Positions 1 through 35,354 of a DNA stretch of 35,354 nt are shown piece by piece. The stretch is from Flavobacteriales bacterium (GTDB taxonomy: Bacteria > Bacteroidota > Bacteroidia > UBA10329). Every line of letters begins with the position of its first letter. Within the stretch, counting starts at the first letter, position 1. Under the pieces are notes generated by a model, which ran no database searches, was not told the DNA's origin, and saw nothing but the letters and a program-made list of their open reading frames with translations. The stretch is from assembly GCA_021739625.1 (NCBI GenBank), contig JAIPBJ010000026.1:1-35354 (forward strand), given 5' to 3'. The position numbers and the translations under genes are program-made.

Positions 1-107
1 CGGAGGGTGTCGAGCATGGGTCGGATAAGAGAATGTCAGGGGCCACAGTTCATCAGACCGGGTGCCCAGCTGTCAGTTGGAGTCCTCCGGCCCGCGATTC
101 AAAGTGT
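1..107. other. Window edge downstream of asnS, no gene assigned
   Basis: This is the stretch beyond the asnS stop codon. On the minus strand an ATG lies at 15-17 and its frame runs off the window after six codons, so a gene could begin here. The visible residues (M-L-D-T-L-R) are too few to recognise, and no good ribosome binding site or -7 element precedes them. I see no terminator hairpin directly after asnS. Confidence 0.2.
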
Positions 108-1544
108 TCAGAACTCACAGTTGTTCGGTGTCCTTGGAAAAGGGATCACGTCACGGACGTTCGTCATCCCCGTGATGAACATCATCAAACGCTCGAAACC
201 GAGACCGAAACCACTGTGCGTCACAGTGCCGAACTTCCGCGTGTCCAGATACCACGACATGCTCTCCTCAGGGATGTGGAACTGCTTCATCTTCTCCAAC
301 AGCACCTCATAGCGCTCCTCGCGCTGCGAACCGCCCACGATCTCACCTATCCCCGGAAACAGGATGTCCATCGCGGCCACAGTGTTCCCGTCCTCGTTCA
401 GCTTCATGTAGAACGCCTTGATCTTGGCCGGATAGCCCGTGATGATCACCGGTCTCTGAAAATGCTTCTCCACCAGAAAACGCTCGTGCTCGCTCTGAAG
501 GTCTATGCCCCATTCATCCACAGGATACTGGAACTTCTTCTTCCTGTTAGGCTGCGAGTTGCGAAGGATCTCCACCGCCTCGGTATAGGAGATGCGCTCG
601 AACCTGTTGTTGATCACAAAATCCAGTTTCTCTACCAGGCCGAGAGGACTGCGTTCTGCCTCGGGCTTTCCTTTCTCCTCCTCCGCAAGACGCTGGGCAA
701 GGAAGGCGATGTCGTCCGCGCACTGCTCCTTCACGTACGCGATCACCCATTGCAGGAAATCCTCCGCCAGGTCCATGTTGCCGTGGATGTCGCAGAAGGC
801 CACCTCAGGCTCTATCATCCAGAACTCGGCCAGATGCCGCGAAGTGTTGCTGTTCTCCGCCCTGAACGTGGGCCCGAACGTATAGACCTTGCTCAAGGCC
901 AGCGCGGCCAGCTCGGCCTGCAACTGCCCCGATACGGTGAGATTGGTCTCCTTTCCGAAGAAATCCTGCGAGAAATCGACCGTGCCGTCCTCCTTCAACG
1001 GAGGCTTCTTGGCATCAAGAGTGGACACACGGAACATCTCGCCCGCACCCTCCGCATCGCTGCCCGTGATGATGGGCGAATGCACATTGAAGAAACCACG
1101 GTCGTTGAAATACTTGTGAATGGCGAACGTCAGGGAATGGCGCACCCTGAACACCGCACTGAAAGTGCTCGTGCGCACCCGCAGGTGGGCGTTCTCACGC
1201 AGAAACTCCAAACTGTGCTTCTTGGGCTGGATCGGATACTCATCCGGATGCGACTTGCCATGGACGGTGAGCTTCGCGGCCTTGATCTCCACAGTCTGGC
1301 CCTTGCCCTCGCTGGCGACCAGCCTTCCGGTCACAGCGATGCAGGCACCCGTGGTCACGTCCTTCAGGCTTTCCTCAGGAAACTGCCCCGACTCGAATAC
1401 AAGCTGGATATTGTTGACGGTCGAACCATCGTTCAGCGCCACGAAATTCACGTAAGCGTTGCCGCGCTTGGTGCGTACCCATCCGCCCACCGTCACGTCA
1501 CGGTCGAGGTCGGTGCTCTTCAACAGATCCTTAATGCTTTCCAT
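108..1544 (-). CDS. asnS: Asparaginyl-tRNA synthetase (AsnRS)
   Basis: Cytoplasmic class IIb aminoacyl-tRNA synthetase that charges tRNA-Asn with asparagine using ATP. The 478-residue protein matches the usual bacterial length of about 465-480. An N-terminal OB-fold anticodon-binding domain (about residues 15-100, with GGWVRTKRG) is followed by the catalytic core. Class II motif 2 is at 227-247 (FRAENSNTSRHLAEFWMIEPE region) and motif 3 at 445-454 (GFGLGFERLM), ending in the typical IPFPRTP tail. The frame stays open far upstream, but that extension would cover the divergent hydrolase gene; homology starts at MESIKDLL. A perfect -7 element at 1563-1570, about 20 nt upstream, supports this start and a very short leader. 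It is divergently transcribed from the MBL-fold gene. The assignment is secure. Confidence 0.98.
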   Translation of the reverse strand: MESIKDLLKSTDLDRDVTVGGWVRTKRGNAYVNFVALNDGSTVNNIQLVFESGQFPEESLKDVTTGACIAVTGRLVASEGKGQTVEIKAAKLTVHGKSHPDEYPIQPKKHSLEFLRENAHLRVRTSTFSAVFRVRHSLTFAIHKYFNDRGFFNVHSPIITGSDAEGAGEMFRVSTLDAKKPPLKEDGTVDFSQDFFGKETNLTVSGQLQAELAALALSKVYTFGPTFRAENSNTSRHLAEFWMIEPEVAFCDIHGNMDLAEDFLQWVIAYVKEQCADDIAFLAQRLAEEEKGKPEAERSPLGLVEKLDFVINNRFERISYTEAVEILRNSQPNRKKKFQYPVDEWGIDLQSEHERFLVEKHFQRPVIITGYPAKIKAFYMKLNEDGNTVAAMDILFPGIGEIVGGSQREERYEVLLEKMKQFHIPEESMSWYLDTRKFGTVTHSGFGLGFERLMMFITGMTNVRDVIPFPRTPNNCEF

Positions 1545-1562
1545 ACCTATTGTTTTGAGTTG

Positions 1563-1570
1563 CAAAGGTA
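1563..1570 (-). promoter_or_regulatory. asnS -7 promoter element TACCTTTG
   Basis: Perfect match to the Bacteroidota -7 consensus TAnnTTTG, about 19 nt upstream of the asnS ATG. No convincing TTTG -33 element is seen at the expected spacing. Confidence 0.65.
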
Positions 1571-1600
1571 GAAGGTCGTTGAAGTACAGGGAAAATGAAA

Positions 1601-1635
1601 ATGCCTGCCCTGTCGGCAGACAGGGAAAATGGCAT
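1601..1635. repeat. Palindrome between the divergent asnS and MBL-hydrolase promoters
   Basis: A perfect 7-bp stem CCCTGTC/GACAGGG (1608-1614 and 1619-1625) with loop GGCA is flanked by a second arm pair, ATGCC (1601-1605) and GGCAT (1631-1635). It lies between the -7 element of asnS and the near-consensus CATCTTTG (1676-1683) of the plus-strand gene, so it is upstream of both promoters. It resembles a short REP-like palindrome. It could also be an operator. The structure is visible; the function is not known. Confidence 0.5.
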
Positions 1636-1703
1636 CGGGACCGTTCGGACCGGACCCCCAACGTTTCTAAGTCCGCATCTTTGGGCTCTCTAATCAAGCA
1701 ACG

Positions 1704-2543
1704 ATGAAGCTTTACACCATTGACACAGGATTTTTCAAATTGGACGGTGGCGCCATGTTCGGGGTCGTTCCAAAATCCCTTTGGCAGCGCACCAATCCTT
1801 CTGACGGGGACAACCTCTGCACATGGGCCATGCGCTGTCTGCTCATCGAGGATGGCAATCGCCTTATTCTGATTGACAATGGGATAGGCTACAAGCAGGA
1901 CCAGAACTTCCTCAAGCATTATCACCTGCATGGCGATGCCACGCTCGAGAAGAGCCTTGCGACACATGGTTTCGGCAAGGACGACATCACCGATGTGTTC
2001 CTCACCCACCTGCATTTCGACCATTGTGGTGGCAGCGTGGCCTGGAACCGCGACCGCTCAGGCTTTGAAATGGCCTTTCGCAACGCCACCTATTGGAGCA
2101 ACGCCCGCCACTGGCAGTGGGCCACAGAGCCGAACCGTAGGGAAAAGGCCAGTTTTCTCAAAGAGAACATCATCCCCATTCAGGAGAGCGGACAACTGAA
2201 ATTCATCGAACAGGAGGGCACATGGCTTCCGAACATCGACATCATGTTCGTCAACGGCCATACCGATGCTCAAATGATCCCCAAAATCCGCTACAAGGGC
2301 CGCACCATCGCCTTTGTGGCCGACCTGCTGCCTTCGGTCGGGCACTTTCCAATCCCCTACGTCATGGGCTATGACACACGTCCACTCTTGACCTTGGAGG
2401 AAAAAGAAGGATTTCTGAAGGAGGCTGCCGCCAACAACTACGTCCTTTTCTTCGAGCACGACCCTGTCAACGAATGCTGCTCGGTGAGCGAAACAGAGAA
2501 GGGTGTCCGGTCAATGGACACGTTCAGGCTAAGCGAACTGTAA
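1704..2543 (+). CDS. Metallo-beta-lactamase-fold hydrolase, lactonase-like
   Basis: A 279-residue MBL-fold metalloenzyme, expected to bind two metal ions and hydrolyse an ester, lactone or similar bond. The metal motif is intact: T-H-L-H-F-D-H at H102, H104, D106 and H107, a third histidine at H186 (NGHTD), the bridging aspartate D207 (FVADLLPS) and H252 (FFEHDP). This spacing and the overall length resemble the AHL-lactonase/YtnP-like branch, but the substrate cannot be read from the sequence. There is no signal peptide, so it is probably cytoplasmic. The ATG at 1704 is preceded by a near-consensus -7 element, CATCTTTG, at 1676-1683. The gene ends at a strong bidirectional terminator shared with the convergent membrane-protein gene. 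Confidence 0.9.
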   Translation: MKLYTIDTGFFKLDGGAMFGVVPKSLWQRTNPSDGDNLCTWAMRCLLIEDGNRLILIDNGIGYKQDQNFLKHYHLHGDATLEKSLATHGFGKDDITDVFLTHLHFDHCGGSVAWNRDRSGFEMAFRNATYWSNARHWQWATEPNRREKASFLKENIIPIQESGQLKFIEQEGTWLPNIDIMFVNGHTDAQMIPKIRYKGRTIAFVADLLPSVGHFPIPYVMGYDTRPLLTLEEKEGFLKEAAANNYVLFFEHDPVNECCSVSETEKGVRSMDTFRLSEL

Positions 2544-2551
2544 TGCAAATG

Positions 2552-2585
2552 AAAGCCCCTGCCGCCATAAGCGGACAGGGGCTTT
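2552..2585. terminator. Bidirectional intrinsic terminator
   Basis: A 10-bp perfect stem, AAAGCCCCTG/CAGGGGCTTT, continues as CCGC/GCGG with one bulged A and a five-base loop. It lies between the convergent MBL hydrolase and the GldL/GldM-like gene and can serve both strands. The T-tracts are short (three bases). Confidence 0.8.
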
Positions 2586-2595
2586 GTCCTCGGCC

Positions 2596-3858
2596 TCAAC
2601 TTGGCGGGTTCGAGACCTCGGGCTGACTTAACAGATGGACAAGTGCCTGATTTTCGGCCTGCCTAATGTCGTTCTGAAGTTTTGAAAGGTAGGATATCAC
2701 GCCAACCAGTGGCACATGGTAGAAGTGGTAGTGGGCCCAGTCCTGCTGATTGCCTTGCTTCTCATACGGCCTGCCAAGGTCGTAGGGGAAGGTGGCCGCC
2801 ATGCGCGCCTGCATGTGGGGCGGATAGGTGGCCAGCACCGTCTGCCGCAGACCCTCCAGTTCCTTCACCAGCTGCGTGTGGTCAAACCGGCCCGGTGCCT
2901 CGGGGTGGAACATGAGATGTGTGGTAATATCGAAATTGGCCTTGTTCTTCATCTGCGCCAAAGGCAGCGTGCGCGCCTCGGCCTCGGTCACATCCTCGGT
3001 CTCGAACACGATGGTGGCCTTGAGGTCGTCTATGTAGTCATACACCGCATCGGTGCGCTCCTTCAGCACCTGTGCCGAGGCGTTGCTCCCCAGGTCGGCA
3101 TACAGCAACTGATTGGTGGATGCGGCCGATGCCGATGCCCGCAGTTCATCATCGATCATCGTTGACCCCAGCTCATAGTTGAGGCTCGGGTTGATGCGCG
3201 CCAAGGCGAACACGAGGATAAGGCAGGTCATGGCCACCATGGATGTGGAGAGCGTCACCGGCCTATTGACCGATGTGTGGTACTGCTTATAGAAGTAGAT
3301 GGGCACGTAGAGGAAGGCCAGCACCGCCATGCCCCCAAGCAGTATCGCCCCGGCACCGGGCCAGTGCATCACCTTGAAGAGCACCCCGAGCACCGAGAAG
3401 CTGAGACCCACCCAGCCCGATATGTGCATGATGTACTCGTTGCTGGGCGATTCCTTCAGTTTGTAGTGAAGGATCAGCGGTAGATAGGCAAGCACCAGCA
3501 GCCCTGCACCAAGGACTATCATGATGCTGGCCCCCGGCCAATGCATGAGTTTGAAAATCGTCCCCGCCAAGAGAAGAAATGTGGAAGTCAGCCCGAAAGT
3601 GAATGTTACCTTTTTCATGGTTGCATTTATTTCGGTTAGTAATTGGAAAGTGTCCTGTTGAACCTGCATCAGACCCCCCGGACCAAAGAGCCTGACTGTA
3701 TGTAGAAAAGCGTCCTCAAACGAGTCGCCTTGACGCATTCTGTTCTCAATGCCTGTGCAGATGTGGTCGAGCAGGTCGTCATGCAGCCCATCATATGCCA
3801 CCCCGTTCTGACGGATGTAGGCACTCACCAGTTCCATCTGTGTTTCGTTCAGTTCCAT
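2596..3858 (-). CDS. Five-TM membrane protein: PadR-associated N-terminus, GldL-like repeats, GldM-like C-terminus
   Basis: A 420-residue inner-membrane protein with a mosaic layout. Residues 1-70 are helical (DLLDHICTGIENRMRQG...EDAF...LFGP) and resemble the small domains on membrane partners of PadR repressors. Two helical hairpins follow (about 84-131 and 147-190). In each, the first helix ends in the signature of the gliding/T9SS motor protein GldL: IFKLMHWPGA (101-110) and LFKVMHWPGA (160-169). A fifth helix (204-221) leads into a region like the N-terminal helical domain of GldM: LKERTDAVYDYIDDLK (265-280) and WAHYHFYHVPLVGVISYLSKLQND (374-397). The helix after the first MHWPGA lacks the intramembrane glutamate of true GldL. 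The gene overlaps padR by 10 nt, so the two are cotranscribed and translationally coupled. The role is unknown. The GldL/GldM relationship was recognised by eye and needs a profile search. Confidence 0.8.
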   Translation of the reverse strand: MELNETQMELVSAYIRQNGVAYDGLHDDLLDHICTGIENRMRQGDSFEDAFLHTVRLFGPGGLMQVQQDTFQLLTEINATMKKVTFTFGLTSTFLLLAGTIFKLMHWPGASIMIVLGAGLLVLAYLPLILHYKLKESPSNEYIMHISGWVGLSFSVLGVLFKVMHWPGAGAILLGGMAVLAFLYVPIYFYKQYHTSVNRPVTLSTSMVAMTCLILVFALARINPSLNYELGSTMIDDELRASASAASTNQLLYADLGSNASAQVLKERTDAVYDYIDDLKATIVFETEDVTEAEARTLPLAQMKNKANFDITTHLMFHPEAPGRFDHTQLVKELEGLRQTVLATYPPHMQARMAATFPYDLGRPYEKQGNQQDWAHYHFYHVPLVGVISYLSKLQNDIRQAENQALVHLLSQPEVSNPPS

Positions 3859-4202
3859 GACAGTTGCGGTTGCGGGGTGAAAGAGTGGAGAAGGTCGTTC
3901 ATGGTCTGCGAGAAGCTGCGGAACTCCCGCACCTTCTCACTTGCTTGGGCATTGCCCTCATCTGTGAGCTTGTAATACTTGCGCACCCGCTTGCCTATGT
4001 TCTCATGCTCAGTGGCGAGCAGGCCATCGGCCTCCAGCTTGTGCAGCGTGGGGTAGAGCGCTCCTTCTGTGAGTTGGATCTTGCCTGCGGTGCGCTCCTT
4101 CACGTGCTGGGTGATCTCATATCCATACATCCTTCCCCGCTCGGCCAGCAGGCTGAGCACTATGGTCTGAAGGGTTCCTTTGACAAGCTCTTGTGGAAAC
4201 AT
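3849..4202 (-). CDS. PadR-family transcriptional repressor
   Basis: A 117-residue winged helix-turn-helix regulator. The PadR pattern is clear: KGTLQTIVLSLLAERGRMYGYEI (residues 8-30), then LTEGALYPTLHKLEADGLLATEHEN (residues 44-68) as recognition helix and start of the wing, and RKYYKLTDEGN (74-84). PadR proteins act as dimers and usually repress a neighbouring membrane-protein gene and themselves. That fits the 10-nt overlap with the downstream GldL/GldM-like gene. The -7 element TAAGTTTG lies only four bases upstream of the ATG, so the mRNA is probably leaderless or nearly so, and a near-perfect palindrome overlaps it. Family assignment is secure; the ligand and target are inferred. Confidence 0.95.
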   Translation of the reverse strand: MFPQELVKGTLQTIVLSLLAERGRMYGYEITQHVKERTAGKIQLTEGALYPTLHKLEADGLLATEHENIGKRVRKYYKLTDEGNAQASEKVREFRSFSQTMNDLLHSFTPQPQLSWN

Positions 4203-4206
4203 GCTG

Positions 4207-4225
4207 CAAACTTATGCATTAGTTT
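4207..4225 (-). promoter_or_regulatory. padR promoter (-7 TAAGTTTG) overlapped by an 18-bp palindromic operator candidate
   Basis: On the minus strand TAAGTTTG (4207-4214) matches TAnnTTTG. The 18-bp sequence 4208-4225 is a dyad, AAACT-T-ATGCAT-T-AGTTT, with 16 of 18 positions symmetric and its centre at ATG|CAT. The overlap of a dyad with the promoter of a PadR gene suggests autorepression. The dyad is seen directly; binding is inferred. Confidence 0.6.
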
Positions 4226-4258
4226 CTTATGTATTGATATCTTGGGTAAAAAATTTCT

Positions 4259-4289
4259 AAAAAAAAACGGAGGCAAGGCCTCCGTTTTT
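4259..4289. terminator. Intrinsic terminator of the lon-rdgB operon
   Basis: Stem CGGAGGC/GCCTCCG (4268-4274 and 4278-4284) with a three-base loop, extended by an A-tract pairing with a T-tract. Read on the minus strand it is followed by nine T residues, ideal for ending lon-rdgB transcription before the padR promoter. Confidence 0.9.
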
Positions 4290-4316
4290 CAATTTCTTCA
4301 TCGAAGTAAATGAAAA

Positions 4317-4895
4317 TCAACAAGAAACGAGAAAATCAACCAGTCTTTGTACCGCTATCCCACGGTGGCTGATGGTGTTCTTCTGGTCAAGGCTCATCTG
4401 AGCAAAGGTCTCATGGAAGCCTTCGGGACGGAAAACAGGGTCATAACCGAAGCCCTTGCCTCCAACTCTTTCTGTCAGGAGTTCTCCGTTCACTTCGCCA
4501 TCAAAGAAGTATTCCTTGCCTTGATAGATGAGGCAGATGACGGTGCGGAAGCGTGCCGAGCGGTCGGTGTGGCCTGCCAGATTGCGAAGCACCTTGTCCA
4601 TGTTGTCGTCAAATGAGGAACCCTCCCCCGCATAGCGTGCCGAGTAAACGCCCGGTTCTCCGTTCAATGCTGTTATCTCCAGTCCGGTATCATCGGCAAA
4701 GCAGTCCATACCGGTGAGTTCAAAGAGATAGCGTGCCTTGATGGCCGCGTTCTCCTTAAGCGTGCTACCTGTTTCAGGAATGTCCACATCGCCCACCATA
4801 TCGCGCAGACTGCGCACGTTGAAACGTGGTGCCAGCTTAGCACGCACCTCGTCAACCTTGTGAGAATTGTTGGACGCGAAGAGGATGTCCATCAT
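4317..4895 (-). CDS. rdgB: Non-canonical purine NTP pyrophosphatase (XTP/dITP diphosphatase)
   Basis: A house-cleaning enzyme of the HAM1/RdgB family that hydrolyses dITP, XTP and ITP to monophosphates and keeps deaminated purines out of DNA and RNA. The 192 residues equal the family's usual length. Landmarks are ASNNSHKVDEV near the N-terminus, FADDTGLEI and GEPGVYSARYAG in the middle, and GFGYDPVFRPEG and SHRG near the C-terminus. The start ATG shares bases with the TGA stop of lon (ATGA overlap), so it is translationally coupled. A second ATG follows at once, so either may be used. A good terminator lies 28 nt after the stop. Confidence 0.97.
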   Translation of the reverse strand: MMDILFASNNSHKVDEVRAKLAPRFNVRSLRDMVGDVDIPETGSTLKENAAIKARYLFELTGMDCFADDTGLEITALNGEPGVYSARYAGEGSSFDDNMDKVLRNLAGHTDRSARFRTVICLIYQGKEYFFDGEVNGELLTERVGGKGFGYDPVFRPEGFHETFAQMSLDQKNTISHRGIAVQRLVDFLVSC

Positions 4896-7339
4896 TCCAC
4901 CTTGATGGCGTTGGGCACCTTTTCCTTGAGCAGGGCGTAGGCGATCACGTCATCCATTGTTTTCACGTAGTGGAATTTGAGGCCCTTGAGGTACTCTGCC
5001 TCAATCTCGTTCACGTCCTTGCGGTTGTCCTCACAGATAACGATGTCGGTGATACGGGCACGCTTGGCCGCCAGTATCTTCTCTTTGATGCCTCCCACAG
5101 GCAGCACCTTTCCGCGCAGCGTGATCTCGCCCGTCATGGCCATGTGCGAGCGCACCTTGCGTTGAGTGAAGACAGATGCCAGCGCGGTGAACATGGTGAT
5201 ACCTGCCGATGGCCCGTCCTTGGGTGTGGCGCCTTCCGGAACGTGGATGTGCAGGTTCCACTTGTCAAACACTTCCGAATCGAGGTCCAGCTTGTCGGCA
5301 TGTGCGCGCAGATATTCGAGTGCTATGGTGGCCGATTCCTTCATCACATCACCGAGGTTTCCTGTGAGGGTGAGCTTGCCCTTGCCTTTGCTCAGACTGG
5401 TCTCGATGAACAGGATATCGCCACCGACCGCAGTCCACGCCAGTCCGGTGACCACCCCGGCCACGCTGTTGTCCTGATACAGGTCGCGGTGCACCTTGGG
5501 CGGGCCGAGTATGTCCTCCACGTCCTGCGCAGTGATATTGGCACTCTTCGGTTCCTCCATGGCGATATGCATGGCGCGGTTACGGACAATCTTGGCAATG
5601 GTCTTCTCAAGCGAGCGTACACCGCTCTCGCGGGTGTAACTGTCGATGATCTTTTCCATCACCTTGCCACCGATCTTCACATCCGATGCCTTGATGCCAT
5701 GCTCCTTCACCTGTTTCGGCAGCAGGTGTCGCTTGGCGATTTCCATCTTCTCCTCAATGGTATAACCGTTCACCTCGATAATCTCCAGTCTGTCGCGTAG
5801 GGCGGGCTGTATGGTGCTCAGGGTGTTTGCCGTGGCAATGAACAGCACTGTGCTCAGGTCGTAGTCAAGCTCCAGGAAGTTGTCGTGAAATGCATTGTTC
5901 TGCTCAGGGTCCAGCACCTCCAACAGGGCCGATGAAGGGTCACCGTGGGCATCGCGGGTCAGCTTGTCCACCTCATCAAGCACGAACACCGGATTTGAGA
6001 ACTTGGCCTTGGTGATGTTCTTGAGGATGCGGCCCGGCATGGCCCCGATATAGGTCTTGCGATGACCGCGGATCTCCGACTCATCGCGCACTCCTCCAAG
6101 AGACATCCGCACATATTGTCGTCCCACGGCCGTGGCAATGCTCTTGCCCAAGCTGGTCTTGCCCACACCCGGAGGGCCGACAAGACAAAGGATCGGAGCT
6201 TTCATGTCGCCTTTCAGCTTCAGAACGGCAAGGTGTTCAATAATGCGCTCTTTCACCTTGGTGAGGCCAAAGTGGTCGCGGTCGAGTATCCGTTTGGCAT
6301 TCTTAAGGTTGAAATTGTCCTTCGACTTCTCGTCCCACGGCAGGTCGAGTATCACTTCCAGATAGTTCATCTGCACCGAATACTCTGCTGCACTGGGATT
6401 CATCCGCTCCAATTTGGTCACCTCTTTGGCGAAATGCGCCTCGACCTCCTTGGCCCATTTCTTCTTCTTGGAACGTACCTTCAGTTCGTCAATCTCCTGT
6501 TCAAACGAATTCACCCCCAATTCTTCCTGAATCTGCTTCATCTGCTGATTGAGGAAATAATCTCGTTGCTGCTTGTCGATGTCCACCTTCACCTTGCTCT
6601 GAATCTGATTCTTCAGTTCCAGCATCTGAAGGCTCTTGGTCAGATGTTCCAATACCATGGTGGCACGCTGTTCCAAATTGGCCACCTCCAGCATCTTCTG
6701 TTTCTCGGCCACATCTGCGTCCATATTGGACGAGATGAAATTGATGAGGAACGAAGGACTTTCGATGTTCTTGATGGCGAACTCGCTCTCCGAAGGGATG
6801 TTGGGTGATTGACGGATGATGCTCAGCGCCAAGTCCTTCAGGCTGCCAACCAGCGCGTTGAATTCGCGTGTCTTCCCGGTCGGCTTCACCTCATCGAACG
6901 GGGTGATAGTGGCCTTGAAATAAGGCTCGGTCTGCAACATCTCCTTGATGGCGAACCGTTTCTTTCCTTGAATGATGACGGTGGTGTTGCCATCAGGCAT
7001 GCGAAGCATCTTCAGGATGCGGGCAACGGTGCCGATGGCGTTCATGTCGCCCGGTGTAGGATCCTCTATACCCACATCCTTCTGCGCCAGCACTCCGATG
7101 ATCTTGGACTTCTTGTAAGCATCCTTGATGAGTTTGATACTCTTGTCGCGGCCCACAGTGATGGGGATGACCACACCTGGGAAAAGGACAGTGTTGCGCA
7201 ATGGCAGGATGCCGAGGATATCAGGTATCTCCTCTGCGTTCATGGATTCCTCATCCTCGGGCGAGAGCAGCGGTATGAACTCCGATTCCTCGTCAATCAT
7301 TGGGGGCATAGCGAAAATGTTTTCGAAAGGGTCATTCAT
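4892..7339 (-). CDS. lon: ATP-dependent protease Lon
   Basis: An 815-residue cytoplasmic AAA+ serine protease that degrades misfolded and regulatory proteins. Order of domains: LON substrate-binding domain (about 40-245), coiled-coil linker (about 250-320), AAA+ module with Walker A GPPGVGKT (388-395) and Walker [10 protein letters not shown] (451-459), then the peptidase domain with catalytic Ser711 (KDGPSAGIT) and Lys754 (GGIKEK), spaced by 43 as in E. coli Lon. The frame is open 43 codons further upstream, but MNDPFENIF gives the expected acidic N-terminus. A one-mismatch -7 element (TACCTTTA, 7372-7379) lies inside the extension, which supports the chosen start. It is first gene of an operon with rdgB. 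Confidence 0.98.
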
Positions 7340-7371
7340 AGATTTGTTCTTCTCTGAAAAATGAAGGGGCG

Positions 7372-7379
7372 TAAAGGTA
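7372..7379 (-). promoter_or_regulatory. Likely lon -7 element TACCTTTA
   Basis: One mismatch (last base) from TAnnTTTG, 32 nt upstream of the lon ATG. No clear -33 element was found. Confidence 0.4.
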
Positions 7380-7426
7380 CAAAGCCGAAAACCACCGTGC
7401 GGAAGCGTAGTGGTCATAGGAAAATC

Positions 7427-7472
7427 GAAAATGGTCGGTTGTTGGTCGGTGACAGATGTGCCTACCATTTTC
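7427..7472. repeat. Inverted repeat in the spacer between the GlmU-like gene and lon
   Basis: Arms GAAAATGGT (7427-7435) and ACCATTTTC (7464-7472) are perfectly complementary over 9 bp, with a 28-nt loop. The 220-nt spacer also contains TGGTCGG three times (7432, 7443 and 7540). It has no T-tract typical of a terminator. I see no convincing gene in the spacer. Confidence 0.4.
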
Positions 7473-7559
7473 CATGTTCATTTTCCAATTCTCTTCGGTC
7501 TGCGGCCAGATTCAACCAACGTGCCAATGGTCGAAATGTTGGTCGGATACGCCAAAAGG

Positions 7560-8732
7560 TCAGGCGCGGTAGCCCTTTGTCAGGTCGAACACGGTGCGGA
7601 GAATGCCTTCCTCCACTTTGTCCAAGGGCAGGCCTCTGCGCTCCATCATACGTGCTGCAGCCTCAAGCGCCTTATCGGGACGATATTCTATGAAGCCCGA
7701 TGCCCCGCCCCATGTGAAAGAGGGGATGAAAGTGCGCGGAAATCCGGCCCCGAACACATTGGCGCTCACTCCCAGCACAGTGCCGGTGTTGAACATGGTA
7801 TTGATTCCCGATTTGCTGTGATCGCCCATGATAAGGCCACAGAACTGTAGGCCGGTCCGCTCAAATCGGCCTGTGCGGTAGCTCCACACCCGCACTTCAT
7901 CATAGTTGTTCTTGAGGTTCGAATTGTTGGTGTCGGCACCGAGGTTACACCATTCGCCAACCACAGAATTGCCGAGGAAGCCGTCATGGCCTTTGTTAGA
8001 GTAACCGATGATCACAGAGTTGTTCACCTCGCCCCCCACCTTGCTGTGTGGCCCCACGGTGGTCGGGCCATAGATCTTCGCGCCCATTTTCACCTGACCG
8101 TGTTCGCAAAGGGCGAATGGCCCTCGGATGATGCAGCCTTCCATCACCTCCGCATCCGTACCGATATAGACCGGGCCGCTTGTCGTGTTCAGAATGCTGG
8201 CCTCCACCTTGGCTCCTTCCTCAAGGAAGATTGAACCGCTGCCTAACACGGTATTTGTGGCCGACAGCGGCACACTCTTTCTTCCGGCAGTCAACAATTC
8301 AAAATCGGCAGCCAGCTCATTGCCGTTCTTCGAGAATATGTCCCAAGGATGTTGGATGACGGTCACATCGCCAGTGAACCCAATTGCATTCGATTGCAAG
8401 GCTGTAATCTCCACATCTGCTTGGTCTCCACGCATCGCAATGACCAGTTCGCCCTGCGCCAATTGCTGTCCCGTTGAAAGCCGTAGAATGGCCTCCACCA
8501 ATCCGTCAGTAGGACACACCGCCCCATGAATGAGCAGATTATCATCCCCAGCGTTGATGGGGAATTTCTCAGAGAGATACGCTTCAGTCAAAGTGCCTGT
8601 GGCGGCTCCAAGCCGTTTCTCCCATTTCTCGCGGATTGTGAGAATGCCGATGCGCAGGTCGCACACAGGCCGGGTAAAGGTGAGCGGGAGCAGGTCGGTG
8701 CGGAACGGGCCGTCAAAAAGAATGATGTTCAA
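7560..8732 (-). CDS. GlmU-family nucleotidyltransferase/acyltransferase
   Basis: A 390-residue protein of the Bacteroidota-type GlmU-like family, thought to act in UDP-GlcNAc or related sugar-nucleotide synthesis. The N-terminus starts with NIILFDGPFRTDLLPLTFTRP...ILTIREKWEKRLG, a variant of the nucleotidyltransferase fold without the canonical GlmU glycine-rich loop. From about residue 150 the chain shows hexapeptide repeats of a left-handed beta-helix (for example ASILNTTSGPVYIGTDAEVMEGCIIRG). Late residues such as GDHSKSGINTMFNTGTVLG resemble the acetyltransferase side. It starts 21 nt after the stop of the alpha/beta hydrolase gene, so the two are probably one operon. Family assignment is good; the exact sugar substrate is not shown. 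Confidence 0.88.
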   Translation of the reverse strand: MNIILFDGPFRTDLLPLTFTRPVCDLRIGILTIREKWEKRLGAATGTLTEAYLSEKFPINAGDDNLLIHGAVCPTDGLVEAILRLSTGQQLAQGELVIAMRGDQADVEITALQSNAIGFTGDVTVIQHPWDIFSKNGNELAADFELLTAGRKSVPLSATNTVLGSGSIFLEEGAKVEASILNTTSGPVYIGTDAEVMEGCIIRGPFALCEHGQVKMGAKIYGPTTVGPHSKVGGEVNNSVIIGYSNKGHDGFLGNSVVGEWCNLGADTNNSNLKNNYDEVRVWSYRTGRFERTGLQFCGLIMGDHSKSGINTMFNTGTVLGVSANVFGAGFPRTFIPSFTWGGASGFIEYRPDKALEAAARMMERRGLPLDKVEEGILRTVFDLTKGYRA

Positions 8733-8753
8733 TGTCTTGCTATTTCAATCATT

Positions 8754-9428
8754 TTACAATGAATTCGGGTACCACTGCTCAAGCCTTGAGCGGATGAGGC
8801 GGGTCACTTCTTCGCCACGTTGATATACCATGAGATGGGTTCCGCCTTCCACTACATCGCATCCACGAATCCGTCCGATGGGGAACATGAGGTCGCGGTC
8901 GCCATGGATATGCGCGATGCGCGATGAGTCACCCCGTCCTTTCCATCGGGGCGCATTCATCATCCCCCATCGCAGGAAACGATTGTCGATGGAGTGGAAC
9001 ATATCGATCATGTGCTTGACATCCTCGGGCGGATACTTGCGCTTGGCGTAGGTCCAAAGGAATGACATGCGTTTCATTACGGAAATGGGCATGAGACCCT
9101 GAATGGGAAACACACGCCCTGCTTTGAGAATGAGCGACCGCTCTTCTGGCGATTTGATGCTGGAAATGAGGATGGCCCGAATGTCGGGCAGGAAAGTGGT
9201 CATCTCAGAAGCGAGCATTCCGCCCAATGAGACTCCTATCACCACCGGATGCTCTGCCTGTCTGACCGGCTCCGACAGCCGCTGCGCATATCGGTTCATG
9301 GTCTCTCCACGTTCTGGGATAAGCCAGTTGAGGTGGGTCACCTCATAGCCATCGAGATCGAGTCGGTCGAAGGCCCGCGAGTCGGCTCCGAGACCGCTGA
9401 TCAGAAAAAGGCTTGGTTTGGAGGACAT
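8754..9428 (-). CDS. Small alpha/beta hydrolase
   Basis: A 224-residue cytoplasmic alpha/beta-hydrolase-fold protein, probably an esterase or related hydrolase. The triad can be proposed: nucleophile Ser67 in GVSLGGM, acid Asp177 in HGDRDLMFP, and His198 in EGGTHLMV. An oxyanion-like turn, ISGLGADSRAF, is near the N-terminus. No signal peptide is present. A perfect -7 element (TATTTTTG, 9443-9450) lies 15 nt upstream of the ATG. It is the first gene of a likely operon with the GlmU-like gene. Substrate unknown. Confidence 0.88.
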   Translation of the reverse strand: MSSKPSLFLISGLGADSRAFDRLDLDGYEVTHLNWLIPERGETMNRYAQRLSEPVRQAEHPVVIGVSLGGMLASEMTTFLPDIRAILISSIKSPEERSLILKAGRVFPIQGLMPISVMKRMSFLWTYAKRKYPPEDVKHMIDMFHSIDNRFLRWGMMNAPRWKGRGDSSRIAHIHGDRDLMFPIGRIRGCDVVEGGTHLMVYQRGEEVTRLIRSRLEQWYPNSL

Positions 9429-9442
9429 CGCTCGATCAATTG

Positions 9443-9450
9443 CAAAAATA
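9443..9450 (-). promoter_or_regulatory. -7 element TATTTTTG of the alpha/beta hydrolase operon
   Basis: Perfect TAnnTTTG match, 15 nt upstream of the ATG at 9428. Confidence 0.6.
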
Positions 9451-9481
9451 GCCCCGAAGGCTGTGATACCGTTAAGAACAA

Positions 9482-9511
9482 AAAGCCCCCTCCGTCACCG
9501 GAGAGGGCTTT
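9482..9511 (-). terminator. Intrinsic terminator of the T9SS-hydrolase gene
   Basis: A 13-bp stem with one mismatch, AAAGCCCTCTCCG paired with CGGAGGGGGCTTT on the minus strand, with loop GTGA and a following TTTTTGTTCTT tract. It lies 24 nt past the stop of the secreted hydrolase. Confidence 0.88.
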
Positions 9512-9534
9512 CAGAATCAATAAAGAAATGCAAC

Positions 9535-11088
9535 TCAGTTCTTGAACACCTTGCGGGTCACAGAACCTTCCTCGGTCATCACACGCACGAGGTAAAGACC
9601 TGCAGGCAGTGCTTCAATGTCAATCTGACGGCTCAGCGTGTTCATGTTGAACTCTGAGGCCACCATGGCACCGGTCATGCTGTAAATCTCAACACCCTTG
9701 ATGGTGATGTTCTCGCGTGTCTTCACCACGATGAAGTCCTGTGCAGGGTTCGGATAGACAAAGGTGTTGTTGTCCACGAAGTCCCGGTTTTCTTCCACAC
9801 CGACTGAAACAAGCAGTGTATGGATGCGCGGAGCAATATAGCCCATGATGGTGTCGATGTAGGCTTTTGCCTTGGCAGCAGACATGTCTGGGTTGGTGAG
9901 CAGACCGTTGTTGTGAATGGTCTGACCATCAGCTCCGAGGGTAGCAGCAGACGCGATGACAACCTGCTCATCCCACCAGTCCCATGGGCTTGCTTCTGGG
10001 AAGAACACACCCACAGGCTGACCAGGAACCTGAACCGCCCTACGTAATGGGAAAAGTCCTTCGTGCTCAGCAGAGGCATGACCTACCCCTGTCACAGCAG
10101 CATAACCGGCAACAGAGAAGGGATCGGTGTATGGGCCACCGAGAACATCGTTGTTGCCCAGTTCGTTGGCCTTGCCAACAGCCCAGCGGCTACCGACAAC
10201 GTCAACTACGACCTCATTGGTGGTAGGAACGACAACCAGACCACCTTCGAACGGAGCGAAGGGATCTGTCGGCACATGGAATGAGATGATGGCAGGTTCG
10301 CCTTGCTCCATCCATGCCGAATCGCCCAATGCACCGCCAGAATTGATGCAGGCAAGCACGTCATTGGAGTATCCGGGGTGGTTGGTGGAAACATTGAGAG
10401 AACCTCCAAAACCGCTGGGAGATCCAACAACAGAAGTGTCGAGATACAACTGGTTCTCTACGAATGGACCGACTGTGGTCTCGCTGATCCATTTGCCAGA
10501 AACCTCATCCTCGAGCTCCTCAATGCGGTCGAGGCCAGCGTATGCAAGTGTCAGGTAACCGCCTGAACCGTTACCGTAAAGGATGATCTTGCTTGGGTCG
10601 ATGCCGAGCGTGGCTGCTTCGCTCTTGGCATAGCGTACCAGACTCTTCACGTCATTGAGGGCACGGTAAACGGCCACCAACAGGGTACCACGTCTAACGT
10701 CCGGGCTGGCATTGAGAGGATCCCAACCCATGCGGTAGTTGGGTGTCAGAACAACGTAGCCGCGCTTGGCAAAGCGTGTGCTCACTTCAACGATAGAGCT
10801 GTCCTTGTTGTTTCCCGAGGCACTTCCATTGAGGTACTTGGGCAGGAAGTTCCCAGTGTGCAGTACGATCACTGCGGCACGCGCATCATACGTGTCTCCG
10901 GTCGGAGTGTAGATGTCTGTGTTGATGGGTGAAATGAAAGGTGTGCCGGTCAGGAACTGGTAGTTCTGTGCGAACTGTACGCCCTCTGTTACGGTCACCT
11001 CCTCAAAAATCTCATCCAGGTAGCGCTCCTGTGCATTGGAAGCGCCCCAGACAGAGACCATTGTCAAAGCAAGTAGTACTTTTTTCAT
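9535..11088 (-). CDS. Secreted alpha/beta hydrolase with T9SS sorting domain
   Basis: A 517-residue exported protein. Residues 1-20 form a signal peptide (MKKVLLALTMVSVWGASNAQ). The body (about 55-350) is an alpha/beta-hydrolase/carboxylesterase-like fold with RGYVVLTPNYRMGW (109-122), a nucleophile-elbow region YGNGSGGYL (171-179) and an acid region SFHVPTDPFAPF (269-280). The last 75 residues (VYPNPAQDF...GLYLVRV...RKVFKN) are a type-A T9SS C-terminal sorting domain, so it should cross the outer membrane and be surface-attached or released. The elbow has Asn173 where GxSxG has its first glycine, around Ser175. The start is placed at MKKVLL; a -7 element at 11116-11123 sits just upstream. 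It follows the TonB-dependent receptor, hinting at a shared nutrient-acquisition role. Substrate unknown. Confidence 0.9.
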   Translation of the reverse strand: MKKVLLALTMVSVWGASNAQERYLDEIFEEVTVTEGVQFAQNYQFLTGTPFISPINTDIYTPTGDTYDARAAVIVLHTGNFLPKYLNGSASGNNKDSSIVEVSTRFAKRGYVVLTPNYRMGWDPLNASPDVRRGTLLVAVYRALNDVKSLVRYAKSEAATLGIDPSKIILYGNGSGGYLTLAYAGLDRIEELEDEVSGKWISETTVGPFVENQLYLDTSVVGSPSGFGGSLNVSTNHPGYSNDVLACINSGGALGDSAWMEQGEPAIISFHVPTDPFAPFEGGLVVVPTTNEVVVDVVGSRWAVGKANELGNNDVLGGPYTDPFSVAGYAAVTGVGHASAEHEGLFPLRRAVQVPGQPVGVFFPEASPWDWWDEQVVIASAATLGADGQTIHNNGLLTNPDMSAAKAKAYIDTIMGYIAPRIHTLLVSVGVEENRDFVDNNTFVYPNPAQDFIVVKTRENITIKGVEIYSMTGAMVASEFNMNTLSRQIDIEALPAGLYLVRVMTEEGSVTRKVFKN

Positions 11089-11115
11089 GGTTGTTGGTTT
11101 AGGTTGTGTTGTCGC

Positions 11116-11123
11116 CAAATGTA
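11116..11123 (-). promoter_or_regulatory. -7 element TACATTTG of the secreted hydrolase
   Basis: Perfect TAnnTTTG match in the 44-nt gap between the TonB-dependent receptor stop and the hydrolase ATG (28 nt upstream). The hydrolase can therefore be transcribed on its own. Confidence 0.6.
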
Positions 11124-11132
11124 GTCAATTCA

Positions 11133-14078
11133 TCAATTCCATTCAAAAAGAACAGAGAAGTATGCCAATCTGCCTACTTGAGGGCCTCCATATACTTGCA
11201 CATTGCGATTGTCGAAGGCATTTTCGAACCTTTCGCCCACAGTCCCATCCTCAAAGAAAGGCAGCACACCGAACAGATTGGACACGCCTACTTTGAAGGT
11301 CACGTAGTCTTTGGGTATGCGATAGCTCACCTGCGCATCGAACATGTCATAGGAGGGTACGAAGCCCGTGAACTGTGGCGATCCCTGAAAGATGAACCCT
11401 TGTATCCACTTATAGTTGAGACTGAAACCGAAGTGGCCCAAGCGGTCGGTGCCAAGGTCTCGGCCTGAAAATCCAAGGTTGAACTTATGCTCCGGAGTGT
11501 TGAAGGCCGGGATGATGGGATCCTCCTCGTCCAATTTCTCCAACCTGTTCCACGAGTAGTTGCCACTGAGGCTATACTTGTTGAAGAAGTTGTAGCTCAA
11601 GGCAATGGAGAAGCCCTGCGTGGTCACCTGATTGAGGCTGTTGGTGCTTACACGATAGGCGCGTGGATCCTGTGGCAGACCGAGGATGGTGTCAAATTCA
11701 GATTTCACCCCCAGTTGGTAGCCGATGAAATCATCATAGATGCTGAAATAGTACGAAGCGTCCACGTACACCCTGCCAAAGAAGAAGCCGCGATATCCGA
11801 CCTCCACGGTCTTCACTTTCTCGGGCACGATCGGATCGATGTCGAAGTAGACAAGAGAATCCAGATTCCGCCCAGAGTTCAGGTAATTCCTGAACGATTC
11901 GACCGTGATCAGGTCCTCATAGCCGGTGATGTTGCCCAGCAGCACGGCACGGCCCACATCGTAGTGAAGATATTGGTCGGACAGGGTCGGATTGCGGATG
12001 GCAGAGGCAAAGCCCAGGCGGAGCGTATGGTTGCGGCTCGGCATATAAACCAATGAAGCAGCGGGCGAGAACAGGAATGGGAAATTCTGGTTCTTATCCA
12101 TGCGAAGCGTGATGCTGGCCTTCAGTTTCTCGTTGAAGAACTTCCTGTCCCAACCCGCATAGACCCCGAATTCGAAGTTGGTGATGGTGCGATAGGTGGT
12201 GTCAACGACAAGAGAGTCGCGCGTGCCGGTGGATGTGGGAACGGTCACATAGCGGTCGGTTGTGCGCATCTCATCGAAGATGGTGCCTCGCGAATCCGGC
12301 ATATAGAGCCGTGCATTGGCCCCGAAGGTGAATAGGCCTATATAGACATCTTTGATAGTGGCATCAAGCTTATATTCGCCATGTACGTGATAGAGGGCCG
12401 ATTTGTCATAGAACATCGCTCCACCGCCCTTGATTCTGCTGTCGGTATAAGTGGTGTTGGTGATGCTGTTCTTCAGCTCTTCGAACTCTGGGGTGCCGGG
12501 CTGAGGATAGATTCCCTCCCCCAGCGGGAAATTCGGATTGTCGGCCACGGCTGACTCAGTCTCCTGATGCCATACGGCCATAGAGTCCGGATAGTCGGCA
12601 AGCACTGCATTGATGGCCGCCACGTCCCAGCCCACACCTATACCACCGAAGGTGACACCCTCGTTGGCTAGCACCGACCGCACGCGCGGACGGATGCTTG
12701 ACACCCAGTAATTGGCGTAAGCAGTATTGTAACTCTCCAAGGTACGCTGGCCATTCAGCATCTTAAAAGCGGTGACCACGGCATCGTATGAGCGGCCGGC
12801 ATCCTCATTGGTGGCGTATGCCCTAACGAACCACTTGTCATGCTTATTGATCTCAATCCTGTTCTGAAAGAAAAGGATGTCGCGCAACGAGAAGCGGTTC
12901 TCCCCCTGGTAGACGGTGGTTCCAGATCCGAAATTGAAGCTGTAGATGAGTTCCAGATCATCCTTGAGGCGATAATGTGTGGCCAGATTGGCTTTCAGGT
13001 TACGGGTGTTGTAGTCCACCAGATCCTTCTCCATATATCCCTTGCGGTAATAGATGCCAAGCCCGGGATAGCTGGCCACCTGATTGGAGAAATCATTGCC
13101 ACCCGCCAGATCCTCATCTCCATAGCGGTTCACAGCATCATACCCACCCGGATTGTTGATGTCCACGGGCGAATCGTCCACGGGATTGATGTTGTCCGCC
13201 TCCCAATCATGCGCCTGCAGATAGAACAGGTTGATCTTGTAGGCGAATTTGTCCACCCCGTCCTTGTTCTTGATCACCTGTGCCCAGCGTACCGCAGTCT
13301 CGGTAAGTCCGCGTTCCCCTACCTTTATCTGGGCCGAAAGGCCTGGTTTGATGAACGGGCTGCGGGTGCGCATGTCAATGACACCGTTGAAGGCATTGGG
13401 ACCGAAGAAGGCCGAGCTGGCACCCTGCACAATGTCCACCTTCATGATGTCCAATTCCGAGGCACCGAGAAAATTGCCCAATGAAAAATTCAGACCGGGG
13501 CTCTGGTTGTCCACACCATCGATCACCTGAAGCGAACGGACAGGCGAGGTGCTGTTGAAACCACGGGTGTTGATGATCTTGAATCCGATGCTGGCCGAAG
13601 TGAGGTCCACACCTTTCAGGTTGCCAAGTCCATCATAGAAGTTGGCCGCAGGCGTCTCTTTGATGGCGATGATGTCCATGCTCTCCACCGTGAGAGCAGA
13701 TTCCTTCTGCTTATCGCTGATGCGCGTGTCCACGATCTCAACACCTTTGAGCATCACCCTGTCAGTCTCCAACGCCACCTGAAGCGGTGCGGCCAGCGAT
13801 GTGATCTGAATTTCGGTCTTCTTATACCCTATATATGATACTACGACCTTGAAAGGGGGCTGGCGGTCGGCTTTGAATTTGAATTTGCCATCAAAGTCGG
13901 TCGTGGCACCGACCGCTGTGCCTTCAATCACCACGCTGGTGCCAAAAAGAGGCTCCTTGGTCTCGGCATCGGTCACAGTGCCGCTCACTTCCTGCGCAAT
14001 GACATCGCACGGGAAAAAGGCTAACATGGAAAAGAGAATCCCTGCTGTTGCGGCTTTCAGCTTGATTGTTCGGGTCAT
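11133..14078 (-). CDS. TonB-dependent outer-membrane receptor
   Basis: A 981-residue outer-membrane transporter driven by TonB/ExbBD. Residues 1-29 are a signal peptide. Residues 30-110 are a carboxypeptidase-D-regulatory-like domain (VSGTVTDAETKEPLFGTSV... and VSYIGYKKTEI). The plug domain spans about 115-245 (NTRGFN, LQVIDGVDNQSPG, VDIVQGASSAFFGPNAFNGVIDM). The rest is a 22-strand barrel with many aromatic-rich strands and an aromatic C-terminal strand ending LFEWN. No SusD-like lipoprotein gene is adjacent, so this is not a classic Sus pair; peptide, siderophore or other substrates remain possible. The start at MTRTIKLK is supported by a -7 element at 14099-14106. It lies upstream of the T9SS-secreted hydrolase. 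Confidence 0.95.
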   Translation of the reverse strand: MTRTIKLKAATAGILFSMLAFFPCDVIAQEVSGTVTDAETKEPLFGTSVVIEGTAVGATTDFDGKFKFKADRQPPFKVVVSYIGYKKTEIQITSLAAPLQVALETDRVMLKGVEIVDTRISDKQKESALTVESMDIIAIKETPAANFYDGLGNLKGVDLTSASIGFKIINTRGFNSTSPVRSLQVIDGVDNQSPGLNFSLGNFLGASELDIMKVDIVQGASSAFFGPNAFNGVIDMRTRSPFIKPGLSAQIKVGERGLTETAVRWAQVIKNKDGVDKFAYKINLFYLQAHDWEADNINPVDDSPVDINNPGGYDAVNRYGDEDLAGGNDFSNQVASYPGLGIYYRKGYMEKDLVDYNTRNLKANLATHYRLKDDLELIYSFNFGSGTTVYQGENRFSLRDILFFQNRIEINKHDKWFVRAYATNEDAGRSYDAVVTAFKMLNGQRTLESYNTAYANYWVSSIRPRVRSVLANEGVTFGGIGVGWDVAAINAVLADYPDSMAVWHQETESAVADNPNFPLGEGIYPQPGTPEFEELKNSITNTTYTDSRIKGGGAMFYDKSALYHVHGEYKLDATIKDVYIGLFTFGANARLYMPDSRGTIFDEMRTTDRYVTVPTSTGTRDSLVVDTTYRTITNFEFGVYAGWDRKFFNEKLKASITLRMDKNQNFPFLFSPAASLVYMPSRNHTLRLGFASAIRNPTLSDQYLHYDVGRAVLLGNITGYEDLITVESFRNYLNSGRNLDSLVYFDIDPIVPEKVKTVEVGYRGFFFGRVYVDASYYFSIYDDFIGYQLGVKSEFDTILGLPQDPRAYRVSTNSLNQVTTQGFSIALSYNFFNKYSLSGNYSWNRLEKLDEEDPIIPAFNTPEHKFNLGFSGRDLGTDRLGHFGFSLNYKWIQGFIFQGSPQFTGFVPSYDMFDAQVSYRIPKDYVTFKVGVSNLFGVLPFFEDGTVGERFENAFDNRNVQVYGGPQVGRLAYFSVLFEWN

Positions 14079-14098
14079 GGGCTTTGTATCAGGGGTGG

Positions 14099-14106
14099 CA
14101 AATATA
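14099..14106 (-). promoter_or_regulatory. -7 element TATATTTG of the TonB-dependent receptor
   Basis: Perfect TAnnTTTG match, 21 nt upstream of the chosen ATG. It sits inside the upstream open frame and so argues against a longer N-terminus. Confidence 0.65.
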
Positions 14107-14153
14107 CCCAAGTTCATTACCGAGGGCAGATCCATGACCATCTGTGTGAGGTT

Positions 14154-15152
14154 TTACGCTGAGAACGCCACCACATTGCGGTAGGATTCCCGAACTTCCT
14201 CCAATAGACCTGGCAGGTTCTGCGGATCTTCCTCGGTCACCAACCTCATGCGGAAGGCTCTGAAATTATCAAAGCCTTTGAAATAACTGGCGTAATGCCT
14301 GCGCATTTCAACCACTCCGAGGCGGTCGCCTTTCCATTGCAGCGAGAAATTCAAATGCTTCAGACAGGTGTCCACCCTTTGGTCGAGGGTAGGCGGAGGA
14401 AGTATCGACCCGGTGTTCAGAAAGTATTTTATCTCGTTGAATATCCATGGATGACCGATGGTGGCCCTTCCTATCATTATGCCGTCCACCCCGAACCTGT
14501 CGCGCATATCCTTGGCCTTCTGCGGGGTGTCCACATCTCCGTTGCCAAAGACCGGGATGGTGATGCGCTGGTTCTCCTTGATGCGTCCGATGAGTGTCCA
14601 GTCTGCATCGCCCTTGTACATCTGCACCCGTGTTCTCCCATGCACGCTGATGGCCTTGATGCCCACGTCCTGCAACCGCTCCGCCACTTCCACCACATAC
14701 TTGGTGCTCTCGTCCCAGCCCAGCCGGGTCTTCACGGTAACGGGCAGATGCGTGGCTTTCACAATCTCGGCCGTCATGGCCACCATCTTCGGGATGTCTT
14801 GCAGAATGGCCGCGCCACCGCCCTTGCAGGTCACCTTCTTCACAGGGCATCCATAATTGATGTCAATGATATCTGGGCGTGCTGCCGTGGCGATCTCGGC
14901 CGATTCGCGCATGGAATCTATCTCACCACCGAATATCTGTATCCCTATCGGACGTTCATATTCGAAGATGTCGAGCTTCTGCACGCTCTTGGCCGCATCA
15001 CGAATCAGGCCTTCGCTGCTGATGAACTCTGTGTACATGATGTCGGCCCCATTCTCCTTGCAAACCGCGCGGAACGGAGGGTCGCTCACATCCTCCATCG
15101 GAGCAAGCAGTAATGGGAATTCCCCGACATCAATGTTTCCGATCCGGATCAT
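14154..15152 (-). CDS. dusB: tRNA-dihydrouridine synthase, DusB type
   Basis: A 332-residue FMN-dependent, NADPH-using enzyme that reduces uridines in the tRNA D-loop. The TIM-barrel motifs are in order: LLLAPMEDVSDPPFR (14-28), DINYGCPVKKVTCKGGGAAI (97-116) with catalytic Cys102, phosphate/FMN contacts Lys141 and HGRTR (171-175), GNGDV (203-207) and IGRATIGHPW (227-236). A helical tRNA-binding domain follows. The start is placed at MIRIGNIDVG, where homology begins. A one-mismatch -7 element (TACCTTCG, 15168-15175) lies 16 nt upstream. It precedes the TonB-dependent receptor gene by 75 nt, but the receptor has its own promoter. Confidence 0.96.
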   Translation of the reverse strand: MIRIGNIDVGEFPLLLAPMEDVSDPPFRAVCKENGADIMYTEFISSEGLIRDAAKSVQKLDIFEYERPIGIQIFGGEIDSMRESAEIATAARPDIIDINYGCPVKKVTCKGGGAAILQDIPKMVAMTAEIVKATHLPVTVKTRLGWDESTKYVVEVAERLQDVGIKAISVHGRTRVQMYKGDADWTLIGRIKENQRITIPVFGNGDVDTPQKAKDMRDRFGVDGIMIGRATIGHPWIFNEIKYFLNTGSILPPPTLDQRVDTCLKHLNFSLQWKGDRLGVVEMRRHYASYFKGFDNFRAFRMRLVTEEDPQNLPGLLEEVRESYRNVVAFSA

Positions 15153-15259
15153 AGGCCTTATGGGTTGCGAAGGTAGGTCGCATGAAATGGTCGCTTCACC
15201 GGGAAGCACTGCCCATGGTAAGTTCCAACAGTCTGCGAAGTGGACGAATAGGTCTGCAC

Positions 15260-15943
15260 TCAGGCCGTAACCGCAACTTCCACGGGCGCCTTGGTCTCCC
15301 AGAAAAGTTTGCGCAGCCTTTCGTAGTTGAACAGGTGCGGATAGTTGAGCAGTGTCACGGCCAAGAAGTATTCGCGGGGATAGTCGTCAAACACCCCATG
15401 GTTGGCCACATACTCCATGAACTTGCGGTCGTTGCCATCAAATTCCTGAAAGATGCTGTCGTTCTCCCCATCATAATCCAGCGGTGCCACGTTGAAATAG
15501 GTACACAGCTCCTTGTTGAATGCCGGGGTGGCCTTGGTCCATTGCCCATTGACAAAGAGCTGTGTGATGCCATGCATGGCGAAGATGTCCGACTTGAGCA
15601 GGTCGAGGAATTTCTGTGTGCTGATATGATTGCGCACATCTGCGAACTCCAACCGTGCAGGAATGCCCACTGCCCTTGCGCAGGCCGCCAACAGGATGGC
15701 TTTTTCCACGCAGTGGCCATCGCCCCGGTTGAGGATGAAACTGGCCTTCATCTCGGCAGGTTGACTGGTGATGTTGTAGGGATTGTAACGGAAACCGTCA
15801 CGCACGGCAAGGTAGAGGCTTATGGCCTGTTCCTTCTTCGTTGTGCCCTTGCCCTTGTTGGCCTCGGCAAAGGCGATGATCTCAGAGTTGTCGCTGTCTA
15901 TATAATAGGTCGGTTGCAGGTGCTGCGGGCCGTAGGTTTCCAT
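15260..15943 (-). CDS. Transglutaminase-like cysteine protein
   Basis: A 227-residue cytoplasmic protein with a transglutaminase-like (papain-fold) core. Catalytic candidates are Cys78 in GDGHCVEKAILLAACARAVGIPARL and His124 in MHGITQLFVNGQWTKATPAFN. The third residue, normally Asp, is not evident; the equivalent place reads KATP. There is no signal peptide. Proteins of this type may act as peptidases, amidases or non-catalytic binders; the role is unknown here. The start METYGPQ is 23 nt downstream of a perfect -7 element at 15966-15973. The frame is open further upstream, but that extension would run through the divergent Nudix gene. Confidence 0.85.
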   Translation of the reverse strand: METYGPQHLQPTYYIDSDNSEIIAFAEANKGKGTTKKEQAISLYLAVRDGFRYNPYNITSQPAEMKASFILNRGDGHCVEKAILLAACARAVGIPARLEFADVRNHISTQKFLDLLKSDIFAMHGITQLFVNGQWTKATPAFNKELCTYFNVAPLDYDGENDSIFQEFDGNDRKFMEYVANHGVFDDYPREYFLAVTLLNYPHLFNYERLRKLFWETKAPVEVAVTA

Positions 15944-15965
15944 GGGATGGGTTTCTTTGAGGCCG

Positions 15966-15996
15966 CAAAGGTAGCTTGAGGGCAGGCGTAACTTTG
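15966..15996. promoter_or_regulatory. Divergent promoter pair: TACCTTTG (-) and TAACTTTG (+)
   Basis: Two perfect TAnnTTTG elements lie 15 bp apart and point away from each other: 15966-15973 on the minus strand for the transglutaminase-like gene and 15989-15996 on the plus strand for the Nudix gene. The plus-strand element ends four bases before the GTG at 16001. Confidence 0.6.
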
Positions 15997-16000
15997 CCCC

Positions 16001-16648
16001 GTGATTGAAGAACTGGCCTCCTCTCTTGTCCAAAGGCTGTCCGGGCCGCTTCCAGGCCGCGATGCTCAGTTCCGTATGGCCAGTTCGTTCCGCATTCCTC
16101 CGGGCTACGTGCCCGACATGGGCAAGGCCCGCATCGGTGGAGTGCTCATCGCGCTCTATCCCGACAGGGACACCATCAGGACCGTGCTCATGAAACGCCC
16201 CGATTATGGGGGAATACACAGCGGACAGGTCAGTTTCCCCGGAGGGAAGCAAGAGGCGGGAGACCGCGACATCATTGCCACGGCCCTGCGCGAGGCACAC
16301 GAGGAGGTGGCCATCGCACCACATCAGGTGAGGGTCTTGGGCCAGCTCACCGAACTCTATATACCGGCCAGCAACTTCCTGGTGCATCCGGTCATCGGGG
16401 TGTTGGACCGCATTCCACGCCTTGTGCCTGATGCCCATGAAGTGGAGCGTGTCCTCCTGCCCGACCTGTCGCATTTCCTCCGTAGCGATATCATCGGAGA
16501 GAAGTTGATCCCGATCCGAGAGCACCTTACAGTGAAGGCTCCTTACTATGACGTGGAAGGGCAGGTGGTGTGGGGCGCCACGGCCATGATCCTCAGCGAA
16601 TTCTCCCAGATTCTGATGGAGGTGGGTTTCGGGGACGGAAGGCCTTAA
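16001..16648 (+). CDS. Nudix hydrolase, CoA-pyrophosphatase type
   Basis: A 215-residue Nudix enzyme of the CoA-diphosphatase branch, which cleaves CoA or its oxidised forms to 4'-phosphopantetheine and 3',5'-ADP. The segment HSGQVSFPGGKQEAGDRD...TALREAHEEVAI (73-105) contains the subfamily hallmark (GQVSFPGG) and the metal-binding REAHEE helix. The tail TELYIPASNFLVHPVIG also fits. The N-terminus GPLPGRDAQFRM (15-26) matches the usual family start, so the GTG at 16001 is preferred to the ATG at 16076. A plus-strand -7 element ends at 15996, so the transcript would be leaderless or nearly so. It is divergent from the transglutaminase-like gene. Confidence 0.92.
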   Translation: MIEELASSLVQRLSGPLPGRDAQFRMASSFRIPPGYVPDMGKARIGGVLIALYPDRDTIRTVLMKRPDYGGIHSGQVSFPGGKQEAGDRDIIATALREAHEEVAIAPHQVRVLGQLTELYIPASNFLVHPVIGVLDRIPRLVPDAHEVERVLLPDLSHFLRSDIIGEKLIPIREHLTVKAPYYDVEGQVVWGATAMILSEFSQILMEVGFGDGRP

Positions 16649-16651
16649 CTG

Positions 16652-16659
16652 TATCTTTG
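16652..16659 (+). promoter_or_regulatory. -7 element TATCTTTG of the WG-repeat gene
   Basis: Perfect TAnnTTTG match directly after the Nudix stop. A start site about 6-8 nt downstream would lie at or beyond the upstream in-frame TTG (16668), which favours the GTG at 16704. Confidence 0.6.
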
Positions 16660-16703
16660 CCGCTCCTTTGGAGGTTTTTTGCAATCGCTTGTCCTTTTGC
16701 CCC

Positions 16704-18821
16704 GTGAGAAAATCTGTTATTCTATTCATAACCTTGCTATCAATAATGGTGGGACAGGCCGTGGCCGACCCCATCGACAAGGCATTCGAGGCTTTGGACA
16801 TGAAAGACTATTTCAAGGCCAAGCAGATATTTGAAAAAAGGTTGGACAAGGAAAGGCTGGCCGCCACCTTTGGCATGTGCAGGGTCTATCTCGAACAGCA
16901 GAACCCCTTCTTCAATCTCGACAGTGCAAGGGTGTATGCCCTGCGGTCGGAGTCGCTGTACAAGGCTGCCGCGCAAAAGGAGCGCGACAAGGTGCTGGAC
17001 CATGCCATCACGCAGGAAAGTATCGATGCGCTGCGCAGAACGGTCTATTCGCTGGCATTGGAGGAGGTGATCAAGGCCAACAGCATCGCGGCCTGCGACC
17101 GGTTCATGGAGCGTTTCCCCGCTTCGCCCGACAAACGGACCGTCATCGACCTCAAGGCCACGCTGGCCTTTGCACAGACCAAGGAGAAGATGACCCCCGA
17201 GGCGCTTCAGGCGTTTCTGACCGCCCACCCTGCATCGAAAGAGGCGATTGAGGCCAAGGTGCTGCTGGAACGTGCCATTTTTGATACTGAGACGGCCGAA
17301 GGCACCGTCAAGAGCTATAATGGGTTCATTGCACGCCACCCCGACTCGCCACACAGACGCACGGCAGAGGACAGAATCTATGCCCTGAGCACCGACAAGG
17401 GCACTTTGGGTCAATATCGTGCTTTCATAAGCAGCAATCCGAAGAGTCCACATGTGAATGAGGCATGGCGCAAACTGCTGGGCCTCTTCACGGAGGATCA
17501 TCGGCAGGAGTCGTTGGCCGAGTTCAAACAGAGTTATCCTGACTATCCTTTCATGGCAGAGCTGGATGCCGACATGGACATCCTGAGCAGAAGACTGTTT
17601 GCAGCAAGGAAGGATGGCGCATGGGGTTTTGTGGACCGTCAGGGCAAGGAGGCGGTGGTATTCGGATATCAGCAGGTGCAACCCTACAGCGAGGGGCTGT
17701 CCGCGTTTCAGCGCGAAGGCCGTTGGGGCTATATGGACAAGCGGGGCCGAGAGGTCATCGCCCCTCAGTTCGATGAGGCCGATCCGTTCCGTGGAGGAAC
17801 GGCCATCGTGGCAAAAGGCGAGCTGTTCGGTGCCATCAACGCCAAAGGCGAGACCGTTGTGGCCATAGCGCAGGACGAGATGTTGGACTTCGGCTCCGGT
17901 CTGGCCGCCTTTGCCAAGGACGGGCTTTTCGGCTATGTGTATGCCACGGGCCAAGTGGTGGTGCCGCCAAGGTTCAGCGATGCATGGACATTTTCGGAGG
18001 GGATGGCGGCCGTGGAGACAGATGGGCAGATGGGATTCATCAACACCAAGGGCGACCTGACCATACCCTGCCGGTTCGATGAGGTGGAATCATTCAAGAA
18101 CGGGATGGCAAGGGTGGTGATGGACGACCTTATGGGACTCATAGGTGCAAAGGGCGAATTCATCGTGCCCTGCAAATATGAACGCATAGGTCAGTTCTCT
18201 GAAGGATATGCGCCTGTGCTGCTGAACGAAAAGGCGGGTTTCATTGACCTGAAGGGCAGGGAGGTGGTGCCCCTTAAATTTGATGCCACGCTTGAGGATC
18301 TGGGCCGCATGTCGATGGTAAACGGCCGCAGCATGGTCAAGAGAAAGAAGCTCTATGGCATGATCGACACTGCCGGAACTGAGGTCAAACCGTTCAAGTT
18401 CGACCATGTCGACCCCATCAGGGACGGGCGCTATGCGGCCAAACTGAAAGGGAAGTTCGGTTTTATCAATGCGAGAGGCATTGATGTCATCCCCTTTTTG
18501 TTTGAAGACACCAAGGGTTTCTCTGAGGGCCGGGCCGCTGTGAAGGACAAGGGCCTTTGGGGCTACATCAACGATGCTGGCGAGGTGGTCATCGCACCGC
18601 AGTTCACCTCGGCTGGCGATTTTATCGCAGGTGTAGCAGTGGTGGGCAGGGACGGCTTTTCAGGCTTGGCCGATGAGCGCGGTGAGCTGCTATTGTCTGC
18701 TGTTATGGACCGTGTGGAACGTACGGATGATGCTGGCCTATTGCTGGTGGAGAAGAAGGGCCGCATGGCCTATTATGACATCAGCACCCGCAGATTCATC
18801 TGGTCGGAGATGGGATTCTGA
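16704..18821 (+). CDS. Secreted WG-repeat protein
   Basis: A 705-residue exported protein. Residues 1-21 are a signal peptide (MRKSVILFITLLSIMVGQAVA). Residues 25-300 are helical and TPR-like, with repeats containing FMERFPASP, FLTAHPAS, FIARHPDSP and FISSNPKSP. From residue 305 to the end are about 12 WG-type repeats of roughly 33 residues, each with a core such as GAWGFVDRQGKE, GRWGYMDKRGRE or GLWGYINDAGEV followed by ...P.F....F..G.A.V. WG repeats are beta-rich and usually bind other molecules; no enzymatic site is visible. It may be periplasmic or outer-membrane. The GTG start at 16704 is preferred to the TTG at 16668 because of the promoter position and the signal peptide. Confidence 0.9.
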   Translation: MRKSVILFITLLSIMVGQAVADPIDKAFEALDMKDYFKAKQIFEKRLDKERLAATFGMCRVYLEQQNPFFNLDSARVYALRSESLYKAAAQKERDKVLDHAITQESIDALRRTVYSLALEEVIKANSIAACDRFMERFPASPDKRTVIDLKATLAFAQTKEKMTPEALQAFLTAHPASKEAIEAKVLLERAIFDTETAEGTVKSYNGFIARHPDSPHRRTAEDRIYALSTDKGTLGQYRAFISSNPKSPHVNEAWRKLLGLFTEDHRQESLAEFKQSYPDYPFMAELDADMDILSRRLFAARKDGAWGFVDRQGKEAVVFGYQQVQPYSEGLSAFQREGRWGYMDKRGREVIAPQFDEADPFRGGTAIVAKGELFGAINAKGETVVAIAQDEMLDFGSGLAAFAKDGLFGYVYATGQVVVPPRFSDAWTFSEGMAAVETDGQMGFINTKGDLTIPCRFDEVESFKNGMARVVMDDLMGLIGAKGEFIVPCKYERIGQFSEGYAPVLLNEKAGFIDLKGREVVPLKFDATLEDLGRMSMVNGRSMVKRKKLYGMIDTAGTEVKPFKFDHVDPIRDGRYAAKLKGKFGFINARGIDVIPFLFEDTKGFSEGRAAVKDKGLWGYINDAGEVVIAPQFTSAGDFIAGVAVVGRDGFSGLADERGELLLSAVMDRVERTDDAGLLLVEKKGRMAYYDISTRRFIWSEMGF

Positions 18822-18871
18822 AATAGGCTGTGCTCGGTTTCTGTTGCTCTGCTTGCTCCGGGCCGGCCTGC

Positions 18872-20659
18872 TCACATCTCCTGCAACTCGAGCAGGTTGC
18901 GATAGAGGCCGCCTTCCTTCTCAAGCAGTTCGCGGTGGCTGCCCACCTCCGTGATTCTCCCTTTGTCCAGCACCACGATGCGGTGTGCGTTGCGGATGGT
19001 GCTAAGACGGTGGGCAATGACCAGCGAGGTGCGACCTTTCATCAGCTTGTCCAAGGCCTCCTGCACCAGACGTTCAGACTCTGAGTCGAGCGAACTGGTG
19101 GCCTCGTCCAATATCAGGATGCGGGGATCCTTTAGCACCGCCCTTGCAATGGCTATACGCTGCCGCTGTCCGCCCGAAAGCTTCACGCCCCGTTCGCCCA
19201 CCACTGTTTCATACCCCTCAGGGAACGACATGATGAAGTCATGTGCATTGGCATTTCTGGCCGCCTCCTCTATCTCTTGCATGGTGGCGCCCGGACGGCC
19301 ATATTCGATGTTCTCGCGGATGGTGCCTCCGAAAAGCAGCACATCCTGCGGCACCATGGCCATGTTGGCACGCAATGCTTCGAGGTCAAAATCGCGGGCA
19401 TCGCGGCCATCGAACGTGATGGTGCCACTTTCTGGGTCGTAGAACCGCAGTACGAGTGCTGCCATGGTCGATTTTCCCGATCCGCTCGGCCCCACCAATG
19501 CAATGGTCTCGCCCGGCTCGGCACAGAACGAAACGTTGCGCAGAACCTGCATCTCAGGACGTGAAGCATAACGGAAATTCACAGCAGCGAACTCCATTCT
19601 GCCTACAATGGGCTGTTTCAATGGTGTGGCTGCCCCGCTGAACGGCTCCGCCTGTTCCTCCATGATCTCCAGCACACGCTCGGCCGCACCCAGAGCCTTC
19701 TGCATCTGGGCATACATCTCGGCAATGCCCCCGATGCTGGCACCTACGAACATCGAATAGAGCACGAACTGGAACATGTCGCCCACACCCATCTCGCCCA
19801 TGTTCACCAGCCGCACCCCATACCAGATGACGAACACCACTCCACCGAACAGGCAGAAGATGATGAACGAGGCGAAGAGTCCCCTTGCTTTGGCACCACG
19901 CAGGGCCACATTTACGATATCGTTGGTGCTCTTGCCATAGCGCATTATTTCGAAACGCTCGTTGGCAAAGGCCTTCACACTGGCAATTCCCGACATGGTC
20001 TCCTCCACAATGGTGTTGCTGTCGGCAATCCTATCTTGCGTTTCCTTCGATATTTTGCGAATTGCTCTTCCAAATACCACGGCAAGAATGGCGATAACAG
20101 GCACGCTCAGCAGGATCATTACGGTCAGTTCCACTGAGGTGTAGGCCAAAAAGGCGATTCCGCCTACAATGAGCATGGCCTGCCGTAGGAACTCCGCCAC
20201 CACGGTGGTGAAAGTGTCAGACAGCATGTTGATGTCGGATGCGATGCGGCTGTTAAGTTCTCCCACCCTCCGTTTCGAGAAGAAGTTCATCGGAAGGCGG
20301 ATAAGGTGACTGTATGTGTCGCGCCTCAGGGCGGCCAGCACATTCTCTGTCACATTCACGAAAAGGTAGATTCGGAAATATGAGAACACTGATTGTAGTA
20401 TGAACACCACCAGTAGTATGAGCGCAATGCGGTCAATGTCCTGTAGAAGGGCACCTGTGGCCGAATTCACCATTTTGCCTATGAGCAGCGGGAAGGCAAG
20501 TGCGGTGAGGCCTGTGAAGAACAGGAACATCAGTCCCAAAGCGTATTTCCCTCGGTGCGGACGGAAATAGGTGAGCAGCTTGCGCACCTTGCTCAGATTC
20601 TTGCGGGTCAGTTTGACCTTGGGCAGGTCCTCTTGGTCAAGTGCTTTCTTTCGGGCCAT
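18872..20659 (-). CDS. ABC exporter, MsbA-like (fused permease-ATPase)
   Basis: A 595-residue half-transporter that works as a homodimer in the inner membrane to export lipids, lipid A precursors or drugs. The transmembrane domain (about 35-325, six helices) precedes the nucleotide-binding domain with Walker A GPSGSGKS (390-397), Q-loop VPQDV (436-440), signature LSGGQ (494-498), Walker B RILILDEA (513-520) and H-loop VIAHRLST (547-554). All catalytic residues are intact, so it should be active. The start MARKKAL is 14 nt downstream of a perfect -7 element. It is divergent from rpmH and convergent with the WG-repeat gene. The substrate is not determined. Confidence 0.95.
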   Translation of the reverse strand: MARKKALDQEDLPKVKLTRKNLSKVRKLLTYFRPHRGKYALGLMFLFFTGLTALAFPLLIGKMVNSATGALLQDIDRIALILLVVFILQSVFSYFRIYLFVNVTENVLAALRRDTYSHLIRLPMNFFSKRRVGELNSRIASDINMLSDTFTTVVAEFLRQAMLIVGGIAFLAYTSVELTVMILLSVPVIAILAVVFGRAIRKISKETQDRIADSNTIVEETMSGIASVKAFANERFEIMRYGKSTNDIVNVALRGAKARGLFASFIIFCLFGGVVFVIWYGVRLVNMGEMGVGDMFQFVLYSMFVGASIGGIAEMYAQMQKALGAAERVLEIMEEQAEPFSGAATPLKQPIVGRMEFAAVNFRYASRPEMQVLRNVSFCAEPGETIALVGPSGSGKSTMAALVLRFYDPESGTITFDGRDARDFDLEALRANMAMVPQDVLLFGGTIRENIEYGRPGATMQEIEEAARNANAHDFIMSFPEGYETVVGERGVKLSGGQRQRIAIARAVLKDPRILILDEATSSLDSESERLVQEALDKLMKGRTSLVIAHRLSTIRNAHRIVVLDKGRITEVGSHRELLEKEGGLYRNLLELQEM

Positions 20660-20672
20660 TTTTTCGGTGGCG

Positions 20673-20680
20673 CAAAGGTA
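20673..20680 (-). promoter_or_regulatory. -7 element TACCTTTG of the ABC exporter
   Basis: Perfect TAnnTTTG match, 14 nt upstream of the ATG. It lies in the divergent region shared with rpmH. Confidence 0.65.
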
Positions 20681-20725
20681 GCCCCAAAGCATCCTGCAGG
20701 CCCATGTAAAAAAGTGTGTCGGACA

Positions 20726-20756
20726 GTTGTGCAGTCCGATCGGATAATTACCTTTG
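20726..20756 (+). promoter_or_regulatory. rpmH promoter: GTTG, 19 nt, TACCTTTG
   Basis: The -7 element TACCTTTG (20749-20756) is perfect, and GTTG (20726-20729) is a three-of-four match to the TTTG -33 element at the canonical 19-nt spacing. This is the best two-part promoter in the window, which suits a ribosomal protein gene. Confidence 0.7.
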
Positions 20757-20779
20757 CCGCCCCCATTTAAGGACGCATC

Positions 20780-20938
20780 ATGAAAAGGACATTCCAGCCA
20801 TCCCGTAGAAAACGTGTCAACAAGCATGGTTTCCGCAGCCGAATGGCCACTGCCAACGGCCGCAACGTGTTGGCCGCCCGCAGGGCCAAAGGCCGCAAAA
20901 AACTCAGTGTTTCTGACGAGCGCGGAGCCAAGAAGTAA
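20780..20938 (+). CDS. rpmH: 50S ribosomal protein bL34
   Basis: A 52-residue basic protein of the large ribosomal subunit. It has the invariant bL34 pattern: [20 protein letters not shown] (1-20), then [24 protein letters not shown], with a short extra C-terminal tail SDERGAKK. It has its own strong promoter 23 nt upstream and its own terminator 24 nt downstream, so it is monocistronic. In many bacteria rpmH precedes rnpA next to dnaA; neither is adjacent here. Confidence 0.98.
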
Positions 20939-20961
20939 TACTTCTTTCCAAGAAATTCATG

Positions 20962-20993
20962 AATCCTGTCGGGTGTGCCCGGCAGGATTTTTT
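20962..20993 (+). terminator. Intrinsic terminator of rpmH
   Basis: A 12-bp stem AATCCTGTCGGG/CCCGGCAGGATT with one T-G wobble and loop TGTG, followed by a run of T residues (through 20993). Confidence 0.9.
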
Positions 20994-21179
20994 GTTTCCC
21001 GGACCTGCGTGATCGCCTGTTTCCCAATCCACACCATCTTCCAGACGACCAACTTGCCGTTAGGTCTCGAAGGGTCTGAAAACCTCGGATCTTAAGGTTC
21101 TGCTAAATTTTGCCAATGACAGGAAGGGAGTGTCTCCAATGCTTGCATTCATTCTAAATTTACGCCTGCCGCATTCAAG

Positions 21180-21815
21180 ATGAATTTCAAGGTTTTTGCA
21201 TTCAATCCTTTTCAAGAGAACACCTACATCATTTGGGACGGGGAAGGCCAATGCGCCATTATCGACCCAGGCTGTTATGACCCGGACGAGAAGGAAGAAC
21301 TTGGCGCATTCATTACCAATGAGAAACTTACACCCGTGAAACTGCTCAACACCCATTGTCATGTGGATCACGTGCTGGGCAATCGGTTCGTGGCAGAGAG
21401 ATACGGCCTGGGGCTGGAAATGCACCGTGATGATGTGCCGGTGCTGGAAGCCGTGCCGCGATATGCGATGAACTATGGGTTCGACACAGGCGAAATGGTC
21501 AGGCCGACAACATTCCTCAATGATGGCGAAACAGTGAAAGTGGGAAAACTGGAGATTGAGATTCTACATGTTCCAGGCCATTCGCCCGGAAGCGTCTGCT
21601 TCTATCACCGTGCAAGCGCACATGTGATCGCTGGCGATGCGCTCTTCCAAGGCAGCATCGGCCGCACCGACCTGCCCGGTGGCGATCATGCGCAACTTAT
21701 TCAAGCCATCAAGAGTAAACTGCTCACACTGCCTGATGGAGTGAGCGTACATCCCGGACACGGCCCCAGCACCACCATCGGATTCGAAAAGAGACACAAC
21801 CCCTTTCTGCAATGA
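21180..21815 (+). CDS. Metallo-beta-lactamase-fold hydrolase, glyoxalase-II-like
   Basis: A 211-residue MBL-fold hydrolase of the small glyoxalase II-like (YcbL-type) group. All metal ligands are present: T-H-C-H-V-D-H at H59, H61, D63 and H64, H134 (VPGHSPGS), D153 (AGDALFQGSIGRTD) and H194 (HPGHG). The glutathione-binding C-terminal domain of classical glyoxalase II is absent, so the substrate is probably another thioester. It is cytoplasmic, with no signal peptide. Its TGA stop overlaps the ATG of the next gene by four bases, so the two are translationally coupled. A weak -7-like TAAATTTA lies at 21155-21162. Confidence 0.93.
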   Translation: MNFKVFAFNPFQENTYIIWDGEGQCAIIDPGCYDPDEKEELGAFITNEKLTPVKLLNTHCHVDHVLGNRFVAERYGLGLEMHRDDVPVLEAVPRYAMNYGFDTGEMVRPTTFLNDGETVKVGKLEIEILHVPGHSPGSVCFYHRASAHVIAGDALFQGSIGRTDLPGGDHAQLIQAIKSKLLTLPDGVSVHPGHGPSTTIGFEKRHNPFLQ

Positions 21816-22723
21816 GAACCCCCATCATCGCACTGTTACTTGCAGCACTGACCATTGGCTCCGCCCAAGCCCAGACTGCAGAAGGAATCGGCACATTGAA
21901 CGTGCTGAGCTGGAACATCTTCATGAGGCCCGCAGGGCTCTTCTGGAACGGTCAGGTGGAGCGTGCCAAGCACATCGGGGCGCTGCTCAAAGATTCTGAA
22001 TATGATGTGCTGCTGTTTCAGGAAGCTTTCAGCAAGAAAAGCCAGAAAGTGCTGCGCGAGGCCTTGGGAAGTGAGTTCCCTTATGAGATCCTGCCCGAGG
22101 GCAACGGTAAATTCTTCAACAATGGACTCTGGGTGCTCAGCCGTGTTCCCATTGAGAATGCGGTCACATTCTTTTATGACCAGTGTATGGGAGTGGACTG
22201 CGGAGCGGCCAAGGGGGCTGTTTTCTTCGAAGTGAAGAAGGACGGTTTCGCCTATCAGCTGGTCAACACTCACCTCCAGTCAGAGGATGGGCCAGAACAG
22301 ATCGGGATACGCAACAGCCAATTTGCGCAGATAGAACAACTCTTGGAGAAGGAGGCCCGTGAGGGTGTGCTTCAATTGGTTGCAGGCGATATGAACACTT
22401 CGCGTGCCAATGAGGATGCCTATCGCGAAATGGTCACCATACTCAATGCCGATGACGGTGATGTGTGCATGCCAGAGGACACTTACTGCGCCTCGGCCTC
22501 GGCCACCAGTTGGGGATGCCCCAACAACACGCTCATCCCCGACAAGTGGAAAGGCAACAGCTACCTGCTCGATTATGCGCTGGTGCGCAATCCACGTCCA
22601 AGGGTAAGGCCGCTTCCAGTGTGGACCGACCGCGTGCTGCGCACCTTCACATCGCAGTGGTCAAGCAAGCACAAGCACCTCTCCGACCACTATGCCATCT
22701 CCATCAGCCTGGTCAGGGAGTAG
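21812..22723 (+). CDS. Secreted endonuclease/exonuclease/phosphatase-family protein, sphingomyelinase-like
   Basis: A 303-residue exported metal-dependent phosphodiesterase of the EEP superfamily, closest in pattern to bacterial neutral sphingomyelinases (phospholipase C type). Residues 1-21 are a signal peptide. Catalytic landmarks are all present: Asn35 (LSWNIF), Glu71 (FQEAF, metal ligand), His154 (VNTHLQSED), Asp193 and Asn195 (AGDMNTS), Asp254 (YLLDYALV), and Asp292/His293 (LSDHYAIS). It is expected to act in the periplasm or outside the cell on a phospholipid or sugar-phosphate. The ATGA overlap with the upstream MBL gene shows an operon. DNase activity cannot be ruled out from sequence alone. 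Confidence 0.88.
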   Translation: MRTPIIALLLAALTIGSAQAQTAEGIGTLNVLSWNIFMRPAGLFWNGQVERAKHIGALLKDSEYDVLLFQEAFSKKSQKVLREALGSEFPYEILPEGNGKFFNNGLWVLSRVPIENAVTFFYDQCMGVDCGAAKGAVFFEVKKDGFAYQLVNTHLQSEDGPEQIGIRNSQFAQIEQLLEKEAREGVLQLVAGDMNTSRANEDAYREMVTILNADDGDVCMPEDTYCASASATSWGCPNNTLIPDKWKGNSYLLDYALVRNPRPRVRPLPVWTDRVLRTFTSQWSSKHKHLSDHYAISISLVRE

Positions 22724-22808
22724 GCATTTCAAATTCCTGTCATGATTCTTTGACGGAACATTCCTCAATAGAGGTGTGTAATTTCGTTCCCCTTCAAAAT
22801 AACCCGAT

Positions 22809-23648
22809 ATGCGTTTGTTCATTGCCTTCTGCCTGCTTCTGTCCACCAATGCTGCTTTCGCGCAAATTCCGGACAAGCACGAAATTTTTGACAATATGAT
22901 GGCGAGCATTGAGAAGATCAGAACGGTGAGCTTCAAACTCGATAAATCGGAACGCATCAATGGCAAGATGGTGCCGGGTTCACAGACCGTGAAAGTGAAT
23001 GTCAAGCCCTTCAAGGTCTATGTGCTGGTGCATGTGCCTGACGTGGGGGCCGAGGTACTGTACATAGATGGTTGGAACGATGGGAAGGCCAAGGTCAGCC
23101 CTAACAAATTCCCATACATGACGCTGAACCTCGATCCCGAAGGCAGCATCCTCAGAAACAATCAGCATCACAGCGTCAGACAGGTCGGTTTTGAATATAC
23201 CGGTAAGGTGCTGAAGAACGTCTATGACCGCTACAAGGATAAGATTGAGGATTTTGTGCAGATACATGGCGAAGTGACATACGATGGCCGCAAGTGTTGG
23301 AACATCACGCTTGTCAACAAGCAGTTCGCCTTCAACGACTATACCGTGAAAACGGGCGAAAACGTGATAGACATAGCCCGCAAGACCTATAGCAACGAGT
23401 ATGAACTGCTTGAGGTGAACAAGCTGAGCGGCTACGACAAGGTGAAGGCAGGGCAGGTCATCAAGGTGCCCAATTCGTACTGCAAGAAGATTGAGATGTA
23501 CATCGACAAGCAGAACTATCTGCCCATCTATCAGAAGATGTATGATGCCAACGGGCTGATTGCGGTCTATGAGTATAAGAACCTGAAGATCAATCCACCC
23601 ATCAGACCGGAGGAATTTACGCCAACGTTTGAGGGTTATACGTTCTGA
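22809..23648 (+). CDS. Exported DUF1571-type protein with inserted LysM domain
   Basis: A 279-residue exported protein with a signal peptide at residues 1-19 (ending AAFAQ). The body looks like DUF1571, a LolA-like beta-sheet fold found in periplasmic or outer-membrane proteins: residues 25-170 and 225-279, with SFKLDKSERINGKM and the closing PIRPEEFTP. A LysM peptidoglycan-binding motif is inserted at 178-222 (YTVKTGENVIDIARKTYSNEYELLEVNKL...KAGQVIKVPN). The likely place is the periplasm, with contact to peptidoglycan; the ligand of the LolA-like cavity is unknown. A near -7 element (TAATTTCG, 22779-22786) precedes it. Its stop lies 3 bp from the convergent aldehyde-dehydrogenase-like gene, with no terminator between. 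Confidence 0.88.
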   Translation: MRLFIAFCLLLSTNAAFAQIPDKHEIFDNMMASIEKIRTVSFKLDKSERINGKMVPGSQTVKVNVKPFKVYVLVHVPDVGAEVLYIDGWNDGKAKVSPNKFPYMTLNLDPEGSILRNNQHHSVRQVGFEYTGKVLKNVYDRYKDKIEDFVQIHGEVTYDGRKCWNITLVNKQFAFNDYTVKTGENVIDIARKTYSNEYELLEVNKLSGYDKVKAGQVIKVPNSYCKKIEMYIDKQNYLPIYQKMYDANGLIAVYEYKNLKINPPIRPEEFTPTFEGYTF

Positions 23649-23651
23649 CCT

Positions 23652-24530
23652 TCAATACCCCGTCTTGCCTCCGCTGATGTTCTCAATGGGGTGCCAAGTG
23701 GTCTTCACCTCTTGAAGGTCGAGAATGAGATAAGGGTCTTCGCCCTGCTTGATCCAATCTCGACTGCTCCAATCATAGGAGCGCTTCACATTGGCAACGG
23801 CCTCTTCCTGGATATTCTTGAATTGTGCGGCATTGCCACGGGCATAGACCATGGCGTTCACATCCTTGTGTGAAGCGAAATGCCCCAGAAGTTCATCGGC
23901 CTTGCCGGTGAGGATGTTGACCACCCCGCCCGGCAGGTCGCTGCTGTTGAGCACCTCGGCAAAGGTGACAGCCGTGTGCGGCATGTTCTCAGAGGCCAGC
24001 ACCACGCAGGTGTTCCCTCCGGCAACGATGGGCAGAATCACACTTACCAGTCCGAGCAGCGGGGGGCTCTCGGGCGCAATCACGGTCACAACACCGGTAG
24101 GTTCATGCACACTGAAATTGAAATGGGACGAGGCCACGGGATTCACGCTGCTGAAAACCTGTGTGTACTTGTCGCACCAGCCCGCAAAGTGCACACAGCG
24201 GTCGATGGCTGCCTCCACCTCCTTTGATGTGGCAGCGGCAGTGAGGCCGTTCTGTTTCAACTCATCCACGAACTGCGCCTTGCGGCCCTCCAGCATCTCC
24301 GCGATACGGTAGAGTATCTGACTGCGGTTGAAGGCGGTGCGTTCGCTCCAGCCCGCGAAGGCATTACGGGCCGCCACCACGGCATCGCGCACATCCTTGC
24401 GGCTACAAAGGCAGATGTTGGTCACCGTTCCATCCTTCAGTGGAACAAGGTAGCAATGACCTGATTCGCCACGGGGGAACTGTCCCCCGATATAGACCTT
24501 GTATGTTTTCTGTACTTCCAAACGTGGCAT
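23652..24530 (-). CDS. Truncated aldehyde-dehydrogenase-like protein without the catalytic half
   Basis: A 292-residue member of the aldehyde dehydrogenase superfamily, against about 480-500 for a complete enzyme. The N-terminal NAD-binding half is recognisable: FAGWSERTAFNRSQILYRIAEMLEGRK (58-84), EPTGVVTVIAPESPPLLGLVSVILPIVAGGNTCVV (143-177) and LPGGVVNILTGKADEL (199-214). The part after VNAMVYARG (225-232) departs from the usual TGS...ELGGK sequence, and the catalytic Cys loop and Glu are missing. The tail ends QEVKTTWHPIENISGGKTGY with an ordinary stop and no frameshift sign, so it looks like a stable short form and not decay. Such short forms may partner a full-length ALDH; none is adjacent. 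A near -7 element (TAGCTTCG, 24557-24564) is upstream. Confidence 0.82.
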   Translation of the reverse strand: MPRLEVQKTYKVYIGGQFPRGESGHCYLVPLKDGTVTNICLCSRKDVRDAVVAARNAFAGWSERTAFNRSQILYRIAEMLEGRKAQFVDELKQNGLTAAATSKEVEAAIDRCVHFAGWCDKYTQVFSSVNPVASSHFNFSVHEPTGVVTVIAPESPPLLGLVSVILPIVAGGNTCVVLASENMPHTAVTFAEVLNSSDLPGGVVNILTGKADELLGHFASHKDVNAMVYARGNAAQFKNIQEEAVANVKRSYDWSSRDWIKQGEDPYLILDLQEVKTTWHPIENISGGKTGY

Positions 24531-24611
24531 GGTAAGATGAGTAGGGCAACGGAGGGCGAAGCTACATTTCATAGTGCAATCACGAGTGTCCTATGATCGG
24601 CCCATGCCGAA

Positions 24612-26201
24612 TTGGCGTTCTTTGTCCAATCACAGGCTGAGAAGCGGAAATTGGAAGAAGATTCTGACAACGAGCGAAAAGACGGGGGCCACTTGTGGTC
24701 AAAGAGGCTGCGCGGGCAGTTCTTCGATGCCTTCCCCATACTGGATATCCCTGAGCTTGGGAGCGATATCCAGCACGTTTTCACTGACAACGATTCGCGG
24801 GCAGCGACCTCCAGGCTGTACAAGAGGTTAAAGCCCAACTGGTTGTTCAATACCTCAACGTTCACTGGCAACCTGACCATTGCACTGGCGGTCACCTACT
24901 TCTTCCGCCAGCTCTGCTATGGCGATGCCGTGGACTATGTGTTCCTGCTCTCGGTGCTGGCCATCGGGCTGTGGATAACCGAGGCCATTCCGCCCTTCGC
25001 GGTGGGCATCTTCCTCATCGCCATGCTGGTGTTCGGCTTTGGCACCGATTTCATCCTTGACCACAGCAGACCTGTGGAGATGTATATCGGCACTTGGACC
25101 AGCAACGTGGTCTGGCTGCTGCTTGGCGGATTCTTCCTGGCAGAGGGCATGCGGCAGGCCGAGCTTGACCGTGCCCTGTTCCGTTTCACCGTGAAACGGT
25201 TCGGTGAGCATCCCCAACGTCTGCTGTTGGGCCTGATGATGACCACCGCCTTTGCCAGTATGGTGATGAGCAACACTGCCACCACCGCCATGATGATCTC
25301 GTCCGTCCTTCCACTCGTCCGTGTGTTAGGCAAGGATTCGCCCTACTCGAAAGCACTGCTCACGGGCATCCCTGCTGCGGCATCGTTGGGCGGCATCGGC
25401 ACCATCATCGGCAGTACGCCCAATGCCATCGCGGTGGGTGCACTGATGGAACAGGGCATTCACATCACCTTCATTGAATGGATGATGGTCGGGGTGCCCA
25501 CAGGGCTGCTGCTGGTGTGGCTGTTCTGGAAATTCATGGTACGGAGAATGGATTTCAGTGCGGTTGTGCTCGACCTTTCAGCATTGACCCGCCCAGAGGA
25601 GAACAAGGATGTCGCGAAGCGGAGGGCGGTCATCTTCACATTGGTGGCGACCATTGCGCTCTGGGCCACCGAACCGCTGCATGGGATTCCCGTGGCGGCC
25701 ACATCAGCCGTGCCCATCGTGCTGCTCACCCTCACGCAGGTCATCACGGCCGAGCATGTGCGCAGACTGCCGTGGGACACGCTGATGCTGGTGGCGGGCG
25801 GCCTTGCTTTGGGCATCGCACTGGTCGATGTGGGTCTGGCCGACATCGTGATGGCGAAGGTGAATGCGCTGCCATTGGCGGTGGTGGGCATCGCCATCAT
25901 GTTCAGTCTTGTCGCTGTACTGCTCAGCAATGTGATGAGCAACACGGCCGCGACTTCCATTCTGGTGCCGCTGGCGGTGTCACTGCCGGGCATTTTCGGG
26001 CTTGCAGTACCGGTGATCGTGGCGATAAGCTGCTCCTGCGCGCTGCTGTTGCCGGTATCTACACCGTCCAATGCCATTTCATACGCCACCGGATTCATCG
26101 AGCAGCGCGACTTCCGTCAGGGCGGGCTGTTCTTCATTGTGATGGGGCCGCTGTTCGCCTTCATTGGGGTGATGGCGTGGGCGTGGATAAGATTGCTTTA
26201 G
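24612..26201 (+). CDS. SLC13/DASS-family sodium-coupled anion transporter
   Basis: An inner-membrane secondary transporter of the divalent-anion:Na+ symporter family (dicarboxylates, sulfate or phosphate). The two Ser-Asn-Thr signatures of the Na+/substrate sites are intact, MSNTATT (219-225) and MSNTAAT (442-448), in two inverted repeat halves with about 11-12 membrane helices. Residues 1-85 form an unusual charged, soluble extension before the first helix. There is no ATG in frame before residue 138, and an in-frame TGA lies at 24594-24596, so the start must be a TTG: 24612 or 24651 (before EEDSDNER). The coordinate given is therefore the longest option. It is divergent from the aldehyde-dehydrogenase-like gene and ends 8 bp from convergent ruvB. 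Confidence 0.88.
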   Translation: MAFFVQSQAEKRKLEEDSDNERKDGGHLWSKRLRGQFFDAFPILDIPELGSDIQHVFTDNDSRAATSRLYKRLKPNWLFNTSTFTGNLTIALAVTYFFRQLCYGDAVDYVFLLSVLAIGLWITEAIPPFAVGIFLIAMLVFGFGTDFILDHSRPVEMYIGTWTSNVVWLLLGGFFLAEGMRQAELDRALFRFTVKRFGEHPQRLLLGLMMTTAFASMVMSNTATTAMMISSVLPLVRVLGKDSPYSKALLTGIPAAASLGGIGTIIGSTPNAIAVGALMEQGIHITFIEWMMVGVPTGLLLVWLFWKFMVRRMDFSAVVLDLSALTRPEENKDVAKRRAVIFTLVATIALWATEPLHGIPVAATSAVPIVLLTLTQVITAEHVRRLPWDTLMLVAGGLALGIALVDVGLADIVMAKVNALPLAVVGIAIMFSLVAVLLSNVMSNTAATSILVPLAVSLPGIFGLAVPVIVAISCSCALLLPVSTPSNAISYATGFIEQRDFRQGGLFFIVMGPLFAFIGVMAWAWIRLL

Positions 26202-26209
26202 TCAAATGT

Positions 26210-27235
26210 TCACCCGAAGAGCGTGCCCGCATCCTTGGGGCTGATGCGTCCCAGATGCTTGTAGGCTTTCTCGGTCACCTGCCGCCCACGAGGCGTGCGG
26301 GCCAAGTAGCCTTCCATGATGAGGAAAGGCTCATACACCTCCTCAATCGTGCCGCCCTCTTCGCCCACTGCCGTGGCAATGGTGGTCAGCCCGACAGGGC
26401 CGCCCTTGAACTTATCGATGATGGTGGTGAGGATGCGGTTGTCCATCTCGTCAAGCCCGTGCTTGTCCACATTGAGAGCATTGAGCGCGAACTGTGAGAT
26501 GTCGCGGTCGATGGTGCCATTGCCTTTTATCTGGGCAAAATCGCGCACCCTGCGCAAAAGTGCGTTAGCGATGCGTGGTGTTCCACGGCTTCTGCGGGCG
26601 ATCTCCTCTGCCGCATTGCCATGGATCTCTACGCCAAGAATGTTGGCCGAGCGGGTAACGATGCCTTTCAACACCACCGCATCATAATACTCCAGCCTTG
26701 AAGTGATGCCGAAACGGGCACGCAGCGGAGATGTGAGCAAACCTGAGCGCGTAGTGGCGCCCACAAGCGTGAAGGGATTGAGCTGAATCTGCACCGACCG
26801 CGCATTTGGCCCCGACTCGATCATGATGTCGATGCGGTAATCCTCCATCGCAGAGTAGAGATACTCTTCTACAATGGGGCTTAGGCGGTGTATCTCATCA
26901 ATAAATAGCACATCGTTGGGCTCCAGGTTGGTGAGCAGGCCCGCGAGGTCGCCCGGCTTGTCGAGCACAGGGCCGGAGGTCAGTTTGAGGCTCACGCCAA
27001 GGTCGTTGGCGATGATGTTGGCGAGGGTGGTCTTGCCCAGACCGGGCGGGCCGTGCAGCAGCACGTGGTCCAATGCCTCGCCCCGTTGCTTGGCGGCCTC
27101 CACGAACACGCGGAGGTTGTCCACCACCTTGTCCTGCCCGCTGAAATCGTCAAAGACACCGGGGCGCAGGGCGCGCTCGGTCTCGCGGTCGATGGGCAGT
27201 TGCTGGTCTTTGGATGGGTCGAGGTTGGCGTTCAA
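26210..27235 (-). CDS. ruvB: Holliday junction branch-migration helicase RuvB (TTG start)
   Basis: A 341-residue AAA+ motor that, with RuvA, drives branch migration of Holliday junctions. Walker A GPPGLGKT (62-69), Walker B VLFIDEIH (109-116), sensor 1 GATTRSG (159-165) and the arginine-finger region RARFGI (172-177) are intact. The C-terminal winged helix ends in [17 protein letters not shown]. The start is placed at the TTG encoding the first residue of MNANLDPS because RuvB homologues begin there and because a perfect -7 element (27257-27264) sits inside the longer open frame, which would otherwise begin at 27295, also with TTG. The length matches the usual 340. Confidence 0.97.
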
Positions 27236-27256
27236 GGCGGAGGTCGGTGTTCCTGC

Positions 27257-27264
27257 CAAAAGTA
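27257..27264 (-). promoter_or_regulatory. ruvB -7 element TACTTTTG
   Basis: Perfect TAnnTTTG match, 21 nt upstream of the TTG start at 27235. It decides between the short and long start of ruvB. Confidence 0.65.
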
Positions 27265-27333
27265 TGGATTCATCGGTCGGGCAGGGACTTGGCAATAAGT
27301 GAATCCACGTAGCGAAGCAGACATATATCGTCC

Positions 27334-27341
27334 TACATTTG
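27334..27341 (+). promoter_or_regulatory. -7 element TACATTTG of the 207-residue secreted protein
   Basis: Perfect TAnnTTTG match, 24 nt upstream of the ATG at 27366. Confidence 0.65.
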
Positions 27342-27365
27342 GGCCTCTAACCAAAAACACCAACC

Positions 27366-27989
27366 ATGAGAACAAAATCTACATTAATGACCCTTGCGCT
27401 TGCCGTGGTGTTCGCATTTGCGGCCCAGGCGCAGAGAATGACGCTTACTTCAGGAACCTTCAAGGCACTCAGCGGCCAGTCTGAGGTCAATTTGGTTTAC
27501 AAGTACGATGGCATGAAAGTGGGCCTGGGCAAGAAGGCCGTGCCAGAGGATGAGTACATTGAGAAGAAGAAAGGCGAGTATAATAAGAAGGAGACCGGCC
27601 GTGGCGACAAGTGGGAGGGTGACTGGGCCGCTGACCGTGAGAACAAGTACCATGGCAAGTTCGAGGAACTGCTCAACAAGGGCATGAAAGGTATGGTCTT
27701 CGGTCGCAACAAGAGCGGTGCGAAATACACCCTCATTGTACATACCACCACAACCGAGCCTGGTTGGAACATCCCATTCGTGGGCAAACAGCCTTCTTTG
27801 GTTGACATGACCATCAGCCTTGTAGAGACCGGCAACGAAGGCAGCCCACTGGGTGTGATGACCCTCGCTGGTGCACCCGGCACCACCTACGGCTACGGTG
27901 ACTGGGACACTGGCATCCGTATCCAAGAATCTTATGCCAAGGCAGGTAAGTCCTTTGCCGGATGGTTGCCTAAGAAGGGTATGAAGTAA
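27366..27989 (+). CDS. Exported protein of unknown function, 207 residues
   Basis: I do not recognise a family. Residues 1-23 are a signal peptide (ALAVVFAFAAQAQ|R). The mature part is rich in Lys, Gly and Glu at 50-110 (KKAVPEDEYIEKKKGEYNKKE), then has beta-like segments (AKYTLIVHTTTTEPGWNIPFVGKQ and MTISLVETGN) and a glycine-rich C-terminus ending KGMK. It has no lipobox and no T9SS domain, so it is probably periplasmic. It has its own promoter and is followed by two terminators in tandem. Together these suggest strong, monocistronic expression. Confidence 0.85.
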   Translation: MRTKSTLMTLALAVVFAFAAQAQRMTLTSGTFKALSGQSEVNLVYKYDGMKVGLGKKAVPEDEYIEKKKGEYNKKETGRGDKWEGDWAADRENKYHGKFEELLNKGMKGMVFGRNKSGAKYTLIVHTTTTEPGWNIPFVGKQPSLVDMTISLVETGNEGSPLGVMTLAGAPGTTYGYGDWDTGIRIQESYAKAGKSFAGWLPKKGMK

Positions 27990-28018
27990 TTGTCAGCGCC
28001 TTTGGGTGTGAGTTAATG

Positions 28019-28052
28019 AAGGGGCGGTTCCGGAGAGGGGCCGCCCCTTTTT
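28019..28052 (+). terminator. Intrinsic terminator after the 207-residue secreted protein
   Basis: A 13-bp stem AAGGGGCGGTTCC/GGGGCCGCCCCTT with two T-G wobbles and loop GGAGA, followed by TTTTT. Its arms are shared with the hairpin at 31548-31574. Confidence 0.9.
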
Positions 28053-28090
28053 GCATGGAATCTTTTGCTTAAGCGGGTATCGAAATCATA

Positions 28091-28118
28091 AAGGCGAACT
28101 TCGGTTTGCTTTTTTTTT
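28091..28118 (+). terminator. Second tandem terminator with a UUCG tetraloop
   Basis: Stem GCGAAC/GTTTGC (28094-28099 and 28104-28109, one G-T wobble) closes the stable C(UUCG)G tetraloop and is followed by nine T residues. It is the second terminator in the gap between 27989 and 28181. Confidence 0.8.
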
Positions 28119-28180
28119 GCCCTAACTGTATCAATTGTTCAGAAGCTGCTACTTTGCGCCACGTAAATGGGAGCTGCCAA

Positions 28181-29857
28181 ATGGTGAGGAAAGCGATAAC
28201 TCTGTTTGTTGGTGCATTGTTGATCACGCTGTCAAACAGTTGCGGATTCATGTCTGTGTCGCGCCAGACCCAGTTCATATCTGCCACAGAGGGCACGAGA
28301 ATACTTATCTCCAAGACCGAGGACGGGCCATTTGAGGAAGTAGGCAGTGCGAACCCCAAGGTCAAGCTGAATCACTTTCACAAGAAGGGGTATTTTGTGA
28401 AGCAGGAGAAGGAGGGTTATGTCTCTGGCACCTACGAACTGGCGCGATCGTCCACCAACGGGCTCAACAGGTTGGACATGGCACTGGTGATATCGGCCGG
28501 GGCCGTTGCCGCCATCTTCACACCGATACATTTTCTCGTTGGTACCAATCCTCCTTTCGGTGCGGATCCAAAGAATGTTTCCCTCGGCCAAACGGTGGCC
28601 CTGTATTCCACCATAGGAGTGGCCTTGGCGGGCTGGGGAATTGTCATTCCCGCACCGCGAAAGCTGTATCCGAAAAAGGTGGAGCTTCCCGAGCTGATAA
28701 AAATTGTAACCAAGGACACCAACCAGCTTTCCCTTTCCTTGGGCAAATTTGAAATGGAACTGGGGAAAAGCAAGGTGCGCGTGGAGGACTATACTTCCAT
28801 GAAGCAGTTCAAAAGCGGCCGAGGGTATGACACGCGCGACTCTGCGGTCAATTTTGAATTCTCGGAGAAAGCGGATCTCAAGATGGAGGTGCAGCGACTG
28901 CTAAGGGAGGCAAAATATGGTGTTGATTCGGTCGATGCTGTGCTGAACAAAACACTGCGAATTGAAGGTTATGCCCAGTCCGTCTCCTTTCAAAAGGCTG
29001 AGAACCAACTTCGCTGTGAACTCAGAACAGCTTGGTCTGTAGAGACATTGGACGAGATCCAGTTCCTGTATGGATGGAAGGTGACCTCAGGTTCGGAGTG
29101 GGTGAAGTTCAATGAGGAATCGTTGGACGAGGATGAACAGCAAGGTGTCATTCGCTTGGCCATGAATCAGGCCTTGGACATCTCTCTGAAGAAGTTCCTG
29201 GCCTTGGACACCATCCAATCCATACTGAGCAGACCGGTGCCTCTGCCCTTACTGGATGAGCCGGAGCTCGAACTCGTCACTGGGGCCGTGATGGCGCTGT
29301 CGGTGAGCGATGCGGTGAAATCTGTTGTCACGGTTGTGAACAAGAAGGGTCACGGCAGTGGTTGCATTGTCACACCTGACGGCTACATCATCACCAATGC
29401 GCATGTGGTTGAAGATGACACCGTGGGCATCAAGGTCATTCTCACCGAGGATACCGAGCAGAGGATCCCTGTCAAGCTGGTGAGGATGAACAAGGCCCTT
29501 GACCTGGCGCTGCTGAAACTGGACACGACCGGTCTGATGCCCTTGAAGTTGTGTGCGGATCCGGATATTGTGACGGGCAGCGATGTTTATGCCATTGGAA
29601 CACCTGCCGATGTGTCTTTGGGCCAGACCGTGACACGGGGAATCATTTCGGGCAAGCGGAAGTTCGGAGGCCACTCACGCATTCAGACAGATGTGGGCAT
29701 CAGTCCGGGCAACAGCGGGGGCGCACTCATCAACCCGAATGGGCTGCTGTTGGGGGTTGTCACCTCGCAGCTCAGGAAAGGCAAAGTCGATAACATCGGG
29801 TTTGCCATTCCATCGCCCATCATCGAAGAAGCACTGAAGATCAAACTCAACCAATAA
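28181..29857 (+). CDS. Trypsin-like serine protease with lipoprotein-type N-terminus
   Basis: A 558-residue protein. The N-terminus MVRKAITLFVGALLITLSNSCG looks like a lipoprotein signal with Cys21, although LSNSC is not a strict lipobox. Residues 30-90 resemble a small beta domain (TEGTRILISKTEDGPFEEVG). Two hydrophobic stretches follow (99-121 and 134-157). Residues 165-360 are an unassigned domain. The C-terminal 190 residues are a DegP/HtrA-type trypsin fold with His408 (TNAHVV), Asp441 (KALDLALLK) and Ser512 (GISPGNSGGAL); no PDZ domain follows. It is expected in the envelope as a quality-control or signalling protease. The start is placed at the ATG 28181, because a longer TTG start would begin inside the T-tract of the upstream terminator. 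The next gene is 26 nt away. Confidence 0.88.
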   Translation: MVRKAITLFVGALLITLSNSCGFMSVSRQTQFISATEGTRILISKTEDGPFEEVGSANPKVKLNHFHKKGYFVKQEKEGYVSGTYELARSSTNGLNRLDMALVISAGAVAAIFTPIHFLVGTNPPFGADPKNVSLGQTVALYSTIGVALAGWGIVIPAPRKLYPKKVELPELIKIVTKDTNQLSLSLGKFEMELGKSKVRVEDYTSMKQFKSGRGYDTRDSAVNFEFSEKADLKMEVQRLLREAKYGVDSVDAVLNKTLRIEGYAQSVSFQKAENQLRCELRTAWSVETLDEIQFLYGWKVTSGSEWVKFNEESLDEDEQQGVIRLAMNQALDISLKKFLALDTIQSILSRPVPLPLLDEPELELVTGAVMALSVSDAVKSVVTVVNKKGHGSGCIVTPDGYIITNAHVVEDDTVGIKVILTEDTEQRIPVKLVRMNKALDLALLKLDTTGLMPLKLCADPDIVTGSDVYAIGTPADVSLGQTVTRGIISGKRKFGGHSRIQTDVGISPGNSGGALINPNGLLLGVVTSQLRKGKVDNIGFAIPSPIIEEALKIKLNQ

Positions 29858-29883
29858 TTCACCCATCACTAAACTGTTCATCC

Positions 29884-31521
29884 ATGAAAAGAAGCATTCT
29901 CCTATTTCTGGCAGCGGTCACATCGTTGCCCGGCTTCGGCCAGAAACCACTGGTCGAGTCCCCTCATTTTACAGTTTACATGGGGCCGCAGGAAAAGCGC
30001 GACATAGGCACCACTGTCGGTGAGTTCATCGGGGGTGACGAAGATGCCTTCTATACTTTCTTTGAGAACAAGAAGGCGACCACTTATTCCAAATACGGTT
30101 ACGACCTGAAGAGGAAGTTGACCAAGGCCATACAGCCCACAAAAGAGAATGGCGTTCAGAAGAACGAGTTCCATTTCGAGGTGGGAGACAGAATCTATGA
30201 GTTCTTCTCTATTACCGATGGCAAGGCCAAGACCAACAAGCTGCTGTGCCGCACGCTGGACAAGGGCAAATTGATGATGAACAAGGATGCCACCGAGATA
30301 TTCACGCTGAAGGGCGAGGCGTACTACAAGGAATTCAAGAATGCATTCACCCAGATCGATGTCTCGCCCAACGGAGAGCTTTTCCTCATTGCTGTCAAAC
30401 TACCGGAAGAGAAGGACCGCTTCCGCAAGTTCCGCTTCATGGTGTTTGACAAGAACTTCAAGCTTATCTGGGAGAAGGACGAGAAGTTCTTCATCAACAA
30501 GGATCTGAAGTTCAAGGTTGTGAACCGTGACTGGGTTTCGGCAGGCGGTGGCAACTTCTTTTTCAGAATGGGCAACACGGGCAGCCACAAGGCATTTGAT
30601 GTAGGGGATGATGGTGAGGTGGTGACCTGGGGTGTTCAGGACAATGGGCGCGGCACAGACCCCGAGGACCGCTTGGAGACCTACGTTTTCAAGATCACCA
30701 AGGACAAGACCATCAATGCGCGGGTAGGTTTCAAGGACAAACGCATATTGAGCTATTCCATTGGACTTGCAGACAATGGCGAGGTGATGATCAGCGGGTT
30801 CTACAATAACGACATGAAGTCGAAGATCAATCTCATTGACGGGGCATTTCTCAGCTACTGGAACGTGGAGTCGGGGGAGCCGACCCATATCAGTTTCGAC
30901 CCCTTCACCGATGAGTTCAAGATGCAGTACTGGTCTGAGAAGAAGGTGAAGGACTATGAGAAGGAGAAGGAGAAGGGAAAGAACCGTGTGGGCATGGACC
31001 GCTACTATCTCGACTATACGATTCAGAAAGAGGATGGCGGGGTCATCCTATTGGCCGAGCGGTTCTATACCTACACGCAGCGCATCGGCAAGGTGTCCAT
31101 TCAGAAGTATGTACACGACAACATTCTGATCATCAATGTTGATGCTGACGGCAACATCCAGTGGTCGAAGCAGATTCCGAAGCACCAGGACAGCAGCAAC
31201 CCGAACAGTGTGGGATACGAGCTGGCATACACCAACGACAAGCTGTATTTCCTCTATAACGACAACTTCAAGAACATAGCTCCCGCATGGGACGGCAAGA
31301 AGGTCTATATGTTCAGCGGTGGCGACAATCCTGTTGTGCTGGCCGTCTGCGACATGACCAACGGAGGCGAACTGACCCGTAAGCAGGTGTGGACCACCGA
31401 GAAGGCGGGCGGCATGTTCGAGACCGGAGGAAAGGTGGATCAGCTCTTTGCGGACGAGTGGATCGTTTACATTCAGGGTGGCAAGGGCACCCAACGGCTC
31501 GTTAGGGTCGAACTGAAATAG
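29884..31521 (+). CDS. Large exported protein of unknown function, 545 residues
   Basis: I do not recognise a characterised family. Residues 1-20 form a signal peptide (MKRSILLFLAAVTSLPGFGQ). The mature chain has no membrane segment, lipobox or T9SS sorting domain, so it is probably periplasmic. It is rich in aromatic and lysine residues and has recurring strand-like patches such as FRFMVFDKNFKLIWEKDEKFF, ILSYSIGLADNGEVMISGF and ILIINVDADGNIQWSKQI, which would fit a beta-propeller-like fold. It lies 26 nt after the protease gene, without a terminator between them, so the two are probably cotranscribed. A hairpin follows the stop. Confidence 0.85.
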   Translation: MKRSILLFLAAVTSLPGFGQKPLVESPHFTVYMGPQEKRDIGTTVGEFIGGDEDAFYTFFENKKATTYSKYGYDLKRKLTKAIQPTKENGVQKNEFHFEVGDRIYEFFSITDGKAKTNKLLCRTLDKGKLMMNKDATEIFTLKGEAYYKEFKNAFTQIDVSPNGELFLIAVKLPEEKDRFRKFRFMVFDKNFKLIWEKDEKFFINKDLKFKVVNRDWVSAGGGNFFFRMGNTGSHKAFDVGDDGEVVTWGVQDNGRGTDPEDRLETYVFKITKDKTINARVGFKDKRILSYSIGLADNGEVMISGFYNNDMKSKINLIDGAFLSYWNVESGEPTHISFDPFTDEFKMQYWSEKKVKDYEKEKEKGKNRVGMDRYYLDYTIQKEDGGVILLAERFYTYTQRIGKVSIQKYVHDNILIINVDADGNIQWSKQIPKHQDSSNPNSVGYELAYTNDKLYFLYNDNFKNIAPAWDGKKVYMFSGGDNPVVLAVCDMTNGGELTRKQVWTTEKAGGMFETGGKVDQLFADEWIVYIQGGKGTQRLVRVELK

Positions 31522-31547
31522 TATTTGTGTTGTAGGTGGGTGTCGCT

Positions 31548-31574
31548 GGGGCGGTTCCGAACAGGGGCCGCCCC
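31548..31574 (+). terminator. Hairpin after the 545-residue exported protein
   Basis: Arms GGGGCGGTTCC and GGGGCCGCCCC are identical to those of the hairpin at 28021-28047; only the loop differs (GAACA). There is no clear T-run, so termination is less certain here. Confidence 0.55.
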
Positions 31575-31623
31575 TCCTGTTTGCCTTTAACACAAATTGC
31601 AACACACCCCACCGCCCCGCACC

Positions 31624-31631
31624 TATATTTG
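31624..31631 (+). promoter_or_regulatory. -7 element TATATTTG of the M16 peptidase gene
   Basis: Perfect TAnnTTTG match, 19 nt upstream of the ATG at 31651. Confidence 0.65.
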
Positions 31632-31650
31632 ACCCCTCAAGATCAAAGAC

Positions 31651-34515
31651 ATGCAAAAGTTCCTCCTATTCGGCCTCGTGGCCGCCTCCCTCTCCTTTCA
31701 GGCCTGCAAAAAGAACGGTGAGGTCGTCATCCCCGAAGGCATAAAACTCATCGAGAAGGTCGAAAGGACAGGCGATGAGCTCGTCATCCCCTACAGCAAG
31801 TATCAGCTCGACAACGGCCTCATGGTCATCATTCACGAGGACCATTCAGACCCCATTGTGCATGTCGATGTGACCTATCACGTGGGGTCGGCACGCGAAG
31901 AACCGATGCGCTCCGGCTTCGCCCACTTCTTCGAGCACATGATGTTCCAAGGATCTGACAACGTGGCCGATGAGGAGCATTTCGCCATGGTGTCGGAGGC
32001 CGGAGGCAACCTCAACGGCACCACCAATGCCGACCGCACCAACTATTTCGAGACCCTGCCCAGCAACCAGCTCGAGACCGCACTGTGGCTCGAGGCCGAC
32101 CGCATGGGATTCCTGCTCGATGCCGTGACCCAGAAGAAGTTCGAGGTGCAACGCGCCACCGTCAAGAACGAGCGCGGCCAGAACTATGACAACCGCCCCT
32201 ATGGGCTGGTGCGCGAAAAGGTGGCCCAGGCCCTCTATCCGCAGACCCATCCCTATCACTGGCCCACCATCGGCTATCTCGAAGACCTCGACCGCGTGGA
32301 CGTGAACGACCTCAAGCAGTTCTTCCTGCGCTGGTACGGCCCCAACAATGCCACCCTCACCGTGGCCGGTGCTGTGGACCAGTCGGAAGTGCTGGCCCTG
32401 GTGAAGAAGTACTATGGAAGCATTCCGCGCGGTGCCGAAGTGGCCCGCCAGCAGCCGCAGGACGTCACCCTGACGGCCGACCGCTACATCTCCTACGAGG
32501 ACAACATCCGTTTCCCCCTGCTGATGGTCACCTTTCCCACAGTGCCCAACTATCATGCTGACGAGGCCCCGCTTGACGTGCTCTCAGACATTCTCGGAGG
32601 CAGCAAGAGCTCGCTCTTCTACAAGAACTTCGAGAAGGCGCAGCTCGCCATTCAGGCAGGGGTGAGCCACCCGTGTCAGGAGCTGGGAGGATACTTCAAC
32701 CTCACAGTGCTCCCCTATCCGGGCAAGACACTTGTCGAAATGGAGAAACTGATACGCGCCACCCTCGTGGAGTTCGAGGAGACGGGCGTGAGTGACGAGG
32801 CCCTCGAACGCTTCAAGTCAACCTACGAGAGCGGGGTCATCAGCGGCCTCGAAACAGTGAGCGGAAAAGCATCGCAACTGGCCCAGTACGAGTTCATGCT
32901 GGGCAACCCCAACCGCGTGGCCATAGACCTTGCACGCTACAAGGCCGTGACCAAGGAGGATGTGATGCGGGTCTATGAGAAGTATATCAAAGGAAGACCG
33001 GCCGTCATCCTCAGCGTCTATCCCAAAGGACAGCCCCAGCTTGTGGCCGCACCCGACAACTTCGTCTATCTGCGCGACACCACCATAACCCCCGACCTTG
33101 CGCAATACGAAGGCCTCACCTACGTGAAGCCCACCAAGGAGCAGGACGGCTTCGACCGCAGTCAACGGCCCCCGTCAGGCCCCAACCCCACCATAGAGAT
33201 ACCCGATTTCTGGAGGGCCGACATGGACAACGGCCTTTCTGTGATAGGGGCCAAGAACAATGAGATACCCAAGGTATATCTGCGCCTCGCGCTGCGCACC
33301 GGACACCGCTACACCGACATCGGGAAGGCAGGCATAGCAGACCTCTTCGCTTCGATGATGGCCGAGAAGACCCAGGACCACACTGCCGAGGAACTCGACA
33401 GCGAGCTGGAGAAGCTCGGCAGTTCCATCAATGTATATGCCGGCAGCGAGGAGATCTATATCAACGTCAGCTCGCTCACCAAGAACCTCGACCGCACCAT
33501 GCAACTGCTGGAGGAGGTCATGTTCCGCCCCATGTTCAGCGAGGAGGAGTTCAACCGCAAGAAGTTCGAGCAGATGGAGTCCATCGCCAATCAGGTGAAC
33601 GTGCCCACCACCCTGGCCGACAACCAATATGGCAAAGTGCTCTATGGCGATGGCCACATCATGTCGGTGCCCAGCATCGGAACAGCAGCATCGCTGGGCT
33701 CTGTGACGCTGATGGACATACAGCAGTTCTATGAGGACCGTTTCGTGCCCAACATCACCAACCTCGTCATCGTGGGCGATGTGGAGCAGAAGGACATCAT
33801 GCCCAAACTGGCATTCCTCACCAAATGGGAGAAGAAAGAGGTCCAATATCCCGAAGAGCTGCCCACCCCGGCAGCAGGGGCCACCAAGATCTATCTGGTC
33901 GATAAGCCCGGTGCCGCCCAGAGCGAGCTGCGCATGGGCTACCTCTCCATGCCCTACGATGCCACAGGCGAGTATTTCCGCACCTACGCCACCAACTTCG
34001 CGCTGGGAGGGTCCTTCAACAGCCGTGTCAATCTCAATCTGCGCGAGGACAAGGGCTGGACCTATGGCGCATTCAGCTACCTCAGTGGAACGAAGCACAT
34101 AGGCCCATACACCGCTCAGGCCGGGGTGAAGAAAGAGGCCACCGACAGCGCACTGGTCGAATTCATCCGCGAGTTCAAGGAATTTGCAGAGAACGGGGTG
34201 ACCGAAGAGGAGCTGTCATTCACCAAGAACTCCATCGGGCAGCAGGACGCCCTCAAGTATGAGGCAGGCTATCAGAAGACAGGGTTCCTCAGCCGCATCC
34301 TCACCTACGGCCTCGACAAGGATTTCACCGAGCAGCAGAACAGCATCCTTCAGGCCATGACCAAGGAAGACATGGACGCACTGGCCAAGAAGCACGTGGA
34401 TGTGAGCAGGATGGCCATAGTGGTGGTGGGCGACAAGGCGTCCATCTATGAGGGCCTGAGCAAACTGCCCTACGAGATAGAAGTGGTCAACTTCCCCATG
34501 GAAGTGGCCCGCTGA
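31651..34515 (+). CDS. M16-family zinc metallopeptidase, two-domain lipoprotein
   Basis: A 954-residue insulinase/pitrilysin-family protein. The N-terminus has a lipoprotein signal with Cys19 (LSFQAC), so it should be anchored in the inner or outer membrane facing the periplasm. The inverted zinc motif HFFEH is at 92-96 with distal Glu174 (VKNERGQ). Two M16 halves follow: an active N-terminal half (50-450) and a C-terminal half (from about 510) that starts with MDNGLSVIGAKNNEIPKVYLRLALRTG and lacks the HxxEH motif (HRYTDIGKAGIADLF). This is the usual active/inactive arrangement of single-chain M16 enzymes, which degrade short peptides in a closed chamber. Third codon positions look unusually GC-rich. 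The next gene begins 8 nt downstream. Confidence 0.95.
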   Translation: MQKFLLFGLVAASLSFQACKKNGEVVIPEGIKLIEKVERTGDELVIPYSKYQLDNGLMVIIHEDHSDPIVHVDVTYHVGSAREEPMRSGFAHFFEHMMFQGSDNVADEEHFAMVSEAGGNLNGTTNADRTNYFETLPSNQLETALWLEADRMGFLLDAVTQKKFEVQRATVKNERGQNYDNRPYGLVREKVAQALYPQTHPYHWPTIGYLEDLDRVDVNDLKQFFLRWYGPNNATLTVAGAVDQSEVLALVKKYYGSIPRGAEVARQQPQDVTLTADRYISYEDNIRFPLLMVTFPTVPNYHADEAPLDVLSDILGGSKSSLFYKNFEKAQLAIQAGVSHPCQELGGYFNLTVLPYPGKTLVEMEKLIRATLVEFEETGVSDEALERFKSTYESGVISGLETVSGKASQLAQYEFMLGNPNRVAIDLARYKAVTKEDVMRVYEKYIKGRPAVILSVYPKGQPQLVAAPDNFVYLRDTTITPDLAQYEGLTYVKPTKEQDGFDRSQRPPSGPNPTIEIPDFWRADMDNGLSVIGAKNNEIPKVYLRLALRTGHRYTDIGKAGIADLFASMMAEKTQDHTAEELDSELEKLGSSINVYAGSEEIYINVSSLTKNLDRTMQLLEEVMFRPMFSEEEFNRKKFEQMESIANQVNVPTTLADNQYGKVLYGDGHIMSVPSIGTAASLGSVTLMDIQQFYEDRFVPNITNLVIVGDVEQKDIMPKLAFLTKWEKKEVQYPEELPTPAAGATKIYLVDKPGAAQSELRMGYLSMPYDATGEYFRTYATNFALGGSFNSRVNLNLREDKGWTYGAFSYLSGTKHIGPYTAQAGVKKEATDSALVEFIREFKEFAENGVTEEELSFTKNSIGQQDALKYEAGYQKTGFLSRILTYGLDKDFTEQQNSILQAMTKEDMDALAKKHVDVSRMAIVVVGDKASIYEGLSKLPYEIEVVNFPMEVAR

Positions 34516-34523
34516 ACCGTGTC

Positions 34524-35354
34524 ATGAAACCCCTCTTTGCCCTGCTCATAGTGCTTCCATTGCTCGTTCGTGGGCAGAAGGCGGAAGATGCCGAACAATG
34601 GGGCCGCGAGGGGATCGACCTGCTCGACAGGCACGAGTACAAGGACGCTGTTCGACTCCTCACCAAGGCATGGAACGCCCGTCCGGCCGAATTCGACTAC
34701 CCCTTTGAACTGGGCCGCGCCTATCTGCTCAGCGGCAAGGCGGCCAAGGCCGAGAAGGTGCTGCACCCGTTGCAGTACCATAAGGAGGCCGGACCGGGGC
34801 TTTACCTGCTGCTTGCCGCGAGCTACGACAGCCTCAATAGGCCACGGTCGCAGGCCGAGACCTATCGCTATGGCATACAGCGTTTCCCAGAGGCAGGCAT
34901 CATCTACAACAGGCTGGCAGCGCACTACCTGAACCACGACAGCGTGGCCGCTGCCCTGGCCGTATGTGAGATGGGAATGGCCAAGGCCCCATCATACTCC
35001 GACAACTATTTCCTCGCAGCACGCATCATGGATGCCAAGGGCGATGCACTGTGGGCGTGGTGGTATGGCGAGGTGTTCCTCAACCTGTCCGATGACGCGG
35101 CCAACAAGCGCGACATGGCCCGCCTGGTGGCAGCCAATGCCGCCACGGTGTCGGGCAGGAAATGGAAGCCCGGCCCTGTGGCCCTCGACATGGCAGTGAA
35201 AGCGGCCATGTCGCCATGCGCGGACGCGAACGCTACCATCGCCATTGCAGACCAGTCCGCGCTGCGCGATTGTTTCATCACGCACTACCAGGGCAAGGAT
35301 GCCTATTCTGAACTGTTGCGGAAAATGAAGGAGCAGGGCGTTATGCAGCTCTAT
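34524..35354 (+). CDS. TPR-containing exported protein, C-terminus beyond the window
   Basis: The frame is open from the ATG at 34524 to the end of the window (277 codons). Residues 1-18 look like a signal peptide (MKPLFALLIVLPLLVRGQ). The rest is helical with TPR-like units: EQWGREGIDLLDRHEYKDAVRLLTKAWNARP, PFELGRAYLLSGKAAKAEKVLHP, LYLLLAASYDSLNRPRSQAETYRYG and IIYNRLAAHYLNHDSVAAALAVCEMGM. TPR repeats bind partner proteins; no enzymatic motif is visible. It lies 8 nt after the M16 peptidase, so it is probably in the same operon and might be its partner. The C-terminal part is not in the window. Confidence 0.85.
   Translation, partial: MKPLFALLIVLPLLVRGQKAEDAEQWGREGIDLLDRHEYKDAVRLLTKAWNARPAEFDYPFELGRAYLLSGKAAKAEKVLHPLQYHKEAGPGLYLLLAASYDSLNRPRSQAETYRYGIQRFPEAGIIYNRLAAHYLNHDSVAAALAVCEMGMAKAPSYSDNYFLAARIMDAKGDALWAWWYGEVFLNLSDDAANKRDMARLVAANAATVSGRKWKPGPVALDMAVKAAMSPCADANATIAIADQSALRDCFITHYQGKDAYSELLRKMKEQGVMQLY

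Follow-up and report, generated by a model that had tools for sequence, protein, structure and literature searches.

In Listeria, the PadR-type regulator LltR is encoded beside a DUF1700 membrane protein, and both LltR and LstR have their own operon as main target (PMC6624303). In the vsr1-ORF551 operon of Elizabethkingia, a PspC-type membrane protein is expressed more strongly when padR is mutated, and the mutation is associated with drug tolerance (PMC10812688). The motor proteins GldL and GldM assemble as a 5:2 complex (PMC9389320), and glutamate E49 of GldL is reported to be strictly conserved and essential (PMC8986121). The SiaA protein of Pseudomonas is a PP2C-type membrane phosphatase which acts on SiaC (PMC7647112).

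The locus described here lies in a window of 35,354 nt, the whole stretch of DNA analyzed, from a Flavobacteriales genome. It combines a gene for a PadR-type repressor (PF03551, 77 bits against a cut-off of 27) with a gene for a 420-aa membrane protein in which GldL-like and GldM-like parts follow one another, the two reading frames overlapping by 10 nt (Table 1). This domain make-up and the linkage to PadR are nearly certain. In the literature searched, which included few subscription papers, no publication joins GldL, GldM and PadR, or GldM and SpoIIE, and a GldL-GldM module with PadR is previously undescribed there. The upstream neighbor of padR is a Ham1-family gene, and a gene on the opposite strand (1704-2543, +) is convergent with the membrane-protein gene. 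Due to this convergent gene and an inverted repeat on one side, and a hairpin followed by a T run on the other, padR and the membrane-protein gene probably form a two-gene operon, which probably ends at the inverted repeat; a terminator scan covering the T-run hairpin performed overall no better than on shuffled sequences. The convergent gene encodes an MBL-fold protein whose nearest NCBIfam model is a YtnP-type lactonase (180 bits against a cut-off of 425). The only other padR found in this genome by a PF03551 search lies on contig C101 (L002:1396-1776) and has beside it a PspC-like gene from position 1784 onward, a locus similar to the vsr1-ORF551 operon with its link to drug tolerance.

Table 1. 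Coordinates of genes, protein parts and predicted regulatory elements in the window.
Feature	Position	Strand	Evidence or remark
padR, PadR-type winged-helix repressor, 117 aa	3849..4202	-	Pfam PF03551, 77 bits, E 1.1e-21
GldL-GldM-like membrane protein, 420 aa	2596..3858	-	ORF coordinates confirmed
Cytoplasmic HAAS/permease-prefix-like helical domain, residues 1-80	3619..3858	-	predicted PadR contact
GldL-type hairpin 1, FKLMHWPGA, residues 84-136	3451..3609	-	second GldL_N stretch
GldL-type hairpin 2, FKVMHWPGA, residues 143-192	3283..3432	-	GldL_N 153-189; 7sau_C profile match
Fifth membrane helix, equivalent to the GldM helix, residues 201-222	3193..3258	-	profile alignment to 7sau_A
Periplasmic domain, similar to GldM domain 1, residues 226-414	2617..3183	-	Pfam GldM_1st; VIA
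Predicted PadR operator, 21-bp palindrome ATACATAAGAAACTAATGCAT	4214..4234	-	overlaps padR promoter
Candidate -7 promoter box TAAGTTTG	4207..4214	-	4 nt before padR ATG
Terminator-like hairpin in the gap between the Ham1-family gene and padR	4263..4289		hairpin and T run seen directly
Inverted repeat AAAGCCCCTG...CAGGGGCTTT between the convergent genes	2552..2585		read from sequence

The initial annotation had proposed that GldL-like and GldM-like parts are fused in one chain, and this is borne out by Pfam, by profile comparison with the PDB, by Foldseek and by VIA. Pfam GldL_N (PF22827) matches in two stretches (44.8 bits, E 1.4e-11, cut-off 24) and the HWPG hairpin is present, while GldM_1st (PF12081) covers residues 246-411 (85.5 bits, E 6.4e-24, cut-off 25); both also match in all nine close family members. 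The equivalog cut-offs are not reached for either GldL (TIGR03513, 25 bits vs. 68.3) or GldM (TIGR03517, 57 bits vs. 180), and the chain stops after GldM domain 1, domains 2-4 being absent. A profile of the family retrieves the GldM structure 7sau_A (2.3e-10), membrane helix included, in an alignment starting at profile position 208 within that helix, as well as the GldL chain 7sau_C (3.4e-5). Likewise, the alignment of canonical GldMs to the module begins at position 127 of the latter, which corresponds to the fifth membrane helix, and the order and topology of the parts are those of GldL followed by GldM. The AlphaFold model of the protein has a mean pLDDT of 71, with about 80-93 for the greater part of the periplasmic region. 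The first 16 PDB structures matched to it by Foldseek are all GldM or PorM, to which VIA aligns the model with Z-scores of 15-19 (best match 7cmg_A, Z 19.4, rmsd 2.3 over 175 residues), the next unrelated fold reaching 8.1. By fold, the clear match is to GldM/PorM alone.

Helical bundles yield chance matches and half of the wider family members fall below Pfam GldM_1st, as would be expected if the likeness were a general helix or coiled-coil similarity without homology. Such an explanation is barely credible in view of the Pfam E-value, the distance between Z 19.4 and 8.1, a W..F...PL motif conserved in the module alignment and a module profile which finds canonical GldMs at 1e-30 and better; it was rejected on the Pfam, PDB profile, Foldseek and VIA matches to GldM and GldL. 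Among the GldM sequence patches singled out earlier, it is the whole domain that is diagnostic, while the short DYIDDLK by itself is also carried by an unrelated Lachnospiraceae ORF.

The earlier remark that no gld operon lies nearby holds, as canonical gldL and gldM are found together on another contig (C146). Given these genes and a second GldM encoded on contig C125, the GldL-GldM-like gene represents an extra copy. This second GldM is full-length (C125:36538-37119), and the GldL profile has no match on contig C125. The same genome also encodes a 194-aa membrane protein (contig C178, L008:937-1521) whose single GldL-like hairpin carries QNWPGA and for which no partner is known. Comparison of the fused protein with a relative (L017) gives a dN of 0.28 and a dS of 1.9 (saturated), consistent with purifying selection, and identities of 75% in the N-terminal domain, 73% in the hairpins and 50% in the periplasmic part. 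That the N-terminal domain and hairpins evolve more slowly than the periplasmic part is what a receptor built around a conserved core should show.

In total, 70 distinct family members were assembled from the class Bacteroidia. A padR gene lies within 90 nt in 63 of these, placing a stand-alone PadR next to the membrane protein, and up to 1.5 kb away, on the same strand, in four further members; no padR was seen in the fetched DNA of three, one of which starts 36 nt into its locus. Among the wider members, GldL_N is matched in 69 of 70 and GldM_1st in 35 of 70 at E ≤ 0.1. As there are also members of only 206-259 aa without a periplasmic domain, the GldM part appears to be absent or unrecognizable in some versions. 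At E 1e-6, the N-terminal profile has some match in 199 of 395 Bacteroidia genomes, hairpin-only proteins included, and the full protein occurs in seven of nine genomes of the window's own order. Among 296 genomes drawn from the phylum, matches were confined to members of the class. A comparison of family and T9SS presence was uninformative, as GldM_1st occurs in 377 of the 395 class genomes.

The arrangement of hairpin, helix and periplasmic domain, with the order and topology of GldL plus GldM, could also be read as a single-chain, ion-driven GldLM motor. However, the residues equivalent to E49, the conserved glutamate in TMH2 of GldL, are L121 in hairpin 1 and L180 in hairpin 2; the GldL encoded in this genome does carry a glutamate there, 15 residues past the motif histidine. 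The initial annotation had noted the missing coupling glutamate after the first MHWPGA; it is lacking from the second hairpin as well, and the position is acidic in none of the 70 members, in either hairpin, being mostly L, F or I. Near-invariant in the 70 members are instead the lysine before the motif, the histidine, the tryptophan and, 21 residues further along, a proline. Two hairpins per chain, or three as in two of the relatives (L113 and L018), would give a 4:2 or 6:2 stoichiometry and not the 5:2 of GldLM. Finally, GldM domains 2-4, which reach the outer ring, are missing. The absent glutamate and the number of hairpins therefore led to the rejection of a fused motor, which is in our view highly improbable; judged by its sequence, the membrane protein is very likely not a motor. 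The earlier suggestion of a regulator or sensor rather than a motor hence holds as far as sequence can test it, the regulator or sensor role being one that we infer.

The N-terminal domain had been called typical of PadR partners, a designation which profiles support weakly. On the one hand, the NCBIfam model perm_prefix_1 (“permease prefix domain 1”) matches 24 of the 70 members, with a best value of 2.3e-5, below the cut-off. On the other hand, Pfam HAAS_TM (PF08006) is unmatched in this genome and does not exceed its cut-off in any of 148 genomes. The model of the domain (pLDDT 74) shows three helices, then a long helix running into the first membrane helix, and a fold search with it returned no useful structural match. 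In place, size and partner, the domain is like the HAAS domain of PadR partners (PMC11237479). It can therefore be considered HAAS-like in its putative role, not a proven member of HAAS. The N-domain profile also matches the start of reading frames of about 900 aa, perhaps permeases, at G161:C9:474708 and G216:C1:441804. In two further loci, three-gene operons begin with padR and end with the hairpin protein (L091:3726-4589, L087:3866-4726); their middle gene encodes an N-domain protein that seems to have a single membrane helix and ends in a different C-terminal domain.

Upstream of padR, the pattern ATACATAAGNNNCTTATGTAT is found with at most three mismatches in 57 of 64 upstream regions of relatives (0.08% in shuffles), where it overlaps or abuts TAnnTTTG, the -7 promoter box of Bacteroidota. 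In 37 of the 64 relatives (0.8 in shuffles), and likewise in the window, the distance from the end of this box to the padR ATG is exactly 4 nt, a spacing which suggests a leaderless padR transcript. A scan for sigma70-type promoters was no better than shuffles. Of the 37 palindrome sites in 39 relatives, 34 lie at a padR promoter, while the reversed-pattern control yielded 11 sites, and the main target of PadR therefore seems to be its own operon. Self-regulation of PadR via the predicted palindrome operator is likely on these sequence patterns. PadR regulators can control other genes, and a consensus scan would miss degenerate sites, so that the protein may be an ordinary PadR controlling a wide regulon, for which the membrane protein would be merely the switch. 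Yet the window's operator is the sole match at three or fewer mismatches in the 3.69-Mb genome, and in relatives, sites away from the padR locus are no more numerous than in the control. A wide regulon is therefore unlikely, and it was set aside for want of further sites in this genome.

A search with the module only, that is, the hairpins and the GldM part, revealed further arrangements. In six proteins (L116-L119, L190, and L191; the latter two at L190:2911-5184 and L191:1168-3408), the module leads into an additional membrane helix, after which comes a SpoIIE-type phosphatase domain with intact conserved motifs. At L190, two siaC genes precede the module-SpoIIE gene; L192 has separate, adjacent genes for a hairpin protein and a SpoIIE protein; and at L084, a hairpin-SpoIIE gene lies divergently beside a PadR-linked gene. 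The module also occurs alone (L120, L181-L185), and GldM domain 2 is retained in one protein (L115). An unrooted tree of the helix and domain 1 places canonical GldMs and modules on two sides (support 0.695). The recurrence of the module with unrelated outputs is the best reason for calling it sensory, and on the best reading of these sequences the GldL-GldM part would be a reusable sensory module, related to the T9SS motor, with PadR or phosphatase outputs. A broader proposal, to which we give somewhat less than even credence, is that GldL-GldM-type parts serve as a general signal input of Bacteroidia to PadR or SpoIIE/SiaC, with the T9SS motor as a sister branch, and that what the sensors report may be the condition of the motor or of the proton gradient.

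Taken together, we lean towards the view that padR and the membrane protein constitute an autoregulated membrane sensor-repressor pair. PadR would bind the palindrome and repress its own operon, while the cytoplasmic N-terminal domain would hold or release PadR, as proposed for HAAS-PadR dyads. The hairpins and GldM part would sense the state of the inner membrane or periplasm and pass the signal inward; this signal may come from the T9SS motor, from the proton gradient or from envelope stress. Upon such a signal, the operon would be derepressed and more membrane protein made. In this scheme, our best guess is that the membrane protein is a sensor acting on PadR through its N-terminal domain.

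The chief rival to the sensor reading follows from the same own-operon control, as the operator is found almost solely at its own promoter: the membrane protein may be an effector and not mainly a sensor, repressed by PadR until stress occurs, whereupon its overproduction would protect the envelope or, through mixing with GldL or GldM, adjust the T9SS motor. Precedents exist in vsr1-ORF551 of Elizabethkingia (PMC10812688) and in the LltR operons (PMC6624303), and the GldL-like and GldM-like faces could bind real motor parts. Conversely, the fusion of the same module across the membrane to SpoIIE phosphatases fits a sensor better, and the gene is not co-located with gld genes in this genome. 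An effector role thus appears rather unlikely, though less so than a wide PadR regulon.

If sensors of this type do monitor the T9SS or the proton gradient, secretion and gliding would be linked to gene control in a large class. The core of a rotary secretion motor is suggested to share ancestry with widespread membrane sensors, and the family offers a route to the question of the origin of the GldLM motor as well as a small and clean PadR circuit whose predicted operator is identifiable.

Compared to GldL/PorL and GldM/PorM, the membrane protein shares the HWPG hairpin, the GldM helix, periplasmic domain 1, and their order and topology, but differs in its single chain, its two hairpins, the lack of E49 and of GldM domains 2-4, and the lack of a gld operon nearby. 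Like the SiaA-SiaC switch, relatives that contain the module have a SpoIIE/PP2C-type phosphatase behind an additional membrane helix (PMC7647112); however, their sensor part is GldL-GldM-like, and the phosphatase output is absent from the window's gene. With vsr1-ORF551, the locus has in common a padR overlapping a membrane-protein gene, a Bacteroidota host and PadR as operon repressor, whereas ORF551 has a PspC domain and resembles the second padR locus on contig C101 instead (PMC10812688). There is also a likeness to the HAAS-PadR dyads, including LltR-lmo0600, where a stand-alone PadR is likewise encoded beside a protein that has several membrane helices and a helical domain at its N-terminus, and the promoter arrangement suggests control of the own operon (PMC6624303; PMC11237479). 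In contrast to these dyads, the N-terminal domain here is unmatched by Pfam HAAS_TM. The fusions named in the accessible part of the work on HAAS are to PspC, LiaI-LiaF-TM, Toastrack, FtsX, FtsW/RodA and VanZ (PMC11237479), in place of which GldL-GldM is found here. The pair is best read as a HAAS-PadR-like dyad with a new sensor.
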